From: Jeotgalibacillus aurantiacus
GTDB lineage: Bacteria; Bacillota; Bacilli; Bacillales; Jeotgalibacillaceae
Direction: 5' to 3'
Length of the DNA: 64,000 nt
Assembly (NCBI RefSeq): GCF_020595125.1
Contig: NZ_JACNMS010000002.1
Span: forward strand, 62,001-126,000
Below are positions 1 to 64,000 of this stretch, piece after piece. A program made the translations under genes and the position numbers. The notes below the pieces were generated by a model. The model saw nothing but the letters and a program-made list of their open reading frames with translations, made no database searches and was not told the DNA's origin. Each line of letters starts with the position of its first letter. The first letter of the stretch is position 1.

Positions 1-1
1 C

Positions 2-619
2 AACGTAGCTGCGATTGGTGAGATGTGGAAAGGTGCCGGAGATGGCGCACGTGACGTTGTATGTGTCACACTAGGTACAGGTGTTGGCGGTGGCGTCATC
101 GTCAATGGAGACATTGCACACGGTATAAAAGGGGCTGCAGGTGAAATCGGCCATATTACAGCCGTTCCTGAGGGTGGTTATCAGTGTAACTGCGGTAAAA
201 AAGGCTGTCTTGAGACAGTTGCATCCGCCACAGGAGTTGTCAGACTTGCTAAGGAAGAAGCAGCAAAAGACACAACTTCTGTGCTCAATACACTGTTAAA
301 TGAAAAAGGCGAATTCTCTGCTAAAGATGTATTTGATCATGCTAAACAGGGGGATGAAGCGGCATTAAAAGCTGTTGATAGACTCACATTCTATCTTGGA
401 CTTGCACTTGCCAACCTGGGAAGCGCTTTGAATCCGGAAAAAATCGTCATTGGTGGAGGGGTATCACAGGCCGGACCGATCCTTCTTGACCGTCTGAGAG
501 AAAAATTTAAAGCATTTGCTTTTCCGACTGTTGCAGAATCAACTGAAATTACTGTCGCAACACTGGGGAATGATGCAGGTGTAATCGGCGCAGCGTGGCT
601 GATTAAATATAAACATTAA
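2..619 (+). CDS. glcK: Glucokinase, ROK family (5' truncated by window edge)
   Basis: C-terminal two thirds of an ATP-dependent glucokinase that phosphorylates cytosolic glucose. The frame is open from base 2, where it reads NVAAIGEMWKGAGDG as in other Bacillus glucokinases, so the start lies upstream; the first in-window ATG (base 23) is internal. The phosphate-binding loop LGTGVGGGV, the GEIGH histidine and the ROK zinc motif CNCGKKGCLE are visible, then a glycine-rich adenosine-binding segment (VIGGGVSQAG). Position before the yqgS-type gene matches the B. subtilis glcK locus. A strong terminator follows 30 bp after the stop. Confidence 0.95.
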   Translation, partial: NVAAIGEMWKGAGDGARDVVCVTLGTGVGGGVIVNGDIAHGIKGAAGEIGHITAVPEGGYQCNCGKKGCLETVASATGVVRLAKEEAAKDTTSVLNTLLNEKGEFSAKDVFDHAKQGDEAALKAVDRLTFYLGLALANLGSALNPEKIVIGGGVSQAGPILLDRLREKFKAFAFPTVAESTEITVATLGNDAGVIGAAWLIKYKH

Positions 620-648
620 CCCGCTGAAACTTGGTGGATTTATGATTA

Positions 649-692
649 GGGTGAAGATAAAGCGTTAAAAACGCTTTATTTTCACCCTTTTT
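649..692 (+). terminator. Rho-independent terminator of glcK
   Basis: A 16-bp stem (649-664 with 672-687, one G-U pair), a 7-nt loop and five T at 688-692. Confidence 0.85.
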
Positions 693-698
693 CATTAA

Positions 699-752
699 GG
701 GGGACGGAGCGGGTGTTCCTTTTTTGAAGAAGGAACACCCGCTCCGTCCCCC
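699..752. repeat. Perfect 23-bp palindromic repeat
   Basis: Arms 699-721 and 730-752 are exact reverse complements (GGGGGACGGAGCGGGTGTT and on) around an 8-nt loop. It lies directly behind the glcK terminator and has no T-run of its own. A related single arm occurs at 23844-23866. It looks like a REP-type or MITE-like palindrome rather than part of a gene. Confidence 0.75.
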
Positions 753-1103
753 AGTGTTCACTTCCCCGACAAAATGAAAACCATTTCATCTAAAACAATC
801 CTGTTTTTCCAACTTCCAGCCCTATACTTCACATCATAATCGTTGTATAATACAGCCTTAACCTTAAATTTACAATCTCCACTTAGATCAAAAGTTTTGA
901 GTGACTTAAGGATGATTTTTCAAATATTTTTATAAAACGAAACTATTTGAGGTTTTAAACGTCTATAAAGGTGGAATTGTAAATAAGATTTTATGATTAT
1001 TGATTTTGTATTTGATTTTTGTAAAAAAGCGGCGTAATATTATGTTTGACTGTAAACACTACCCACTATTTGTCATTTTGCTATACAACAGGAGGAAGGA
1101 TTT
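753..1103. other. Intergenic region before the LTA-synthase-family gene
   Basis: About 350 bp of AT-rich sequence with no convincing ORF on either strand. A perfect -10-like TATAAT lies at 846-851 but without a good -35; TTGACT at 1046-1051 has no good -10. The RBS AGGAGGAAGG ends just before the ATG at 1104. I cannot assign a promoter with confidence. Confidence 0.4.
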
Positions 1104-3008
1104 ATGAACAAAAAATGGTCAATGCCCAAGCTATCGCTTGTCATTATCGCCATTGCGTTCTTATGGATTAAAACGTACATTTCTTACTATGCAAGTTTCA
1201 GTATTGAAATCGAGAACGCAATGCAGGCGTTTATTTTATTTATTAACCCATTAAGCTTTTTATTATTGATTTTCGGACTGTCTCTATTCTTTAAGAAAGA
1301 AAAAACAAGAAACATATATGTTATTTCTATGAGCTTTGTGCTTACAGCTATGCTATTTGCTAATATGGTGTTTTACCGCTTTTTCAACGATTTTATTACG
1401 CTGCCGGTACTATTCCAGACAAACAACTTCGGAGATCTTGGCGGAAGTGCATTAGAAAATATTTATTTTACAGATGCACTGTATTTCCTGGACATTCTGA
1501 TCTTGATTGCGATTGTGAAGTTTAAGCCTGCTTTTGTAACGCATAAGGAACCGACAAAATTAACACGTCGTGCCTATTTCCTTGTGGCAATTGCTACTTT
1601 CTTCTTTAATCTCGGTCTTGCAGAAATTGAGCGTCCACAGCTTTTAACAAGAACGTTCGACCGTGAAATGCTTGTTAAAAATATCGGACTGAACAACTAT
1701 CATATCTATGATGTTTATTTACAATCCAAGCAGTCTGCACAACGCGCTATGGCTGACAGTGATGCACTTGTAGATGTAAACAACTATGTTGAAGCTAAAG
1801 AAGCGGATCCGTCGAAGGATCTTTCAGGGATCGCGAAGGATCGAAACCTGATCGTTGTAAAACTTGAATCGCTTCAGAATTTTGTGATCAACAATGAGAT
1901 GAATGGGGAAACGATTACGCCTTTCCTGAATTCATTAACAGAAGATGAAAATACGATTTATATGGATAACTTCTATCACCAGACTGAACAGGGTAAAACG
2001 TCTGACTCAGAGTTTATCCTTGATAATTCACTTTACCCGTTAGGCCGAGGTGCCGTATTCTTTACGCACAGCGGGAACGAGTACCACACGATGACAGACA
2101 CATTGAATGATGCAGGGTATTTTACAAACGCCATGCACGCAAATAATAAAAGTTTCTGGAATCGTGATGTTGTTTATGAAAACTTTGGTTATGACCGCTT
2201 CTATTCTTTGACTGATTATACAGTTGAAGAAGGTCAGGCAGTGAACTGGGGAATGAAGGATATTCCATTCTTTGAACAGTCAGTTGAACACATGAAAGAA
2301 ATGGAACAGCCGTTTTATTCTAAAATGATTACTTTGACAAATCACCATCCATTTACACTTGATGAAGAAGATAAGTTTATTGAAGAATACGATTCAAATT
2401 CAGGAACGCTGAACCGTTATTTCCAGACTTCACGTTACCTTGATGAATCGATTAAAGAATTTTTCACTTATCTAAAGGATGCAGGGTTATACGAAAATTC
2501 TATTATCGTGATGTACGGAGACCATTACGGTATTTCTGAAAATCATAATGCTGCAATGAGCCAGTATCTTGAGAAGGATATTACGCCTTATGAAACAGCG
2601 CAGCTGCAGCGGGTACCAATGTTTATTCATATTCCTGGTGAAGATGTAGGCCAGGTGAATTCTAAGCTTGCAGGTCAGGTTGATCTGAAGCCGACGATTC
2701 TTAATCTGCTTGGTATCGAAGAAGAAAACAGTCTGCAATTTGGTCAGGATATCTTCTCTGAAGAAAATGATAACTTCGTCATTTTACGTGATGGAAGATT
2801 TATTTCAGAAGAGTTCGTGTATGCGGGGGAAACATGCTATGATCGTGAAACAGGTGAACCTGTTGATATCGCTGGATGTGAACCGCTGATTGAAAAAGCG
2901 AACGAAGAGCTTGCTTATAATGATGAAATCATTTATGGAGATCTTCTCCGCTTCTATGACCGTGAAACCGGCAGATTGAAGACTGAACAAAATAGTGAAG
3001 AAGAATAG
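1104..3008 (+). CDS. yqgS: LTA synthase family membrane sulfatase-fold enzyme (YqgS-like)
   Basis: Polytopic membrane protein of 634 aa, the usual LtaS-family length. Five N-terminal hydrophobic helices fill roughly residues 8-180, followed by an extracellular sulfatase-fold domain. Residues at the expected catalytic positions are E255 (KLESLQ), T299 (GKTSDSEF, the nucleophile that takes glycerol phosphate), and D473/H474 (YGDHYG), with HHPFT further upstream. The family polymerises or primes glycerol phosphate from phosphatidylglycerol onto lipoteichoic acid. The symbol rests on synteny between glcK and yqgU; sequence alone cannot separate YqgS from LtaS or YfnI. RBS AGGAGGAAGG at 1090-1099. 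Confidence 0.9.
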   Translation: MNKKWSMPKLSLVIIAIAFLWIKTYISYYASFSIEIENAMQAFILFINPLSFLLLIFGLSLFFKKEKTRNIYVISMSFVLTAMLFANMVFYRFFNDFITLPVLFQTNNFGDLGGSALENIYFTDALYFLDILILIAIVKFKPAFVTHKEPTKLTRRAYFLVAIATFFFNLGLAEIERPQLLTRTFDREMLVKNIGLNNYHIYDVYLQSKQSAQRAMADSDALVDVNNYVEAKEADPSKDLSGIAKDRNLIVVKLESLQNFVINNEMNGETITPFLNSLTEDENTIYMDNFYHQTEQGKTSDSEFILDNSLYPLGRGAVFFTHSGNEYHTMTDTLNDAGYFTNAMHANNKSFWNRDVVYENFGYDRFYSLTDYTVEEGQAVNWGMKDIPFFEQSVEHMKEMEQPFYSKMITLTNHHPFTLDEEDKFIEEYDSNSGTLNRYFQTSRYLDESIKEFFTYLKDAGLYENSIIVMYGDHYGISENHNAAMSQYLEKDITPYETAQLQRVPMFIHIPGEDVGQVNSKLAGQVDLKPTILNLLGIEEENSLQFGQDIFSEENDNFVILRDGRFISEEFVYAGETCYDRETGEPVDIAGCEPLIEKANEELAYNDEIIYGDLLRFYDRETGRLKTEQNSEEE

Positions 3009-3034
3009 AAGAAGCCATCTGGCTTCTTCTTTCT
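3007..3034 (+). terminator. Terminator of yqgS
   Basis: Perfect 10-bp stem (3007-3016 with 3021-3030), ATCT loop and a T-rich tail. It overlaps the last bases of the stop codon. Confidence 0.75.
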
Positions 3035-3114
3035 ATTTTCTGTTAAAATGAAACAAAGCACATGATATATACGTCTATACTTATACATGAGGCAATACAT
3101 GAAGGGGGGATGAA

Positions 3115-4173
3115 ATGAAGGTTATAATGTATTTAATCATGATTTTGCTGATAACAGGATGCTCACCGGAATCCGTTCCGTTGAAATCGGTTGAATCAGA
3201 ACAAAAGCAGGTCGTTTATCCTTACATACTTCCTTCATCCTCGTTCTACAATGTTCTCGGATGGCAAGACAACAAAAACATATTAATCGTGCAAAAGAAC
3301 AAAGAAGCGCTACAGGTTATTTCTCATGATCTGTATCTAAACGACTCAGTTCTTTTATTTGAAACGAAGGAAGGAGTCTCTCAGATTTATTTGAGTCCTT
3401 CCAAAACAAAAGCTTTAACAGTACAGCCTTTGAGCGATCAGCAGGTTCAAATTGAAATTATTGATCTGCACACGGGGAAAACACTTGCCTCTGACATGTT
3501 TAAAGGAAACGAGTTTGATTTCAGATGGAATGAATATAATGAAAAGCTAATTCTGATTACTTCATTTAACGAAGAGTGGGAAGCTGACATAAAGGTGATA
3601 GATCTTTCTGATCAATCTATTAACCCTCTCGATGACGTACCTCCCTTTGCAAGATGGATTGGAGAAGATTCTTTATTTTATAAGGATCCGGAAAGTGGGA
3701 CAAGCGTGTCATATGTTCTTGAGGAAAAGAAAAAGATATTTGAAGATGAACCAATCGAGATGATCAGGGCAAAACAGGATTACATCATTAAAACAATCAG
3801 GAACCTTGACGGAGATGAAATTACCTACCGGATTGAATCTGAAAGTGCATTGATTCAGGAAGTGAGTACCGGTTTTCTAACTGAGTATGACCAGCAACTT
3901 CTGCCGGCGTATGAATTAACAGAAGATGCATTTATATATTTTTCCCCGAATGAAACAGGAGAGTATGCATATGGAAAAGGGCAGTATTCTCTGATGGGCA
4001 TGAATCTGAAAACTGGGGTAATACACACGATTCTAGATAATACGGAGAACCATCAAATATCCTGTAATCAAAGCGGTACATATTGTTTGATTGGACATCA
4101 TCTAACCTCTATGATCAATATAGAAGATCAATCGAATAAACCGATTATTTTGTTTGAGGAGGAAATTCAATAA
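3115..4173 (+). CDS. yqgU: YqgU-like lipoprotein
   Basis: 352-aa predicted lipoprotein: a short hydrophobic N-terminus ends in the lipobox LITGC with Cys16 as the lipidated residue, so the protein should sit on the outer face of the membrane. The remainder has repeated short beta-rich units (LYLNDSVLLFE, TLASDMFKGNEF and similar) that resemble a beta-propeller, but I see no catalytic motif. Function is unknown in the family. RBS GAAGGGGGGA at 3101-3110. The stop overlaps the ATG of the next gene by one base, so the two are probably co-transcribed. Confidence 0.8.
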   Translation: MKVIMYLIMILLITGCSPESVPLKSVESEQKQVVYPYILPSSSFYNVLGWQDNKNILIVQKNKEALQVISHDLYLNDSVLLFETKEGVSQIYLSPSKTKALTVQPLSDQQVQIEIIDLHTGKTLASDMFKGNEFDFRWNEYNEKLILITSFNEEWEADIKVIDLSDQSINPLDDVPPFARWIGEDSLFYKDPESGTSVSYVLEEKKKIFEDEPIEMIRAKQDYIIKTIRNLDGDEITYRIESESALIQEVSTGFLTEYDQQLLPAYELTEDAFIYFSPNETGEYAYGKGQYSLMGMNLKTGVIHTILDNTENHQISCNQSGTYCLIGHHLTSMINIEDQSNKPIILFEEEIQ

Positions 4174-4496
4174 TGGCAATAGCAGATATTACGATCATTC
4201 CAATTGGAACAGAAACACCGAGCGTGAGTTCATACGTGGCTGACATTCAGAAGGTCCTTGAGAAAAGAGCATCTGAAGGAAATATTCATTATACGCTGAC
4301 GCCTATGAGCACGCTGATAGAGGGAGATTTAACCGCGCTGTTTCAGGTCATTCAGGAGCTTCACGAAGTCCCTTTTACAAAGGGTGTACAAAGAGTGGCG
4401 ACGAATATAAGAATTGACGAGAGACGGGATAAGGAGAACCATACGATGGAGGAGAAGCTGGAGTCGGTACAAAACAAAATGAAAGGCAACAAATAA
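4173..4496 (+). CDS. yqgV: MTH1187 / YqgV family protein
   Basis: 107-aa protein of the MTH1187/YkoF-like thiamine-binding superfamily. It has the start ADITIIPIGTETPSVSSYVADIQ and the internal YTLTPMSTLIEGDL, both typical of this ferredoxin-like family, whose members bind thiamine or related small molecules. Translationally coupled to the lipoprotein gene through a TAATG overlap. The C-terminal tail (ENHTMEEKLESVQNKMKGN) is charged and probably helical. The physiological role is unproven. Confidence 0.85.
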   Translation: MAIADITIIPIGTETPSVSSYVADIQKVLEKRASEGNIHYTLTPMSTLIEGDLTALFQVIQELHEVPFTKGVQRVATNIRIDERRDKENHTMEEKLESVQNKMKGNK

Positions 4497-4506
4497 AAGA
4501 GCAAAT

Positions 4507-4536
4507 AAAAAAAGCTGACTATTGTCAGCTTTTTTA
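4507..4536. terminator. Bidirectional terminator between yqgV and yqgW
   Basis: Stem AGCTGAC/GTCAGCT (extended by A/T pairs) with a TATT loop, an A-run on the left and a T-run on the right. It can stop yqgV on plus and yqgW on minus; the minus-strand stop codon lies inside the T-run. Confidence 0.8.
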
Positions 4537-4707
4537 GTGGACTGGATAACCGTCAAATACGATTGTCATAACAGTAAACCATCCGAATACTCCAAGTGTT
4601 GCAAGAGAGAAGAAAATTCCAAGAACATTCTTTTCCTTAAATGTTGTAATGGTTGCGATTACAGCTAAAATTGTTACGATAGCAAGGATAATTGTTAAGC
4701 CATTCAT
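4534..4707 (-). CDS. yqgW: YqgW-like small membrane protein (DUF2759)
   Basis: 57-aa protein beginning MNGLTIILAIVTILAVIAT. It has two hydrophobic helices (about residues 3-22 and 29-51) separated by TFKEKNVLG and a short FDGYPVH tail. Pattern, size and position opposite yqgX match the DUF2759 family YqgW. The RBS AAGGGGTG lies nine bases before the ATG (complement of 4715-4722). Function is unknown; probably an integral inner-membrane protein. Confidence 0.8.
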   Translation of the reverse strand: MNGLTIILAIVTILAVIATITTFKEKNVLGIFFSLATLGVFGWFTVMTIVFDGYPVH

Positions 4708-4861
4708 TCTTAAGCACCCCTTTCACACATTCCATGAATCATTACTATACGAGATTAGTGCAGATAAATGCGTACTCTTCTATTATTTTAATGCTATTTG
4801 TGTGTAATGTCGAGAACAAATCATGACACTTTCGTGATGATTCGTGTTTTTATTCCAGTCA

Positions 4862-4870
4862 TGCTACACT
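4862..4870 (+). promoter_or_regulatory. Candidate extended -10 promoter of yqgX
   Basis: TGCTACACT, an extended -10 without a good -35. If used, transcription starts near 4877, which rules out the ATG at 4844 as start codon. Confidence 0.35.
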
Positions 4871-4888
4871 AACTTTGAGGTGATGGTT

Positions 4889-5530
4889 GTGGAATGGAAA
4901 CAGCTTCCATTAGGTCCGCTGCAAACAAATGCATATTTGGTTTATCAAAAAAATGGGGATTGTCTGATTATTGATCCGGGAGAAGAGCCGGAAAAAATTA
5001 ATGAGTGGGTGAGGCAGAAAAACCTGAATCCGAAAGCGATTCTTCTGACACATGCGCATTTTGATCATATTGGAGCGGTTGACGATATCCGCGTAAAATA
5101 TGAGATTCCTGTATATGTTCATGAGCAGGAAAAATCCTGGCTTGGGGATCCGGCTAAAAACGGTTCTTCTTTTTTTGCAGGATTAAGTGAGGTTACAGCA
5201 AAGGGACCTGATTTTACATGGAATCGTGAAGAAGAGATCGCGATTGAAGGTTTTATCTTCTCTTTGCTTTATACACCGGGACATTCTCCTGGAAGTGTAA
5301 GCTTTTATTTTCCTGCGCAGTCGCTCGTCATTTCAGGAGATGCGCTTTTTCAGGGGAGTATTGGAAGAACTGATCTGCCGGGTGGTGATGGCAAGCTTCT
5401 GTTAAAAAGTATACATCAAAAGCTGTTAACTCTACCGGAGGATACATATGTGCTGCCTGGACACGGTCCGGTTACAACGATTGAGGATGAAATGGAATCA
5501 AATCCTTTCTTAAACGGATTTAGTATATAG
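4889..5530 (+). CDS. yqgX: Metallo-beta-lactamase-fold hydrolase, glyoxalase II type
   Basis: About 213-aa MBL-fold hydrolase. The metal motif THAHFDHIG is intact, followed by TPGHSPGSV, SGDALFQGSIGRTDLPGGD and LPGHGP, which supply the remaining ligands. Family members hydrolyse S-lactoylglutathione-type thioesters; B. subtilis lacks glutathione, so a bacillithiol thioester is the likely substrate (inference). Start: GTG 4889 is chosen because GAGGTGAT at 4877-4884 is a good SD for it; ATG 4883 overlaps that SD, and ATG 4844 would precede the candidate promoter. Confidence 0.88.
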   Translation: MEWKQLPLGPLQTNAYLVYQKNGDCLIIDPGEEPEKINEWVRQKNLNPKAILLTHAHFDHIGAVDDIRVKYEIPVYVHEQEKSWLGDPAKNGSSFFAGLSEVTAKGPDFTWNREEEIAIEGFIFSLLYTPGHSPGSVSFYFPAQSLVISGDALFQGSIGRTDLPGGDGKLLLKSIHQKLLTLPEDTYVLPGHGPVTTIEDEMESNPFLNGFSI

Positions 5531-5557
5531 TTTGTACAACTCCTGTCTAACACAAAT

Positions 5558-5591
5558 AAAAAGACAGCTGCGTCACGCAGCTGTCTTTTTT
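5558..5591. terminator. Bidirectional terminator after yqgX
   Basis: AGACAGCTGCG/CGCAGCTGTCT stem with a TCA loop, A-run on the left and T-run on the right. It serves yqgX and the convergent yqgY. Confidence 0.85.
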
Positions 5592-5624
5592 GTTGAAAGC
5601 CTGAATGGGCTTTCATAACGAGTT

Positions 5625-5867
5625 TTACAGTGGGCCGTTTAAAGGCATCATAAAAGTTGTCCAATAAGTAAATCCAGCAAAGAATACCGTTAAGTATACA
5701 AAGAATACATACACATACATACGCTCAGATAATTTCATGTATCCCAATAGGATGAAAAAGCCTGTCTGGGCTAAGAAAAGTAATGAAGTCTTTGGCATAT
5801 GTCCTAAGTAAAATAATACCGAAAAAATAGCTGTCCAAAACCCCATAACGCGATACATTTTATCCAT
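5625..5867 (-). CDS. yqgY: YqgY-like membrane protein (DUF2626)
   Basis: 80-aa protein starting MDKMYRVMGFWTAIFSVLF. It has three hydrophobic segments and the family signature AGFTYWTTFMMP near the C-terminus. The start at 5867 is preceded by AAGGAGGGATTCGG, a strong RBS; the longer frame upstream to 5942 has no RBS and does not match family length. Function is unknown, and the protein is expected to be in the membrane. Confidence 0.85.
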   Translation of the reverse strand: MDKMYRVMGFWTAIFSVLFYLGHMPKTSLLFLAQTGFFILLGYMKLSERMYVYVFFVYLTVFFAGFTYWTTFMMPLNGPL

Positions 5868-6030
5868 CCGAATCCCTCCTTTACGCAAACAATCCATCGA
5901 ACCTATTATAAAGGATACCATATTACAAAGTAAATAACCCATCTTTTTTGAATGTGACGATTACGTGATTTTTGGTAATTGTGAATAAAATCGTACAAAA
6001 CCTAAATTCTGAAAATAAATTTAAAAAATG

Positions 6031-6060
6031 TTGTGCAAAAAAGTGTACAAAGGTTATACA
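6031..6060 (+). promoter_or_regulatory. Candidate sigma-A promoter of mgsR
   Basis: TTGTGC, 18-bp spacer, TATACA. A second -10-like TATACA follows at 6065-6070. The AT-rich surroundings make this tentative. Confidence 0.35.
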
Positions 6061-6149
6061 TGTGGTATACAATACTAACAACAGTTAAACAAAAATAAAA
6101 CAACAGTCAAACAAAAGTTGTACAATAAAACATCCAGGAGGAGAAAAAC

Positions 6150-6530
6150 ATGAACCCTATCACATTTTACACGTATCCAAGCTGTACATCCTGCAGAAAA
6201 ACGAAAAAATGGCTGAAGGCAAATGACGTAAATGTTACAGAGCGGCACATATTCCGTGAAACTCCTGATTTTGATGAACTGATGCACCTGCTTACTTTAA
6301 CGACAGACGGACTTGACGAGCTGCTGGCGACAAGAAGTCAATCATTCAAGAATTTGAATCGTGATGTAAATGATCTTCCACTATCTGAAGTGGTTAAGCT
6401 GATTATTGAAGATCCGAAGCTGCTGAAGCGTCCAATTTTAACGGATGGCAGAAAGCTGATTGTCGGTTATAATCCTGAAGGCTTAAGAAGTCTTTCAAAT
6501 AAAAAGCAGCTGTACAAGCTGTCCGGTTGA
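6150..6530 (+). CDS. mgsR: Spx/MgsR-family regulator (ArsC-like)
   Basis: 126-aa ArsC-fold protein with the redox pair C12-T-S-C15 (YPSCTSCRKTKKWL) and the C-terminal RPILTDGRKLIVGYNPEGLRSL shared by Spx and MgsR. Such proteins bind the RNA polymerase alpha C-terminal domain and alter transcription under disulfide or general stress. Its place just before comG equals that of B. subtilis yqgZ/mgsR, hence the symbol; a second Spx paralogue cannot be excluded from sequence. RBS AGGAGGAG at 6136-6143. Confidence 0.88.
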   Translation: MNPITFYTYPSCTSCRKTKKWLKANDVNVTERHIFRETPDFDELMHLLTLTTDGLDELLATRSQSFKNLNRDVNDLPLSEVVKLIIEDPKLLKRPILTDGRKLIVGYNPEGLRSLSNKKQLYKLSG

Positions 6531-6533
6531 TTG

Positions 6534-6559
6534 GAGGGGCGATTGCCTCTCTTTTTTTT
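6534..6559 (+). terminator. Terminator of mgsR
   Basis: GAGGGGC/GCCTCTC stem (one G-U), GATT loop, eight T. Confidence 0.75.
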
Positions 6560-6577
6560 GAATTTTACAAAAAATAT

Positions 6578-6606
6578 GAGACATATTTACAATTTTGGTG
6601 TATAGT
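6578..6606 (+). promoter_or_regulatory. Candidate sigma-A promoter of the comG operon
   Basis: GAGACA (4 of 6), 17-bp spacer, and TATAGT preceded by TG. I looked for the two AAAA-N5-TTTT boxes bound by ComK and did not find a clean pair here. Confidence 0.45.
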
Positions 6607-6639
6607 GAAGACATCTTTCAAAAAGGATGTGGTTCATGA

Positions 6640-7710
6640 ATGACGTTTGGAACAGAACGGCTTGCATTGCAGCTTGTGAATGATGCTGTGAGGCAGGAAG
6701 GATCAGATATCCATCTGATTCCAAAAGAAAATTGTTTGCAGATTCAGTTGAGGGTGCAGGGTGATCTGGTTCAACACAAGACCATCTCTGCTGATGCGGG
6801 AGAACGGCTGATCTCACATTTCAAATTTAAAGCGTCACTCGACATTGGTGAGAAGAGAAAACCTCAGAGTGGTGCCTGTGATGTGATGATCGACGATGAA
6901 TCGCTCCCCTTAAGAATTTCTACATTACCTTCTGCCACTGGAAGAGAAAGTATGGTCATCAGACTCCTCCCTCAATCCTTTGCCATACCCATCGAAAAGC
7001 TCTCCATGTTTTCTCACTCAGCAAAAAAACTTCAGGAATTGGCTTCATATCCCCAGGGACTTCTTTTATTTACAGGCCCAACCGGAAGCGGCAAATCCAC
7101 AACGCTATACTCCCTGTTACACTTTTGTTCAACCGTTTTAAAAAGAAATGTTATTACACTTGAGGATCCTGTTGAAAGAAAGGAGGATCATGTTCTTCAG
7201 GTCCAGATCAATGAAAGGGCCGGTGTCACTTATTCTTCAGGCTTAAAAGCTATTCTGCGGCACGATCCGGATATCATTATTGTCGGAGAAATCCGGGACA
7301 TGGAAACAGCAGATATCGCTGTTAAAGCTGCCTTAAGCGGTCATCTCGTTTTATCAACCCTACATGCAAAAAATGCAGCGGGTGCAATCAGGCGGATGAT
7401 TGATCTGGGTATCTCAAAAGAAGTACTTTTGCAGGCGCTGATCGGCGTGACAGGTCAGAGGCTCGTGAAAATAAATACCGTCTCGCACAGCATTAAACGT
7501 ACTTCTATATATGAGATCGTCACGAGTCCCGCAATTGAATCTCTTATTGATCAGATTCCTGTACGGCACAACTATGTGAGTTTACCGGACCTCTTTAGAA
7601 AGGGGGTCGCTCTTGGTTATGTTTCTTCAGAGGAATATCACCGCTGGATGGCGTCAGAAATCCCTTATTCCGAAAAAAGATCAGCCGCAATTCCTGTCAA
7701 GACTGAGTGA
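6640..7710 (+). CDS. comGA: Competence pseudopilus assembly ATPase ComGA
   Basis: 356-aa traffic ATPase of the GspE/PilB family. It drives assembly of the type IV-like competence pseudopilus that brings DNA through the wall. Walker A is GPTGSGKST; Asp and His boxes follow (EDPVE, HDPDIIIVGEIRDMETA), then the family HLVLSTLHAKNA. Short N-domain as in ComGA. First gene of a seven-gene operon; its last 98 bases overlap comGB. The RBS is a modest AAGGATG at 6622-6628. Confidence 0.95.
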   Translation: MTFGTERLALQLVNDAVRQEGSDIHLIPKENCLQIQLRVQGDLVQHKTISADAGERLISHFKFKASLDIGEKRKPQSGACDVMIDDESLPLRISTLPSATGRESMVIRLLPQSFAIPIEKLSMFSHSAKKLQELASYPQGLLLFTGPTGSGKSTTLYSLLHFCSTVLKRNVITLEDPVERKEDHVLQVQINERAGVTYSSGLKAILRHDPDIIIVGEIRDMETADIAVKAALSGHLVLSTLHAKNAAGAIRRMIDLGISKEVLLQALIGVTGQRLVKINTVSHSIKRTSIYEIVTSPAIESLIDQIPVRHNYVSLPDLFRKGVALGYVSSEEYHRWMASEIPYSEKRSAAIPVKTE

Positions 7711-8680
7711 ACTTAAGGAAAGTGGCTATCCCCTCAATCAAGCAATTGAATTTCTCCTGTTACCCTATCGTAAAAAGCCGGAAACACCCCGGAAAATTCA
7801 TGATTCCCTTCTAAGTGGAGATTCACTGAGCGATGTGATGAAAACGCTTGGTTTTCCTCAATTCGTCTGTATGCATCTTTTTTTCGCTGAAGAATACGGA
7901 GATCTCACAAAAACGTTAAAGGAAACTTCGGATCTCATGAAGATGAAACAGCGGGAAGAGAAAAGACTGATCTCCATTTTGCAGTATCCTTTTTTTCTGA
8001 TCATGATGTTTTCATTCATTTTAATCATCATGAATCATTATCTTATCCCCAGAATGAAAAGCCTCTATGCAGCCGTCGGATCAACTGAATCAGCAGCATT
8101 AAAAACGGCGGGTTCCATCTTTACGGCAATGCCCCAGGTCATTCTTTTCAGTACATGTTTGATTGTTTTATCACTTGTCAGTTTGTATGTCATATTAAAA
8201 AGACTATCAGCCCATTCCAGGTGGTCATTTTTGGCTTCCTTACCTGTGATAGGCTTTTACGTAAAAAGTTTTCACAGCTATGTTTTTTCACGTGAAGCTT
8301 CTGCCATGCTGAAAAGCGGATTGTCCTTTTATCAGATGCTTGAATCATTTATCTCACAGCCATACCGTCCCTTATACCAGGAAATCGGTCAGTTTATGAT
8401 GGATGAATTGAAGAGAGGCCAGAACGTATATCATACGATGTTGCAGCTTCCCTTTTTTTCAGATGAGTTAAGTAATATTACGAGGCATGGAGAATTGAAT
8501 GGAAGTCTTGAGCGGGAGTGGGGATTTTACAGCACTTTCTGTTTGTCAGATCTTGAATCCAAAACGAATACTGCTTTTTCTTTTATACAGCCCATTTTAT
8601 TTACTTTACTTGGTTTGGCCGTTATCGGTGCATATCTGATCGTTTTACTGCCTGTTTTTCAATTAATGCAATCGATTTAA
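7613..8680 (+). CDS. comGB: Competence pseudopilus membrane platform ComGB
   Basis: 355-aa GspF-family inner-membrane protein with three hydrophobic segments (around PFFLIMMFSFILIIMN, QVILFSTCLIVLSLVSLYVI and the C-terminal FTLLGLAVIGAYLIVLLPVF) and two GspF cytoplasmic repeats. It anchors ComGA and the pseudopilins. The chosen TTG at 7613 sits six bases after AAGGGGG inside the 3' end of comGA; ATG 7619 is the alternative. The 98-bp overlap implies translational coupling. Confidence 0.9.
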   Translation: MVMFLQRNITAGWRQKSLIPKKDQPQFLSRLSELKESGYPLNQAIEFLLLPYRKKPETPRKIHDSLLSGDSLSDVMKTLGFPQFVCMHLFFAEEYGDLTKTLKETSDLMKMKQREEKRLISILQYPFFLIMMFSFILIIMNHYLIPRMKSLYAAVGSTESAALKTAGSIFTAMPQVILFSTCLIVLSLVSLYVILKRLSAHSRWSFLASLPVIGFYVKSFHSYVFSREASAMLKSGLSFYQMLESFISQPYRPLYQEIGQFMMDELKRGQNVYHTMLQLPFFSDELSNITRHGELNGSLEREWGFYSTFCLSDLESKTNTAFSFIQPILFTLLGLAVIGAYLIVLLPVFQLMQSI

Positions 8681-8692
8681 GGAGGAATTGTG

Positions 8693-9031
8693 ATGATGAA
8701 ATTAGTAAAAAGATTATTAACAAATACCCGGGGGTTTACACTGATTGAAATGGTCATTGTATTACTTGTTATCTCCGTACTGCTTATTGTCAGCCTGCCG
8801 AATATTTCATCCCAGAGTAAGGAAATCAACGGGAAAGGCTGCGAGGCTTTTCAACAAATGGTGCAGGCCCAGGTGGAGTCTTACCGGATGTCAAATAAAG
8901 CGCTGCCTGAATCGATGGTGAAACTTCAGGAGGAAGGCTATTTGAATGCAGAAGAAATGACCTGTCCGGATGGAAGGGAATTGACGATCGGTACAGATGG
9001 TCAGGTGTCCGTCGTTGAATCTACTCCGTAG
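8693..9031 (+). CDS. comGC: Major competence pseudopilin ComGC
   Basis: About 112-aa prepilin. The type III signal RGFTLIEMVIVLLVISVLLIV is cut before Phe by ComC and methylated; two cysteines (GCEAF and TCPDG) are the pair that form the intramolecular disulfide in B. subtilis ComGC. RBS GGAGG at 8681-8685; GTG 8690, ATG 8693 and ATG 8696 are all in frame, and 8693 gives normal spacing. Translation of comGD begins inside its 3' end. Confidence 0.93.
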   Translation: MMKLVKRLLTNTRGFTLIEMVIVLLVISVLLIVSLPNISSQSKEINGKGCEAFQQMVQAQVESYRMSNKALPESMVKLQEEGYLNAEEMTCPDGRELTIGTDGQVSVVESTP

Positions 9032-9461
9032 AGAATCAGGCTTTACCCTGATTGAAATCATGGTTGTGCTGTTAGTTTTAAGTATATTTATTGTGATTGC
9101 ATCATCTGTGAGAATTTCGGCAGATCGTGAACTGGCAGAGACGTTTGAAACCCAGTTGAGTCAGGATCTCCATTATGCCCAGTTGAAGGCAATCACAGAC
9201 GGAAAATATATTCAATTTCAACTTCTACCGGAAGAGAGACGATACGTTGTAAGAATGGGAACGGGTGAGTCTGGGAATATTCTGATCGATCGAAGCATAC
9301 CGGATGAAGTAGAATTCAATTCATACAGTTCGCTGCAATCATTCAGGTATACCCCCATTGGTAATACGAATACGTTCGGATCGCTGCGATTTTTTGTCAA
9401 TGGGGATGATCTGGCCTTCCATTTTTATCTGGCAAGGGGGAGATTTACAATTGAAAAATGA
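8997..9461 (+). CDS. comGD: Minor competence pseudopilin ComGD
   Basis: Prepilin with cleavage motif SGFTLIEIMVVLLVLSIFIVI near residue 15 and a beta-rich C-terminal domain; about 154 aa. Start choice is uncertain: ATG 8997 has no good RBS, while TTG 9015 is eight bases after AGGTG and would give a short leader typical of prepilins. Overlaps comGC by 17-35 bp and comGE by 11 bp. Confidence 0.88.
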   Translation: MVRCPSLNLLRRESGFTLIEIMVVLLVLSIFIVIASSVRISADRELAETFETQLSQDLHYAQLKAITDGKYIQFQLLPEERRYVVRMGTGESGNILIDRSIPDEVEFNSYSSLQSFRYTPIGNTNTFGSLRFFVNGDDLAFHFYLARGRFTIEK

Positions 9462-9756
9462 ATCAGGCTTTTCTTTGCTTGAGTCTGTTATCTCGATCGG
9501 GATGGTTCTGTTTTTATGCCTGACTATAGTACCTGTCACAGTGCTATCAATTCTTCAGGCAGAGGCGGCATCCGTTAAATATGAGCTTTGGAGTGTAGCA
9601 GCAGAACAGGTTGAATTTGTAAAACATACAGGTATACGGCAGCAAGAAGTTATAAAAGAAGGAGTTAAATATAAAATCACCTATTCTCCGGAAGGGATAT
9701 GCGTTTATCATGGCACAGACTCAGGCTTATCTATCTGTTCATCTGAAGAATCATAA
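9451..9756 (+). CDS. comGE: Minor competence pseudopilin ComGE
   Basis: 101-aa prepilin-like protein: ESGFSLLESVISIGMVLFLCL follows a very short leader. TTG 9451 is chosen because AAGGGGG lies at 9434-9440 and the leader length then fits; the frame is open further upstream (to 9358) but that would overlap comGD by more than 100 bp. Family sequence is poorly conserved; identification rests on the prepilin motif and on position between comGD and comGF. Confidence 0.8.
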   Translation: MKNESGFSLLESVISIGMVLFLCLTIVPVTVLSILQAEAASVKYELWSVAAEQVEFVKHTGIRQQEVIKEGVKYKITYSPEGICVYHGTDSGLSICSSEES

Positions 9757-10168
9757 AGGATTTACATTACTAGAGGTTTTAATCAGTCTGGCTGTTTTAA
9801 TGATCGTTGCACCATTACTCAGTTTGATAATCCTGACCTTTTATTCGGCATACGAGTCACTCGATGAGCAGAGAAATGAAGAATGGGAAATTTTCAAGAT
9901 TCAGTTCAGGGAAGAAAACAAATATCTTCAGCTGAAGCAGGTTGAGGACCATGTCATTACCTTTACAGATGGAGAACAAGAGATCCGGTATGCAAGATAC
10001 AGTTCTTATATCAGGCGTACGGTTGGTTTAGAGGGGCATGAAATTCATTTAACGAATGTCAATGCATTGAGGTTTCAATATCAAAATGGCTTTGTAAGAA
10101 TGGAGGTTACATTTCTGGATGGACGGACCTACGAAGCTCATTTCACATTTTCCCCTTTTGAATCATAA
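9710..10168 (+). CDS. comGF: Competence protein ComGF
   Basis: 152-aa minor pseudopilin with KGFTLLEVLISLAVLMIV and then the ComGF-type beta region (DHVITFTDGEQEIRYARY, VRMEVTFLDGRTYEAHF). The start lies 47 bp inside comGE. ComGF is membrane associated and needed for DNA uptake in B. subtilis, where it interacts with ComGE and ComGG. Confidence 0.85.
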   Translation: MAQTQAYLSVHLKNHKGFTLLEVLISLAVLMIVAPLLSLIILTFYSAYESLDEQRNEEWEIFKIQFREENKYLQLKQVEDHVITFTDGEQEIRYARYSSYIRRTVGLEGHEIHLTNVNALRFQYQNGFVRMEVTFLDGRTYEAHFTFSPFES

Positions 10169-10373
10169 GGGAAGTATTGTATTACCAGTTGTAATTTTTT
10201 ATTTTGTCCTGTTATCTGCAGCGATCCTCATTACCACACTGTCTCACAATCAGGTACGCCATTATGAAGGAATGGTATCGTATTATCAGAAATCAGTTTA
10301 CAAGGACTGGTCTGAGATCCGATCAGATTCTGACGCTTTGTCTAATGTGAACATGATGCGGTATGATGAATGA
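10119..10373 (+). CDS. comGG: Putative ComGG, short form
   Basis: 84-aa protein with HKGSIVLPVVIFYFVLLSAAILI, one membrane helix after a short leader, in the position of comGG. The prepilin motif is weak and lacks the usual FTLxE, as also seen in ComGG relatives. B. subtilis ComGG is about 124 aa, so the C-terminal domain here is much reduced. GGAGGT at 10102-10107 supports ATG 10119; TTG 10158 is an alternative. The stop overlaps the aroK region. Confidence 0.65.
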   Translation: MDGPTKLISHFPLLNHKGSIVLPVVIFYFVLLSAAILITTLSHNQVRHYEGMVSYYQKSVYKDWSEIRSDSDALSNVNMMRYDE

Positions 10374-10390
10374 AACAGGGAGTGATGAGA

Positions 10391-10906
10391 ATGAATGTTG
10401 AACATGTATTCCTAATCGGTTTTATGGGAGCGGGTAAATCAACAGCTGGAAAATTGGCAGCTGACCGTCTGTCACGTCCGTTCATTGATCTTGATCAATA
10501 TATTGAAGAAAGAGAGAAAAGGAGTATTCCTGATATATTTAAATCAGATGGTGAAGCGTATTTCCGCAAATTGGAGGCCGGTGCGGTTAAAGAAATCGGA
10601 GAACCTGCTGTAACCGCAACCGGCGGCGGTATTTTATATGATCCAGAGACAGGTGAGTGGATGCGCAATCACGGTCTGGTCATCTATCTGCACGCTCCTT
10701 TTGAAGAACTGTACACCAGAATTTCAGGGGATCAGAACAGACCTGTAGCTGCAACGAGAACAAAGAAGGAACTTGAGGATCTATATCAACTAAGGCATGA
10801 GCAGTATCAGGCTGCGGCTCATGTTACTTTATCAGTTGACGATGTTTCGCCTGACATAACAGCTGATCAGATCAGATCAGCCGTTATGGAACGAGCCGGT
10901 ATATAA
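10391..10906 (+). CDS. aroK: Shikimate kinase
   Basis: 171-aa P-loop kinase making shikimate-3-phosphate for aromatic amino acids. Walker A GFMGAGKST, the shikimate-binding DLDQYIEE and FRKLE, TGGGIL, and the lid Arg in QNRPVA are all present. ATG 10391 is eight bases after GGGAG; ATG 10370 would start inside comGG before that RBS. The gene is adjacent to comG and probably read through from it. It converges with yqhG, the two 3' ends overlapping by 23 bp. Confidence 0.93.
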   Translation: MNVEHVFLIGFMGAGKSTAGKLAADRLSRPFIDLDQYIEEREKRSIPDIFKSDGEAYFRKLEAGAVKEIGEPAVTATGGGILYDPETGEWMRNHGLVIYLHAPFEELYTRISGDQNRPVAATRTKKELEDLYQLRHEQYQAAAHVTLSVDDVSPDITADQIRSAVMERAGI

Positions 10907-11552
10907 TGCCTGCTGAAGGAGTATGCATGCGAACATCATACGATTTTGATTCCTCAAGCCTTTCAGTATTAATTTTGTTTCTGATTGCCATTTCGGTGTG
11001 TGTGATCAGCCGGCTGATGGCGTGTTCAAAACTGATGACTGGAATGGAAAGCGTGCAGTTTTCCGGGATCAGCCCCGACAAATTGTCATTAAACGGGATG
11101 TCGTCCTGTGATTGCAGTGTACCTGTTGTCAAAGACATGGCCTGAATCGTCCATAAACTTTCCGGACCCGGGGGAGTAAATTCAGACTCTCCGTGAAAAA
11201 ATAACCATGGATAAAGCTTTACATGCACATGTTGTACAGCAGGCTTTTCATAAAACTTATAAAAGCCTGCTTCTTCGTGCGCTGATTGGACAAGAGACTG
11301 AAATACGGGATGGGAATGGGTGATTTTATCGACAGAGGGAGGATCTTCCGTACTGTTCATTGAAATGAATACTCTCGCAGGTTCCCCTTTTTGAAATGTT
11401 GCGTCACGGTAATGCCAGTAATAAGGTCTGTTCATGTATTTCCGGTCAAGCTCTTCAGTCAGCTGCACCATAAATTCTTGCTTCCCCTCTGTAACGGAAG
11501 CTCCTTTATGGATTAAAAATTCTTTGATTAAAGTCAGGTGCATGGCATTCAC
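10884..11552 (-). CDS. yqhG: YqhG family protein
   Basis: 222-aa soluble protein matching the Bacillales YqhG family in position and in motifs such as YMNRPYYWHYRD, YPWLFFHGE and a C-terminal RLEESKSYDVRMHTPSAGI. No catalytic residues are apparent and no function is known. The GTG start directly abuts the yqhH stop (TAA then GTG), with AGGAGG eight bases upstream, so it is the second gene of a yqhH-yqhG operon. Confidence 0.8.
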   Translation of the reverse strand: MNAMHLTLIKEFLIHKGASVTEGKQEFMVQLTEELDRKYMNRPYYWHYRDATFQKGEPARVFISMNSTEDPPSVDKITHSHPVFQSLVQSAHEEAGFYKFYEKPAVQHVHVKLYPWLFFHGESEFTPPGPESLWTIQAMSLTTGTLQSQDDIPFNDNLSGLIPENCTLSIPVISFEHAISRLITHTEMAIRNKINTERLEESKSYDVRMHTPSAGIIYRLVP

Positions 11553-13232
11553 TTAAAATTCCTCCTTTTCCGGAAAGCCTTCCGTTCCGGTGGCGACTGC
11601 CTGGTCAGATTGCAATATCTTCTGATGCGCCTTTTTCAAAACGGATTCCAGATGATCCAGTTTCAATTTCATTTCCTTTTCCGATCTGGAGTGAAGGATG
11701 GCATCGTTTAAATAGCGGTCAAGGTCCTTTTCTGTCGTTCCGCTCAGCAGATGATCGTGCTCACCGACAATCGTTTCGAAAAGCACCATCTTATCTTTTA
11801 GCAGCCTCCAGATTCTTTCCTCGATCGTATTTTTATTCAGCAAATAATAAATATTTACATCATTTGATTGACCAATTCTGTGAACCCTGCCTGTTCTCTG
11901 CTCGAGCTTCATCGGATTCCAGGGAAGGTCTGCGTGGATCAGGCAGTGACAGAATTGAAGATTCAGTCCTTCTGATCCCGCCTCGGTTGCAACCATGACT
12001 TCTGCCTGGTCCCTGAACAGATCGGTCATCCATTGCTTTTTCCCTTTTTTAAATCCTCCTCTGAAAAGCACCGAAGAGATTCCGTTTTGTTTCAAAAACC
12101 AGTGAAGGTAGAGCTGTGTTGCCCTGTATTGTGTAAAGATCAGCACTTTGTCCTGGTGCTTTTTGACAATCTCCAGTATTTTTTGTGCTTTGGCTGTAAT
12201 CAGTTCATCAGGCGTGATGTTTAAATTCACCTTAATCGATTTGCAAAAATCATCGTGCTTTTCTCCTCTGAGTGCTTTTAATAACGAAATGCTGGAGCTG
12301 CAGCCCTGTCGGAGCAGTGCCAGATGGCTGAACGAGTGAAGGTTTTCTTTTTGCATCCTCGTATATTCATTTTCAACAGCCTGATAAAGAGATTTTTCAT
12401 ATGGCAGCTGATCAATCCATAAAACGTTGATCTTCCGTTTTGTCCACTTGACGTCCGTTTCGTTGCGGCGGGAACGGATCATGAGCTGATCCATTTTTTC
12501 CTTCAACAATCCTTTATCGTCACAGGCAATCAGTTTTTTGAAGTCCTTTTTGCTTTCGAAAAGTGATGGATGCAACAGCTGTGACAAGTGGTACAAATCC
12601 TCTGTTTTATTTTGTACCGGCGTTGCTGTTAAAAAAATCCGGTAAGATGATTTCAAAGATGCGACAAACTGATGATTCAGCGTTTTTGGGTTGGATAATT
12701 TATGTGCTTCATCAACCAGAAGGAGATCAAACGCTTCCTTCTGAAACTCTGAACGGAATGGCTCCCTTTTGACAAGGTCAATGGAAGCGATGGTAATCGG
12801 TGACTGTCTCCATTCTTTTTTTCCTCTATGGATAATAGAAGGGAGAGTGAACCGCCAAAGCTCTTTTTGCCACTGCCCGGCCAGTGATGACGGAACGAGA
12901 ATGAGCACCTTTTTAACCATTTTTCTGCACAGCAGTTCTTTAATGATCAGTCCGGCTTCGATTGTTTTACCTAGTCCGACTTCATCTGCCAGAATGGCGC
13001 GGCTACCCATCTCAAATAATACCTTCTCAGCTGCATTGATCTGATGAGGCATAGGAGAAAAATCAATCAGGTCCTGCAGACAGCTCAGTGTACGTTCTTT
13101 TTTGATGGACGTGTATTTTAGTTCATAGGATATTTCAGTCAATGCAAGGCTTGATGGCTCACTAAAGCTGTTCAAATAACGAAAAAAACGTTCGCGCCAG
13201 TCCTTGTCCCCAATTGAAACGTTGATTTCCAT
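11553..13232 (-). CDS. yqhH: SNF2-family helicase YqhH
   Basis: 559-aa SF2 helicase-like ATPase of the SNF2/RapA type. Motif I ADEVGLGKTIEAG, motif II VDEAHKLS, motif III LTATPVQN, and C-terminal motifs V-VI GSEGLNLQ and QRTGRVHRIGQ are complete. Such proteins translocate on duplex DNA; RapA-like members recycle RNA polymerase, but the role of YqhH is not established. ATG 13232 is chosen because AAAGGAGAAAAAAT precedes it; the 18-codon upstream extension has no RBS. Confidence 0.9.
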   Translation of the reverse strand: MEINVSIGDKDWRERFFRYLNSFSEPSSLALTEISYELKYTSIKKERTLSCLQDLIDFSPMPHQINAAEKVLFEMGSRAILADEVGLGKTIEAGLIIKELLCRKMVKKVLILVPSSLAGQWQKELWRFTLPSIIHRGKKEWRQSPITIASIDLVKREPFRSEFQKEAFDLLLVDEAHKLSNPKTLNHQFVASLKSSYRIFLTATPVQNKTEDLYHLSQLLHPSLFESKKDFKKLIACDDKGLLKEKMDQLMIRSRRNETDVKWTKRKINVLWIDQLPYEKSLYQAVENEYTRMQKENLHSFSHLALLRQGCSSSISLLKALRGEKHDDFCKSIKVNLNITPDELITAKAQKILEIVKKHQDKVLIFTQYRATQLYLHWFLKQNGISSVLFRGGFKKGKKQWMTDLFRDQAEVMVATEAGSEGLNLQFCHCLIHADLPWNPMKLEQRTGRVHRIGQSNDVNIYYLLNKNTIEERIWRLLKDKMVLFETIVGEHDHLLSGTTEKDLDRYLNDAILHSRSEKEMKLKLDHLESVLKKAHQKILQSDQAVATGTEGFPEKEEF

Positions 13233-13299
13233 ATTTTTTCTCCTTTCATCTTGTATAGTCAAATACCAAAACATTTGAACATTCAAACTAAAAAAACAT

Positions 13300-13329
13300 T
13301 GCCTAAAAAACTGAAATGATGATACTATT
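13300..13329 (+). promoter_or_regulatory. Candidate promoter of the gcv operon
   Basis: TTGCCT, 18-bp spacer, TACTAT with an upstream TG. It lies about 90 bp ahead of the riboswitch, and no other good sigma-A site is nearby. Confidence 0.4.
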
Positions 13330-13420
13330 AAGGTGATTTTTAAAGTATTTAACTGCTAAATACGAACATTAAAGAAAAATAAAAGATTGCTGTTCATAGT
13401 ATGTCCAACTGACATGACAA

Positions 13421-13637
13421 ATATGAGCGAATGATGGCAGAAGGAGAGATCCTTTATGGACGCCGAAGGAGCAAGCATGTTTACATGTGAATCTCTCAGG
13501 CAAAAAGACTTCTGTCGGACGCAACTCTGGAGAGTGTTTCTTTGTGAAACCACCAAAGAGGAAAGCCATCAGGTAAACTTTCAGGTGAAAAGGACAGGGA
13601 CCCCTAAATGACCAAAGGGGATTCCCTGTCCTTTTTT
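13421..13637 (+). ncRNA. Tandem glycine riboswitch with expression-platform terminator
   Basis: Two glycine aptamers read almost base for base like the B. subtilis gcvT leader: ATGAGCGAATGA, GGAGAGA, CGCCGAAGGAGCAA and ATCTCTCAGGCA in the first, GCAACTCTGGAGAGTGTTT, ACCACCAAAG and AACTTTCAGGTG in the second. A terminator follows: GGACAGGGA (13592-13600) can pair either with the CTCTG of aptamer two or with TCCCTGTCC before a T-run (13623-13637). Glycine binding should free the antiterminated form and turn the gcv genes on. Confidence 0.95.
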
Positions 13638-13698
13638 GTTCGGCTTACGTATTTCGTTCAGTGTGTGGATGTATTATTCATCAGAAAGGAGAAAAAGA

Positions 13699-14802
13699 AT
13701 GGTTACAGCTTTAAAAAGAACTCCGCTTTTCCCTTTATACAGTGAATATGGAGGAAAAGTCATTGATTTTGGAGGCTGGGAGCTTCCGGTTCAGTTTTCA
13801 GGTATTAAACAGGAACACCATGCTGTCAGAACGAAAGCAGGACTGTTTGACGTTTCCCATATGGGTGAAGTCATGGTGGAGGGGCCGGAGAGCCTGAACT
13901 ACCTTCAGAAAATGATGACCAATGATATTAGCACGCTTGAAGACGATCAGGCGCTTTATACAGCCATGTGTTATGAAAACGGAGGGACGGTAGATGATCT
14001 TCTTGTTTACCGCTATGACGCTGAAACCTATCTCCTTGTCATTAATGCTTCAAATATAGATAAAGATGTTCAATGGTTAAAAGACCATCAGATCGAAGGG
14101 GTTACTCTTGAAAATATTTCAGAGCAAACGGGTCAGCTTGCTTTGCAGGGACCACTTGCACAATCCATTCTTCAACAGCTGACAGAAGAGGACCTCGCGG
14201 GTATTACATTCTTCCGTTTTAAAAGAGATGTGAAAATCGGAGACTATTCCGTGCTCGTATCGAGAACCGGCTATACAGGTGAGGACGGCTTTGAACTTTA
14301 TTGCCGTGCTGAAGATACCCCTGGACTATGGAGGCTGCTGCTGGAAAAGGGTAAAGAGTCAGGGCTGGAGCCATGCGGTCTTGGTGCGCGTGATACACTG
14401 CGTTTTGAAGCGAAGCTTGCTCTTTACGGGCAGGAGCTTTCACAATCGATTTCTCCGATTGAAGCAGGAATCGGCTTTGCCGTTAAAACAAATAAGGAAA
14501 CACCATTTATCGGACAGGAAGTGCTGAAGGATCAGAAGGAAAACGGTGCACCAAGGAAGCTTGTTGGCATCGAAATGATTGATCGTGGTATTCCACGTTT
14601 CGGTTATAACGTATTTGTAGGTGAAAAGGAAGTAGGTTTTGTTACGACCGGTACACAGTCCCCGACACTTGGTAAAAATGTTGGATACGTATTGATTGAA
14701 AAAGAATTCGCGTCAATGGATCAGGAACTTACAGTTGAAATCAGGTCCAAACATGTGAAAGCGAAAGTCGTAAAATCCCCATTTTATAAACGTAAATCAT
14801 AA
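13699..14802 (+). CDS. gcvT: Glycine cleavage system T protein (aminomethyltransferase)
   Basis: 367-aa tetrahydrofolate-dependent aminomethyltransferase that takes the methylamine from lipoyl-H protein and makes methylene-THF plus ammonia. Family blocks [30 protein letters not shown] and [11 protein letters not shown] are clear. ATG 13699 follows AAAGGAG; the frame open from 13636 starts within the riboswitch terminator and is not used. First gene of gcvT-gcvPA-gcvPB. Confidence 0.96.
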
Positions 14803-14822
14803 AAGCAGGAGGAATCATTACT

Positions 14823-16166
14823 ATGACACATCGTTATTTACCGATGACAGAATCAGATAAGCAGGAAATGCTTTCAGCCATTGGTGTATCAACCATTGAG
14901 GAGTTGTTCTCCGATATTCCCGAAAAGGTACGCTTTGACGGGGAGTTAAATATTAAACCTGCTAAAGCGGAATCTGCCTTAACAAAAGAGCTCGCTCAGC
15001 TGGCTGCTAAAAACGCGGATACGAAGAAATACACGTCATTCCTCGGAGCAGGGGTTTACGACCATTATTCTCCGACGATTATGGATCACGTCATTTCAAG
15101 ATCTGAATTTTACACAGCTTATACCCCTTACCAGCCTGAAATTTCCCAGGGAGAGCTGCAGGCCATTTTCGAATTTCAGACGATGATCTGTGAGCTGACG
15201 GGAATGGATGTAGCCAACTCATCCATGTATGACGGAGGGACATCATTCGCAGAAGCAGCGATGCTGTCAGCGGGTCAGACACGCAGAAAGAAAGTGCTTG
15301 TCTCTGAAGCCGTTCACCCTGAATCACGTGCCGTTCTGGAAACGTATGCAGCGGGTCAGCACATCGAAGTCGTAACGGTGCCGGAATCTAATGGCGTAAC
15401 AGATCTTGACGCCCTGAAAGAGCTTGTAACAGATGAGATTGCGGCTGTTATGGTTCAGTATCCTAACTTCTTCGGACAGATCGAACGTCTTGATGAAATC
15501 GAGAAAATTACGCACGCTTCAAAAGCGATGTTTGTAGTATCCTCGAATCCGATTTCGCTTGGCGCCCTGACACCTCCTGGACAGTTTAACGCCGATATCG
15601 TTGTTGGGGATGCACAGCCGTTTGGACTTCCTCAGGCATTCGGCGGCCCGCACTGCGGTTATTTTGCCGTAACGAAAAAGCTGATGCGAAAAGTGCCCGG
15701 CCGTCTTGTCGGTGAAACGCAGGATGAGAATGGACAGAGAGGATATGTGTTGACGCTTCAGGCACGCGAACAGCATATCCGTCGTGATAAAGCGACTTCC
15801 AATATCTGTTCCAACCAGGCGCTAAATGCACTGGCATCATCCGTCACGATGACCGCACTTGGAAAACAGGGGATTCAGGAGATTGCGAATCAGAATTTCC
15901 AGAAGGCTCATTATGCTAAGAAACGACTTCAGGAAGCGGGTGTCACGATCGTGGACCAGGGCTTTACCTTTAATGAATTCGTCGTTGAGTTAAGCCGTCC
16001 TGTAAAAGAAGTGAATCAGTCGCTGTTTGGAAAAATGGTTTTAGGTGGATATGACCTTGGCCGTGATTATGACAGCCGTAAAAACCAGATGCTGATTGCT
16101 GTGACAGAGCAGCGGACAAAAGAAGAAATTGACCTACTTGCAGAGGAGCTGAAGCAATATGCATAA
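14823..16166 (+). CDS. gcvPA: Glycine dehydrogenase (P protein) subunit 1
   Basis: 447-aa N-terminal half of the split pyridoxal-phosphate glycine decarboxylase. It starts [17 protein letters not shown] as in other Bacillales, with [10 protein letters not shown] and [17 protein letters not shown]. It decarboxylates glycine together with GcvPB and loads the methylamine on the H protein (not encoded here). Strong RBS AGGAGG at 14807-14812. It overlaps gcvPB by 8 bp, a coupling fitting the fixed stoichiometry. Confidence 0.96.
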
Positions 16167-17634
16167 CAAAGATCAGTCACTCATTTTTGAACTGTCAAAA
16201 GAAGGACGCACAGGGTATAGTCTGCCTGAACTTGATGTACCGGAAACGGATCTGTCTGAGCTTGTACCGGAAGGATTTTTAAGAAAAGAAGCACCAGAAC
16301 TGCCGGAAGTATCCGAGCTTGATATTATGAGACACTACACAGCGCTTTCAAACAGAAACCACGGTGTGGACTCCGGCTTTTATCCACTCGGTTCCTGTAC
16401 GATGAAGTACAACCCGAAAATTAATGAAGCGGTTGCGCGTTATGACGGTTTCGCCCATATCCATCCGCTTCAGGATGAAAGTACGGTCCAGGGTGCGATG
16501 GAGCTTATGTACGACCTTCAGGAGCATCTTGTGGAAATCACAGGAATGGATGAAGTGACGCTACAGCCTGCAGCAGGTGCCCACGGTGAGTGGACGGGTC
16601 TGATGATGATCCGCGCTTATCATGAGGCAAACGGTGATTTTAACCGGACGAAGGTCATTGTTCCTGATTCAGCACACGGTACGAACCCTGCATCCGCAAC
16701 AGTGGCAGGTTTTGAAACGATTACCGTTAAGTCCAATGAGCAGGGACTTGTAGACCTGGATGACCTGAAGCGCGTCGTTGGGGACGATACGGCAGCACTT
16801 ATGCTTACAAACCCTAACACGCTCGGGTTGTTTGAGGAAAATATTCTTGAAATGGCTGCGATCATTCACGAAGCAGGCGGCAAGCTTTATTATGACGGAG
16901 CTAACCTAAATGCCGTGTTATCAAAAGCACGTCCTGGTGACATGGGCTTTGACGTTGTGCATCTTAACCTTCATAAAACATTTACAGGTCCTCACGGAGG
17001 CGGCGGTCCGGGATCGGGTCCTGTCGGCGTGAAAAAGGATCTGATTCCGTATCTTCCTAAGCCGGTATTAGTGAAGAAGGGTGGCGTTTTAACATTTGAT
17101 TATAACCGTCCTCAGTCAATCGGACGTGTTAAGCCGTATTACGGAAACTTCGGCATCAACGTTCGTGCCTATACGTATATCCGCACAATGGGGCCGGATG
17201 GTCTGAAAGCAGTCAGTGAATATGCTGTTCTCAATGCCAACTACATGATGAGAAGACTGGCTGAACATTACGATCTGCCATTTGACCGTCATTGTAAACA
17301 CGAATTTGTATTAAGCGGTAAGCGACAGAAAAAGCTTGGTGTCAGAACGCTTGATATCGCTAAACGACTCCTTGATTTCGGCTTCCACCCGCCAACCATT
17401 TACTTCCCGCTGAATGTTGAGGAATGTATTATGATTGAGCCGACTGAAACGGAATCAAAAGAAACGCTGGATTCATTTATTGATGCTATGATCCAGATTG
17501 CGAAAGAAGCAGAAGAGAATCCGGAAATCGTACAGGAGGCTCCTCACACAACTGTGATCAGCAGACTGGACGAAACAAGAGCAGCAAGACAGCCGATTCT
17601 CCGCTATACTAAAAAAGAAGCAGTTGAAGTATAA
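16159..17634 (+). CDS. gcvPB: Glycine dehydrogenase (P protein) subunit 2
   Basis: 491-aa PLP-binding half of the P protein. The cofactor lysine is K273 in [24 protein letters not shown] and [10 protein letters not shown] line the phosphate pocket. The split arrangement is standard for Firmicutes. Translation is coupled to gcvPA by an 8-bp overlap and a terminator follows within 8 bp of the stop. Confidence 0.96.
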
Positions 17635-17641
17635 AAGGAAA

Positions 17642-17670
17642 ACTCCCTGAATTTTTTCAGGGGGTTTTTT
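17642..17670 (+). terminator. Terminator of the gcv operon
   Basis: Nine-bp stem ACTCCCTGA/TCAGGGGGT around a T-rich loop, then six T. Confidence 0.75.
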
Positions 17671-17693
17671 GAATTGAAAGTTGTCACGGAACG

Positions 17694-17770
17694 AGCCTCC
17701 GCTTACGGCAGGGCGGTGAACAAGCCTGCGCTTCAGCCGGTTTCACCTGACCCGGGGATCTCCCATTCAC
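17694..17770. repeat. Degenerate copy of the 110-bp hairpin repeat
   Basis: On the minus strand this reads like a decayed version of the elements at 42600 and 48089: AGGTGAAACCGGCT, then TTCACCGCC and GTAAGCGGAGG in the same order. The outer self-complementary arms are not recognisable, so it is probably an old remnant. Confidence 0.35.
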
Positions 17771-17824
17771 TTGAAGTACTCAGTCTATAGAAATGTGTTT
17801 AATACATACAAAGCGGTCAATTAA

Positions 17825-17868
17825 AAAAAGTCAAAAGCCTCTTTTGTAACGGAGGCTTTTGACTTTTT
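17825..17868. terminator. Bidirectional hairpin terminator before yqhL
   Basis: Stem AAAAGTCAAAAGCCTC / GAGGCTTTTGACTTTT with a 10-nt loop, A-run and T-run at opposite ends. It serves the minus-strand yqhL and blocks read-through from plus. Confidence 0.8.
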
Positions 17869-17902
17869 GTGGGATGGTTATGATTAATCGAAACAAATTA
17901 TT

Positions 17903-18283
17903 TTATTTGCGTTTAATTTTACCTGTCCATTTTTTAAATCCGCCTTGTAGCTGGTAAAGGTCTTTTACACCTTTTTTGTGAAGCAGCTGGGCAGCGCGTC
18001 CGCTTCTCATGCCGTTTTGACAGTAAAGATAAACGGGCTTGTCTGCGCGGATTTCGCCGAGGCGCATTTTTAGCTGAGACAGTGGAATGTTTCTGGCGCC
18101 AAGGATATGACCGCCATCATATTCACGCTGTTCTCTGACATCAATCAGCTGTGCTTTGCGGTAACCGTTCTTGAATTCCTCTTCTGTCAGCGTCTTTAAA
18201 ATCTTTTTCTGACGGAAATAGGTGAAGACTGAATAAAGAATGATCGCAGCAAGGACAGCGATTAGTACATAAAGTGACTCCAA
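17903..18283 (-). CDS. yqhL: Membrane-anchored rhodanese-domain protein
   Basis: 126 aa: an N-terminal membrane helix (YVLIAVLAAIILYSVFTYF) followed by one rhodanese domain with LIDVREQREYDGGHI and the active-site loop YCQNGMRSG. Its catalytic Cys could carry sulfur as a persulfide. TTG start, ten bases after AAAGGGG. It is divergent from lipM, a gene for lipoate assembly, as in B. subtilis; a link between the two is not demonstrated. Confidence 0.88.
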   Translation of the reverse strand: MESLYVLIAVLAAIILYSVFTYFRQKKILKTLTEEEFKNGYRKAQLIDVREQREYDGGHILGARNIPLSQLKMRLGEIRADKPVYLYCQNGMRSGRAAQLLHKKGVKDLYQLQGGFKKWTGKIKRK

Positions 18284-18410
18284 CTTTTTAACCCCTTTCT
18301 ATTTTCAGCACTATTCTTTATTATAGGGGTCAGAGGTTAATAGTTCAAAGAAAAATATAAGAAACATCAGGATACATGAAAATAATATTTGAATAGACGG
18401 TTAGGTGATC

Positions 18411-19250
18411 ATGTTGGAAAAAGAAAAGTGGTACTTTATTGATTCAGGATTTTGCGGTCCCGCCTTTAATATGGCGATGGATGAAGCGCTATTGGAATGG
18501 CACAGCAAGGGGGAAATCCCGCCTGTTATCCGTTTTTACGGCTGGAACCCTCCCTCATTGTCGATCGGTTATTTTCAAAAAGCAGAAAAAGAAATTAACC
18601 TGGATGAAGTAAAAAAACAGGGTCTTGGATTTGTCAGAAGACCGACCGGTGGCAGGGGAGTGCTTCATGATAAAGAGCTGACCTACAGCGTGATTGTATC
18701 TGAAGAGCATCCCGACATGCCGCATACTGTAACGGAAGCATATCGTGTCATCTCTGAAGGCATTCTGAACGGTTTCCGTGAACTTGGGCTTGATGCCTAC
18801 TTCGCAATTCCGGATTCAGAAAAGGAAAAAGCACAGCTTAAAGATCCAAGAAGCGCTGTATGCTTTGATGCGCCGAGCTGGTATGAGCTGGTTGTGGAAG
18901 GACGAAAAGTGGCTGGGAGTGCCCAGACAAGACAAAAAGGTGTGATCCTGCAGCACGGTTCCATTTTGCTCGACCTTGACACAGAGCAGCTGTTCAGCCT
19001 GTTCAACTATCCAAGTGAACGGGTAAAAGAACGGATGATGCGGGCGTTTTCAGATAAAGCGGTGGCGATCAATGAACTAAGAAAGGTTCCGGTCACTTTT
19101 GAAGAGGCGAAAGCAGCCTTCCATAAAGGATTTGAAAAGGGTCTGAATATTGAACTCGTTCCCTACACCCTGTCAGACGAACAGTTGCGTGTAGTAGAGT
19201 CCATTATGGAGAAGAAATATTTAAGTGATGACTGGAACTATCAAAGATAA
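18411..19250 (+). CDS. lipM: Octanoyl-[acyl carrier protein]:protein octanoyltransferase LipM
   Basis: 279-aa member of the biotin/lipoate ligase fold that moves octanoate from ACP to GcvH, the first step of lipoate assembly in Bacillus. [18 protein letters not shown] and [11 protein letters not shown] are present; the catalytic cysteine is C151 ([11 protein letters not shown]150 if translation begins at TTG 18414). The weak SD AGGTG at 18403-18407 is close to either start. Next to gcv, whose H protein is its acceptor, and functionally tied to Bkd downstream. Confidence 0.95.
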
Positions 19251-19284
19251 TATTGTTTTTTAAAAAATGAGAATCATCTATATA

Positions 19285-19523
19285 GTGCCAGGACATTCCG
19301 GAGACTCCTGCGGCAGAGAAGCGACAGGTGAGATAGCCTAGCGCAGAGCGCTAGCTGGCTCACCGCGCGGCCTTGGAAAAGCGGAGGCGACTCGTCCAGC
19401 CCCGACAAGCATAAGGCGAAGATGAAAAGAGGGCTGATCTTCGCCCTCGTTCATCTTTGACTTATGACCTCGAGGGCTAATTGCCGAAGCTAGACAAAGG
19501 AAAGCGGAGGAATGTCCTGGCAC
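19285..19523. repeat. Hairpin repeat element carrying a nested second repeat
   Basis: Outer arms 19285-19299 and 19509-19523 (GTGCCAGGACATTCC and its exact complement) enclose the conserved core GACTCCTGCGGCAGAGAAG...GGCTCACCGCGCGG. The apical stem CTAGCGC/GCGCTAG is perfect. Between direct repeats AAAGCGGAGG (19378-19387, 19501-19510) lies a 113-bp second element with its own stems: CATAAG/CTTATG and GGCGAAGAT/ATCTTCGCC. Removing it restores a 116-bp unit like those at 42600 and 48089. Confidence 0.8.
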
Positions 19524-19544
19524 GGTTCTGTCAAACAATACCTT

Positions 19545-19573
19545 AAAAAATGAGCTAAAAAGCTCATTTTTTT
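19545..19573. terminator. Terminator downstream of lipM
   Basis: Twelve-bp stem AAAAAATGAGCT/AGCTCATTTTTT, AAAA loop and T-run. It is almost 300 bp past the lipM stop, behind the repeat element. Confidence 0.75.
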
Positions 19574-19902
19574 CTTTTTGTTTAAATGATAGCATAGGTT
19601 CCTTTAAGAGAAATGCAGGTGGCTGTTGATTTCTAGATTAAGGAAGAAATGCTGTTTGAAACTCAAGCTCCGATTTGGTCGAAAATTGGGGAAATGTTAT
19701 AAAAAACACTGCGTTTTCTCGTGTTTTGTTCATTTTTCTTATAATTGAGCATTTGACAAAATCTTTTGCTTGACCGAAAAAACTATATATAGTATTTAGG
19801 TGAAAAATAAAAACACAATATGTTGTGTTTTATAATTGAAATTCGGGTAATGGAAGAGTAAACTACAAATAGTTAATATTTAATCATGAAGGGGAGACAC
19901 AA
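19574..19902. other. nrdJ upstream region
   Basis: About 330 bp. I see no ORF and no cobalamin riboswitch conserved box. TTGACA (19753-19758) and TTGACC (19770-19775) are possible -35 elements; the -10 is unclear (TATTTA at 19793 or TATAAT at 19831-19836). Two NrdR-like boxes overlap this zone. RBS AAGGGGAG at 19889-19896. Confidence 0.5.
19780..19828. promoter_or_regulatory. Tandem NrdR-like boxes upstream of nrdJ
   Basis: Box one is AAACTATATATAGTAT (19780-19795), box two ACACAATATGTTGTGT (19813-19828). Both are palindromes resembling the NrdR consensus ACACTATATATAGTGT, with centres 33 bp apart, close to three helical turns. NrdR represses ribonucleotide reductase genes when dATP is high, so this placement fits the downstream gene. 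Confidence 0.7.
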
Positions 19903-22446
19903 ATGGCACAATTATCTACTTCAGTACCTAAACTCAACAAAGAGGCATTGAACCGGGATATTAAACAGTTCCCTCAGGTACACGAAATTACAGATCAGAT
20001 GTCGAAAACACATAAAGGTGTGTCGAGACTGGTCATGCTTGACCGCTATTCATTTAAAGATACTGAAAAGAAGACACTGAGAGAAGGGGACTTTGTTGTT
20101 CTGACGATCCGTGAAGACCCGAAATTTCCTGCTCGTGGACTTGGTTTTATTCAGAGTATTGACTGGAACAGGCGTGAGGCACATGTGCTGATTGAAGAAG
20201 AATTCAGAAATTCCCTTGATACACCGAAAGAGATGGAGTCAGGTGTTGTTGTCAGATCTCTTGATGTCATTGAAAAACCGCTTGAAGTTTATTACGAACA
20301 GATTGCGCTGCGTAATGCAACGGGTCTCGCAGCAGTTGAAAAAACACCTGAGCTTCGTGAACAGTGGACAAAAAAGTTTTACGAAGAGCTTTCCAATATG
20401 CGTTTTGTACCTGCGGGCCGCGTGCTTTATGGAGCGGGAGCGGAGACAGACGTTACATTTTTCAACTGTTACGTAATGCCTTTCATTCAGGATTCAAGAG
20501 AAGGGATTTCAGATCACCGTAAGCAGGTCATGGAAATCATGAGCCGCGGCGGTGGTGTCGGGACAAACGGTTCGACACTGCGCCCGCGCAATACACTGGC
20601 AAAAGGCGTAAACGGCAAATCTTCGGGTTCTGTTTCATGGCTGGATGATATTGCGAAGCTGACGCACCTGGTTGAACAGGGAGGATCACGCAGAGGGGCA
20701 CAAATGATTATGCTCTCGGACTGGCATCCTGACATCATTGAATTTATTATCTCCAAGATGCAAAATCCGAGAATTCTGCGTTTCCTTCTTGAAACAACTC
20801 AGGATGATTTTATCAAAAAGATCGCACAGGAAAAACTTAAGTTTACGCCTTTAACAGAGCAGGAAGCCGCCATGTATCAAAGCATTGCCAATTATGAAAA
20901 CATCGAAGGCTTCGGCGGCTTTAATCAGTCCATTATTGATGATGCGAAAGAAAAGCTTGCTGAAGGCGGAACTTATGCTGTTCATAACTCTGAATTTCTT
21001 ACAGGTGCCAATATTTCAGTCTGTCTGACGGACGACTTTATGAAAGCAGTGGAAGAAGACGGAGACTATGCATTAAGATTCCCGGATGTAGAAAATTACA
21101 CGGCCGAGCAGATGAAAAACTACAATGAAAACTGGCATGAAGTCGGTGATGTGAGACGCTGGCAGGAGCAGGGTAATGCGGTAAGAACATACCGTACAAT
21201 TAAAGCGAAAGAGCTTTGGAACCTGATCAATATTTGTGCAACGTACTCAGCGGAACCTGGTATTTTCTTTATTGATAATGCCAATGACATGACGAATGCA
21301 AAAGCATACGGTCAGCAGGTTGTAGCGACAAATCCATGTGGTGAACAGCCGCTGGCTCCATACTCTGTATGTAATCTGGCAGCCGTAAACCTGGCAGAAT
21401 TCGCGGATAAGAAGAATAAAACGGTTGATTTCAAACGTCTGAAGCAAACGGTTGAAGTTGGTGTTCGCATGCAGGATAACGTCATTGATGCGACACCGTA
21501 TTTCCTTGAAGACAACAAAAAGCAGGCACTTGGTGAGAGACGTGTCGGACTTGGTGTGATGGGGATGGCAGATCTGCTTATTTACTGTGAAAAAGAATAC
21601 GGTACAGCAGAAGGCAACAAACTCGTTGATGAGATTTTTGAGACAATTGCCGTTACGGCCTACAAGACATCAGTAGAGCTTGCAAAAGAAAGAGGATCGT
21701 TCCCATTCCTTGCTGGTGAAACAGAAGAAGAAACAAGTGCGCTGCGCCAGGCCTTTACTGAAACAGGTTATATGAAAAAGATGCCTGAAGATGTGAGAAG
21801 TGCGATCGTGGAACACGGTATCCGGAACTCTCACCTGCTGACTGTCGCTCCAACGGGAAGTACGGGTACAATGGTGGGCGTATCTACAGGCCTTGAGCCA
21901 TACTTCTCATTTACTTATTACCGCAGTGGACGTCTTGGTAAATTCATCGAGGTGAAAGCGGACATCGTCAAAGAATATCTGGAGCTGAACCCTGGTGCAT
22001 CAGAAGAAAACCTGCCGTCATTTTTTGTGACAGCGATGGAGCTTTCACCTGAAGCACACGCAGATACACAGTGTGTCATCCAGCGCTGGATTGACAGCTC
22101 TATTTCAAAAACAGTAAACGCACCAAAAGGTTACTCTGTTGAACAGGTGGAAAGCGTGTATGAGCGTCTGTACCGCGGTGGAGCAAAAGGTGGAACGGTT
22201 TATGTTGACGGCAGCCGGGACAGCCAGGTACTGACGTTGAAAGCAGAAGAAAACAAGCAGGACGAGCCAAAGAGAAAGCAAAACGTTGTACTCGTAGATA
22301 CGATTCAGGATCTGCGCTCGACAAATGTAACAATCGGCTCTGAGATCGGAAACACGTGCCCGGTCTGCCGAAAAGGAACAGTGAAAGAAATCGGCGGCTG
22401 TAACACATGCACAAACTGTAACGCACAGTTGAAGTGTGGATTATAA
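19903..22446 (+). CDS. nrdJ: Adenosylcobalamin-dependent (class II) ribonucleotide reductase
   Basis: 847-aa class II reductase that makes deoxynucleotides using adenosylcobalamin. An N-terminal region of about 100 residues precedes the barrel; conserved parts include MRFVPAGRVLYGAGAE, FNCYVMPFI, the NPCGEQPLAPYSVCNLA loop with catalytic Cys and Glu, and APTGSTGTMVG. A C-terminal CPVCRKG...CNTCTNC zinc-ribbon and a final CGL hold the thiol-shuttle cysteines. It occupies the site of mntR in B. subtilis. Its GC and codon use look like its neighbours, so recent transfer is not evident. Confidence 0.95.
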   Translation: MAQLSTSVPKLNKEALNRDIKQFPQVHEITDQMSKTHKGVSRLVMLDRYSFKDTEKKTLREGDFVVLTIREDPKFPARGLGFIQSIDWNRREAHVLIEEEFRNSLDTPKEMESGVVVRSLDVIEKPLEVYYEQIALRNATGLAAVEKTPELREQWTKKFYEELSNMRFVPAGRVLYGAGAETDVTFFNCYVMPFIQDSREGISDHRKQVMEIMSRGGGVGTNGSTLRPRNTLAKGVNGKSSGSVSWLDDIAKLTHLVEQGGSRRGAQMIMLSDWHPDIIEFIISKMQNPRILRFLLETTQDDFIKKIAQEKLKFTPLTEQEAAMYQSIANYENIEGFGGFNQSIIDDAKEKLAEGGTYAVHNSEFLTGANISVCLTDDFMKAVEEDGDYALRFPDVENYTAEQMKNYNENWHEVGDVRRWQEQGNAVRTYRTIKAKELWNLINICATYSAEPGIFFIDNANDMTNAKAYGQQVVATNPCGEQPLAPYSVCNLAAVNLAEFADKKNKTVDFKRLKQTVEVGVRMQDNVIDATPYFLEDNKKQALGERRVGLGVMGMADLLIYCEKEYGTAEGNKLVDEIFETIAVTAYKTSVELAKERGSFPFLAGETEEETSALRQAFTETGYMKKMPEDVRSAIVEHGIRNSHLLTVAPTGSTGTMVGVSTGLEPYFSFTYYRSGRLGKFIEVKADIVKEYLELNPGASEENLPSFFVTAMELSPEAHADTQCVIQRWIDSSISKTVNAPKGYSVEQVESVYERLYRGGAKGGTVYVDGSRDSQVLTLKAEENKQDEPKRKQNVVLVDTIQDLRSTNVTIGSEIGNTCPVCRKGTVKEIGGCNTCTNCNAQLKCGL

Positions 22447-22456
22447 ATAAATGTTT

Positions 22457-22494
22457 AAAAAAGAAGAAGGTCCAATGCGGCCTTCTTCTTTTTT
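22457..22494 (+). terminator. Terminator of nrdJ
   Basis: Fourteen-bp stem AAAAAAGAAGAAGG / CCTTCTTCTTTTTT with a 10-nt loop; the T-run is part of the 3' arm. Confidence 0.85.
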
Positions 22495-22530
22495 GTCGTC
22501 CGCATATCATAAACCAAAAGGGGTGAGGGT

Positions 22531-23406
22531 GTGCAGGCAGATGTCGTTTTTTCAGGAGGCGGTGTGAAAGCACTGGCGTTTATTGGTGTTTTGCAGGCTT
22601 TGGAGGAATACAGGATTACCATCAGGAAAGTGGCGGGTACCAGTGCCGGCGCAGTGATCGGAGCGCTCGTCAGTGCAGGATACAGCTCAGAGGATCTGAT
22701 CAAAATGCTTCCGGAGCTGTCGATGTTTGCCCGTGCTGAACAAAAGATGAACCGGACTCCAACGATTTTAAGGTGGCTGTTACTTTACTGGAAGAAAGGA
22801 CTGTATTCCGGGGACGGCATTAAAGAATGGATGGACCGGAAGCTGTTTGAGAAAGGAATCAGATATTTTGAGGACTTACCCTATGAAAAGCTGCGAATGA
22901 TTGCTTCTGATCTGACAGATGGTGAAATGCTCGTTTTACCAGATGACATAAAGCGTTATACAAATGATAAGAGGCATTTAACGATAGCTGAAGCCGTCAG
23001 AATGAGCGCTTCACTGCCGTTTTTTTATGAACCGGTTAAGCTTAAATCAGGTAAAGAGGTTCATTATATTGTAGACGGTGGGGTGCTCAGTAATTTTCCG
23101 GTGTTTTTATTTGATGAAAAGGAACAGCAGGTGCCGCTCTTCGGGTTTCAGCTGACAGCTGAAGAAGTAGGGTCTACACGAAAAATTGATAATGTAGTGG
23201 AGTTATACGAGGCACTTTTTCATACAATGAAGGAAGCGCATGATCAGAGATTCATTAAGAAAAACCCGAGACTCAGATGGGTTGTTGTCAAAACGCCTCC
23301 AATTCCAACAGCGGGCTTTCAGTTGAAACCGGAAAAAATGCACGCCCTGATCCGATCAGGGCGTGCAAAAACAATAGAATTTATAGAGAAAGAAGGCTTA
23401 AAGTGA
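22531..23406 (+). CDS. yqhO: Patatin-like phospholipase YqhO
   Basis: 291-aa patatin-family acyl hydrolase: oxyanion loop SGGGVKALAFIG at the N-terminus, nucleophile elbow GTSAG, and catalytic Asp in DGGVLSNFPV. No signal peptide, so probably cytosolic and acting on phospholipids or acyl esters; the substrate is unknown. GTG start after AAGGGGTGAGG. Convergent with yqhP; the 3' ends overlap by 9 bp. Confidence 0.9.
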   Translation: MQADVVFSGGGVKALAFIGVLQALEEYRITIRKVAGTSAGAVIGALVSAGYSSEDLIKMLPELSMFARAEQKMNRTPTILRWLLLYWKKGLYSGDGIKEWMDRKLFEKGIRYFEDLPYEKLRMIASDLTDGEMLVLPDDIKRYTNDKRHLTIAEAVRMSASLPFFYEPVKLKSGKEVHYIVDGGVLSNFPVFLFDEKEQQVPLFGFQLTAEEVGSTRKIDNVVELYEALFHTMKEAHDQRFIKKNPRLRWVVVKTPPIPTAGFQLKPEKMHALIRSGRAKTIEFIEKEGLK

Positions 23407-23784
23407 CATTCTTTTTTTCTTCTTTCCTTTTTTTCCTTCTATGACTGTGAGCTTTGGTGCACCGATCCGGGCTGCTGAAGCTCTTTTGGCAGGTGTCGTT
23501 TTTCTTGCCTGTGTTTTCTTTGCCGCCGTTTTCATTCGGGTAGGAGGGGCCGGAGTCTGGTATCTCTTCTTCGACTGTTTTGCTGCTTTTTTAAATGCCT
23601 GCTGCTCCCGGCGGTCTGTTCTTCTGCTCATCCATATACGGTAAATGACATAAATGACGAGGGCAATCGCCGCATACGTCAAAATCATGCTTAACAGTCT
23701 TCCCGGATCTGTTACGAGAATACTGATCAGACCAATTACTCCTAAAATCACAACGACTGAAGCGAAAATCATTCTTCCACTCAT
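23398..23784 (-). CDS. yqhP: YqhP-like membrane protein with basic tail
   Basis: 128 aa: two adjacent membrane helices (MIFASVVVILGVIGLISIL and LLSMILTYAAIALVIYVIYRI) followed by a highly basic Lys/Arg-rich cytosolic tail (KKAAKQSKKRYQ, AAKKTQARKTTPAKRAS). It matches the SA1362/YqhP type by position and architecture. ATG 23784 sits seven bases after AGGAGGT; the GTG nine bases earlier overlaps that RBS. Function unknown; the tail could bind nucleic acid or the anionic membrane face. Confidence 0.75.
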   Translation of the reverse strand: MSGRMIFASVVVILGVIGLISILVTDPGRLLSMILTYAAIALVIYVIYRIWMSRRTDRREQQAFKKAAKQSKKRYQTPAPPTRMKTAAKKTQARKTTPAKRASAARIGAPKLTVIEGKKGKKKKRMSL

Positions 23785-23813
23785 TACAGCCACCTCCTAC
23801 AGCTCGTCATGCG

Positions 23814-23840
23814 AAGCCGGCAATGCACGCCGGCTTTTTT
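23814..23840 (+). terminator. Plus-oriented hairpin terminator
   Basis: AAGCCGGC/GCCGGCTT stem, 7-nt loop, T-run on the plus strand. It sits between two minus-strand genes and so would stop transcripts running against them, such as yqhO read-through. Confidence 0.6.
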
Positions 23841-23843
23841 AAA

Positions 23844-23866
23844 AGGAACAGGGGCTCCGTCCCCCA
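23844..23866. repeat. Single arm related to the 699-752 palindrome
   Basis: AAGGAACAGGGGCTCCGTCC (first 20 bases) compares with AAGGAACACCCGCTCCGTCC in the other copy. Only one arm is present here. Confidence 0.5.
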
Positions 23867-23884
23867 CGAGCCTTTTTTAATAGT

Positions 23885-24832
23885 TTAGACAAGTGCAGCC
23901 TTTTTTAAACCTGACTCAGCCGCTTCTTCCACTTCAAGCATTTTATTAAATGAAGCAATGGCTACTTCCACCTGATCATCTTTTGGTTCCTTCGTTGTCA
24001 GTAGTTGAAGCCACAGGCCCGGATAACCGAGGTATTTGAGAACAGGTACTGACCGAACTTTGTTTGTCAGCTGAAGTACTTCAAATGAAATGCCAAGAAC
24101 AACCGGAATCAGTGCAATACGGTTTAATACACGCACATAAAGCGGGTCAACCGGCACTAAAAGATACACAAACATCCCGACAATAACCGTAAATAGAATA
24201 AAACTTGAACCACAGCGGTAATGAAGTCTTGACTGTGATTGAACATTTTCCACGGTTAACGGAAGATTGTTTTCGTAGGCATTAATGACCTTATGTTCCG
24301 CACCGTGATACTGAAACACCCGCTTAATTAATGGGGTCAGTGAGATGAAATAAATGTATGCAAGCAGCAGCACGATTTTAAACGTGGTCTCAAGTAAAAT
24401 CTGCTCGAATTTACCCGGAAGGATAAAGCTGAACGCATCGGCAAGAAAAACGGGAATCAGTGTAAAGACAAACTTCCCGAAAAGGAAGGATAATACACCG
24501 ATCGCAGCAATGCCAAATATCATTTCGAGTTTTGATGCTTTTTGTTCCTCTTGAACCTTTTCGTCGTCCTCAGGCATCACATCAAAGCGTTCACTTGAGA
24601 AATTAAGGTGCTGCGTTCCATTGGCACTTGCCTCAATGAGTGCAATGATTCCCCGAAGAAAAGGGATCTTTTTCATTTTTTGAAACGCCGGCTTTTGCTT
24701 GCGCGGCAGATGAAAATATTCTATTGATTGATCTTTCCGTCTGATTGCAGTGACCGTATGGCGTTTACCCCCGAACATTACGCCTTCCATCACAGCCTGC
24801 CCGCCATATGCAGGCTTTTGATTGTTTGCCAT
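23885..24832 (-). CDS. yqhQ: DUF1385 membrane protein YqhQ
   Basis: 315-aa membrane protein of family DUF1385. The N-terminal AYGGQAVMEGVMFGGK and the central FQYHGAEHKVINAYE plus SRLHYRCGSSFI are family signatures; about four or five membrane helices lie between residues 105 and 270. A histidine/cysteine-rich core suggests metal or cofactor binding, but no function is proven. The RBS is weak (GGTG before TAATAG). It is divergent from yqhR. Confidence 0.85.
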   Translation of the reverse strand: MANNQKPAYGGQAVMEGVMFGGKRHTVTAIRRKDQSIEYFHLPRKQKPAFQKMKKIPFLRGIIALIEASANGTQHLNFSSERFDVMPEDDEKVQEEQKASKLEMIFGIAAIGVLSFLFGKFVFTLIPVFLADAFSFILPGKFEQILLETTFKIVLLLAYIYFISLTPLIKRVFQYHGAEHKVINAYENNLPLTVENVQSQSRLHYRCGSSFILFTVIVGMFVYLLVPVDPLYVRVLNRIALIPVVLGISFEVLQLTNKVRSVPVLKYLGYPGLWLQLLTTKEPKDDQVEVAIASFNKMLEVEEAAESGLKKAALV

Positions 24833-25061
24833 CTATTACACCAGCCTATCCAAAACATTCCTTTATATAAGGTAACTCCAGTTTACTAAAAAATTAGCCT
24901 TTCTACTAGCCGTATGAGGTTATCTGCAATAAATAATTTCATTTTTGGGAATACTTCTTGAAAGTGATCGTGCACAGGCGCGACTTTTATTTATATTTTA
25001 TATCCAGAACTTATTCTTTACCATTCCAATAAAAATTAACCATGTAACGGAGGTAATCAAA

Positions 25062-25520
25062 ATGAAGTTTCCTACTATGAGTTTTAATATGCTTACTTTT
25101 TGGACGGGACTAACAGCAGGCGTCCTTTTTTATTTAATGAACCGGTTTTATACCTTTTTTCATTTTATAGAAAACGAATGGCTGCTTTCTGTTTTTCCGG
25201 ACTGGGAAAAGAATTGGCTTAATCAGCTCCAACTATTATTTATTGTTTGTCTCATCTCTATCGTGTGGGCGTTTTTATATAAATCATTCATAAAAACGGG
25301 GGAATCTATTATCCCCGGGGTGATTGTGAATCTGATCCTGCTTTTGCTGATCTTTGCTGGAGGGTGGCTGGCAGACGCGGCCATGAATCCACTTAAGCTG
25401 GAGGCCCATACTGTCATCTCCATGACGTCGCTGTTTATTCTTCACGGTGCTTTTACAGGTTACTCCATAGCCTATCACGAACCATATGAGCAGGATAGTG
25501 AGACTTCAGGTGCTTTGTGA
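25062..25520 (+). CDS. yqhR: YqhR family membrane protein
   Basis: 152 aa with four hydrophobic helices (about residues 9-25, 53-72, 82-100, 113-135). Start ATG 25062 has CGGAGGTAAT just upstream; the longer open frame from 24945 has no RBS. Position between yqhQ and aroQ matches B. subtilis yqhR. Function unknown. The promoter of aroQ appears to lie inside its 3' end. Confidence 0.8.
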   Translation: MKFPTMSFNMLTFWTGLTAGVLFYLMNRFYTFFHFIENEWLLSVFPDWEKNWLNQLQLLFIVCLISIVWAFLYKSFIKTGESIIPGVIVNLILLLLIFAGGWLADAAMNPLKLEAHTVISMTSLFILHGAFTGYSIAYHEPYEQDSETSGAL

Positions 25521-25526
25521 TACAAT
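25498..25526 (+). promoter_or_regulatory. Candidate promoter of aroQ-yqhT-efp
   Basis: GTGAGA, 17-bp spacer, TACAAT preceded by TGA, forming an extended -10. Confidence 0.45.
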
Positions 25527-25557
25527 AGCGTGGAGTGAATTTGTGGGGGGACAGTGT

Positions 25558-26016
25558 ATGCAAAAAATCCTGCTTTTAAATGGACCGAATCTGAATCGCC
25601 TCGGAAAAAGGGAGCCGGATATTTACGGCGCTGATACGCTCGAATCTGTGGAAAAAAGAATCGGCGCGCTCGCTGAGAAATATGGCTTTGATTTTCATGC
25701 GGTCCAGTCAAACCATGAAGGCGATTTGATTGATGCACTGCATCAGGCAGAGGATGATTCATATGCAGGGGTTTTGTTTAACCCGGCAGCTTATACGCAT
25801 ACGAGTTATGCCCTTCGTGATGCTGTAGCAGCAGTTTCTTTACCCGTTATAGAAATACATATATCAAATATTCATGCCAGGGAATCATTCAGGCATCAGT
25901 CCGTTATTGCGGCTGAAGCAAAAGGGCAGATTGCGGGGTTTGGCGTGTACGGTTATGAACTCGGATTCTACGCTTTAAAACAGATGATTAAGGGAGTTGG
26001 AAATGATGAAGCTTGA
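25558..26016 (+). CDS. aroQ: Type II 3-dehydroquinate dehydratase
   Basis: 152 aa, the normal size for the dodecameric type II enzyme that converts 3-dehydroquinate to 3-dehydroshikimate. Motifs LLNGPNLNRLGKREPDIYG (catalytic Arg and Tyr in the flexible loop), NPAAYTHTSYALRDA and EIHISNIHARESFRHQS are complete. ATG 25558 follows GGGGGGACAGTGT; the frame open from 25486 precedes the candidate promoter. With aroK upstream it gives two shikimate-pathway steps in the window. Confidence 0.96.
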   Translation: MQKILLLNGPNLNRLGKREPDIYGADTLESVEKRIGALAEKYGFDFHAVQSNHEGDLIDALHQAEDDSYAGVLFNPAAYTHTSYALRDAVAAVSLPVIEIHISNIHARESFRHQSVIAAEAKGQIAGFGVYGYELGFYALKQMIKGVGNDEA

Positions 26017-27061
26017 AAAACTTCGTAAAGAGCTTGCAGGTAAGGCAGATGGAATGCTGATCACGAGTACATATAACAGAAGATATTTAACGAATTTCAC
26101 CGGTTCAGCAGGTGCCGTTCTGATTTCAGCTGATGAAGCCGTTTTTATTACTGATTTCCGCTACACAGAACAGGCGGAGGAACAGGCGCAGGGATTCACG
26201 GTCATTACACATAAAGGTCCGATCACAGAAGAAATCGCCTCCCAGTGTAAACGGCTTGGTATTAAAAAGCTTGGGATTGAATCAGATCACCTCGTTCTGA
26301 GCACTTACAGAAGCTACGAAAAATCAATTGATGCAGAACTTGTTCCGCTGTCAGGTGTCATTGAAAAAATCCGCTTGATTAAGACAGATTCTGAGATTAA
26401 GATATTAAAGGAAGCTGCGGACATAGCAGACGCGGCGTTTAAGCATATTCTCGACTTTATTCAGCCTGGAAAGAGCGAGATTGAGGTGTCAAATGAGCTG
26501 GAGTTCTTCATGCGCAAAGCCGGTGCAGTATCATCGTCTTTTGATATTATTGTTGCATCAGGACACCGTTCTGCTCTTCCGCACGGTGTTGCAAGCGATA
26601 AGATCATTGAAAAGGGTGATTTTGTCACGCTTGATTATGGTGCGCTGCACAAGGGGTATGTATCAGACATGACCCGTACACTGGCCGTTGGTGAGCCGGA
26701 TGCCAAGCTGAAGGAAATTTACCAGGTCACGCTGGATGCACAGCTGAAGGCAATGGATGGGATCCGTCCTGGGATGACCGGAAAAGAAGCGGATGCACTT
26801 GCCCGTGATTACATTGCTTCAAAAGGATATGGGGATTATTTTGGACATTCCCTCGGGCACGGGATTGGTCTTGAGGTTCATGAAGGACCAGGACTGTCAT
26901 TCCGTTCTGATATCGTCCTTGAAGAAAATATGGTTGTGACAGTGGAGCCGGGTATTTATCTGCCTGGAATCGGCGGTGTACGTATTGAGGATGATACGGT
27001 GCTGACGGCTGATGGCAATGAAACACTCACTCATTCAACAAAAGAATTGCTTATTTTATAA
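26006..27061 (+). CDS. yqhT: M24-family aminopeptidase (Xaa-Pro type)
   Basis: About 351-aa cytosolic dimetal peptidase. An N-terminal creatinase-like domain (residues 1-125) precedes the pita-bread domain; metal ligands are the two Asp in TLDYGALHKGYVSDMTR, His in GHSLGHGIGLEVHE, and the Glu residues in VTVEPGIYLPG and GGVRIEDD. Probably cuts Xaa-Pro dipeptides. ATG 26006 fits the GGGAG SD; ATG 26003 is equally possible. It overlaps aroQ by 11 bp and is followed by efp at 21 bp. Confidence 0.9.
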   Translation: MKLEKLRKELAGKADGMLITSTYNRRYLTNFTGSAGAVLISADEAVFITDFRYTEQAEEQAQGFTVITHKGPITEEIASQCKRLGIKKLGIESDHLVLSTYRSYEKSIDAELVPLSGVIEKIRLIKTDSEIKILKEAADIADAAFKHILDFIQPGKSEIEVSNELEFFMRKAGAVSSSFDIIVASGHRSALPHGVASDKIIEKGDFVTLDYGALHKGYVSDMTRTLAVGEPDAKLKEIYQVTLDAQLKAMDGIRPGMTGKEADALARDYIASKGYGDYFGHSLGHGIGLEVHEGPGLSFRSDIVLEENMVVTVEPGIYLPGIGGVRIEDDTVLTADGNETLTHSTKELLIL

Positions 27062-27082
27062 TTTGATACAGGAGGAACAAAT

Positions 27083-27640
27083 ATGATTTCAGTAAACGAT
27101 TTTCGTACAGGTTTAACTATTGAGGTAGATGGCGGAATCTGGCGTGTAATGGATTTCCAGCACGTGAAGCCTGGTAAAGGAGCGGCTTTTGTCCGTTCAA
27201 AGCTGCGTAATCTTCGTACAGGTGCTGTGCAGGAAAAAACATTCCGTGCAGGTGAAAAAGTGGCGAAAGCACAAATTGATAACCGCCGCATGCAGTATCT
27301 TTATGCCAATGGAGATATGCACGTATTTATGGATAACGAGTCTTATGAGCAGATTGAACTTCCTGCTGCACAGATCGAATACGAACTGAAGTTTCTTCAG
27401 GAAAACATGGAAGTACAGATCATGATGTATCAGGCTGAAACACTTGGGGTTGAACTGCCAAACACAGTTGAACTGAAAGTAGTTGAAACTGAGCCTGGCA
27501 TTAAAGGTGATACAACAAGTGGCGGTTCGAAGCCGGCTACAGTGGAAACGGGTCTCACAGTAAACGTACCTTTCTTTATTAACGAAGGTGACGTTCTGGT
27601 CATCAACACGACTGATTCTTCATACGTTTCAAGAAAATAA
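27083..27640 (+). CDS. efp: Translation elongation factor P
   Basis: 185-aa three-domain EF-P that helps ribosomes through polyproline stretches by entering between the P and E sites. The modification site at the tip of domain I is K32 in [10 protein letters not shown], which in B. subtilis carries 5-aminopentanol. The C-terminal [20 protein letters not shown] is the EF-P signature. Excellent RBS CAGGAGGAAC at 27070-27079. Confidence 0.97.
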
Positions 27641-27649
27641 AAGCATTTG

Positions 27650-27696
27650 AAAAAAGTCCGGTATTTACGCTGCAAGCGTAGATGCCGGACTTTTTT
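27650..27696 (+). terminator. Terminator of efp
   Basis: Stem of about 20 bp (27650-27670 with 27676-27696, few mismatches), 5-nt loop and six T. yqhV, which follows efp in B. subtilis, is absent. Confidence 0.9.
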
Positions 27697-27740
27697 GTGT
27701 GTAAACAGTCATGAGGATGGTTGAGGGCAAAAAGCTCTTC

Positions 27741-27769
27741 GTCATAATTACCGCTGCTCACCATAGAAT
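27741..27769 (+). promoter_or_regulatory. Sigma-E promoter of the spoIIIA operon
   Basis: GTCATAAT (-35), 13-bp spacer, CATAGAAT (-10). This closely fits the sigma-E pattern (GTCATATT, then CATACA-T) and lies about 40 bp before the spoIIIAA start, implying mother-cell expression after engulfment begins. Confidence 0.75.
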
Positions 27770-27809
27770 GAACGTAAAAGTAAGTGTCTCAAAAAAGGAG
27801 TATCAGCAC

Positions 27810-28718
27810 ATGCATATGATCTACTCGCTTTTCACCAGAAATCTGCAGGAATACATATTGCCCGCTGCGGGTGAATCGCTTACCGGCTGGCATGAAATCA
27901 GGATCCGTATGAACCGTCATATTGAACTGATCGGGCTGAATCAGAGAAAGGAAATTCATTATGAAGTGACAGAGGATGACTGCTTTTATTTAATGGACAG
28001 GCTGACGAGCTATTCCCTATACTCCCATACAAAAGACATCACATCCGGATTTATTACGCTGAAAGGAGGGCATCGGGTCGGCCTTTCAGGTGAAGTGGCG
28101 TCAAAAACAGATCAGGTTCAGGCATTCCGTTATGTCACATCCTTTGCGATCCGGATTGCCCATGAAAAAATCGGATGTGCAGAACAGGTTCTAAAGCTTC
28201 TCTGTACAAGAGAACCTGATAGGTTGCCGCATCTACTTATTTACGGGATGCCGGGAAGTGGGAAGACGACCTTTTTGAGGGATTCAGCCCGGATTCTTTC
28301 AGGGGGATCTGAGACAATAACTGACATTCCTCTGAGGACGGTATGTGTTGTAGATGAACGGTCAGAAATTGCCGCCTCCTGGCAGGGGGTTCCGCAGCTG
28401 ACGTTTGGGCTGAGTCTGGATGTGCTCGATAAGTGTCCGAAAACACTTGGCATTCAATGGATGGTCAGGAGCATGAGTCCTGACGTCATGATCGTGGATG
28501 AGATCGGAAGTCTTGAGGATCTCGGTTCGATCAAGGAAGCAGTCGCTTCAGGTGTCATTCTTTTTATGACGGCACACGCCAGCAGCTATGATGATCTATT
28601 GAAAAAAAACGGATTCCGGGAACTATTAGAAAAGACTGTCCATTTCACACTGCGCTGTACGTGTGATCATTATCTCCTTGAGTTTCAGGGTGAAGCGATT
28701 GAAGAGGTTGAAAAATGA
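27810..28718 (+). CDS. spoIIIAA: Stage III sporulation ATPase SpoIIIAA
   Basis: 302-aa secretion-type ATPase of the SpoIIIA-SpoIIQ channel, made in the mother cell. Walker A GMPGSGKTT, Walker B MIVDEIG, and LMTAHASSYDD near the end. ATG 27810 is chosen: AAAAGGAG is nine bases upstream and the sigma-E promoter at 27741-27769 would lie inside the longer frame open from 27711. It overlaps spoIIIAB by 4 bp. Confidence 0.95.
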   Translation: MHMIYSLFTRNLQEYILPAAGESLTGWHEIRIRMNRHIELIGLNQRKEIHYEVTEDDCFYLMDRLTSYSLYSHTKDITSGFITLKGGHRVGLSGEVASKTDQVQAFRYVTSFAIRIAHEKIGCAEQVLKLLCTREPDRLPHLLIYGMPGSGKTTFLRDSARILSGGSETITDIPLRTVCVVDERSEIAASWQGVPQLTFGLSLDVLDKCPKTLGIQWMVRSMSPDVMIVDEIGSLEDLGSIKEAVASGVILFMTAHASSYDDLLKKNGFRELLEKTVHFTLRCTCDHYLLEFQGEAIEEVEK

Positions 28719-29230
28719 TGATGTTTGCCATAGGTGCAGGCTGTATTGTGGTCAGTTTTACACTTGAAGGTATGCGAAGGGCTTCCATTTTAAGAAAGAG
28801 GAGGCTCGTTTTACTTGATATTGTGAGAGCGTGCCACTGGATGCTTGGAGAAGTCTCCGGCAGACAAACGTCCATGATGGAAATCATCCGCTACCAGCAA
28901 CAGTCAGATTCTCTGCTCGTTCCTTTTTTTAGAGCGCTGAAAGCAAACATGGGACAGGAGGATAAGCCGCTTCCTGAAATATGGAAGGATACGGTTGTGC
29001 AAACCGGTGAATTTTCCTGCCTGGATGCTGAGGATGTAAGCTGGGTGATGAGGATTGGTGAGGCGTTTCAGGGGATGAATGCCGAGATGGTGGAGCGTGA
29101 TCTTAACTTTACGGTATCAGGTTTACAGGCAAGATATGAACAGGCGCTTGAGCGTGAGGGGAAGTTTGTAAAAATATACAGAGTTGCCGGGGTGACGTGC
29201 GGTCTGCTCGCAATATTGCTTTTAAGCTGA
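28715..29230 (+). CDS. spoIIIAB: SpoIIIAB
   Basis: 171 aa with GspF-like layout: an N-terminal helix (MFAIGAGCIVVSFTLEGMRRA), a cytosolic helical body, and a final hydrophobic segment (AGVTCGLLAILLL). It probably holds the ATPase SpoIIIAA at the membrane of the mother cell. ATGA overlap with spoIIIAA; SD GAAGAGG at 28701-28707. Confidence 0.92.
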   Translation: MMMFAIGAGCIVVSFTLEGMRRASILRKRRLVLLDIVRACHWMLGEVSGRQTSMMEIIRYQQQSDSLLVPFFRALKANMGQEDKPLPEIWKDTVVQTGEFSCLDAEDVSWVMRIGEAFQGMNAEMVERDLNFTVSGLQARYEQALEREGKFVKIYRVAGVTCGLLAILLLS

Positions 29231-29248
29231 TGACAGGAGAGGTAGCAG

Positions 29249-29455
29249 GTGATCATAGATGCAGACATATTATTTAAAATTGCAGGAGTGGGACTTGTCG
29301 TGGCCTTTTTATACACTGTTCTGGATCAGGCGGGAAAGAAAGAATATGCGCAGTGGCTTGCGTTTTTCGGCTTTATATACGTGCTGTTTATTGTGCTGCA
29401 GGCACTTGATACTTTTTTCAGTGCTGTCCGTTCCGTCCTTATGTTTTATGAATAG
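29249..29455 (+). CDS. spoIIIAC: SpoIIIAC
   Basis: 68-aa membrane protein with two helices (LFKIAGVGLVVAFLYTVLDQ and WLAFFGFIYVLFIVLQAL), the exact size of the family. GTG start after AGGAGAGG. SpoIIIAC and AD are paralogous small export-apparatus-like proteins in the outer forespore membrane. A stop 3 bp before the next frame makes the genes contiguous. Confidence 0.93.
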   Translation: MIIDADILFKIAGVGLVVAFLYTVLDQAGKKEYAQWLAFFGFIYVLFIVLQALDTFFSAVRSVLMFYE

Positions 29456-29467
29456 AGTGTGCTGCCG

Positions 29468-29881
29468 ATGGAGGAGTTAATCCGGACTGCAGGGATTTGT
29501 TTTTTAATCGGATTTTTAGCGCTTGTCATTAAAGAACGATCGCCGCAGGTTGCCATATTGCTGACGCTTTGCGGGAGTGTTTTACTGCTGACAGAGCTCC
29601 TGCACGCTTTGAAAATGGCTGTCACGATGCTTCATCAGTTTGCGGGGTATGTTCCGGGTCTCGGAGAATATTCATCCATTTTGCTAAAAGTACTGCTCAT
29701 CGCATTTTTATCAGAAATCTGCATCCATCTATTAAAATCGATGGATCAGCCTCTACTCGCCATCATTATTGAATGGACGGGCAAAATGATCATTCTGATG
29801 ATTGCGTTCCCGGTTTTTATTGAATTAATGGAAAATATGCTAATGCTGTTGCCGGATCAGTTCGCCAAGGAGCCGTTCTGA
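29468..29881 (+). CDS. spoIIIAD: SpoIIIAD
   Basis: 137-aa membrane protein whose first half resembles SpoIIIAC (GICFLIGFLALVIKERSPQVA) followed by two more helices. ATG 29468 is given; GTG 29459 is an in-frame alternative and neither has a strong RBS, so translation may be coupled to spoIIIAC. The stop shares a base with the spoIIIAE start. Confidence 0.9.
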   Translation: MEELIRTAGICFLIGFLALVIKERSPQVAILLTLCGSVLLLTELLHALKMAVTMLHQFAGYVPGLGEYSSILLKVLLIAFLSEICIHLLKSMDQPLLAIIIEWTGKMIILMIAFPVFIELMENMLMLLPDQFAKEPF

Positions 29882-30984
29882 TGAGTGTACCCATACAGCA
29901 GGAGCAGATGAAGCAGGATCAGCTTATGGCCCCGGAACATGACACGTGGCTCAAATATTGGGACGAACTGTCCGTGGATTATGGTGAGTACATGCCGGAG
30001 CTCTCAAAACAAACATTTTTTGAAGCAGTTACCAATCCGTCAGAAACGTTCACAGAATGGTTTTCAGGTTTTTCGATGTTTTTTTTTCATCAGATCGCTG
30101 AAAATATGCAGATCATTTTTTGGCTGCTGTTATTCCTGGTGATCGGATCGATTCTTCAGATTTTGCACCAGTCTTTTTCTCATCAGGCTGCAGCGGAAGT
30201 CAGTCCGCTGGTTTTAACCGGTCTGCTCCTGATGACAGTCATTAAAAGTATACAGAAGTGTCTGGAATATTTTTATGATGCGCTTCATATGATGGGTGAT
30301 TTTCTTTATGCCTTACTGCCTTTGTATATGGCGTCGATTACCTTTTCAGGCGGACCTGCTTCATCTGCCGTCTCCTATCCGATCATGCTCGCCATGATTC
30401 ATTTTTCCATGCTGCTTCTCAAAACGGTCATTATCCCGCTTTTTATTCTGGCGATCTTTTTTGATCTCGCCAATACGTTCTCCAGCTCATTTAATACAGG
30501 AAAATTCGCTGCCTTTTGCAGACAGCTCGGGTTGTGGATCCTCGGCTTATCAGCTGTCATTTCGACCACGATATTATCAGTTCAGACCGTAACGGCTTCT
30601 GTAGCGGACGGTGTAGCGGCTAAGTCCTTGAAAACGATGGTTGGAACATTTATACCTTTCGTTGGGAAAGTCGTATCGGATACGGCAGATCTTCTGCTCG
30701 CTTCCTCTGTCCTGGCTAAAAATGCGATCGGTCTTGCCGGTGCCTGTTTATTGCTGATGATTGTGCTGTTTCCAGCCATAAAGATTCTGGTGATTGCGCT
30801 GATGTACAGGCTGTCAGCTGTTGTGATGGAGCCGGTTGGTCACCCTTCTTTAATTCAGGCGGTTGATGCGGTCAGCAAAGGTCTTTTTCATATAGGTGCT
30901 GCTCTATTATTTATTTGCTGCAATTTCTTTCTGGCGATCATCATCCTTTTATTCGTCAGTAATATTCCGCTAATGATCAGGTGA
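29881..30984 (+). CDS. spoIIIAE: SpoIIIAE
   Basis: 367-aa polytopic protein with a short extracytoplasmic N-terminal part (about residues 1-75) then about seven helices. The block VGTFIPFVGKVVSDTADLLLASSVLAKNA is the strongest family signature. B. subtilis SpoIIIAE has a longer N-terminus with a cleavable signal; here no clear signal peptide is seen at the start. Core membrane piece of the channel apparatus. Confidence 0.93.
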   Translation: MSVPIQQEQMKQDQLMAPEHDTWLKYWDELSVDYGEYMPELSKQTFFEAVTNPSETFTEWFSGFSMFFFHQIAENMQIIFWLLLFLVIGSILQILHQSFSHQAAAEVSPLVLTGLLLMTVIKSIQKCLEYFYDALHMMGDFLYALLPLYMASITFSGGPASSAVSYPIMLAMIHFSMLLLKTVIIPLFILAIFFDLANTFSSSFNTGKFAAFCRQLGLWILGLSAVISTTILSVQTVTASVADGVAAKSLKTMVGTFIPFVGKVVSDTADLLLASSVLAKNAIGLAGACLLLMIVLFPAIKILVIALMYRLSAVVMEPVGHPSLIQAVDAVSKGLFHIGAALLFICCNFFLAIIILLFVSNIPLMIR

Positions 30985-30994
30985 GGTGATGGAT

Positions 30995-31501
30995 GTGACC
31001 TTTTATTCTTGGGCTTCTCAGCTGCTTGTATTGATAGTATTACTCATATTGGCAAGTGCTGCTGCGCCATCAGACTCGTGGAAACCGTTTATCAGACTCA
31101 TTGCAGGACTGTTTTTCCTGCTATGGCTCATCACCCCGGTCAAATCACTGATGGATGAATCAGAGCATCACCTGATCATGCACAATTTTTTTAATACAGC
31201 GTGGTTAAAATCAGAACGCGAACGGGGAGAACAAATAATTGATGGAATGAATGACAAGCGGGATACATATTTATTAGAGCAGGCGGAAGAAGCACTGAGA
31301 GGACAGGCGCAGGAAGCACTGGAAACAGACTGTGAATGCCGGGTTGAGGCCGTCAGATTAAATGACGGTTCGAACGTTCACATCTATATTAAAGGGGGAT
31401 TTGAAAGCGGCAGAAATCTGAAAGAGCGGCTGGCAGCGCTGTGGGAAATGGAGAATGACCAGATCATTTATCATATCAACGAACAACCGGGGAGGGAATG
31501 A
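30995..31501 (+). CDS. spoIIIAF: SpoIIIAF
   Basis: 168-aa protein with two N-terminal helices (LLVLIVLLILASAA and LIAGLFFLLWLITPV) and a soluble ring-building-like domain ending NDQIIYHIN. GTG 30995 is chosen because AGGTGAT (30984-30990) is its SD; ATG 30989 overlaps that SD. The stop overlaps the start of spoIIIAG. Confidence 0.9.
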   Translation: MTFYSWASQLLVLIVLLILASAAAPSDSWKPFIRLIAGLFFLLWLITPVKSLMDESEHHLIMHNFFNTAWLKSERERGEQIIDGMNDKRDTYLLEQAEEALRGQAQEALETDCECRVEAVRLNDGSNVHIYIKGGFESGRNLKERLAALWEMENDQIIYHINEQPGRE

Positions 31502-32070
31502 TGGACAAGCTGAAGACGCTGTTTTCATCAAGAGATCCGACGTTTCAAAAGAAATGGCCATTGATTCTGCTTTTGCTGATCATCGGGCTGATCCTCGTTT
31601 TACAGGGAAGAGAGCCCTCTGAACAAGAAGTGACCACGATTCCTGTAAGCGAGACGGAGGAAGAGTTCGAGCAGATCAAAAAGCTTGAAAACGAAGCTGA
31701 AAAAAGACTGGAAGCCATGTTGAAAAAAGCACTTGGAACAAACAAAGTGGAAGTCATGGTGACGTTGGGGACAAGTGAAAAAAAGATTTTTGCCCGTAAT
31801 GAAACGACGCAGCAGGATCAGTCCGAGGATCAGAAGGAAGGATTCAGCTCGGCGGCTGACCGGAACTCGATGACCTCGCAGCTCGTTTTCGGGAACCAGT
31901 CACAGCAGGGGGCACCCGTGTTGAGTTACATAGAAAAACCGGCGATAACAGGTGTCATGATTGTGGCTGAAAATGGACAAGAGGCAAAAGTAAAAAAACA
32001 GATTGCAGAAGCCGTATCAAAAGCGCTGGATGTTTCATCACACCGCGTAGCTGTTATACCTTATGAATAA
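31501..32070 (+). CDS. spoIIIAG: SpoIIIAG
   Basis: 189 aa: one N-terminal membrane helix (WPLILLLLIIGLILVL), an extended linker rich in Glu/Gln, and the ring-building domain (ITGVMIVAENGQEAKVKKQ) that forms the large intermembrane ring in B. subtilis. GGGGAGG precedes ATG 31501 by five bases; ATG 31498 is in frame but too close to the SD. Confidence 0.93.
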   Translation: MDKLKTLFSSRDPTFQKKWPLILLLLIIGLILVLQGREPSEQEVTTIPVSETEEEFEQIKKLENEAEKRLEAMLKKALGTNKVEVMVTLGTSEKKIFARNETTQQDQSEDQKEGFSSAADRNSMTSQLVFGNQSQQGAPVLSYIEKPAITGVMIVAENGQEAKVKKQIAEAVSKALDVSSHRVAVIPYE

Positions 32071-32084
32071 GGAGATGGATATTA

Positions 32085-32654
32085 ATGCTTAAAAAGCAAA
32101 CCGTGTGGCTGTTAACGATGGTAAGTTTAGTTGTCGTTTTATCCGTATATTATGTATTCTCGCCTTCTGAAGAATTGTCACCGATTACACTTGATGAGTC
32201 AGCTGAAATGGTGTTAGGGGAAGATTCGGATGAATGGCTGCTTGAAGATGAAGTGGATGTAACATCCGAAGCAGCTGGAGATGAATTATTTGACGTATTA
32301 CGTATGGAGGTTCAGGACGAAAGAAGTGCACTGCGTGAACAGCTGACTTCCAAAGTCGCTTCAACTGAATTTTCAGCAGCTGAAAAAAATGAGGCCTATG
32401 CTGCGATGGAAGAATTAACGAAACTAGAAACAAAAGAGCAGATGATCGAATCCATGATTAAAGCACTCGGTTATGAAGATGCGCTTGTGCGTTCAGAGGA
32501 CAACAGAGTGCTGATCACCGTTAAATCGGCTGAAAATGAACACTCGAAAGAAGCCGCCAATGAGCTCGTTCAGCTCGGACGAAGAGAGCTTGGTGAGCAG
32601 GCATTTGTATCCGTGATGTTCGAACCGTCTGAACAGGCAGAATCAGCTGAGTAA
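32085..32654 (+). CDS. spoIIIAH: SpoIIIAH
   Basis: 189 aa: one helix (TVWLLTMVSLVVVLSVYYVF), then an acidic linker and a C-terminal EscJ/PrgK-like ring domain (DALVRSEDNRVLITVKS). Partner of forespore SpoIIQ across the intermembrane space. RBS AAGGAGATGG. Last gene of the spoIIIA operon, followed by a strong terminator. Confidence 0.95.
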   Translation: MLKKQTVWLLTMVSLVVVLSVYYVFSPSEELSPITLDESAEMVLGEDSDEWLLEDEVDVTSEAAGDELFDVLRMEVQDERSALREQLTSKVASTEFSAAEKNEAYAAMEELTKLETKEQMIESMIKALGYEDALVRSEDNRVLITVKSAENEHSKEAANELVQLGRRELGEQAFVSVMFEPSEQAESAE

Positions 32655-32656
32655 TT

Positions 32657-32701
32657 AAAAGCCGGAACAGAGCGCTTATAAAGCGCATGTTCCGGCTTTT
32701 T
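32657..32701 (+). terminator. Terminator of the spoIIIA operon
   Basis: AAAAGCCGGAACA/TGTTCCGGCTTTT stem with a second internal stem GCGCTT/AAGCGC in the loop; it ends in a T-run. Confidence 0.85.
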
Positions 32702-32796
32702 GGCTGTTAGCAGATCGTGGTGGAAGCTTTAATCACCCTGACAATTTCCATACGATCTATTATGCAGGAAATTGCATCCGGGTTGAGAGTGAAGTA

Positions 32797-32827
32797 TGTT
32801 ACAATATCCATTATGTAAGCGTTTAAA
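32797..32827 (+). promoter_or_regulatory. Possible distal accB promoter with cre-like site
   Basis: Extended -10 TGTTACAAT (32797-32805) without a -35, followed by TGTAAGCGTTTAAA (32814-32827), one mismatch from a CcpA cre consensus. Confidence 0.3.
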
Positions 32828-32848
32828 TAAAACGTTTTTTACATGAAG

Positions 32849-32896
32849 TTGAATTATGGGCAGTTGTTATCGTATGATATTAGTAGCTGCTGCTAA
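32849..32896 (+). promoter_or_regulatory. accB promoter with FapR-like operator
   Basis: TTGAAT (32849-32854), 18-bp spacer, TATGAT (32873-32878). Immediately downstream, TTAGTAGCTGCTGCTAA (32880-32896) is a 17-bp palindrome very close to the FapR site TTAGTACCTGATACTAA. FapR repression is relieved by malonyl-CoA, the product of the enzyme this operon encodes. Confidence 0.6.
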
Positions 32897-32928
32897 TAAC
32901 TAATTATAAAAGTCAAGGAGTGTCTACT

Positions 32929-33429
32929 ATGTTAAAAGTACAGGAAATCAGAGAGTTAATTAAACTGATTGACAAGTCTTCAATTGATGAATTTACATAC
33001 GAGCAAGATGGTGCAAAAATTAAAATGCGCAAGCAGTCCAATGCTGTCGTACACCAGGTTGAGCAGGTTGTCACAAGCGCACCTGAGCAGACAGCTCCCG
33101 TTCAGCAGGCACCCGTTCAGGAAACGGCACCGGCTGCAGTGCAGGAAGAAAAAGCAGCTGCTCCTGCAGTAGAAACGCCATCTCTTGAAGGAACAGTTGA
33201 AATTAAATCACCGATGGTCGGCACTTTCTATGAGGCTTCTTCGCCTGATGCAGATCCTTTTGTGAAGGTTGGATCAAAGGTGAGCAAGGATACGCCTGTT
33301 TGTATCGTTGAAGCGATGAAGCTGTTTAACGAAATTGAAGCGGAAGTGGATGGAGAAATCGTTGAGGTACTGGTCAAAAACGGCCAGCTGGTAGAATACG
33401 GACAGCCTCTTTTTCTTGTTAAAGAATAG
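32929..33429 (+). CDS. accB: Biotin carboxyl carrier protein of acetyl-CoA carboxylase
   Basis: 166-aa AccB: N-terminal 40 residues, a Pro/Ala/Gln-rich linker, and a C-terminal biotinyl domain with K131 in EAMKLF as the biotin site. It carries CO2 between AccC and AccDA in the first step of fatty acid synthesis. ATG 32929 is eight bases after AAGGAG; GTG 32920 lies within that SD. Followed at 16 bp by accC. Confidence 0.96.
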
Positions 33430-33445
33430 TTAGGAGAGAAGACGT

Positions 33446-34807
33446 ATGATTAAAAAGGTATTGATTGCGAACCGTGGAGAAATTGCGGTACGTATTATCA
33501 GAGCATGTAAAGAGATGGATATAGAAACCGTAGCTGTGTATTCTGAAGCGGACAGAGAAGCCCTGCACGTGCAGCTTGCTGATGAGTCGGTCTGTATCGG
33601 GCCGAAGCTTTCAAGAGACAGCTACTTAAACTTTACGAATGTGATTTCAGCAGCCAAACTGACTGGAGCGGATGCGATTCATCCAGGTTATGGTTTCCTC
33701 GCTGAAAACGTGGACTTTGCTGAACTGTGCAGAGACTGCAATATCATTTTTATTGGACCAAGTCCTGAGGCTATTTCAAAAATGGGAACGAAGGATGTGG
33801 CACGTGAGACGATGCGTGAAGCAGGCGTTCCTGTCGTGCCGGGTTCAAAAGGCATTGTAGCCTCTATTGATGATGCCCTTACCCTTGCTGAGGAGATCGG
33901 TTACCCGGTCATTATTAAAGCGACAGCAGGCGGCGGAGGTAAAGGAATCCGTGTGGCGAAAACACCTGCAGACCTTGAAAAAGGCATGAAGGTAACGCAG
34001 CAGGAAGCAGAAACAGCATTCGGTAATCCGGGTGTTTATATTGAAAAATATATTGAGGATTTTAGACACGTTGAGATCCAGGTGCTTGCCGACAGCCATG
34101 GCAATACCATTCACCTCGGTGAGCGGGACTGCTCGATCCAGCGCCGTCTGCAAAAGCTGCTTGAAGAAACACCTTCTCCTGCGCTCGATCAAAAGGTCCG
34201 TGAGAGAATGGGTGATGCTGCCGTAAAAGCAGCTGAAGCTGTGAAATATACGGGTGCCGGAACGGTCGAATTTATTTATGATCATAACGAACAGTCATTT
34301 TATTTCATGGAAATGAATACACGTATACAAGTTGAACATCCCGTTACAGAAATGGTAACAGGTGTTGATCTGATTAAAGAACAGATTCGTGTAGCCTCAG
34401 GTGAAAAGCTGCCAATCACACAGGAAGAAGTTGAATTCACAGGCTGGTCGATTGAGTGCCGCATCAATGCAGAAAATCCTGAAAAGAATTTCATGCCTTC
34501 AGCCGGAAAAATCACGATGTACCTGCCCCCGGGTGGTCCTGGTGTGCGTGTTGACTCTGCAGCTTATCCCGGCTATGAAATTCCGCCTTACTATGATTCC
34601 ATGATTGCCAAGGTTATCACATACGGCACAACACGTGATGAAGCTGTTGCGAAAATGAAGCGCGCGCTTTCCGAGTTTGTCATTGAAGGCATTCATACAA
34701 CGATTCCTTTCCACCTGAAGCTTCTGAATCATGATGTATTTACAGGCGGAGATTTTAACACCAAGTTTTTGGAGACGTATGATATTATGTCTAAGAAGGC
34801 TGAATAA
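33446..34807 (+). CDS. accC: Biotin carboxylase subunit of acetyl-CoA carboxylase
   Basis: 453-aa ATP-grasp enzyme that carboxylates AccB-biotin. It has [27 protein letters not shown], the glycine-rich ATP loop [19 protein letters not shown] and the catalytic [17 protein letters not shown]. Full length, no changes noticed. RBS AGGAGAGAAG. Operon accB-accC-yqhY. Confidence 0.97.
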
Positions 34808-34819
34808 AAGGAGGATATT

Positions 34820-35227
34820 ATGATGTCTGAGAATCAGAATAATCTGCTCCAAATGAGCAGCCTGGAACAAAATCAGTTGGGTAAAATTGAAATTGCTCCG
34901 GAAGTGATTGAAGTAATTGCCGGTATCGCTGCTTCTGAGGTAGACGGAATTGCTCAAATGCGCGGCAACTTTGCATCCGGTGTTGCTGAGAGACTCGGTA
35001 AGAAAAATCACGGTAAAGGCGTGAAGGTCGAGCTTGGAGAAGAGGGCATTATCCTTGATGTGTACTGTACGGTGAAGTTCGGGATCTCGATTCCGACTGT
35101 TGCCCAGAAGCTGCAGGATAATATCCGCCAGACACTGCAGAATATGACGGCACTCGTTGCCGAGGAAGTTAATATTCACATTGTTGGGATCCAGTTCGAA
35201 TCAGCAAAGCTGGAAGAAGAAGAATAA
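34820..35227 (+). CDS. yqhY: Asp23/Gls24 family protein YqhY
   Basis: 135-aa Asp23-family protein with GKIEIAPEVIEVIAGIAASEVDG and GVKVELGEEGIILDVY; an extra N-terminal tail rich in Gln/Asn/Leu is predicted disordered. In B. subtilis, yqhY loss selects accBC mutations, so a role in controlling acetyl-CoA carboxylase is inferred. ATG 34820 or 34823 both follow AAAAGGAGG. Confidence 0.92.
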   Translation: MMSENQNNLLQMSSLEQNQLGKIEIAPEVIEVIAGIAASEVDGIAQMRGNFASGVAERLGKKNHGKGVKVELGEEGIILDVYCTVKFGISIPTVAQKLQDNIRQTLQNMTALVAEEVNIHIVGIQFESAKLEEEE

Positions 35228-35237
35228 AGACAGATGT

Positions 35238-35268
35238 AAAAGGTGTCCTTATAAGGGGACACCTTTTT
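35238..35268 (+). terminator. Terminator of accB-accC-yqhY
   Basis: AAAAGGTGTCC/GGACACCTTTT with an 8-nt loop and T-run. Confidence 0.85.
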
Positions 35269-35407
35269 CTGTGTGCTGCATGGACAGCCTGGCAGCACAA
35301 ACCGTCGGGTGTTTTACGATAGATTTATTAAAGTGAGAATCACGATCATTTTGACAGCGTTATCATGAAAGTTTCATGAAGTTACGTTAGTAGGGACTGC
35401 GATTTTG

Positions 35408-35416
35408 TGCTATGAT
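35408..35416 (+). promoter_or_regulatory. Candidate extended -10 promoter of nusB
   Basis: TGCTATGAT, about 50 bp before the nusB start; no good -35. TTGACA at 35351-35356 has no matching -10 at 17 bp. Confidence 0.35.
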
Positions 35417-35465
35417 CTTTTTATGACATGGATATTATGCAATTAGAGAAGGAGTTAAACTTGAA

Positions 35466-35867
35466 ATGAAAAGACGAACGGCCAGAGAAAAAGCGCTGCA
35501 GGCTTTATTCCAGATGGATATGAACGAGATGGAGCCGGAAGAAGCGATTGAAAATATTCTGGAAGATGAAAAAAATGATGATTATCTGACAGCCCTTGTA
35601 ACAGGGGTACATGAAAATAAACCAGAAATCGATCAGACCATACAAGGACATCTCGAGCGCTGGAAGATTGACCGTCTTGCCCGGGTGGACCGGAATATTT
35701 TACGGGTAGCGTTATACGAGCTTTTATATAAAAAAGAAGAAGTCCCATATAACGTAGTCCTGAATGAAGCGGTTGAGATCTCTAAGCGTTTCGGTGATGA
35801 AAAATCAAGCAAATTCGTGAATGGGGTTTTATCAAAGGTTGTAACGACTTTACATTCACGTGATTGA
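35466..35867 (+). CDS. nusB: Transcription antitermination factor NusB
   Basis: 133-aa all-helical NusB: KRRTAREKALQALFQMD at the N-terminus, IDRLARVDRNILRVALYEL in the middle, and the C-terminal NEAVEISKRFGDEKSSKFVNGVL. It binds NusE and boxA RNA for rRNA antitermination. RBS AAGGAG at 35449-35454. folD follows after 24 bp. Confidence 0.95.
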   Translation: MKRRTAREKALQALFQMDMNEMEPEEAIENILEDEKNDDYLTALVTGVHENKPEIDQTIQGHLERWKIDRLARVDRNILRVALYELLYKKEEVPYNVVLNEAVEISKRFGDEKSSKFVNGVLSKVVTTLHSRD

Positions 35868-35891
35868 TCACACGGGAGGCGTAAAAGCAGA

Positions 35892-36746
35892 ATGACAGCT
35901 GAAATAATCGATGGCAGAAAAATCGGACTGGATATAAGAGAAGAATTAAAAAGCCGTATTGAAAAGTTAAGGGAGAGCGGTCAGCCACCGGGTCTGGCAG
36001 TTGTACTCGTTGGACATAATCAGGCGTCGAAAACGTACGTATCAATGAAACAAAAGGCGTGCACTGAGCTCGGGATTTACTCTGAGCTGATCGAACTTCC
36101 TGAAGAGACGACAGAAGCCGCATTGCTCGAGGTTGTGAACGCCCTTAATGAAAATGACCGGATTCACGGTATTCTCGTACAGCTTCCTTTACCTGATCAA
36201 ATCAGCGAAGCCGCAGTTATTGAAGCGATTAAACCGGAAAAAGATGTAGATGGTTTTCACCCGGTCAATATTGGCCGTATGCAAACCGGAGGAGAAGCAT
36301 TTTACCCCTGCACTCCGTACGGTATAATCAAAATGCTTGAACATAAAGGTATAAACATTGCCGGAAAGCATGCTGTCATCGTGGGTCGGAGTAACATTGT
36401 CGGCAAACCGATGGGACAGCTGCTATTAAATAAACATGCGACGGTTACAATCTGCCACTCACGCACGGAAAATCTGGCCTATCATACGAAGCAGGCTGAC
36501 ATTGTGATTGCTGCAGTAGGTATTCGCCATCTGATCACGGCTGACCATATAAAAGACGGAGCGATCGTGATTGATGTCGGCATGAACAGAGATGATGCCG
36601 GAAAGCTTTGTGGTGATGTTGATTTTGAAGGCTGCAAGGACAAAGCGTCTGCGATCACACCTGTTCCCGGCGGTGTCGGACCCATGACGATTACAATGTT
36701 ACTCGCGAACACAACAGAGTCAGCAGAACGCGCCCGCATGAAATAA
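35892..36746 (+). CDS. folD: Bifunctional methylene-THF dehydrogenase / cyclohydrolase
   Basis: 284-aa FolD that interconverts methylene-THF and formyl-THF with NADP. Catalytic Lys in [23 protein letters not shown], the NADP loop [16 protein letters not shown] and PGGVGPMT are complete. It uses the one-carbon units that the Gcv system produces. The RBS GGGAGG is about 12 bases upstream. Confidence 0.96.
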
Positions 36747-36755
36747 AAGATCAAG

Positions 36756-36798
36756 AGTGGCTCCCGGGCATTGCCCATATAAAGGGGGCCGCTTTTTT
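36756..36798 (+). terminator. Terminator of nusB-folD
   Basis: AGTGGCTCCC/GGGGGCCGCT stem with two G-U pairs, 18-nt loop containing a small GGGCA..TGCCC stem, six T. Confidence 0.7.
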
Positions 36799-36845
36799 AT
36801 TGAATACCGGAATCATATTTTATCATGTCCGAAAGGAGAAACCGT

Positions 36846-38192
36846 ATGTCTACTCCGAGGTACCTGACTGTCAGTGCATTAACAAAATACATAAAAAGAA
36901 AATTTGATGCTGACCCTCACCTGTCTAACGTTTATATTAAAGGGGAATTGTCAAATTTCAAGAAACATTCGAGCGGACATTTGTATTTCACATTAAAAGA
37001 TGGAAAATCAAGAATTGCCGCCGTGATGTTTTCCTCTGCTGCTTCCTCATTGAAATTCCAGGCTGAAAACGGGATGGAGGTACTGATTCAGGCGGATGTT
37101 TCTGTATTTGAATCAAGCGGGCAATATCAGCTCTATGTGAAAAAAATGGAGCCTGATGGCATCGGCGCCCTGTATCTTGCCTATGAACAGCTAAAGGAAA
37201 AGCTGTCAGAGGAAGGGTTATTCCATGCTGAAAGAAAACGCGGACTCCCGCTTTATCCTGTTAAAGTAGGTGTCATTACGTCTCCGACCGGAGCGGTGAT
37301 CAGAGATATTCTGACCACGATAAAAAGACGATATCCAGTTGTATCCGTCAGGCTCTATCCCTGCTCAGTCCAGGGCGAAAAAGCCGTACCTTCGATTCTT
37401 GAGGCATTAGAAAAAGCAAAGCATGATGAAGAACTTGATGTTGTCATTATTGGCCGTGGTGGCGGGTCAATAGAAGAGCTTTGGGCGTTTAATGATGAGC
37501 AGATTGCCAGAGCCATTGCCGCATTTCCTGTCCCGGTCATTTCGGCTGTCGGGCATGAAACGGATGTAACAATCGCGGATTTTGTTGCTGACATGCGCGC
37601 CCCGACACCAACTGCAGCTGCAGAACTTGCAGTGCCTCATATTGAAGAGGTGCGTGAGAAAATCATGGCTGCCTCCATCCGGGCTCACCGTGCAGTCAAT
37701 CAAAAAATTCAATTTGATAAACAACGACTGTTTAAGCAGACAGGTTCTGTTGTATTTAAGAAACCTCAGAAATTAATTGAGCAGCAGGTTCAGCAGTTAG
37801 ACAGGCTGCGTGAAAATCTCTCAAGAGAATCTCATTTAATTAAAGAAAAAGCCGGCATCCGCCGTGACAGACTTCATGAAAGGCTGATCAGGCTCAGTCC
37901 TGACAGGCAAATAGAGCACAAAAGGTCACTCGTATCAGCCCTTCATACCCGGCTTGAAAACCGCACACAGAAACTCGTGACAGTAAAAGCGCACCAATTT
38001 CAGCAGTCAGTATCCACGTTAGAAGCATTAAGCCCATTAAAAATAATGAACAGAGGATACAGTCTGGTATATGATGAACAGGGGAACCTGATTAAAAACA
38101 GTCAACAGCTCAAAGAAGGAGATGCAGTCAAAGTGTCACTGCAGTCATCAGATCTCCTTTGTACAATCGATGAAATCAAGGAGCGTGAATAA
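36846..38192 (+). CDS. xseA: Exodeoxyribonuclease VII large subunit
   Basis: 448-aa XseA: N-terminal OB fold ([34 protein letters not shown]), catalytic core with [29 protein letters not shown] and [17 protein letters not shown], then a long C-terminal coiled coil. It degrades single-stranded DNA with XseB. ATG 36846 has AAAGGAGAAACC; the ATG at 36825 precedes that RBS. Confidence 0.95.
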
Positions 38193-38193
38193 A

Positions 38194-38421
38194 ATGGCAG
38201 AGCAAAAACAATCATTTGAAGAGGCAATGCAGGAGCTTGAGAAAATTGTCTCACGTCTTGAAGAGGGAGATGTGCCACTTGAAGAAGCCATTTCCTATTA
38301 CCAGAAAGGTGTAGAACTATCGAAAATCTGTCACGAAAAACTTCAGCATGCGGAAAAACAGCTGGCGACGATCATGACAGATGAAGGTGAAAAACCACTT
38401 GACCCGGAGGATGTGGAATAA
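38194..38421 (+). CDS. xseB: Exodeoxyribonuclease VII small subunit
   Basis: 75-aa XseB with [27 protein letters not shown] and YYQKGVEL, two helices that wrap the XseA coiled coil. ATG 38194 has AAGGAGCG upstream inside the xseA end; an upstream in-frame extension would overlap xseA by 70 bp and is unlikely. Confidence 0.94.
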
Positions 38422-38423
38422 AA

Positions 38424-39305
38424 ATGAACCGATTGTCAGAATTCATGACTAAAAATAAATTAAAAGTTGAGCAGGTCCTATTAAATGCAATTACATCATT
38501 GGATTGTCCTGAAAAACTTCAAGAAGCCATGATTTACTCAGTAAAAGCAGGGGGTAAAAGAATTCGCCCGCTGCTCGTGATGGCAACAGCACAGTCATTT
38601 GACCGTAATCCGGAACGTGCGCTCGAAGCAGGCGCAGCCCTTGAAATGATACATACGTATTCATTAATTCATGACGACCTGCCGAGTATGGATGATGATG
38701 ATCTGAGGCGCGGCCAGCCGACCAATCATAAAGTATTTGGTGAAGCGTTTGCGATTTTAGCCGGAGATGCACTGCTTACACTAAGCTTTGGTATCATTGC
38801 CGATTCCGTAAACTTTACGCCTGAAGAAAAGGTGAAGCTGATCGGATTACTTGCGAAAGCTTCAGGAGCAGAGGGAATGGTTGGTGGACAGGCTGCTGAT
38901 ATCGAAGGTGAGGAAGCTGATCTGACCATTAAAGAGCTTGAGTCCATTCATGTCCGCAAAACTGGCAGGCTATTGGAATACGCGGTAAAAGCAGGAGGCA
39001 TCATCAGTGGTCTGGATGACAGAGAACTGAATCTTCTTGGTGATTACGCGAAACATATCGGACTCGCTTTCCAGATACGGGATGATATTCTGGATGTGGA
39101 AGGCGATCAAAATGAGATTGGCAAACCTGTCGGCAGCGATGAGGCGAACAAAAAAAGCACGTACCCGGCTCTGCTCGGTATGGAGGAAGCAAAACGAAAG
39201 CTGCAATACCATATTGAAAAAGCTCATGAATCCCTGCAGAAGATCCATCCAGAACCAGACTTACTTGCAGATATAGCAGACCTGATCGCTTCCCGTACGA
39301 GCTGA
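38424..39305 (+). CDS. ispA: Polyprenyl (farnesyl) diphosphate synthase
   Basis: 293-aa prenyltransferase making farnesyl diphosphate from DMAPP/IPP. The two aspartate-rich motifs HDDLPSMDDDDLRRG and FQIRDDILDVEGD bind the Mg-diphosphates; GGKRIRPLL binds IPP. Two bases after the xseB stop, with CCGGAGGATG as RBS. Works with Dxs, next on the strand, in isoprenoid synthesis. Confidence 0.94.
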   Translation: MNRLSEFMTKNKLKVEQVLLNAITSLDCPEKLQEAMIYSVKAGGKRIRPLLVMATAQSFDRNPERALEAGAALEMIHTYSLIHDDLPSMDDDDLRRGQPTNHKVFGEAFAILAGDALLTLSFGIIADSVNFTPEEKVKLIGLLAKASGAEGMVGGQAADIEGEEADLTIKELESIHVRKTGRLLEYAVKAGGIISGLDDRELNLLGDYAKHIGLAFQIRDDILDVEGDQNEIGKPVGSDEANKKSTYPALLGMEEAKRKLQYHIEKAHESLQKIHPEPDLLADIADLIASRTS

Positions 39306-39456
39306 TAGTGGAGTGAGACAATCTGAAACAGGATATGATATACTTAGCTACAGTGACATACCGGCAATAAGGATCAAAACTTATATGTTTTGGACGCTTA
39401 ACATAGACATGACATCATCAGACTGATCATCATAAGTAACCTTAAATAGAATCTCT

Positions 39457-39494
39457 ATAGCCGTTATCACACGTGTGCTGGCGGCTATTTTTTC
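39457..39494 (+). terminator. Terminator of xseA-xseB-ispA
   Basis: ATAGCCG/CGGCTAT stem continuing through TT..CACAC/GTGTG..GG, then a T-rich tail. Confidence 0.8.
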
Positions 39495-39549
39495 TTTACA
39501 CGGGTATTTTACATAAAAAGAGATTACGTGGATGACACGGTATCATCAT

Positions 39550-39614
39550 GTTGGAAATGTCAGGGGCTCAAAGTGATATTTAATTGATTCTGACACCATA
39601 AAACATTTTCCAAC
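39550..39614. repeat. Imperfect inverted repeat upstream of dxs
   Basis: GTTGGAAATGT (39550-39560) pairs with ACATTTTCCAAC (39603-39614) with one bulged base; inside, TGTCAG pairs with CTGACA. It sits upstream of the dxs promoter. Confidence 0.45.
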
Positions 39615-39634
39615 CCAACAAACCCGACTATTTG

Positions 39635-39662
39635 TTGAGTAAAATCCGGACATTGTTATAAT
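39635..39662 (+). promoter_or_regulatory. Sigma-A promoter of dxs
   Basis: TTGAGT, 16-bp spacer, TATAAT with a TG one base upstream (TGTTATAAT). Confidence 0.65.
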
Positions 39663-39782
39663 TGAAATACAAAGAAAACGAAAAAAATAATTTAGTGACA
39701 TGAACCTGTTATCTGATGCCGGAAAAGTAAAAAGAAAAAGGCGATGGATAACGGGACCCTTTCAGGAAAGAGAGTGATCCAT

Positions 39783-41675
39783 ATGGACGTAACAAAAATT
39801 AAGGATCCGGCGTTTTTAAAAAATCTGTCTAAAGAAGAGATGGTTGAGTTAAGCCAGGATATTCGGGATTTTTTGATTGAAAACCTCTCCGCTACGGGAG
39901 GACATATCGGTCCGAATCTTGGTGTGGTCGAATTGACACTTGCTTTACACAAGCATTTCGACAGCCCGAAGGATAAGTTTTTATGGGATGTCGGGCACCA
40001 GTCTTATGTCCACAAAATACTGACCGGACGTGGAGATAAGTTTGATACGCTTCGTCAGTTTAAAGGACTTTGCGGATTCCCGAAGATGAATGAAAGTGAG
40101 CATGACGTCTGGGAAACAGGCCACAGTTCAACATCATTATCTGCTGCGATGGGTATGGCGATTGCACGTGATATTAAAGGGGACTCTAACTACGTTGTTC
40201 CTATTATCGGAGACGGAGCGCTAACCGGTGGTATGGCACTTGAGGCGTTAAATCATATTGGGCATGAAAAGAAAGATATGATTGTCGTGCTCAATGACAA
40301 TGAAATGTCAATCGCACCGAATGTCGGAGCTCTTCATAGCGTACTCGGGAGAATGAGAACGGCAGGGAAATATAATAAAGCAAAAGATGATCTTGAATAT
40401 ATCCTGAAAAAAATTCCGGCTGTTGGCGGAAAGCTTGCCACAACGGCTGAGCGGGTTAAAGACAGCTTAAAATATCTGCTCGTATCAGGCATGTTTTTTG
40501 AAGAGCTTGGATTCACTTACCTTGGACCGGTAGATGGCCATAATTTTGACGAACTTGATGAAAACATCCGATTTGCCAAGAAAACGAAAGGTCCTGTGCT
40601 GCTTCATGTTATTACAAAAAAAGGAAAAGGTTTTCACCCTGCTGAAAATGACAAAGTTGGTACATGGCATGGTACCGGCCCTTACAAAATCGACACTGGT
40701 GACTTGATTAAATCAGCGGTAAAGGGACCGGCGTGGAGCGCGCTCGTAAGTGAAACGGTAAGAAAATCTGCACGTACAGATGAAAGAATTGTCGCCATTA
40801 CTCCAGCAATGCCTGTTGGATCAAAGCTGGAAGGATTTGCGAGTGAGTTTCCGGATCGTATGTTTGACGTAGGGATTGCAGAGCAGCATGCGACAACACT
40901 CGCAGCGGGACTCGCGACCCAAAAAATGAAGCCGTTTCTGGCGATTTATTCAACCTTCCTGCAAAGAGCTTACGATCAGGTCGTTCATGACATTTGCAGA
41001 CAGAACCTGAACGTCTTCATCGGTATTGACCGTGCCGGCCTTGTAGGGGCTGACGGCGAAACGCATCAGGGTGTATTTGATATTGCCTTCCTGCGCAGCC
41101 TGCCTAATATGGTTGTCATGATGCCAAAGGATGAAAATGAAGGACAGCATATGGTCCACACGGCATTAACCTATGACGATGGCCCGATTGCGATGCGTTA
41201 TCCAAGAGGGAACGGATCAGGTGTTGAAATGGATGAAGAACTTTCCGCTTTGCCGATCGGTTCATGGGAAGTGCTGAGAGAAGGCTCGGATGCAGCGATT
41301 CTGACATTTGGAACGACAATTCCGATGGCTTTAAATGCAGCTGATAAGCTTGCGAAGTCAGGACTTTCAGTTAAAGTTGTCAACGCACGGTTTATTAAAC
41401 CGCTTGATGAAGCGATGATGATGGACCTTTTGAAGCTGAATATGCCACTGCTGACAATCGAAGAAGCAGTGCTGCAGGGTGGTTTTGGAAGTGCGGTATT
41501 AGAGTTTGCACACGATGCAGGGTTCGGCCATGCTACGATTGAACGTATGGGCATTCCAGATCAGTTTATTGAGCATGGCAGCGTTGGAAAACTGCTTGAA
41601 GAAATTAATTTAACGGAGAGCCGTGCGGTTGAACTGATTCAGTCCATGGTTCCGGCTAAAGAAAAAAGGGCGTAA
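39783..41675 (+). CDS. dxs: 1-deoxy-D-xylulose-5-phosphate synthase
   Basis: 630-aa thiamine-diphosphate enzyme, first step of the MEP isoprenoid pathway (pyruvate plus glyceraldehyde-3-phosphate). TPP motif [16 protein letters not shown]...[15 protein letters not shown], and the catalytic Glu region [13 protein letters not shown] 39783 follows GAGAGTGAT; the 13-codon upstream extension to 39744 lacks an RBS and is absent from homologues. Confidence 0.96.
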
Positions 41676-41679
41676 GTGA

Positions 41680-42519
41680 ATGAAGGTTAAAAAACAGCGT
41701 ATTGATATCCTCCTTGTAGAACAGGGACTGGCTGAAACGCGGGAAAAAGCGAAAAGAGCCATTATGGCCGGCCTTGTCTATGCAAATGAAGAACGGCTTG
41801 ATAAACCGGGAGAAAAAATCCCTGAGGATACGGTATTATCCGTTAAAGGAAAAGTAATGCCGTATGTAAGCCGTGGAGGATTAAAGCTAGAAAAAGCATT
41901 ACAGGCATTTGATATAGAAATCGAAGGTAAAACCATGATTGATGTCGGATCATCAACCGGCGGATTTACAGACTGCGCGCTTCAAAAAGGAGCTGCCATG
42001 TCTTATGCCGTTGATGTAGGCTACAACCAGCTGGCTTGGAAACTGAGGCAGGACGACAGAGTGGAAGTCATGGAAAGAACCAACTTCCGCTATCTGACAC
42101 CTGAAGATCTTAAAAGAGGGATTCCGGATTTCTCATCCATTGATGTATCCTTTATCTCCCTGAAAATCATCCTTCCCGTGCTCAGAACACTGCTCAAACC
42201 AGGCAGCGACGTCATCGCACTCGTAAAACCGCAATTCGAAGCGGGACGCGATCAAGTAGGTAAAAAAGGTATTGTAAGAGAGGCATCCATTCATAGAGAA
42301 GTGCTGCACAACATGATCCGGTTTGCACTTGCTGAAGGATTTGATGTTGTGAATGGATCCTATTCACCGATCACCGGCGGAGACGGAAACATCGAATTCC
42401 TGCTCCACCTCAAAACATCAGAAAGCCAGCCCGGCCAAATGAACGAATCCGTCCAGGCCGATGCAATCGTCGAAGAAGCACACACAAACTTCAAAAAAGC
42501 CAAAAAAGAAAACAGCTGA
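41680..42519 (+). CDS. tlyA: TlyA family RNA methyltransferase (YqxC)
   Basis: 279 aa: N-terminal S4 RNA-binding domain (RIDILLVEQGLAETREKAKR) and an FtsJ-like methyltransferase domain with SAM motif DVGSSTGGFTDCAL and VALVKPQFEAG. TlyA enzymes 2'-O-methylate rRNA cytidines in mycobacteria; the Bacillus target is less certain. Four bases after dxs and probably in its operon. Confidence 0.9.
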   Translation: MKVKKQRIDILLVEQGLAETREKAKRAIMAGLVYANEERLDKPGEKIPEDTVLSVKGKVMPYVSRGGLKLEKALQAFDIEIEGKTMIDVGSSTGGFTDCALQKGAAMSYAVDVGYNQLAWKLRQDDRVEVMERTNFRYLTPEDLKRGIPDFSSIDVSFISLKIILPVLRTLLKPGSDVIALVKPQFEAGRDQVGKKGIVREASIHREVLHNMIRFALAEGFDVVNGSYSPITGGDGNIEFLLHLKTSESQPGQMNESVQADAIVEEAHTNFKKAKKENS

Positions 42520-42540
42520 CACCCCAGCTGTTTTCTTTTT
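42502..42540 (+). terminator. Terminator of dxs-tlyA
   Basis: AAAAGAAAACAGCTG/CAGCTGTTTTCTTTT, a near-perfect long stem whose left arm includes the end of tlyA. Confidence 0.85.
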
Positions 42541-42599
42541 ATCAAAAAGTCACTGCCCCCATTTAAGCCATTATAAAAGGGCCAGTAAAACTCCCTAAA

Positions 42600-42714
42600 G
42601 GTCTGGACTCACCCGTAGACTCCTGCGGCAGAGAAGCGACAGGTGAGACAGCGTAATGCGGAGCATTAGCTGGCTCACCGCGCGGCCGCGGAAAGCGAAG
42701 GGTGAGTTCAGACC
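42600..42714. repeat. 115-bp hairpin repeat element
   Basis: Arms GGTCTGGACTCACCC (42600-42614) and GGGTGAGTTCAGACC (42700-42714) pair with one G-U. The core GACTCCTGCGGCAGAGAAG...GCTCACCGCGCGG is nearly identical to that at 19300-19370, while the outer arms are unrelated and the apical stem is GTAATGC/GCATTAG. Confidence 0.85.
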
Positions 42715-42828
42715 GGTTTTACATCAACATTCCCCTAAAATACTACATAATCCATTCAAATCTTCCACAATTCCCCCAGCCCATTTATGTACAAATCCAT
42801 ACGAATACGATACTATAAGTGTATAATT

Positions 42829-42846
42829 AAGTATAAATATTCATAC
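42829..42846. promoter_or_regulatory. Possible ARG box at the argR promoter
   Basis: AAGTATAAATATTCATAC resembles the ArgR operator (right half ATTCA is exact, left half weak). It lies just after TATAAT (42822-42827) and TACTAT (42811-42816), so autoregulation is plausible. Confidence 0.4.
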
Positions 42847-42862
42847 AGACGGAGTGAACAAC

Positions 42863-43315
42863 ATGATCAACAAAGGACAGCGCCACATCAAAATCAGAGA
42901 AATCATCGTCAACAACGACATCGAAACACAGGATGAGCTTGTAGATGAGCTCAAAAATGCCGGATTTCCAGTCACACAGGCAACCATCTCACGCGACATT
43001 AAGGAACTGCACCTTGTAAAAGTACCGATGATGGACGGCCGTTACAAATACAGTCTGCCAGCAGACCAGCGCTTTAATCCTCTTCAGAAACTGAAACGAA
43101 CGCTGACAGATGCGTTTGTAAGAATCGATGGAGCTGGTCACCTGTTAGTGATGAAAACATTGCCAGGTAACGCGAATGCTATTGGTGCGTTAATCGACAA
43201 TCTTGACTGGGAAGAAATTTTAGGAACGATTTGTGGCGATGATACGTGCCTGATTATCTGTCGCACTGAAGAAGAATCAAAAGTGATTTCCCAGCGTTTT
43301 CTTGATATGCTCTAA
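42863..43315 (+). CDS. argR: Arginine repressor ArgR/AhrC
   Basis: 150-aa hexameric arginine-responsive regulator. N-terminal winged helix ([41 protein letters not shown]) and C-terminal oligomerisation/arginine domain with [31 protein letters not shown] 42863 is six bases after GGAGTGA. Next to recN, as in most Bacillales. Confidence 0.95.
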
Positions 43316-43332
43316 AACAGAGGTGATTTGGA

Positions 43333-45021
43333 ATGCTTCAGGACTTATCGATACGAAATTTTGCGATTATTGAAGAACTGTCACTTTCTTTTGAAGAAGG
43401 GCTGACAGTCTTAACAGGTGAAACCGGAGCGGGTAAATCGATTATAATTGACGCCATCCAGCTGCTTGCAGGAGGCAGGGGATCGGCTGAGTTTGTCCGC
43501 CATGGCGAAAAAAAAGCTGAGATTGAAGGGGTATTTACCGTGCCACCTGCACATCCTGTATATGAAAGATGTGAGCAATTCGGCATTGAAATTGAAGATG
43601 AAATGATCTTATTAAAAAGAGACATATCTGTCAGCGGTAAAAGTGCATGCAGAATTAACGGGAAGCTTGTCACGATTGCCATCCTGAGGGAGGTTGGCTC
43701 TGCTTTAATTGATATTCACGGCCAGCACGAGAGTCAGGAGCTGATGGACGAACAATTACATATTCATTTACTTGACCAGTTTGGCGGCGGTGAAATTTCA
43801 GCTGCGCGTTCAAATTACAGTGAAGTATTCGGGCTATACGATGATTTAAGAAAACAGATTCGATCACTTTCTGAAAATGATCAGCAGATGGCGCACCGTT
43901 TGGATTTGATCCAGTTTCAATATCAGGAAATTGAAAAAGCGGACCTGACTCTAAATGAAGACGAAGAACTGCTTGAAGAAAAAACAAAGCTATCCAATTT
44001 CGAAAGGCTTTTTGATTCTCTGCAAACGGCTTATAATGCGCTGCAGGGAGAACAGAAGGGACTTGACTGGGTAGGGCTCGCGATGTCTAATCTTGAGCAG
44101 GCCGGTGATATTGATCAGGACATTCAAGAAGTAAGTGAAGCGGTCAGCAGTCAGTTTTATATGCTTGAAGATGCAGCGAGGACGATCCGCCAACAGCTTG
44201 ATAACCTGGAATATGATCCGGAACGGCTTCAGATTATAGAAGAGCGACTGAACGAAATTAATCAGCTGAAAAGGAAATATGGGTCATCTATTGAAGAAAT
44301 CATGGAGTATTATTCTGCTATTGAAGAGGAAATTGAATCGATCGTGAACCGCGACTCTTCATTAGAGGAGCTGCAGAAAAAGTTGCATTCAGCAGAAAAA
44401 GATCTTCAGCTTGAAGGGGAGAACCTGACGAGCCTTCGCAAAAAATGGTCAGAACAGCTGACAAAGGAAATTCATTCTGAATTAAAAGCCCTTTATATGG
44501 ATAAAGCTGTATTTGAAGTCCGGTTTTCCGAGACGAAGAATTTTCGGCAGGATGGGATGGACCAGATTGAATTTTACATCTCAACCAATCCTGGTGAGCC
44601 GCTGAAACCGTTAATCAAAGTTGCTTCAGGCGGAGAAATTTCACGGATGATGCTTGCTTTAAAAACAATCTTCTCACAGCATCAGGGGATCACATCCATC
44701 ATATTTGATGAGGTCGACACCGGCGTGAGCGGCCGGGTGGCACAGGCGATTGCAGAAAAAATTTACTCAATCTCCACCCATTCACAGGTGCTGTGTATTT
44801 CGCATCTGCCTCAGGTTGCCGCCATCAGTGACCGTCACCTCTTCATATCAAAGGAAATCAAAAACGACCGAACGACTACACACGTTCTACCGCTTGAAAA
44901 GCAGGAAAGAGTGAGAGAAATCAGCAGAATGATTTCAGGTGTTGAAATCACTGATTTAACGATCAGTCACGCAGAAGAGCTGCTCGATCTTGCTCATTCA
45001 ATCAAAAAATCGACTGTATAG
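43333..45021 (+). CDS. recN: DNA repair protein RecN
   Basis: 562-aa SMC-like ATPase for double-strand break repair. Walker A TGETGAGKSIIIDA, a central coiled coil (about residues 150-365), signature KVASGGEISRMMLAL and Walker B IIFDEVDTGVSG. Length is normal. RBS AGAGGTGA at 43319-43326, 17 bp after argR. Confidence 0.95.
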   Translation: MLQDLSIRNFAIIEELSLSFEEGLTVLTGETGAGKSIIIDAIQLLAGGRGSAEFVRHGEKKAEIEGVFTVPPAHPVYERCEQFGIEIEDEMILLKRDISVSGKSACRINGKLVTIAILREVGSALIDIHGQHESQELMDEQLHIHLLDQFGGGEISAARSNYSEVFGLYDDLRKQIRSLSENDQQMAHRLDLIQFQYQEIEKADLTLNEDEELLEEKTKLSNFERLFDSLQTAYNALQGEQKGLDWVGLAMSNLEQAGDIDQDIQEVSEAVSSQFYMLEDAARTIRQQLDNLEYDPERLQIIEERLNEINQLKRKYGSSIEEIMEYYSAIEEEIESIVNRDSSLEELQKKLHSAEKDLQLEGENLTSLRKKWSEQLTKEIHSELKALYMDKAVFEVRFSETKNFRQDGMDQIEFYISTNPGEPLKPLIKVASGGEISRMMLALKTIFSQHQGITSIIFDEVDTGVSGRVAQAIAEKIYSISTHSQVLCISHLPQVAAISDRHLFISKEIKNDRTTTHVLPLEKQERVREISRMISGVEITDLTISHAEELLDLAHSIKKSTV

Positions 45022-45031
45022 ACGTATAGTT

Positions 45032-45060
45032 AAAGCCATCCAATTACGGGTGGCTTTTTT
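45032..45060 (+). terminator. Terminator of argR-recN
   Basis: AAAGCCATCC/GGGTGGCTTT stem, 6-nt loop, T-run. Confidence 0.8.
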
Positions 45061-45130
45061 ATGTTGATGACGTTATAATCCGGTCTCGTTTCGCTCACAT
45101 TAAGATAGAACGATGAAGGGAGGGAAGAGG

Positions 45131-46144
45131 ATGAAAAAGCTGGTTCTTGTCTGTTGTATGTTGTTTATTATTCCGTTTTCCAGTCTTGCTTATGCAGTCG
45201 AATTAATTCCCGGAGGCCATTCAATCGGTATTACGATGCACGCAGATGGTGTAATTGTTGCCGGGTTCCATCCGGTAACAGCTGGAGAAAGTAGCGAGTC
45301 GCCTGCTGAGAAAGCGGGAATTCAGGTTGGGGACAGAATCAGCAAAATTGAAAAGCAGAAGGTAAAAAATGCTGGGGATATCAATCGTGTTCTTGCCGGA
45401 GTGAAGCATGATCAACAGAATCTTCAGGTTGAGATTATCAGGGCAAAGGAACCGGTTGTAAAAACCGTGCCGGTCGTGCTGGGTAAAAACAATAAAGCGC
45501 AGCTTGGCCTCTATATCAGAAATGAAACGCAGGGAGTTGGCACAATCACCTATATTAATCCTTCGACACTCGGTTTTGGTGCGCTTGGGCATATTGTGAC
45601 AGATATGCATACAAGAAAACCGGTTGAGATGGCTGACGGAAACATTTTAAACGCGAAGATCGAATCCGTTCAAAAAAGCAGTGCGGGTAAACCAGGTGGA
45701 AAGATCGCCTTGTTTTCTTCAGAAGAAAAAGCAATCGGGGAGATCAGGGAGAATATCAACACCGGCATTTACGGAAATGTTTATGAAGCGATTCGTAATC
45801 CACTGTTTGATAAACCATTGGATACCGCGTCCAAAAATGAGATACAGCCTGGGAAGGCAGAGATTCTGACAGTCATTAAAAATCATCAGATTGAAGCTTT
45901 TGAGATCGAAATCGTTCATCTTGATGCAGAAATCCCCGGTGGCGGCAGGGGGATGATGATTAAGGTGACGGATCAAAGACTGCTTGATGAAACGGGTGGC
46001 ATTATACAGGGGATGAGTGGAAGTCCGGTCATTCAGAACAATAAACTCGCTGGTGCAGTCTCACATGTGCTCATCCATGATCCTCATTCCGGTTATGCGC
46101 TTTTTATAGATGACATGCTGAAGAGTGAAGAAAAAGTTTCCTGA
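45131..46144 (+). CDS. spoIVB: SpoIVB serine peptidase, short N-terminal form
   Basis: 337-aa S55 peptidase secreted by the forespore to trigger pro-sigma-K processing. Order: signal-like helix (residues 1-24), PDZ domain (about 30-115), peptidase domain with H154 (GALGHIVTD) and the serine in QGMSGSPVIQ (S296/S298). B. subtilis SpoIVB is about 426 aa; here the stretch of roughly 80-100 residues between the N-terminal helix and LIPGG is missing. ATG 45131 follows GGGAGGGAAGAGG. I could not place a clear sigma-F/G promoter. Confidence 0.92.
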   Translation: MKKLVLVCCMLFIIPFSSLAYAVELIPGGHSIGITMHADGVIVAGFHPVTAGESSESPAEKAGIQVGDRISKIEKQKVKNAGDINRVLAGVKHDQQNLQVEIIRAKEPVVKTVPVVLGKNNKAQLGLYIRNETQGVGTITYINPSTLGFGALGHIVTDMHTRKPVEMADGNILNAKIESVQKSSAGKPGGKIALFSSEEKAIGEIRENINTGIYGNVYEAIRNPLFDKPLDTASKNEIQPGKAEILTVIKNHQIEAFEIEIVHLDAEIPGGGRGMMIKVTDQRLLDETGGIIQGMSGSPVIQNNKLAGAVSHVLIHDPHSGYALFIDDMLKSEEKVS

Positions 46145-46155
46145 TCATAATATTA

Positions 46156-46190
46156 AGCCCTGTCCAAACAGTCAGACAGGGCTGATTTTT
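46156..46190 (+). terminator. Terminator of spoIVB
   Basis: AGCCCTGTC/GACAGGGCT stem, 10-nt loop, T-rich tail. Confidence 0.8.
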
Positions 46191-46250
46191 AATAAAACAG
46201 GAGGAGGGGTGGTATTTTTTTCAAAAGGATGTTACACTACATAAAAGCAA

Positions 46251-46378
46251 TTCGACAATATGTTTAATTATGTTGAAATATATCGAAAAATAAAGTTTCT
46301 TAAAGGATTTTGGAGAAAACCCCTATTTTTATGAAAAATATTATAAGATAAAAAAGGGGATTAACAATTAGTGTCGAA
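46251..46378 (+). promoter_or_regulatory. spo0A control region with two Spo0A-box-like sites
   Basis: TTCGACA (46251-46257) and TGTCGAA (46372-46378) are exact, oppositely oriented matches to the 0A-box. An extended -10 TGTTACACT (46230-46238) may be the vegetative promoter; AAAGGATTT (46302-46310) could be a sigma-H -35 but its -10 is unclear. Confidence 0.5.
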
Positions 46379-46418
46379 CCCTTATTCAAAGGCAATTTAA
46401 TTTGAGGAGGAATTTTGG

Positions 46419-47204
46419 GTGGAGAAAATCAAGGTTTGCATTATTGATGACAATCGGGAACTTGTATCAACGCTTGAACAGTTTATTTCGGAGCAGCCGG
46501 ATATGGAGGTTGCAGCAACTGCCTATAACGGTCAGGAGTTTCTTGATCTGATCGAAACAACGGATGCTGATGTATGTCTGTTGGATATTATCATGCCGCA
46601 CATTGACGGACTAAATGCTCTGCAGAGACTGAAGGAAATGGACCTGGATAAACAGCCCAATGTGATCATGCTGACTGCTTTTGGTCAGGAAGATGTCACA
46701 ACGAAAGCGGTTGAGCTGGGGGCCTCTTACTTTATCCTGAAGCCTTTTGATATGGAAAATCTTGTTCAGACAATCAGACAGGTTCAGGGGAAAAAGAATC
46801 CACTATCACGATCAAACTCTTCAAAGCCCGTTAAATCGCCTCAAAGAAAACCAAATCTGGACGCAAGCATTACAGGTGTGATTCATGAGATTGGTGTGCC
46901 GGCTCACATTAAGGGTTATATGTACTTAAGAGAAGCTATTTCAATGGTGTATCATGATATTGAATTACTCGGATCCATCACAAAAATTCTGTATCCTGAT
47001 ATTGCGAAAAAATACAATACGACATCATCCCGCGTGGAACGGGCCATCCGTCACGCCATTGAAGTAGCCTGGAACCGCGGGAATGTTGAAGCGATCTCAA
47101 ATCTTTTCGGCTACACCGTTTCTGCAGTGAAATCAAAGCCAACGAATAGTGAGTTTATTGCGATGGTGGCTGATAAGCTGAGACTTGAGCATAAAGCAAG
47201 CTGA
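46419..47204 (+). CDS. spo0A: Sporulation master regulator Spo0A
   Basis: 261 aa. Receiver domain (1-125) with acidic pocket IIDDNRE, phosphoacceptor D56 in [13 protein letters not shown] in MLTAFGQ and K in YFILKPFDM; a variable linker; then the Spo0A DNA-binding domain with [16 protein letters not shown] and [23 protein letters not shown] start, eight bases after GAGGAGG. Its presence with spoIVB upstream is diagnostic of endospore formers. Confidence 0.98.
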
Positions 47205-47209
47205 ATACG

Positions 47210-47247
47210 AACAAGTCGTTAGTCAATGGGCTGCGGCTTGTTTTTTT
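47210..47247 (+). terminator. Terminator of spo0A
   Basis: ACAAGTCG/CGGCTTGT stem (one G-U) and seven T. Confidence 0.7.
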
Positions 47248-47322
47248 ATGTCTGCAAGCAGGTAAAGAAGCGTATATTGTAAATTTGCGGGGAATACAGT
47301 TATTAGCGGAAGGGGGATGTTT

Positions 47323-48042
47323 ATGTCTCAGATTATTGCTCATCGCGGGGATTCCGGACATTACCCGGAAAATACAATGAAGGCGTTTAAAAAAGCGATA
47401 GCTGCCGGGTGTGATGCGATTGAACTTGACGTTCAGCGGTCAAAGGATGGAGAGCTCGTGGTCATTCATGACGAAACGGTCAACAGGACAACAAATGGAA
47501 CAGGATATGTGAAAGACCTGACTTTAAAAGAATTAAGACAGTTGAAAATAAAAAAGAGCCGCTTTCTCAGACCGGAAAAGATTCCTTTACTTGACGAAGT
47601 GCTTCAGTGGCTGCAAAATGAAGCGATTATGTGCCATATTGAATTGAAAAACGATAAAGTACGCTATGAGGGAATGGAAAAAGAAATTTTGCAAAAAGTT
47701 GCAGAGTTTAAATTAGATAACAGAATTGTGTATTCCTCCTTCAACCTCGACAGTGTCACAACGTTGAAAAAGTTGGATTCCCCATCTGAAGTCGCCTTTA
47801 TTTACAATAAAAAAGGAGTCAATCCACTGTTGCTTCAGCAGACGGTCGGAGCAGATGCCATTCATGCCAATTACCGGGTGATGACTGAGCAGTTGATGCG
47901 CGATTGCCAGCGCCACGGTTTCCCTGTCAGGTTGTACACGTTGAATCAGGTGTCTCTTATTCAGAAGTGGATGGATGCAGGCCTTTCGGGTGTGATTACT
48001 GATTTTCCGGGCAGAGCTCTTCAGTTGAAGAAAGAGAAATGA
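47323..48042 (+). CDS. yqiK: Cytosolic glycerophosphodiester phosphodiesterase (YqiK-like)
   Basis: 239-aa GDPD TIM barrel: QIIAHRGDSGHYPENT, the metal-binding ELDVQRSKDGELVVIHDE and VNRTTNGTG are all present. It lacks a signal peptide, so it acts in the cytosol on glycerophosphodiesters released from phospholipids, giving glycerol-3-phosphate. ATG 47323 is six bases after AAGGGGG. Placement after spo0A matches yqiK; the symbol is by synteny. Confidence 0.88.
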   Translation: MSQIIAHRGDSGHYPENTMKAFKKAIAAGCDAIELDVQRSKDGELVVIHDETVNRTTNGTGYVKDLTLKELRQLKIKKSRFLRPEKIPLLDEVLQWLQNEAIMCHIELKNDKVRYEGMEKEILQKVAEFKLDNRIVYSSFNLDSVTTLKKLDSPSEVAFIYNKKGVNPLLLQQTVGADAIHANYRVMTEQLMRDCQRHGFPVRLYTLNQVSLIQKWMDAGLSGVITDFPGRALQLKKEK

Positions 48043-48088
48043 AAAGGCTGCCTTATACCAATTTAAAGCAGCTTTTGCTCATAAAGCC

Positions 48089-48199
48089 GTGCCGGGACAT
48101 TCCTTCGCTTCCGCGGCCGCGCGGTGAGCCGGCTGTGCTACGCACATCCGACTCGCCTGTCGCTTTACCGCCGAGGGAGTCTACGGAATGCCCCGGCAC
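48089..48199. repeat. 111-bp hairpin repeat element (minus orientation)
   Basis: Arms GTGCCGGGACATTCC (48089-48103) and GGAATGCCCCGGCAC (48185-48199), one mismatch. On the minus strand the core reads GTAGACTCC...AAAGCGACAGG...GGCTCACCGCGCGGCCG as in the 42600 copy. The apical stem is TGTGC/GCACA. The outer arm matches that of the 19285 copy, not of 42600. Confidence 0.85.
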
Positions 48200-48274
48200 T
48201 AATGCTCTTACAATTAGAAGGGCATCGTTTTATAAGTGCGAACGAGCAGTAAGCTATGTTGAAAATATTAAAAC

Positions 48275-48314
48275 AAAAGAGCCTGTCTCAGGAAATGCTG
48301 AGACAGGCTCTTTT
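48275..48314. terminator. Bidirectional terminator (yqiK / yqzF)
   Basis: Perfect 16-bp stem AAAAGAGCCTGTCTCA/TGAGACAGGCTCTTTT with an 8-nt loop. Confidence 0.85.
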
Positions 48315-48325
48315 ACGATGTGTGT

Positions 48326-48565
48326 TTATTTTTCTTTTTGAAATCGTTTTTGCACTTTGTTGTTTTTGCGATCCCGGTGCAGGAGGAATCCCCCGATAAA
48401 ACCGATTCCGATGATGAACATAATAAGACCTGCAACAAACTGCAGCCACAGGGCAGGCATCCATGAAGCCTGAATGCCAAAAAACATATCCCGCATCAGC
48501 TTAATGCCGTAAGCCGCGATAACGCCGGGGATTAACAGGACAATTAATGCTGCGATTCTTGCCAT
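48326..48565 (-). CDS. yqzF: DUF2627 membrane protein YqzF
   Basis: 79-aa protein with two membrane helices (residues 4-20 ALIVLLIPGVIAAYGIK and 38-62 ALWLQFVAGLIMFIIGIGFIGG) and a basic tail. ARIAALIVLLIPGVIAAYGIKLMRD-type starts define DUF2627. AAGGAGTAATCGT precedes the ATG. Divergent from bkdR, as in B. subtilis; function unknown. Confidence 0.85.
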   Translation of the reverse strand: MARIAALIVLLIPGVIAAYGIKLMRDMFFGIQASWMPALWLQFVAGLIMFIIGIGFIGGFLLHRDRKNNKVQKRFQKEK

Positions 48566-48619
48566 ACGATTACTCCTTAAAACATGGTTATGCTATGACT
48601 ATGCTGTGTAGAAAAAAGA

Positions 48620-48648
48620 TTGTCAAGGAAAAGGCTTTCATGTACAAT
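48620..48648 (+). promoter_or_regulatory. Sigma-A promoter of the bkd operon
   Basis: TTGTCA, 17-bp spacer, TACAAT, about 50 bp before bkdR. No sigma-54 pattern (TGGCAC-N5-TTGC) is visible between yqzF and bkdR. Confidence 0.65.
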
Positions 48649-48697
48649 GAAGAAGGTTGCAAGAAGTTGCGTTATCGAACAGAAGGGATGAAATAAA

Positions 48698-50710
48698 TTG
48701 CAAAAAGTGCTGATCGTCGGAGCTGGTCAGGGAGGGGAAGCCCTGCTGCAGGTCATGGCAGAAAGTGATGCGTTTCAAGTGTATGCAGTTGTTGACCGGA
48801 ATAACCAGGCACCAGGGCTTGAACTGGCACGTGCAATGGATATACAGACCGGAAGTGACTGGCGTAATTATTTAACAGATCAAACAGATATTATTATAGA
48901 TGTAACAGGGGATCATCAGACTTTTCTTGATTTACGGGAAGCAAGGTCTCAAAACACAGTTCTGATTCCGGGCAGTGTAGCTTCGCTCCTTTATCAACTG
49001 TTGACTGAAAAAGAATCGCTGATCCGTCATCTGGAGCATGATTCCTACATAAGAGAACTTGTCATGAATTCAACCCATGATGGCATGATTGGGATTGATA
49101 AGGATCACAGGATAATTCTATTCAATGACCGGGCATCTGAAATGGTCGGGATTGAAAAGGAAAAGGCGATGCACCAGTCTATCTACCAGGTTGTTCCATT
49201 AAGCGGCCTGCCAAGAATCATTGAAACCGGCCGGACGGAAAATCATCAGGAGCTCGTCCTTGATAATGGAGCAAAGGTTGTCACAACCCGGATCCCGATG
49301 ATCAATGATCAGGGGGAGATTATAGGGGCTTTTGCGGTATTTAAAGATATCACAGAAGTAGTGGACCTTGCAGAGGAAATGACGAACCTGAAGGAAATAC
49401 AGATGATGCTTGAGGCGATCATCCAATCGAGTGATGATGCGATATCGGTGGTGGACGAGCACGGAAGAGGTCTGCTTATTAATCCAGCATACACCCGGCT
49501 CACTGGACTTTCTGAAAGTGAAGTCATTAATCAGCCTGCAACGACTGATATCTTTGAAGGCGAAAGTATGCACATGAAGGTATTGAAGACGAGGCGGCCG
49601 GTTCGCGGTGTCAAGATGATTGTCGGCCCGAATAAAAAAGAAGTAGCGGTAAACGTCGCCCCTATTATCGTAAATGGTCAGCTCAAAGGGAGTGTCGGGG
49701 TTATTCATGACATGTCTGAGATTCAGGAGCTGTCCTCTGAGCTTGACCGGGCGAGAAGGATCATCCGTTCACTCGAAGCAAAATACACGTTTGAGGATAT
49801 TATCGGCCGGTCCGATGAAATGATGCTGGTCACGGAACAGGCTAAGGTGGCAGCAAAAACGAATACGACCGTTTTAATCAGAGGGGAATCCGGCAGTGGG
49901 AAGGAGCTTTTCGCCCATGCCATTCACAACGCAAGCGACAGAAAGTATAAGTCGTTTGTCAGGGTGAATTGCGGATCTATGCCGGCTGCTTATCTGATGG
50001 AGGCGCTGTTTGGCAGGGAAACATCAGAAGGTTTTTTTGAACAGGCTGGAGAAGGAACGGTTTTCCTGGATGAGATCGGAGAACTGAGCCTTGAAGCGCA
50101 AAGGATGCTGCTTTCCGTGCTGGAGTCAAAAACCATCAGACGTCTTGGAACGACCGGTGAAGTGGCGCTAAAGGCGAGAGTCATCACCGCTTCTAATTTC
50201 AATCTTGAACGTGCCATCGGGGACGGGAGATTTCTGGAGGAATTGTATTATCACCTATCAAGGCTGACCCTTCAACTTCCACCGCTCCGGTCTCATAAGA
50301 TGGATATTCCTTCTATATCAGACAGGCTGATTCAGAAGCTGAACCAGTCTTACGGCCGGCATGTTAAAGGGATTTCAGCCCTGGCACTCAGACAGCTGTA
50401 TGAGCACAGCTGGCCGGGGAATATACGGGAACTTGAAAACGTTCTGAGCCGGGCCATGATATTTATGGATCAGAAGGATGACATGATAGAACCAAAACAT
50501 CTGATTCCTCTTCATCCTTCCGAGGAGCCTGAAGAGCTGAGCGGATCTCTTGCAGATCAGCTTGAACGAGTTGAAAAAGAGATTATCCGTTCCACATTAA
50601 AAAAACATAAAGGCAATAAAACTGCCGCTGCAAAAGATCTTGATATTTCAATACGGAATCTCTACTACAAGATAGAGAAATATCAGGTTGAGAGTGAAAG
50701 GAGCAGTTGA
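48698..50710 (+). CDS. bkdR: BkdR-type enhancer-binding-protein regulator lacking GAFTGA
   Basis: 670 aa. Residues 1-95 look like a Rossmann-type sensor (VLIVGAGQGGEALL); two PAS domains follow (about 115-225 and 240-340), then an AAA+ domain with Walker A GESGSGKEL and Walker B VFLDEIGE, and a Fis-type HTH (NKTAAAKDLDISIRNLYYKI). After LFG (437-439) the sequence goes RETSEGFFEQAGEGT: the GAFTGA loop that contacts sigma-54 is absent. TTG start after AGAAGGGATG. Probably controls the operon it heads, but not through sigma-54 (inference). Confidence 0.88.
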   Translation: MQKVLIVGAGQGGEALLQVMAESDAFQVYAVVDRNNQAPGLELARAMDIQTGSDWRNYLTDQTDIIIDVTGDHQTFLDLREARSQNTVLIPGSVASLLYQLLTEKESLIRHLEHDSYIRELVMNSTHDGMIGIDKDHRIILFNDRASEMVGIEKEKAMHQSIYQVVPLSGLPRIIETGRTENHQELVLDNGAKVVTTRIPMINDQGEIIGAFAVFKDITEVVDLAEEMTNLKEIQMMLEAIIQSSDDAISVVDEHGRGLLINPAYTRLTGLSESEVINQPATTDIFEGESMHMKVLKTRRPVRGVKMIVGPNKKEVAVNVAPIIVNGQLKGSVGVIHDMSEIQELSSELDRARRIIRSLEAKYTFEDIIGRSDEMMLVTEQAKVAAKTNTTVLIRGESGSGKELFAHAIHNASDRKYKSFVRVNCGSMPAAYLMEALFGRETSEGFFEQAGEGTVFLDEIGELSLEAQRMLLSVLESKTIRRLGTTGEVALKARVITASNFNLERAIGDGRFLEELYYHLSRLTLQLPPLRSHKMDIPSISDRLIQKLNQSYGRHVKGISALALRQLYEHSWPGNIRELENVLSRAMIFMDQKDDMIEPKHLIPLHPSEEPEELSGSLADQLERVEKEIIRSTLKKHKGNKTAAAKDLDISIRNLYYKIEKYQVESERSS

Positions 50711-50711
50711 T

Positions 50712-51617
50712 TTGATTACATTTAAAGAGATTTTAGCAAAAGCGGAAGCAGCTGCGGATGTGACCGTGGCTGTTGCTTCCGCTGAAGACCATGAAGTCTT
50801 AAAAGCGGTCGATATGGCCCTTTCAATGAATCTGGGGAGATTTATCCTGACTGGTGATGAGATGAAAATCAATGAATTGATTGCCGCTCATTTCCCTCAC
50901 CTTCTGGAGCATGCTGATATTGTCATCAGAAACGCGGATTCTCAGGCATCAGCCGCTTTATCGGCTGTAAAAGCTGTCAGCGACGGTGAGGCGTCAGTTT
51001 TAATGAAGGGTCACATTGATACCGCTTCGTTATTAAAAGCGGTACTGAATAAAGAAGTCGGGTTAAGAACAGGAAATGTTCTGTCCCATGTTGCTTTATT
51101 TGAAGTGCCTGCCATTGGCAGAAGTATTTTCGTGACGGATGCAGCGATGAATGTTGCGCCGGATCTTCAGCAGAAAAAGCAGATTTTAGAAAACGCCGTA
51201 AAGGTTGCGCATGGCATCGGGTTGTCGAATCCGGCTGTTGCGCCATTGGCAGCTGTTGAGGTTGTGAATCCGGCTATGCAGGCGACACTTGATGCTGCGG
51301 CACTGACGCAAATGAATCGCCGCGGACAGATCAAAGGCTGTCAGGTGGATGGTCCGCTGGCATTAGATAATGCTGTGTCGAAAGAGGCTGCCGGGCATAA
51401 AGGGATTGAGGGACCGGTTGCCGGACAAGCCGACATTCTGCTTGTTCCAAATATCGAGTCCGGAAACATTTTATATAAATCTCTGATGTATTTCGGGCAG
51501 AGTAAGGTCGGAGCAGTGATTGCCGGTGCAAAAGCGCCTGTTGTGCTGACTTCAAGAGCAGATACAGCAGACAGCAAGCTTCATTCACTCGCACTTGCGA
51601 TTTGTACAACACATTAA
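50712..51617 (+). CDS. ptb: Phosphate butyryltransferase
   Basis: 301-aa phosphotransacylase that converts (branched) butyryl-type CoA esters and phosphate to acyl phosphates. [37 protein letters not shown] and [14 protein letters not shown] are family blocks. TTG 50712 is eight bases after AAGGAG and one base after the bkdR stop, so no separate promoter fits between them. Works with Buk to recover ATP or set acyl-CoA levels. Confidence 0.94.
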
Positions 51618-51637
51618 TTGATCAGGGGGAAATGAAA

Positions 51638-52732
51638 ATGGAAATTTTTACTTATATGGAGAAATACGATTACGAGCAGCTGGTTTTCTGCCAGGATGAG
51701 AGCTCAGGATTAAAAGCCATTATTGCCATTCACGATACAACACTCGGACCAGCACTTGGCGGTACGAGAATGTGGACGTATAACTCTGAGGCAGATGCGA
51801 TTGAAGATGCACTTCGTCTTGCTAAAGGGATGACTTATAAAAATGCCGCAGCGGGCTTAAATCTTGGTGGAGGAAAAACGGTTATTATCGGTGATCCACT
51901 AAAGGACAAAAACGAAGAAATGTTCCGTGCTTTCGGCCGTTACATTCAAGGTCTTGCCGGCCGTTATATTACAGCAGAGGATGTAGGTACAACCGTAAAG
52001 GATATGGACCTCATTCATGAAGAAACAGATTATGTAACGGGGATCTCACCTGCGTTCGGTTCTTCAGGTAACCCTTCACCAGTAACTGCTTATGGCGTTT
52101 ACAGAGGAATTAAGGCGGCAGCAAATGAAGCATACGGCAGTGACTCTCTTGAAGGCAAGACGATTGCTGTTCAGGGTGTTGGTAACGTTGCGTTTACGCT
52201 TTGCCGTCACCTTCACGAAGAAGGCGCGAAGCTGATTGTGACTGATATTAATAAAGAAGCGGTGCAGCGTGCAGTTGATGAGTTTGGTGCAACAGCGGTT
52301 GAACCGAACGAGATTTATGGCGTTGACTGTGATATTTTTGCCCCATGTGCACTTGGTGCTGTCATCAATGATCAGACGCTTGAAGTGTTAAAGGCAGATG
52401 TCATTGCTGGTGCTGCAAATAACCAGCTGAAGGAAACAAAACACGGCGATATTCTTCACGAACGTGGAATCGTTTATGCGCCTGACTACGTGATCAATGC
52501 CGGCGGCGTGATCAACGTGGCCGATGAGCTTTACGGATATAACCGTGAGCGTGCGATGAAAAATGTAGAAAAAGTATATGATAATGTTGCGCGTGTATTT
52601 GAGATTGCCAAACGCGACAATGTACCAAGCTATCTTGCTGCTGACCGTATGGCGGAAGAGAGAATTGCGAAAATGGCGAAATCAAGAAGTCAGTTTCTCC
52701 GCAGCGAGCACAATATTTTAAGCAGAAGATAA
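51638..52732 (+). CDS. bcd: Leucine dehydrogenase
   Basis: 364 aa, exactly the B. subtilis Bcd length. NAD-dependent oxidative deamination of Leu/Val/Ile to keto acids that feed the Bkd complex. [11 protein letters not shown], catalytic K80 in [12 protein letters not shown], and NAD motif [12 protein letters not shown] 51638 is seven bases after AGGGGGA; ATG 51632 is an alternative. Confidence 0.97.
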
Positions 52733-52743
52733 GAATGAATAAA

Positions 52744-52775
52744 GCCGGTGCCCTTGATGATTCAATGGCACTGGT
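52744..52775 (+). other. Intergenic hairpin bcd-buk
   Basis: GCCGGTGCC (52744-52752) pairs with GGCACTGGT (52767-52775), two G-U pairs, 14-nt loop, no T-run. It may stabilise or mark an mRNA end within the operon. Confidence 0.4.
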
Positions 52776-52797
52776 CTGTATTACTGGAGGGAAAAAC

Positions 52798-53901
52798 GTG
52801 CAGGATCAAAACTACCGTATATTAGTAATCAACCCGGGTTCAACGTCAACGAAAATTGGTGTGTTTGACAGCGAAACAGCTATTCTTGAAAAAACGATTC
52901 GGCATGATTCAAGTGTGATAGACAGCTACAACAAAATCATCGATCAGTATCAGTTCAGAAAGCAGACGATTCTTGAAGCGCTTGATGAGGAAGGAATGAA
53001 TATTTCAAGACTCGATGCCGTGTGCGGACGCGGTGGTCTGTTGCGCCCGATCGAGGGTGGAACCTATTCAGTGAATGAAGCAATGCTTAAGGACTTACGC
53101 AAAGGCTATTCCGGTCAGCATGCTTCCAATCTTGGCGGCATTATCGCCTATGAGATTGCACAGGGCCTGAACATACCATCCTTTATCGTGGATCCGGTTG
53201 TGGTGGATGAACTTTCAGACATCGCCCGCGTTTCGGGGTTTTCTCTGATTGAACGAAAAAGTATTTTTCACGCGCTGAATCAAAAAGCTGTTGCCCGCCG
53301 TGTAGCCAGGGAGTTAGGGAAATCTTACGAAGACTCTAACTTTATTGTCACGCACATGGGCGGGGGAATTACGGTTGGCGTTCATGAAAATGGACGGGTT
53401 GTTGATGTGAATAACGGACTGCACGGGGATGGACCATTCAGTCCGGAGCGGGCAGGGACCGTTCCGGCTGGAGATTTAGTGGAACTTTGTTTTTCAGGGG
53501 ATTATTACCGTGAAGAGATCATGAAAATGCTCGTAGGCCAGGGGGGTTTCGTTGGCTATCTTGGCACGAATGATGCCGTAAAGGTTGAGCAGATGATCCA
53601 AAACGGTGATGAGAAAGCAAAAAAAGTATATGAAGCGATGGCTTATCAGGTGGCAAAGGAAATCGGTGCAGCGGCTGCAGCCATTAAAGGCAAAGCAGAT
53701 GCCATCATTTTAACAGGGGGTCTTGCTTACGGAAAAGATTTTGTTGAACTGATCCGTGAGCGCATTGACTGGATTGCCGATGTCATCGTGCAGCCGGGTG
53801 AAAATGAACTTCAGGCTCTTGCAGAAGGAGCGCTCCGCGTGCTTCGTGAAGAAGAGGCTGCGAAAGTATATCCATTAGGGAATGTTTCAGTAAAAAGCTG
53901 A
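52798..53901 (+). CDS. buk: Butyrate kinase
   Basis: 367-aa ASKHA kinase turning butyryl- or branched acyl-phosphate plus ADP into acid plus [17 protein letters not shown], the nucleotide loops [12 protein letters not shown] and [13 protein letters not shown], and [12 protein letters not shown] are present. GTG 52798 is seven bases after GGAGG; the frame open from 52735 runs through the intergenic hairpin and has no RBS. Confidence 0.95.
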
Positions 53902-53915
53902 CAGGAGGAATTTTC

Positions 53916-55337
53916 ATGGCAGAAGAATATGATCTCGTCATACTCGGCGGAGGGACTGGCGGATACGTTGCGGCGATCCGTGCCTCACAGCTTGGGTTGA
54001 AAACGGCAATCGTTGAAAAAGGAAAGCTCGGTGGAACATGCCTTCACAGAGGGTGTATCCCGAGTAAAGCACTGTTAAGAAGTGCAGAGGTGTTTGCTAC
54101 AGCAAAAAATGCTGCCGATTTTGGCGTTGATATTAAAGAGGCGGTATTAAATTTCACTAAAGTGCAGGAGCGTAAACAGGCGATTGTGGATCAGCTTCAT
54201 AAAGGTGTTCAGCACCTGATGAAACAGGGTAAAATCGATGTTTTTGACGGCTTTGGACGAATTCTTGGACCATCCATTTTTTCCCCTATGCCGGGTACGA
54301 TTTCAGTGGAAATGACGGACGGAACTGAAAATGAAATGCTAATTCCGAAAAATGTCATAGTCGCAACGGGTTCAAGACCGCGCTCACTGCCTGGCCTAGA
54401 CATTGACGGCACGCATATTCTGAGCTCGGATGAAACGCTTGAGCTTGAAGAGTTGCCAGCATCTATGATCATTGTCGGCGGAGGCGTAATCGGGATCGAA
54501 TGGGCATCCATGATGGCCGATTTCGGCGTTGACGTAACCGTTCTTGAGTATGCAGACCGTATTATCCCGACAGAGGATACGGATGTATCAAAAGAAATGG
54601 AGAAGCTGCTGAAGAAAAAAGGAATCACCATTGTGACAGGTGCAAAAGTCGATGCAGCAAGTGCCGAAAAGGGAGACGGTGTATCCATTTCAGCTGAAGT
54701 AAAAGGTGAAACGGTTACATATTCCGCTGAAAAAATTCTTGTGTCCGTTGGCCGAAGTGCCAATACGGAAGGAATCGGTCTTGAAAACACAGACATCCAG
54801 GTGGAAAACGGATTTATTAAGGTGAACAACAAGCTTCAGACGAAGGAATCCCACATTTACGCAATTGGTGATGTGATTGGCGGGCTTCAGCTTGCACACG
54901 TTGCTTCACATGAAGGTATTCACGCTGTTGAGCATATTGCAGGACTGGACGTATCACCTATCGACTACAGCCTTGTGTCGAAGTGTATTTATTCAAGCCC
55001 TGAAGCAGCAAGTGTCGGTCTGACTGAACAGCAGGCGAAGGACGAGGGATACGACGTGAAGATCGGAAAATTCCCGTTTAAAGCAATCGGAAAAGCGCTT
55101 GTTTTCGGGAAATCTGACGGCTTTGTAAAGATCATTGCTGACAAAGCGTCAAACGACATTTTAGGCGTTCATATGATCGGTCCTCACGTCACAGATATGA
55201 TCTCTGAAGCAGGGCTTGCGCGTGTGCTTGATGCCACTCCTTGGGAAGTCGGCCAGACGATCCATCCGCATCCGACGTTAAGTGAAGCGATCGGGGAAGC
55301 GGCCCTTGCAGTTGATGGAAAGGCTATTCATTCATAA
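53916..55337 (+). CDS. lpdV: Dihydrolipoamide dehydrogenase (E3) of the Bkd complex
   Basis: 473-aa flavoprotein that reoxidises dihydrolipoyl-E2 with NAD. FAD motif LGGGTGGYVAA, redox pair C42/C47 in GGTCLHRGCIPSK, NAD motif VGGGVIGIEWAS, and the C-terminal His-Glu HPHPTLSEAIGEA. RBS ACAGGAGG. Position inside bkd marks it as the branched-chain-specific E3. Confidence 0.96.
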   Translation: MAEEYDLVILGGGTGGYVAAIRASQLGLKTAIVEKGKLGGTCLHRGCIPSKALLRSAEVFATAKNAADFGVDIKEAVLNFTKVQERKQAIVDQLHKGVQHLMKQGKIDVFDGFGRILGPSIFSPMPGTISVEMTDGTENEMLIPKNVIVATGSRPRSLPGLDIDGTHILSSDETLELEELPASMIIVGGGVIGIEWASMMADFGVDVTVLEYADRIIPTEDTDVSKEMEKLLKKKGITIVTGAKVDAASAEKGDGVSISAEVKGETVTYSAEKILVSVGRSANTEGIGLENTDIQVENGFIKVNNKLQTKESHIYAIGDVIGGLQLAHVASHEGIHAVEHIAGLDVSPIDYSLVSKCIYSSPEAASVGLTEQQAKDEGYDVKIGKFPFKAIGKALVFGKSDGFVKIIADKASNDILGVHMIGPHVTDMISEAGLARVLDATPWEVGQTIHPHPTLSEAIGEAALAVDGKAIHS

Positions 55338-55360
55338 TGATGAATCAGGAGGTTGAAAAC

Positions 55361-56359
55361 ATGAGTAAAAATCGCCATGAAGAACTGGGTTTAACAAACG
55401 ATGATGTACTGAAAATTTATGAAACAATGCTCCTTGCGAGAAGAATTGATGAGCGTATGTGGCTGTTAAACCGTTCTGGAAAAATTCCTTTTGTGATTTC
55501 ATGTCAGGGACAGGAAGCGGCTCAGGTTGGAGCAGCATTTGCCCTTGATGTTGAGAAGGATTATGCACTTCCATATTACCGTGACATGGGTGTTGTGCTT
55601 CATTTTGGTATGACCGCACGTGAACTGATGCTTTCCGGATTTGCCAAAGCTGAAGATCCGAATTCAGGCGGCCGTCAGATGCCGGGTCACTTCGGACATA
55701 AGGCAAAAAGAATTGTAACAGGATCATCTCCTGTTACAACGCAGGTTCCTCACGCTGTTGGGCTTGCGCTTGCCGGAAAAATGGAGAAAAAGGATCTCGT
55801 GACATTCGTTACTTTTGGTGAAGGTTCTTCCAATCAGGGAGACTTCCATGAAGGAGCGAACTTTGCAGGTGTTCATAAGCTCCCTGTCATCTTTATGTGT
55901 GAAAACAATAAATATGCGATTTCCGTTCCGATTGAAAAGCAGCTGGCGTGTGAAAACGTATCGGACCGTGCGATCGGTTACGGGATGCCTGGTATTACGG
56001 TAGATGGTAATGATCCTCTTGAAGTGTACAAGGCAGTAAAGGAAGCGGCTGACCGCGGAAGAAGAGGAGAAGGTCCAACCCTTGTTGAAACGGTTTCCTA
56101 CCGTCTGACAGCTCACTCTTCAGATGATGATGACCGTGCTTACCGCTCTCCTGATGAAGTGGCAAAAGCGAAATCGCTGGATCCGATTATTACGTTTGGC
56201 GCTTACCTGAAGGAAAACGGTGTGATGGATGATGCGCTTGAAAAGGAAATCAATGACCGGATTATGAAAGAAGTCAACGAAGCGACTGAATATGCTGAAA
56301 AGGCTCCATATGCAGATCCTGAATCAGCGCTGAAATACGTTTACGCAGAGCAAAACTAA
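55361..56359 (+). CDS. bkdAA: Branched-chain 2-oxoacid dehydrogenase E1 alpha
   Basis: 332-aa thiamine-diphosphate subunit: FGEGSSNQGDFHEGANFAGVHKLPVIFMCENN is the TPP motif, preceded by SGGRQMPGHFG, and RLTAHSSDDDD is the phosphorylation-loop region. With E1 beta it decarboxylates keto acids of Val, Leu and Ile. ATG 55361 has AGGAGG; the ATG at 55337 precedes it. Confidence 0.96.
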   Translation: MSKNRHEELGLTNDDVLKIYETMLLARRIDERMWLLNRSGKIPFVISCQGQEAAQVGAAFALDVEKDYALPYYRDMGVVLHFGMTARELMLSGFAKAEDPNSGGRQMPGHFGHKAKRIVTGSSPVTTQVPHAVGLALAGKMEKKDLVTFVTFGEGSSNQGDFHEGANFAGVHKLPVIFMCENNKYAISVPIEKQLACENVSDRAIGYGMPGITVDGNDPLEVYKAVKEAADRGRRGEGPTLVETVSYRLTAHSSDDDDRAYRSPDEVAKAKSLDPIITFGAYLKENGVMDDALEKEINDRIMKEVNEATEYAEKAPYADPESALKYVYAEQN

Positions 56360-56373
56360 AGGGGGATCAACCG

Positions 56374-57357
56374 ATGCCGGTAATGTCATATATTGATGCT
56401 GTTACATTAGCGATGAAAGAAGAAATGGAACGGGACGAGCGCGTGTTTGTCCTTGGTGAAGATGTAGGGAAAAAAGGCGGAGTATTTAAAGCGACAAACG
56501 GATTGTATGATCAGTTTGGAGAAGACCGCGTGATTGATACACCACTTGCAGAATCTGCGATTGCAGGCGTAGGAATCGGTGCAGCCATGTATGGTATGCG
56601 TCCGATCGCTGAAATGCAGTTTGCTGACTTTATCATGCCTGCAGTCAACCAGATCATTTCAGAAGCGGCTAAAATCCGCTACCGTTCAAATAACGACTGG
56701 AGCTGCCCGATGGTAATTCGTGCCCCTTATGGCGGCGGTGTTCACGGAGCTCTTTATCATTCACAATCAGTGGAGGCTGTATTTGCCAATCAGCCGGGGC
56801 TTAAAATTGTCATGCCTTCAACACCATATGACGTGAAAGGCCTGCTGAAAGCGGCGATCCGTGACGATGATCCGGTTATGTTCTTTGAGCATAAGCGTGC
56901 TTACCGCCTGATTAAAGGTGAGGTTCCTGAAGAGGATTATACAATTGAAATTGGTAAAGCGGATGTAAAGCGTGAGGGCGAGGACATTACAGTGATTACA
57001 TACGGTCTCTGTGTACATTTTGCCCTGCAGGCTGCAGAGCGTCTTGCAGAGGACGGTTTCAGTGTTCATGTTCTGGACCTTCGCACAATTTACCCATTAG
57101 ATAAAGAAGCCATTATTGAAGCAGCTAAAAAGACAGGTAAAGTACTTCTTATTACAGAAGACACGAAAGAAGGAAGCATTATGGGTGAAGTGGCTGCCAT
57201 CATTGCAGAGAACTGCCTGTTTGATCTGGATGCACCGATTATGCGTCTTGCTGGTCCTGATATTCCGGCGATGCCATATGCACCAACAATGGAAAAATTC
57301 TTCATGGTTAATCCGGATAAAGTGGAAAAAGCCATGAAAGAACTAGCTGAATATTAA
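56374..57357 (+). CDS. bkdAB: Branched-chain 2-oxoacid dehydrogenase E1 beta
   Basis: 327-aa transketolase-like beta subunit: VLGEDVGKKGGVFKAT, IDTPLAESAIAGVGIGAA, RAPYGGGVHGALYHSQS and the C-terminal AGPDIPAMPYAPTMEKFF. Starts 15 bp after bkdAA with RBS AAGGGGGA. Confidence 0.96.
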   Translation: MPVMSYIDAVTLAMKEEMERDERVFVLGEDVGKKGGVFKATNGLYDQFGEDRVIDTPLAESAIAGVGIGAAMYGMRPIAEMQFADFIMPAVNQIISEAAKIRYRSNNDWSCPMVIRAPYGGGVHGALYHSQSVEAVFANQPGLKIVMPSTPYDVKGLLKAAIRDDDPVMFFEHKRAYRLIKGEVPEEDYTIEIGKADVKREGEDITVITYGLCVHFALQAAERLAEDGFSVHVLDLRTIYPLDKEAIIEAAKKTGKVLLITEDTKEGSIMGEVAAIIAENCLFDLDAPIMRLAGPDIPAMPYAPTMEKFFMVNPDKVEKAMKELAEY

Positions 57358-57379
57358 TCGATAAAAGGAGGCCGTTTCT

Positions 57380-58675
57380 GTGGGAATTGAAAAAATGACC
57401 ATGCCTCAGTTAGGGGAGTCTGTAACTGAAGGTACGATTGAAAAATGGCTGGTTCAGCCAGGAGACACTGTTAATAAATACGATCCAATCGCTGAAGTCA
57501 ATACGGATAAAGTAAATGCAGAGGTTCCTTCCTCCTTTACTGGCGTCATTAAAGAACTGATTGCCGGAGAAGGCGATACGCTTGAAGTAGGGGAAGTCAT
57601 CTGTACGATTGAAGTGGAAGGAGGCGGTTCTGAACCGGCTGCTGAACCTGAGAAAAAGGATGCGCCTGCTGAAAAGTCTTCAGCTTCAGCTGCGCCTGCA
57701 AAGCCTCAAGGATCTAAACAGGATGGTTCAAAAGCACGCTATTCTCCTGCTGTTATGCGGATGTCACAGGAGCACGGCATTGACCTGACTCAGGTACAGG
57801 GATCAGGAAAAGAAGGACGTATCACACGTAAAGACCTTCAAAAAATTATTGATTCCGGTGAAATTCCTACCGCATCTTCAGCTCCTTCAGCAGCACCAGT
57901 GCAGGAAACGCGCATGGAAGAAGCGCCAAAGCCGGCTGCGCAGCCAAAGCAGCAGACTTCAGTACCGTCAGCACCTGGTGATATTGAAATTCCTGTAACA
58001 GGTGTGCGGAAAGCGATTGCTGCCAACATGCTGAAGAGTAAGCATGAAGCACCGCACGCCTGGACGATGATGGAAGTGGATGTAACGAATCTTGTTGCTT
58101 ACCGCGACTCGATCAAAGCTGACTTCAAACAAAAAGAAGGCTTTAACATCACTTACTTCGCATTCTTCGTCAAGGCTGTTGCTCAGGCGTTAAAAGAGTT
58201 CCCGCAAATGAACTCTATGTGGGCGGGAGATAAAATCATTCAGAAAAAGGACATTAACATCTCAATTGCTGTCGCAACAGATGATGCACTGTTTGTTCCG
58301 GTAATTAAGCATGCAGATGAAAAAACGATCAAAGGCATCGGCCGTGAGATCAATGAGCTGGCAGGCAAAGTACGTGCCGGCAAGCTGAAGTCTGAAGATA
58401 TGCAGGGCGGAACGTTTACGGTGAATAATACCGGTTCATTCGGATCTGTACAGTCTATGGGCATCATTAATCACCCGCAGGCTGCCATCCTTCAGGTTGA
58501 ATCCATTGTCAAGCGTCCGGTTGTGATGAACAATGGTATGATCGCTGTCAGAGATATGGTAAACCTCTGTCTGTCACTCGATCACCGCGTTCTTGATGGT
58601 CTTGTCTGCGGACGATTCCTTCAGCGTGTAAAGGAAATCCTTGAAAATACATCTGAAAACACTTCCGTTTATTAA
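57380..58675 (+). CDS. bkdB: Branched-chain 2-oxoacid dehydrogenase E2 (lipoyl transacylase)
   Basis: 431 aa: one lipoyl domain with lipoylated K44 in NTDKVNAEVPS, an Ala/Pro-rich linker, a peripheral-subunit-binding domain (YSPAVMRMSQEHGIDL...GRITRKDLQ), a second linker and the acyltransferase domain with catalytic LDHRVLDG. GTG start after AAAGGAGG. Produces isobutyryl-, isovaleryl- and 2-methylbutyryl-CoA, primers for iso and anteiso fatty acids. Confidence 0.96.
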   Translation: MGIEKMTMPQLGESVTEGTIEKWLVQPGDTVNKYDPIAEVNTDKVNAEVPSSFTGVIKELIAGEGDTLEVGEVICTIEVEGGGSEPAAEPEKKDAPAEKSSASAAPAKPQGSKQDGSKARYSPAVMRMSQEHGIDLTQVQGSGKEGRITRKDLQKIIDSGEIPTASSAPSAAPVQETRMEEAPKPAAQPKQQTSVPSAPGDIEIPVTGVRKAIAANMLKSKHEAPHAWTMMEVDVTNLVAYRDSIKADFKQKEGFNITYFAFFVKAVAQALKEFPQMNSMWAGDKIIQKKDINISIAVATDDALFVPVIKHADEKTIKGIGREINELAGKVRAGKLKSEDMQGGTFTVNNTGSFGSVQSMGIINHPQAAILQVESIVKRPVVMNNGMIAVRDMVNLCLSLDHRVLDGLVCGRFLQRVKEILENTSENTSVY

Positions 58676-58681
58676 TGAATA

Positions 58682-58717
58682 GAAGCCGGCCGCATGAGTG
58701 CGACCGGCTCTTCTTTT
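58682..58717 (+). terminator. Terminator of the bkd operon
   Basis: GAAGCCGGCCGC / GCGACCGGCTCTTC stem (one G-U and a small end mismatch), then TTCTTTT. The short T-run suggests partial read-through into mutA. Confidence 0.65.
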
Positions 58718-58742
58718 CAATGAAAGGTTTTTTCATTATACT
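58714..58742 (+). promoter_or_regulatory. Candidate promoter of mutA-mutB-meaB
   Basis: TTTTCA (4 of 6), 17-bp spacer, TATACT, overlapping the tail of the bkd terminator. Confidence 0.45.
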
Positions 58743-58778
58743 GAAGGTAGCGCATGATCCATTATCGCTGCTCAAAAA

Positions 58779-58792
58779 TGAAAACGATTACA
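58779..58792. promoter_or_regulatory. CcpA cre-like site in the mutA leader
   Basis: TGAAAACGATTACA fits the cre consensus TGWAARCGNTWNCA at all fixed positions. It lies about 30 bp after the expected transcription start, where CcpA would act as a roadblock. Confidence 0.65.
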
Positions 58793-58821
58793 AGGGAGGG
58801 AGCTGCATTTGCAGCACGGCT

Positions 58822-60471
58822 ATGAACAACAGGGATACAACTTTTCCGGTCCACTCATTGCAGGACTGGGAAAAGAGTGCAGAAGCGGCGCTCAAGGGGA
58901 AACCGCTTCACAGCATACATAAAAAGACCATTGATGGGATTCATATTAATCCTTTATATACAGAACGACCGGAGATACCTGAGAACCATCCGGCCAGAAC
59001 GTGGAAAAGTGAGTCAGGGTTTAAAATCACGCAGCGTGTGAATGGACTCCATCCAGACGTGGCATTAAACAGGCTGAAGAGTGAGCTTGAAAAAGGCACA
59101 GAAGTCCTATCAGCTGAACGCTTTGAGCATTGGACGGCTGCTGATGCAGAAAAATCGCTGAATCTGATGGAAAACCCGAACGTTTACCTGATTTTAGACG
59201 AAAAAGCTATCGGCTGGCATGAAGCCATTCTTTCGTCAGCTAAACAAATTGAAGGTGTTTTCGGAATCAATGCACATTCTGCCTTAACTGGAGATAAGAA
59301 GGACGGGAACTGGTTTAAACCGTGGGTTCAACTTGATGAATCTCATCCTGTACTGAGAACGATTCCTTTAACAGCTGTGCGCTGGCATAACGAGGGAGCA
59401 GGTATTGTACAGGAATTAGCTGTTGTGCTCGCGCAGGCAGCTGAATGGATAGAGATAGCTGAATCTTTTGGATGGGATCCACAGAAAACCTTCTCAAAAA
59501 TGCACGCGTCATTTTCAACAGGATCCGCCTTTTTCAGTGAAATTGCTAAAATCAGGGCGTTCCGGGTGTTATGGAAGCATTTCGTTTCCTATTATGGGAT
59601 GGATCAGGCAATCACGATTGGCAGTGAGACTTCTGCTTTTACAAAGAGCTCTCAGGATCAGCACGTCAATCTTTTAAGAGCGGGTAATGAAGCTTTTGCA
59701 GCCGTTCTTGCCGGCGTGGATTATTTGTATACGGCACCATACGAGCAATCTGCAGACCCTTCTCCTCAAGCTTCCCGGGCCGCAAGAAATCTCCAGCTCA
59801 TTTTGAAAGAGGAAATGTTCCTGCAGCACATCCAGGATCCGGCTGGCGGGTCTTACTATATTGAACATCTGACGAAGGAGCTGGCGGAAAAAGCGTGGGA
59901 GATGTTTTGTGATATGCAAAAACGCGGCAGCTATTCTGACCTCGTGAAAGACGGCTGGCTGGAGAAAAAAGTGGATGAAATCTGGTCAAAGAGAGACCAG
60001 AATGTGAGAACGCGCAAAACAACGATTGTCGGCATGAACCGCTATGCCGAGTTATCGAAAAATGCGACCCCTGCAGACAACAGACGTACCATCGGTCAGT
60101 CTTGGGATCAATTAATCAGACGGGTTCAGCAGGAAAAGACCAGATCTGTTTCCCTCGTAACAATGGGAGAGTTAAAAGACTATAAACCACGGGCAGACTT
60201 TGTAAAAGGTGTATTTGCAGCTGCCGGAGTTAAAGTGGACGAAAATGATCATAAAGCGGATGTCCTCATTGCCTGTGGCAGTAATGACATTTACAAAGAG
60301 CATTTAACAAACCTTTTAAGCGAGAAGAACCGACATCAGAAGCTCTTTGCTGCTGGGAATGTTCAGGATGTTTATCCTGATCTCGACGGTTCCGTCTATG
60401 AAGGTCTTGATATGATTGACTTTCTTGAAAAGGTTTTATTTGAAGGGGAAGGAGAGGAAGAGAATGCCTGA
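58822..60471 (+). CDS. mutA: Methylmalonyl-CoA mutase small subunit
   Basis: 549-aa beta-type subunit with the mutase barrel (THE blocks such as [57 protein letters not shown]) and a degenerate B12-domain that lacks DxHxxG, so it is not itself catalytic. Start: ATG 58822 is 19 bases from the strong SD AAGGGAGGGAG; a small GCTGC..GCAGC hairpin fills the gap. ATT 58807 at normal spacing is a formal alternative. Overlaps mutB by 8 bp. Confidence 0.9.
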
Positions 60472-62617
60472 ATTTAATCAGTCTTCATTTAATTACACAA
60501 ACATAAAAGAAACGCTGTCGCTTAAGGAAAGTGAAATGCTGACGAACGAAGAAATAAAGATTAAGGATTACTATACGGAAGCTGATATCAAGTCGGCAAA
60601 GCATATGCAGGATCTTCCGGGCCTCGCTCCTTTCACGAGAGGACCTTATCCGACCATGTATACGAGCCGTCCATGGACGATCAGACAGTATGCCGGGTTC
60701 TCGACGGCAGAAGAAAGTAATGCATTTTACAGACGGAATCTTGAAATGGGTCAAAAAGGATTGTCGGTTGCGTTTGATCTGGCTACCCACAGAGGATATG
60801 ATTCCGATCATCCAAGAGTAACCGGTGATGTTGGAAAAGCTGGTGTGGCGATTGATTCTGTTGAGGATATGAAGATTCTTTTTGACGGTATTCCGCTTGA
60901 CCAGATGTCAGTATCCATGACAATGAACGGAGCCGTGCTGCCGATTATGGCCTTTTATATCGTAGCGGCTGAAGAGCAGGGAGTATCACCTGAGAAACTG
61001 TCCGGAACAATTCAAAATGACATTTTAAAAGAGTACATGGTCCGTAACACGTATATTTATCCGCCGGACATGTCCATGAAAATCATTGCGGATATTTTTG
61101 CTTATACTGCATCCAATATGCCAAAGTTCAATTCAATCTCTATCTCAGGCTATCATATGCAGGAAGCTGGAGCACCGGCTGATGTAGAGCTCGCGTATAC
61201 ACTCGCAGACGGCCTTGAATATGTCCGTACAGGCATTCAGGCCGGAATCGATATTGACCAGTTCGCGCCGCGTCTGTCGTTTTTCTGGGGAATTGGCATG
61301 AATTACTTTATGGAAGTGGCGAAAATGAGGGCAGCGAGGAGAATGTGGGCAACATTACTGAAACAGTTTGACCCGCAAAACCCAAAGTCACTCGCCCTTA
61401 GAACGCACTCCCAAACGTCGGGCTGGTCTCTGACTGAGCAGGATCCATTCAATAATGTTATGAGAACGCTGATGGAGGCACACGCTGCAGCAATGGGGCA
61501 TACGCAGTCTCTTCACACAAACGCACTTGATGAAGCGATTGCCCTGCCAACTGACTTTTCAGCGAGAATTGCAAGAAACACGCAGCTATACCTTCAGGAT
61601 GAGACAGGCATTACGGATGTTATTGATCCGTGGGGAGGCTCCTACTATGTGGAAGCTCTTACCGATCAGCTCATGGAAAAAGCCTGGGGTCATATTGAAG
61701 AAATTGAGTCACTTGGCGGAATGACAAAAGCGATTGAAACAGGTCTTCCTAAAATGAGAATTGAAGAAGCAGCTGCAAAAAGGCAGGCGAAAATTGATTC
61801 AGGCAGGGAAACCATTATCGGCGTGAATAAATATCGTCTGGAGCAGGAAGAAGACATTGAGATCCTTTCGATCGACAACGAAAAAGTGAGGAAGAGTCAG
61901 GTCGAACGCCTTGAAAAACTTCGTGCATCACGCGATGAGAAAGCGGTGGAACAGGCTTTAGCTGCATTGAAGCAGGCGGCTGAGAGCGGAGAGGAAAATC
62001 TTCTTGAAAAAGCGGTTGAAGCTGCAAGGCTCCGCGCGACACTCGGCGAAATTTCCGATGCGATTGAGCACGTGAGCGGAAGGCACCGTGCTGTGATCCG
62101 TTCTGTGAGCGGCGTTTACAGTGAGAGTTATTCTGATGCGCAGGCGATTGAAAACGTTCGGGAAATGACCGCTGATTTTCTTGAAAATGAAGGAAGAAGA
62201 CCAAGAATTCTCATTGCCAAAATGGGACAGGACGGACATGACAGAGGGGCGAAAGTCATCTCAACCGCTTTTGCGGACCTCGGTTTTGATGTGGATATCG
62301 GACCGCTTTTCCAGACACCGAAAGAAACAGCGACACAGGCCGTTGAAAATGATGTGCATGTAATTGGTGTCAGTTCTCTTGCTGCGGGTCATAAAACGTT
62401 AGTGCCTGAATTAATCAGAGAGCTGAAAAACTGGGGACGTGAAGACATCATGGTCGTGATTGGCGGTGTGATCCCGGCTCAGGATTATGCTTTTCTTCTT
62501 GAAAATGGTGCTTCCGCGATTTTTGGTCCTGGAACCGTCATCCCGGCTGCTGCAGAAAAAGTCATTGAAGAAATTTATCAGCGTCTCGGTTATGAGGAAG
62601 TCGTCGGGAATGACTAA
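60464..62617 (+). CDS. mutB: Methylmalonyl-CoA mutase large subunit
   Basis: 717-aa catalytic subunit that interconverts methylmalonyl-CoA and succinyl-CoA. Barrel motifs [21 protein letters not shown] and SHTQTSG-type [20 protein letters not shown]-terminal adenosylcobalamin domain with D590-G-H592-[15 protein letters not shown] and [15 protein letters not shown] 60464 follows GGAGAGGAAG. Links Val/Ile degradation from Bkd, and propionyl-CoA, to the TCA cycle. Confidence 0.96.
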
Positions 62618-63617
62618 AGCCAAAAAGACGTTCCGGCGAAAAAAAGAGGAAAGCATTCCTATTACTGATATAGCTGAACGGATACGAAACGGAGACAGGA
62701 GTGCACTGTCAAAAGGAATCACATTGATTGAGAGTAAAAGCCCTCATCACCGCAAACTTGCTTCGGAGCTGATTGGCATGCTGCTCCCTTTTACAGGGAA
62801 CAGTATCCGGATCGGCATTACAGGTGTGCCGGGAGCGGGTAAAAGCACGTGGATTGAAACGTTTGGAAGCAATGTGGTGCAGGAAGGAAAACGCATAGCA
62901 GTTCTTGCGATCGACCCGAGCTCATCCCGTTCCGGCGGGAGTATTCTTGGGGACAAGACGAGGATGGAAACCTTATCCAATCATCCTGATGTATTTATCC
63001 GGCCTTCACCATCAGCAGGAACGCTTGGCGGGGTAGCAAGAATGACACGTGAAACAATGCTTCTTTGTGAAGCAGCAGGCTATGATCTTATCCTCGTTGA
63101 AACGGTCGGGGTCGGACAAAGCGAAGGCATGGTCAGAGGAATGGTCGATTTCTTCCTGCTCCTCACCCTGACCGGCGCTGGTGATGAACTGCAGGGAATG
63201 AAAAAAGGCATTATGGAGCTTGTGGATGCCATCGTCATTAATAAAGCAGACGGTCATAATGAGCAGGCTGCACGCAAAACAAGAAATGAATTCAGCCAGC
63301 TCCTGCACTTTCTGACGCCGGCAACAGAAGGCTGGAAACCTGAAGCCTACACCTGCTCAGCTATATTAAATAGGGGTGTGCATGAACTATGGCAGCTGAT
63401 CGTTGAATTCGAACAGCAGATGAGACAAAGCGGACAGTTTGAAAAAAGAAGACGTGAGCAATCCGTTGACTGGATGAACCAGATGCTGCTTGACCGCTTA
63501 TATGATCATTTTTTGTCACAGGGAAATCGCAGAGAACGTCTGAAAGAGTTTGAGGAGCGGGTGAGAGAACATCAGCTCTCCCCGACAGAAGCGGTAGACA
63601 AGCTGTTTGAGGAATAA
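62610..63617 (+). CDS. meaB: Methylmalonyl-CoA mutase-associated GTPase MeaB
   Basis: 335-aa G3E-family GTPase that guards the mutase and gates cofactor loading. Walker [31 protein letters not shown], the switch ETVGVGQSE, and NKADG for guanine. ATG 62610 has GAGGAAG nine bases upstream and overlaps mutB by 8 bp; a longer frame to 62487 lies wholly within mutB and is unlikely. Confidence 0.95.
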
Positions 63618-63631
63618 ATGCGAGGACATAA

Positions 63632-63662
63632 AAAAGGACGGCTGTCATCACTGACGGCCGCC
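63632..63662 (-). terminator. Minus-oriented hairpin downstream of meaB
   Basis: CGGCTGTCA/TGACGGCCG stem extended by GG/CC. The T-run follows on the minus strand only, so it would stop transcription entering from the right. Confidence 0.5.
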
Positions 63663-63666
63663 AAGA

Positions 63667-63704
63667 AATCTAGGGAGTTTAGGGGTTAAATCTAGATTCT
63701 TTTA
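63667..63704 (+). terminator. Weak plus-strand terminator of mutA-mutB-meaB
   Basis: AATCTAG/CTAGATT with an 18-nt loop followed by CTTTTAT. Confidence 0.35.
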
Positions 63705-63793
63705 TAGTATTGCCAACGTGAGGACATTTTAAACCACAAAATGAAAAAAAGATGAAATTTTTTATGCAGCGTTTGAAAACGGGTTCAACATAG

Positions 63794-63822
63794 TTGATAA
63801 AGTCCGATATGTACACTATGAT
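63794..63822 (+). promoter_or_regulatory. Sigma-A promoter of brxB
   Basis: TTGATA, 17-bp spacer, TATGAT, 36 bp before the start codon. Confidence 0.65.
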
Positions 63823-63857
63823 TAAACTGTAATCACCTGTAAAAGGAGCGTTTTAAT

Positions 63858-64000
63858 ATGAGTATGGATTTTAACATTTTCATGAATGATGTAGTACGTC
63901 AGGCACGTGATGAAATAGAAGCAGCCGGTTATCAGCAGCTGACGACGCCGGAAGAAGTGGAAGACGTTCTTTCGCAAGAGGGTACGACACTTGTAATGGT
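63858..64000 (+). CDS. brxB: Bacilliredoxin BrxB/YphP-YqiW family (3' truncated by window edge)
   Basis: First 47 codons: [20 protein letters not shown]...[11 protein letters not shown]...GTTLVMV, the N-terminus of the BrxA/BrxB thioredoxin-like family, which removes bacillithiol from oxidised proteins. The active-site CGC motif lies beyond the window. RBS AAAAGGAGCG. Position after the mut genes and bkd matches yqiW. Confidence 0.85.

Follow-up and report, generated by a model that had tools for sequence, protein, structure and literature searches.

Background

The closest described systems are the BkdR proteins of Bacillus. In B. subtilis BkdR the sigma-54 contact loop reads GAFSGA, T4 being replaced by S (PMC3162934), and the B. 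thuringiensis bkd promoter TTGGCACGGTATTTGCT, which points the same way as bkdR, depends on both BkdR and sigma-54 (PMC4428206). bEBPs that lack GAFTGA are a known kind: the loop is substituted or deleted in TyrR, DhaR, HupR, VpsR and YplP, which the available part of the source describes one protein at a time (PMC3162934). The NtrC proteins of Caulobacter and Rhodobacter capsulatus carry a deletion over the GAFTGA loop and act at sigma-70 promoters, while Caulobacter retains bEBPs with the motif (PMC10274813). Orphan EBPs of Fusobacterium nucleatum and Jannaschia have a changed loop (Thr/Ser to Glu) in genomes without rpoN, and are presented, in the portion of the source available, as one case each and without promoter analysis (PMC3162934). 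The bEBP SoxR of B. thuringiensis is a precedent for autorepression, being reported to act negatively at its own promoter, which has no -12/-24 sequence and is less active in a sigL mutant; SoxR keeps sigma-54 targets (PMC4941409), unlike the BkdR described here.

We analyzed the bkdR locus of Jeotgalibacillus aurantiacus within a window of 64 kb (the whole stretch of DNA under study) and compared it with orthologous loci across Bacillales. To our knowledge, loss of sigma-54 without loss of target control has mostly been discussed from single cases, and neither the conversion of BkdR nor its repeated route was found in the literature that we searched. Unlike in TyrR and its kind, the loss in BkdR is repeated among orthologues, the promoter and upstream activating sites (UAS) are lost alongside the loop, and sigma-54 is gone in 22 genomes; the NtrC proteins differ further in being response regulators with a REC domain, from Alphaproteobacteria. 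Among related Bacillales, one orthologous regulator and its operon are found intact, in intermediate states and fully converted. Because promoter, enhancer, loop, ATPase fingers and sigma factor can all be scored, the order of events and a switch from activator to repressor become directly testable.

The bkdR locus of Jeotgalibacillus aurantiacus

Compared with the B. subtilis and B. thuringiensis systems, J. aurantiacus lacks the loop, the arginine fingers, the -24/-12 promoter, rpoN and the palindromes (at least 9/10) after bkdR, and its bkdR and ptb lie one base apart (Table 1). The canonical relatives in our set have the same GAFSGA as B. subtilis BkdR. Among the 25 NCBIfam families listed, a PAS domain model alone is above cut-off and no BkdR or RocR match reaches it, so the name BkdR rests on operon and homology: the protein is similar to other BkdRs over its full length and its gene stands directly before ptb-bcd-buk-lpdV. 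Similarity is 74–99% within the genus. Nearly every other aligned locus gives 48–60%, usually over residues 1 to about 665, while G024 and G230 give only 36–37%.

Table 1. Features of the bkdR locus, in window coordinates
Feature	Coordinates	Strand	Remarks
Small gene divergent from bkdR, bounding its promoter region	48326..48565	-	Conserved in alignment of 12 upstream regions; presumably DUF2627-like, yqzF-type
Sigma-A promoter of bkdR	48620..48648	+	TTGTCA 48620-48625, 17 bp, TACAAT 48643-48648
Probable BkdR operator TGCAAGAAGTTGCG	48658..48671		9/10 of TGCAA-N4-TTGCA, about +4 to +17
Possible second site TGAAATAAATTGCA	48689..48702		9/10, over ribosome-binding site and start codon
bkdR	48698..50710	+	TTG start, 670 aa; stop 50708-50710
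BkdR domain order			Residues 1-670: N-terminal Rossmann-like, two PAS, sigma-54-activator AAA+ without loop 1, Fis-type helix-turn-helix (HTH)
Walker A GESGSGKE	49883..49906	+	Residues 396-403
LFGRETSEGFFEQAGEGT, place of the missing GAF[S/T]GA loop	50006..50059	+	Codons 437-454
Walker B LDEIGEL	50066..50086	+	Residues 457-463
Degenerate arginine-finger segment FLEELYYHL	50231..50257	+	FREDLYYRL in most canonical BkdRs
Fis-type HTH, conserved	50603..50683	+	Residues 636-662
bkdR stop, one base, ptb TTG start at 50712	50708..50714	+	
First catabolic gene of operon (ORF)	50712..51617	+	Presumably ptb (phosphate butyryltransferase), from operon order
Second catabolic ORF	51632..52732	+	Presumably bcd (leucine dehydrogenase)
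Third catabolic ORF	52735..53901	+	Presumably buk (butyrate kinase); start position approximate
Fourth catabolic ORF	53916..55337	+	Presumably lpdV (dihydrolipoamide dehydrogenase)

An earlier note on this DNA had described a BkdR without GAFTGA that keeps both Walker motifs and the Fis-type HTH, a TTGTCA-17-TACAAT promoter before bkdR and a single base between bkdR and ptb, all of which our analysis bears out (HTH_8 profile score 51.5 bits). It overlooked the loss of both arginine-finger positions. BkdR has the AAA+ domain with Walker A and B of a functional bEBP, and lacks GAFTGA, arginine fingers, sigma-54 and a -24/-12 target; its architecture is that of the TyrR, DhaR and HupR kind, with bEBP domains present and the loop lost. 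The PF00158 profile matches residues 368-525 with 158.7 bits, and at E ≤ 1e-14 this loop-less protein is its sole match in the whole genome. When aligned with the solved NtrC-family chain 4l4u, the gap in BkdR coincides with the 4l4u loop, and an AlphaFold2 model (mean pLDDT 79.7, pTM 0.41) places a short stretch there, between helices 430-438 and 446-450. In the alignment, L513 and H519 sit where 70/70 loop-bearing BkdRs have R, at positions that we take to be the arginine fingers by analogy with PspF-type proteins.

A sequencing or assembly error at the loop segment, which the earlier note had named as a way to restore GAFTGA, is refuted for practical purposes, and we give it a negligible probability: the frame is intact, the 99% identical Jeotgalibacillus sp. 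R-1-5s-1 has the same residues at this site, and the motif is missing from all 12 genomes of the genus. The same note called the loop deleted rather than mutated. This describes J. aurantiacus and six congeners, but not five others (G002, G005, G007, G008 and G010), in which the segment keeps its full length or has lost just three residues and is made of unrelated residues. Erosion thus probably preceded deletion.

Sigma-54 in the genome and genus

In the genome, which is rated 100% complete, RpoN was found neither with the family profile nor with a congener's RpoN as query. Eleven of the 12 genus genomes have no rpoN over the profile cut-off, and a search with the RpoN of the twelfth finds nothing in them at E ≤ 0.01. 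The -24/-12 pattern TGGYRY-N5-TTGCW has no match in the whole 64-kb window, including the region before bkdR from which the note had reported it absent.

Could BkdR still depend on sigma-54, its loop having diverged or rpoN having escaped assembly? Such misses do occur, as the incomplete genomes G165 (80%) and G215 (62%) keep loop and promoter with no rpoN match. The completeness of the present genome, the absence of rpoN from 11 of 12 congeneric genomes, and the additional loss of the -24/-12 promoter and arginine fingers make this explanation highly improbable. With no rpoN, no -24/-12 element in the window and a loop-less sole PF00158 match, the switch to sigma-54-independent control that the note had proposed is strongly supported, and we regard the sigma-54 independence of BkdR here as close to certain. 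In rpoN-less Bacillales, the annotation 'sigma-54-dependent regulator' can misstate the mechanism.

Loop and promoter across Bacillales

We scored a BkdR as loop-bearing when its translation contains GAF[ST]G. Across 101 Bacillales bkdR loci, 71 have both the loop and a -24/-12 promoter before ptb, 29 have neither and one has the loop without a strict promoter. Before the addition of two first-dropped loci having both, agreement was 98/99 (69 both, 29 neither, one loop alone); the loci share ancestry, so that raw Fisher p-values overstate this evidence, and the independent pairs on starred branches number four, too few for significance, leaving phylogenetic sign tests without power. In the first 62 loci, the strict promoter occurs in 37/37 loop-bearing and 0/25 loop-less cases, with 0.22 of 62 expected by chance. 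That set left out lower-scoring paralogues and G018, G027 and G032; in G018 the match is a paralogue that precedes an acyl-CoA-dehydrogenase-like gene, and G027 and G032, when read later, had both loop and promoter. Two Melghirimyces are loop-bearing without a strict promoter, and in G203 the loop is intact and the -12 element altered.

A palindrome of at least 9/10 lies directly after bkdR in 32/35 loop-bearing versus 1/25 loop-less loci, and none lies there in J. aurantiacus. The bkdR-ptb gap, measured by script in 50/70 loop-bearing and 18/29 loop-less loci, is 96–378 nt in the loop-bearing ones, which hold the UAS and -24/-12 element. Upstream of bkdR (≤90 nt), a palindrome of at least 9/10 is found in 21/25 loop-less and 23/35 loop-bearing loci, compared to 0.34 and 0.25 expected in a shuffle test (G050 and G056, where the match starts inside the gene, were left out). 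We counted the spacing from the -10 hexamer to this palindrome at loci with a site of at least 9/10 and a promoter call, which was the best-scoring hexamer pair with no score threshold (G050, G056 and G089 left out, match starting inside the gene). The spacing is 7–9 nt in 24/25 loop-less loci and exactly 7 nt in 28/53 loop-bearing ones, so that converted species are not alone in having an operator there. Near bkdR, the copy reaches just 8/10 in three loop-less f31 genomes and in G043.

A probable repressor of its own operon

Within the genus, the hexamers and spacer of the bkdR promoter are identical in 12/12 members, and the palindrome there is likewise conserved in 12/12. The second site reaches at least 9/10 in 11/12 members and is weak because it overlaps coding sequence. 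The position and conservation of the TGCAA-N4-TTGCA palindrome suggest that BkdR binds it. Between -250 and +45 of bkdR, every site of at least 9/10 is at or downstream of the -10 in 12/12 members, a repressor-type arrangement at or just past the sigma-A start with none upstream. A whole-genome scan for TGCAA-N4-TTGCR gave seven forward and six reverse matches versus three and five for the reversed control, and identified no regulon.

We propose that BkdR, formerly a sigma-54 activator, has come to control one sigma-A operon, bkdR-ptb-bcd-buk-lpdV-..., most likely by repressing it. Most Bacillales sampled still have the older layout. There bkdR has its own sigma-A promoter, commonly with a palindrome at about +2 to +15, and ptb is served by a -24/-12 promoter of its own, with probable BkdR palindromes immediately behind the bkdR stop feeding it. 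Converted lineages have lost this ptb promoter together with its sites; bkdR lies close to ptb, and the operon would be read from the bkdR promoter, presumably without any other. The palindrome at bkdR's own sigma-A promoter would be the main one kept, so that a former autorepression operator would now govern the whole bkdR-ptb-bcd... operon, BkdR bound there repressing it and a ligand lifting the repression. Such a protein would need just DNA binding, a ligand response and perhaps ATP binding and oligomerization; PAS, HTH and Walker A have been kept, whereas the loop that contacts sigma-54 has decayed, as have the arginine fingers of many lineages (R at the two finger positions in 12 and 13 of 29 loop-less proteins compared to 70/70 loop-bearing ones). 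The sequences themselves show the loss of loop, fingers, promoter, UAS and rpoN, with losses in parallel, and the retention of the palindrome at the sigma-A promoter.

BkdR could instead be a sigma-A activator like TyrR or R. capsulatus NtrC. It would then bind DNA and recruit the ordinary RNA polymerase, whether at the bkd operon or at distant targets. TyrR, DhaR and HupR are described as sigma-70 dependent (PMC3162934), and Caulobacter NtrC both activates and represses (PMC10274813). Moreover, the Walker A Lys is kept in 70/70 loop-bearing and 29/29 loop-less BkdRs of the alignment. Five loop-less genomes outside Jeotgalibacillus also have an upstream 9/10 site, near -244 (G095, G288 and G175), at -212 (G043) or at -151 (G062), which could serve activation. 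In the genus, however, no site of that quality lies upstream of the -10, and with such good promoter hexamers little activator help should be needed; we therefore consider activation unlikely, though the strongest of the alternatives. The note's analogy with TyrR is right in kind, but where the operator lies speaks more for repression than for activation at a sigma-70 promoter.

A further alternative is simple decay of the AAA+ domain in a BkdR that has given up control of the operon, whose expression would be constitutive or left to CcpA or CodY. In its favor, AAA identity to the consensus falls from 0.79 in loop-bearing to 0.61 in loop-less BkdRs (means without G050, G056, G089 and the divergent G024 and G230), and the bkdR promoter region of five f2 genomes contains a cre-like site of the AAGCGCTTTCA type. 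However, HTH identity barely moves (0.756 to 0.739), and the second PAS domain is likewise nearly as conserved in loop-less as in loop-bearing BkdRs. The gene is under purifying selection: dN/dS against the nearest congener is 0.017 for the sensors, 0.009 for AAA and 0 for HTH, and for AAA it is 0.009–0.118 in 6/7 loop-less pairs free of synonymous saturation. As the operator copy is also conserved and the protein full length in 12/12 genus members, decay is, in our estimate, quite improbable, and repression by BkdR remains the preferred reading.

Order of the losses

The earlier note suggested loss of sigL as a possible cause and asked whether loop loss tracks it. The loop is indeed lost in all 22 complete rpoN-less genomes with BkdR, where 0/29 PF00158 matches at E ≤ 1e-14 carry it. 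It is also lost in seven genomes that have rpoN, each with a degenerate loop and no strict -24/-12 promoter, which disfavors sigL loss as the cause. Besides J. soli, whose rpoN looks re-acquired, they are G041, G043, G062, G099, G227 and G249, and these six weaken rpoN loss as the first event; rpoN loss need not come first. In the RpoN tree, G041 RpoN lies on a long branch inside the starred clade expected for its kin and looks native, while that of G043 has no supported place. In the three rpoN-bearing, BkdR-loop-degenerate genomes looked at (G007, G041 and G043), other bEBPs keep the loop. The loop of G099, scored as degenerate, reads GAFEGA, the substitution of the Fusobacterium and Jannaschia orphan EBPs but in a genome with rpoN. 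This change is among those found in validated activators (PhhR; PMC3162934), and by that analogy the G099 loop may still function.

On well-supported branches, the state of the loop changed at least three to four times, and on the best trees six to nine times: nine changes, four forced by starred branches, on a BkdR tree from which the AAA domain was excluded, and six, three of them forced, on an RpoB tree without G044 and G215 (rpoB broken or incomplete in their assemblies). The RpoB and RpoN trees used stop-to-stop open frames with start codons not trimmed.

We tentatively suggest a repeatable, one-way route from sigma-54 activator to repressor of its own operon. The -24/-12 promoter would be the first to go (as in G203), followed by the enhancer sites and the intergenic gap. 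The loop would be next, through substitution (GAFVGA, GAFEGA) and deletion; the arginine fingers would come after it and rpoN last. In the same genus RocR has decayed in parallel, so that sigma-54 loss would be the last step of a gene-by-gene release and not its cause, and J. soli would seemingly have regained a foreign rpoN without the return of its old regulators. What enables the route would be an autorepression operator that the sigma-A promoter of the regulator already had; autorepression is not demonstrably older than part of this group, since outside the order the upstream palindrome is mostly missing (a 9/10 site in just two Salipaludibacillus of seven named relatives reaching the gene start).

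As a separate observation, a first, stricter cre pattern found one site. With a looser pattern, and with G050, G056 and G089 left out, cre-like sites lie in the bkdR promoter region of 3/67 loop-bearing and 5/29 loop-less loci, the latter all from f2, and after bkdR in 40/67 loop-bearing versus 2/29 loop-less loci.

The loop in the window BkdR

By Pfam search, the BkdR encoded in the window carries a sigma-54-activator AAA+ domain (PF00158, 158.7 bits), two PAS domains, an AAA+ lid and a Fis-type HTH, together with an N-terminal Rossmann-type match barely above its cut-off. The earlier note had singled out the segment LFGRETSEGFFEQAGEGT as lacking GAFTGA, the loop through which enhancer-binding proteins (bEBPs) touch sigma-54, and we found that typical loop-bearing Bacillales BkdRs (those with GAF[ST]G) do carry it there. 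Among proteins of known structure, those nearest in sequence are activators of the NtrC family and its kin, and two alignments place the gap of the window BkdR at their loop. Ser is reported to replace Thr in the loop of B. subtilis BkdR itself (excerpts of PMC3162934).

The window BkdR is 99% identical to that of Jeotgalibacillus sp. R-1-5s-1. Compared with the nearest congener, its dN/dS is 0.017 in the sensors, 0.009 in the AAA domain and 0 in the HTH and, as read from the sequence, bkdR of this genome is a gene in use.

Features of the bkd and roc loci and the J. soli rpoN gene
Feature	Location	Remark
Candidate BkdR site TGCAAGAAGTTGCG	window 48658-48671	palindrome upstream of bkdR
bkdR	window 48698-50710	ptb begins one base after
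Operon order after bkdR		ptb, bcd, buk, lpdV (presumed gene names)
RocR-like gene, window genome	contig C7 12287-13639 (locus L196, 4288-5637)	divergent from rocA-rocD-glutamate dehydrogenase
rpoN, J. soli P9	locus L193 744-2087	

Loss of sigma-54 and loss of the loop

A profile search for RpoN (PF04552) gave no match in the window genome (19 contigs, completeness rating 100%), while the identical search was positive in 4 of 14 control genomes, including B. subtilis, which bears out the suggested loss of sigL (rpoN) from this genome. The genus set of 12 genomes covers the whole family as sampled, which is one genus, and includes Jeotgalibacillus sp. R-1-5s-1, proteolyticus, S-D1, alimentarius, salarius, terrae, ET6, soli P9 and campisalis. 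A PF04552 match above the cut-off is missing in 11 of the 12, and the J. soli RpoN as query found no match at E ≤ 0.01 in these other 11. A candidate rpoN remnant in J. proteolyticus was rejected, the weak sub-cut-off PF04552 match lying, when read by eye, in a GntR-type frame.

Across 299 genomes of the order, RpoN exceeded the cut-off in 258. We sought BkdR in the 31 rpoN-less genomes outside the genus and in 44 rpoN-bearing genomes, one per family, with a second round of 39 further rpoN-bearing genomes from selected families. At E ≤ 1e-70, BkdR had no match in 18 of the 31 rpoN-less genomes and was present in 13. Completeness reaches 97% or more in eleven of the 13 (G114 among them shows 6% contamination), and the loop is gone from all 11. 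The remaining two, G165 (80% complete) and G215 (62%), have no rpoN match, yet keep the loop and a -24/-12 site; because these assemblies are incomplete and the site is kept, their rpoN is probably just unassembled.

The 99 aligned loci (12 from the genus, 50 from the first round and 37 from the second) comprise 68 with loop and rpoN, 22 with neither, 7 with rpoN and no loop, and 2 with the loop and rpoN undecided. All 22 rpoN-less BkdR genomes (the 11 outside the genus, at least 97% complete, and 11 genus members) are loop-less, but so are 7 rpoN-bearing loci.

The loop and the -24/-12 promoter

A strict promoter (TGGYRY-N5-TTGCW, at most 300 nt after bkdR) is present in 69 of 70 loop-bearing versus 0 of 29 loop-degenerate loci, with a chance expectation of 0.22 loci in the first 62. 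The strict pattern is also absent from the 350 nt upstream of bkdR in all 29 loop-degenerate loci, in agreement with the earlier note, which had seen no TGGCAC-N5-TTGC pattern in front of the window bkdR. The loci of G027 and G032, two initially left out, show the loop together with the promoter. The loop is present in each of ten additional named relatives, and eight of them also have the strict promoter; it was not found in the other two, both Melghirimyces. The sole mismatch among the 99 loci is in genome G203. The loop is there, bkdR is followed by a palindrome and a TTGGCAC box is present, but the -12 element is missing from its position; conversion to a single sigma-A operon may be just starting at this locus.

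A candidate BkdR palindrome

Palindromes of the form TGCAA-N4-TTGCA directly after the bkdR stop are common to loop-bearing loci, often paired (some 18-19 bp apart) and mostly 45-75 nt ahead of the -24 box. One copy often stands upstream of bkdR as well, most commonly 7 nt past the sigma-A -10 (28 of the 53 loop-bearing loci with a called site and promoter). Sites after bkdR occur in 1/25 loop-less versus 32/35 loop-bearing loci and the upstream site in 21/25 versus 23/35, where chance predicts 0.08 to 1.61 loci. All 12 congeners have a copy matching at 9 of 10 positions at the corresponding place. Among seven evaluable named relatives outside the sampled order, only two Salipaludibacillus have the upstream copy; it is not general there.

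The layout of sites is that of a repressor: the palindrome falls at about +2 to +17 relative to a good sigma-A promoter, and the genus members have no copy upstream. In loop-bearing species, BkdR at this putative operator would autorepress bkdR; loss of the ptb promoter and closure of the gap would then place the whole operon under the bkdR operator, from which we infer that BkdR would repress it. The proposed autorepression resembles that reported for SoxR of B. thuringiensis (excerpts of PMC4941409). GAFTGA is absent, as in the window BkdR, from TyrR, DhaR, HupR, VpsR and YplP (excerpts of PMC3162934) and from NtrC of Caulobacter and R. capsulatus (excerpts of PMC10274813); GAFTGA-less bEBPs are already known as a kind. 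Among the matches listed from open-licence papers, titles and abstract openings report neither a loop-less BkdR nor its repeated conversion.

In many loop-bearing species, the bkdR-ptb gap contains a cre-like AAGCGCTTTCA-type site. Five loop-less loci of family f2 (L071, L074, L076, L078 and L080) have such a site in the bkdR promoter region, as if CcpA control had relocated along with the promoter. About 1 kb upstream of bkdR in the window, a perfect TGCAAAAAGTTGCA palindrome (47690-47703) within a glycerophosphodiester-phosphodiesterase-like gene may be a chance occurrence. Also upstream of bkdR, a GC-rich stretch at about 48090-48200 has GTGCCGGGACATTCC close to one of its ends and GGAATGCCCCGGCAC at the opposite one; it forms a long imperfect inverted repeat and is perhaps a mobile repeat element.

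Number and suggested order of the losses

On an RpoB tree built from 60 genomes, the loop label requires 6 changes, of which starred branches force at least 3; on the BkdR tree of 99 loci with the AAA domain excluded it requires 9 (at least 4 forced). These counts do not separate gain from loss. Independent pairs on starred branches number 4, too few for a sign test. Both loop states occur inside each of families f2, f7, f14 and f37, and the degenerate segments vary in length and sequence among lineages; therefore, the data speak for separate losses in several lineages.

Two rpoN-bearing species have full-length loops with the key residue changed (GAFVGA and GAFEGA) and are already without the promoter and the post-bkdR sites. 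GAFEGA is among the changes in validated activators, in PhhR (excerpts of PMC3162934). In genome G193, the promoter is gone and the loop substituted, and bkdR is still followed by a cre-like site and a single perfect palindrome. These intermediates among living species therefore suggest that the promoter was lost before the loop and rpoN last, which turns against sigL loss as the possible cause.

Both arginine-finger positions are R in 70/70 loop-bearing BkdRs; R is left in 12/29 and 13/29 loop-degenerate ones, where the Walker A Lys is retained in 29/29. Mean identity to the loop-bearing consensus, calculated without five rows (three truncated at the 5' end, two highly divergent), falls from 0.79 in loop-bearing to 0.61 in loop-degenerate proteins for the AAA domain, from 0.756 to 0.739 for the HTH and from 0.843 to 0.814 for the second PAS. 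Loci L086 and L087 of family f14 encode the BkdRs that diverge most among the 99; these are only 36-37% identical to that of the window and also have E replaced by G in Walker A and by D in Walker B.

J. soli rpoN and other loop-less regulators

J. soli P9, the only genus member with rpoN, has three loop-bearing bEBPs alongside it; its BkdR and RocR are loop-less, as in its congeners. Its RpoN is closest (49%) to that of G039, a genome from a distant family, and this grouping has support of 67/82 with all 23 rows and 95/92 with five long or odd rows removed. A position amid its RpoB kin, a group chosen after the tree was seen, was rejected (p = 0.016 for all rows and 0.004 for the reduced set). 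The simplest reading is that J. soli re-acquired a foreign rpoN horizontally.

The RocR-like regulator, whose identity rests on adjoining genes that we take to be rocA, rocD and glutamate dehydrogenase, is a case parallel to BkdR. Its loop, its Walker B Glu and its two arginine fingers are all missing in the 11 rpoN-less congeners, and the J. soli copy is likewise degenerate. No strict -24/-12 pattern was found in the rocA upstream region of the window genome, where two TGCAA...TTGCA palindromes flank a TATTAT-like element. Five Jeotgalibacillus genomes (loci L022, L023, L024, L036 and L137) also encode bEBPs of a third family without the loop, about 450 aa long.
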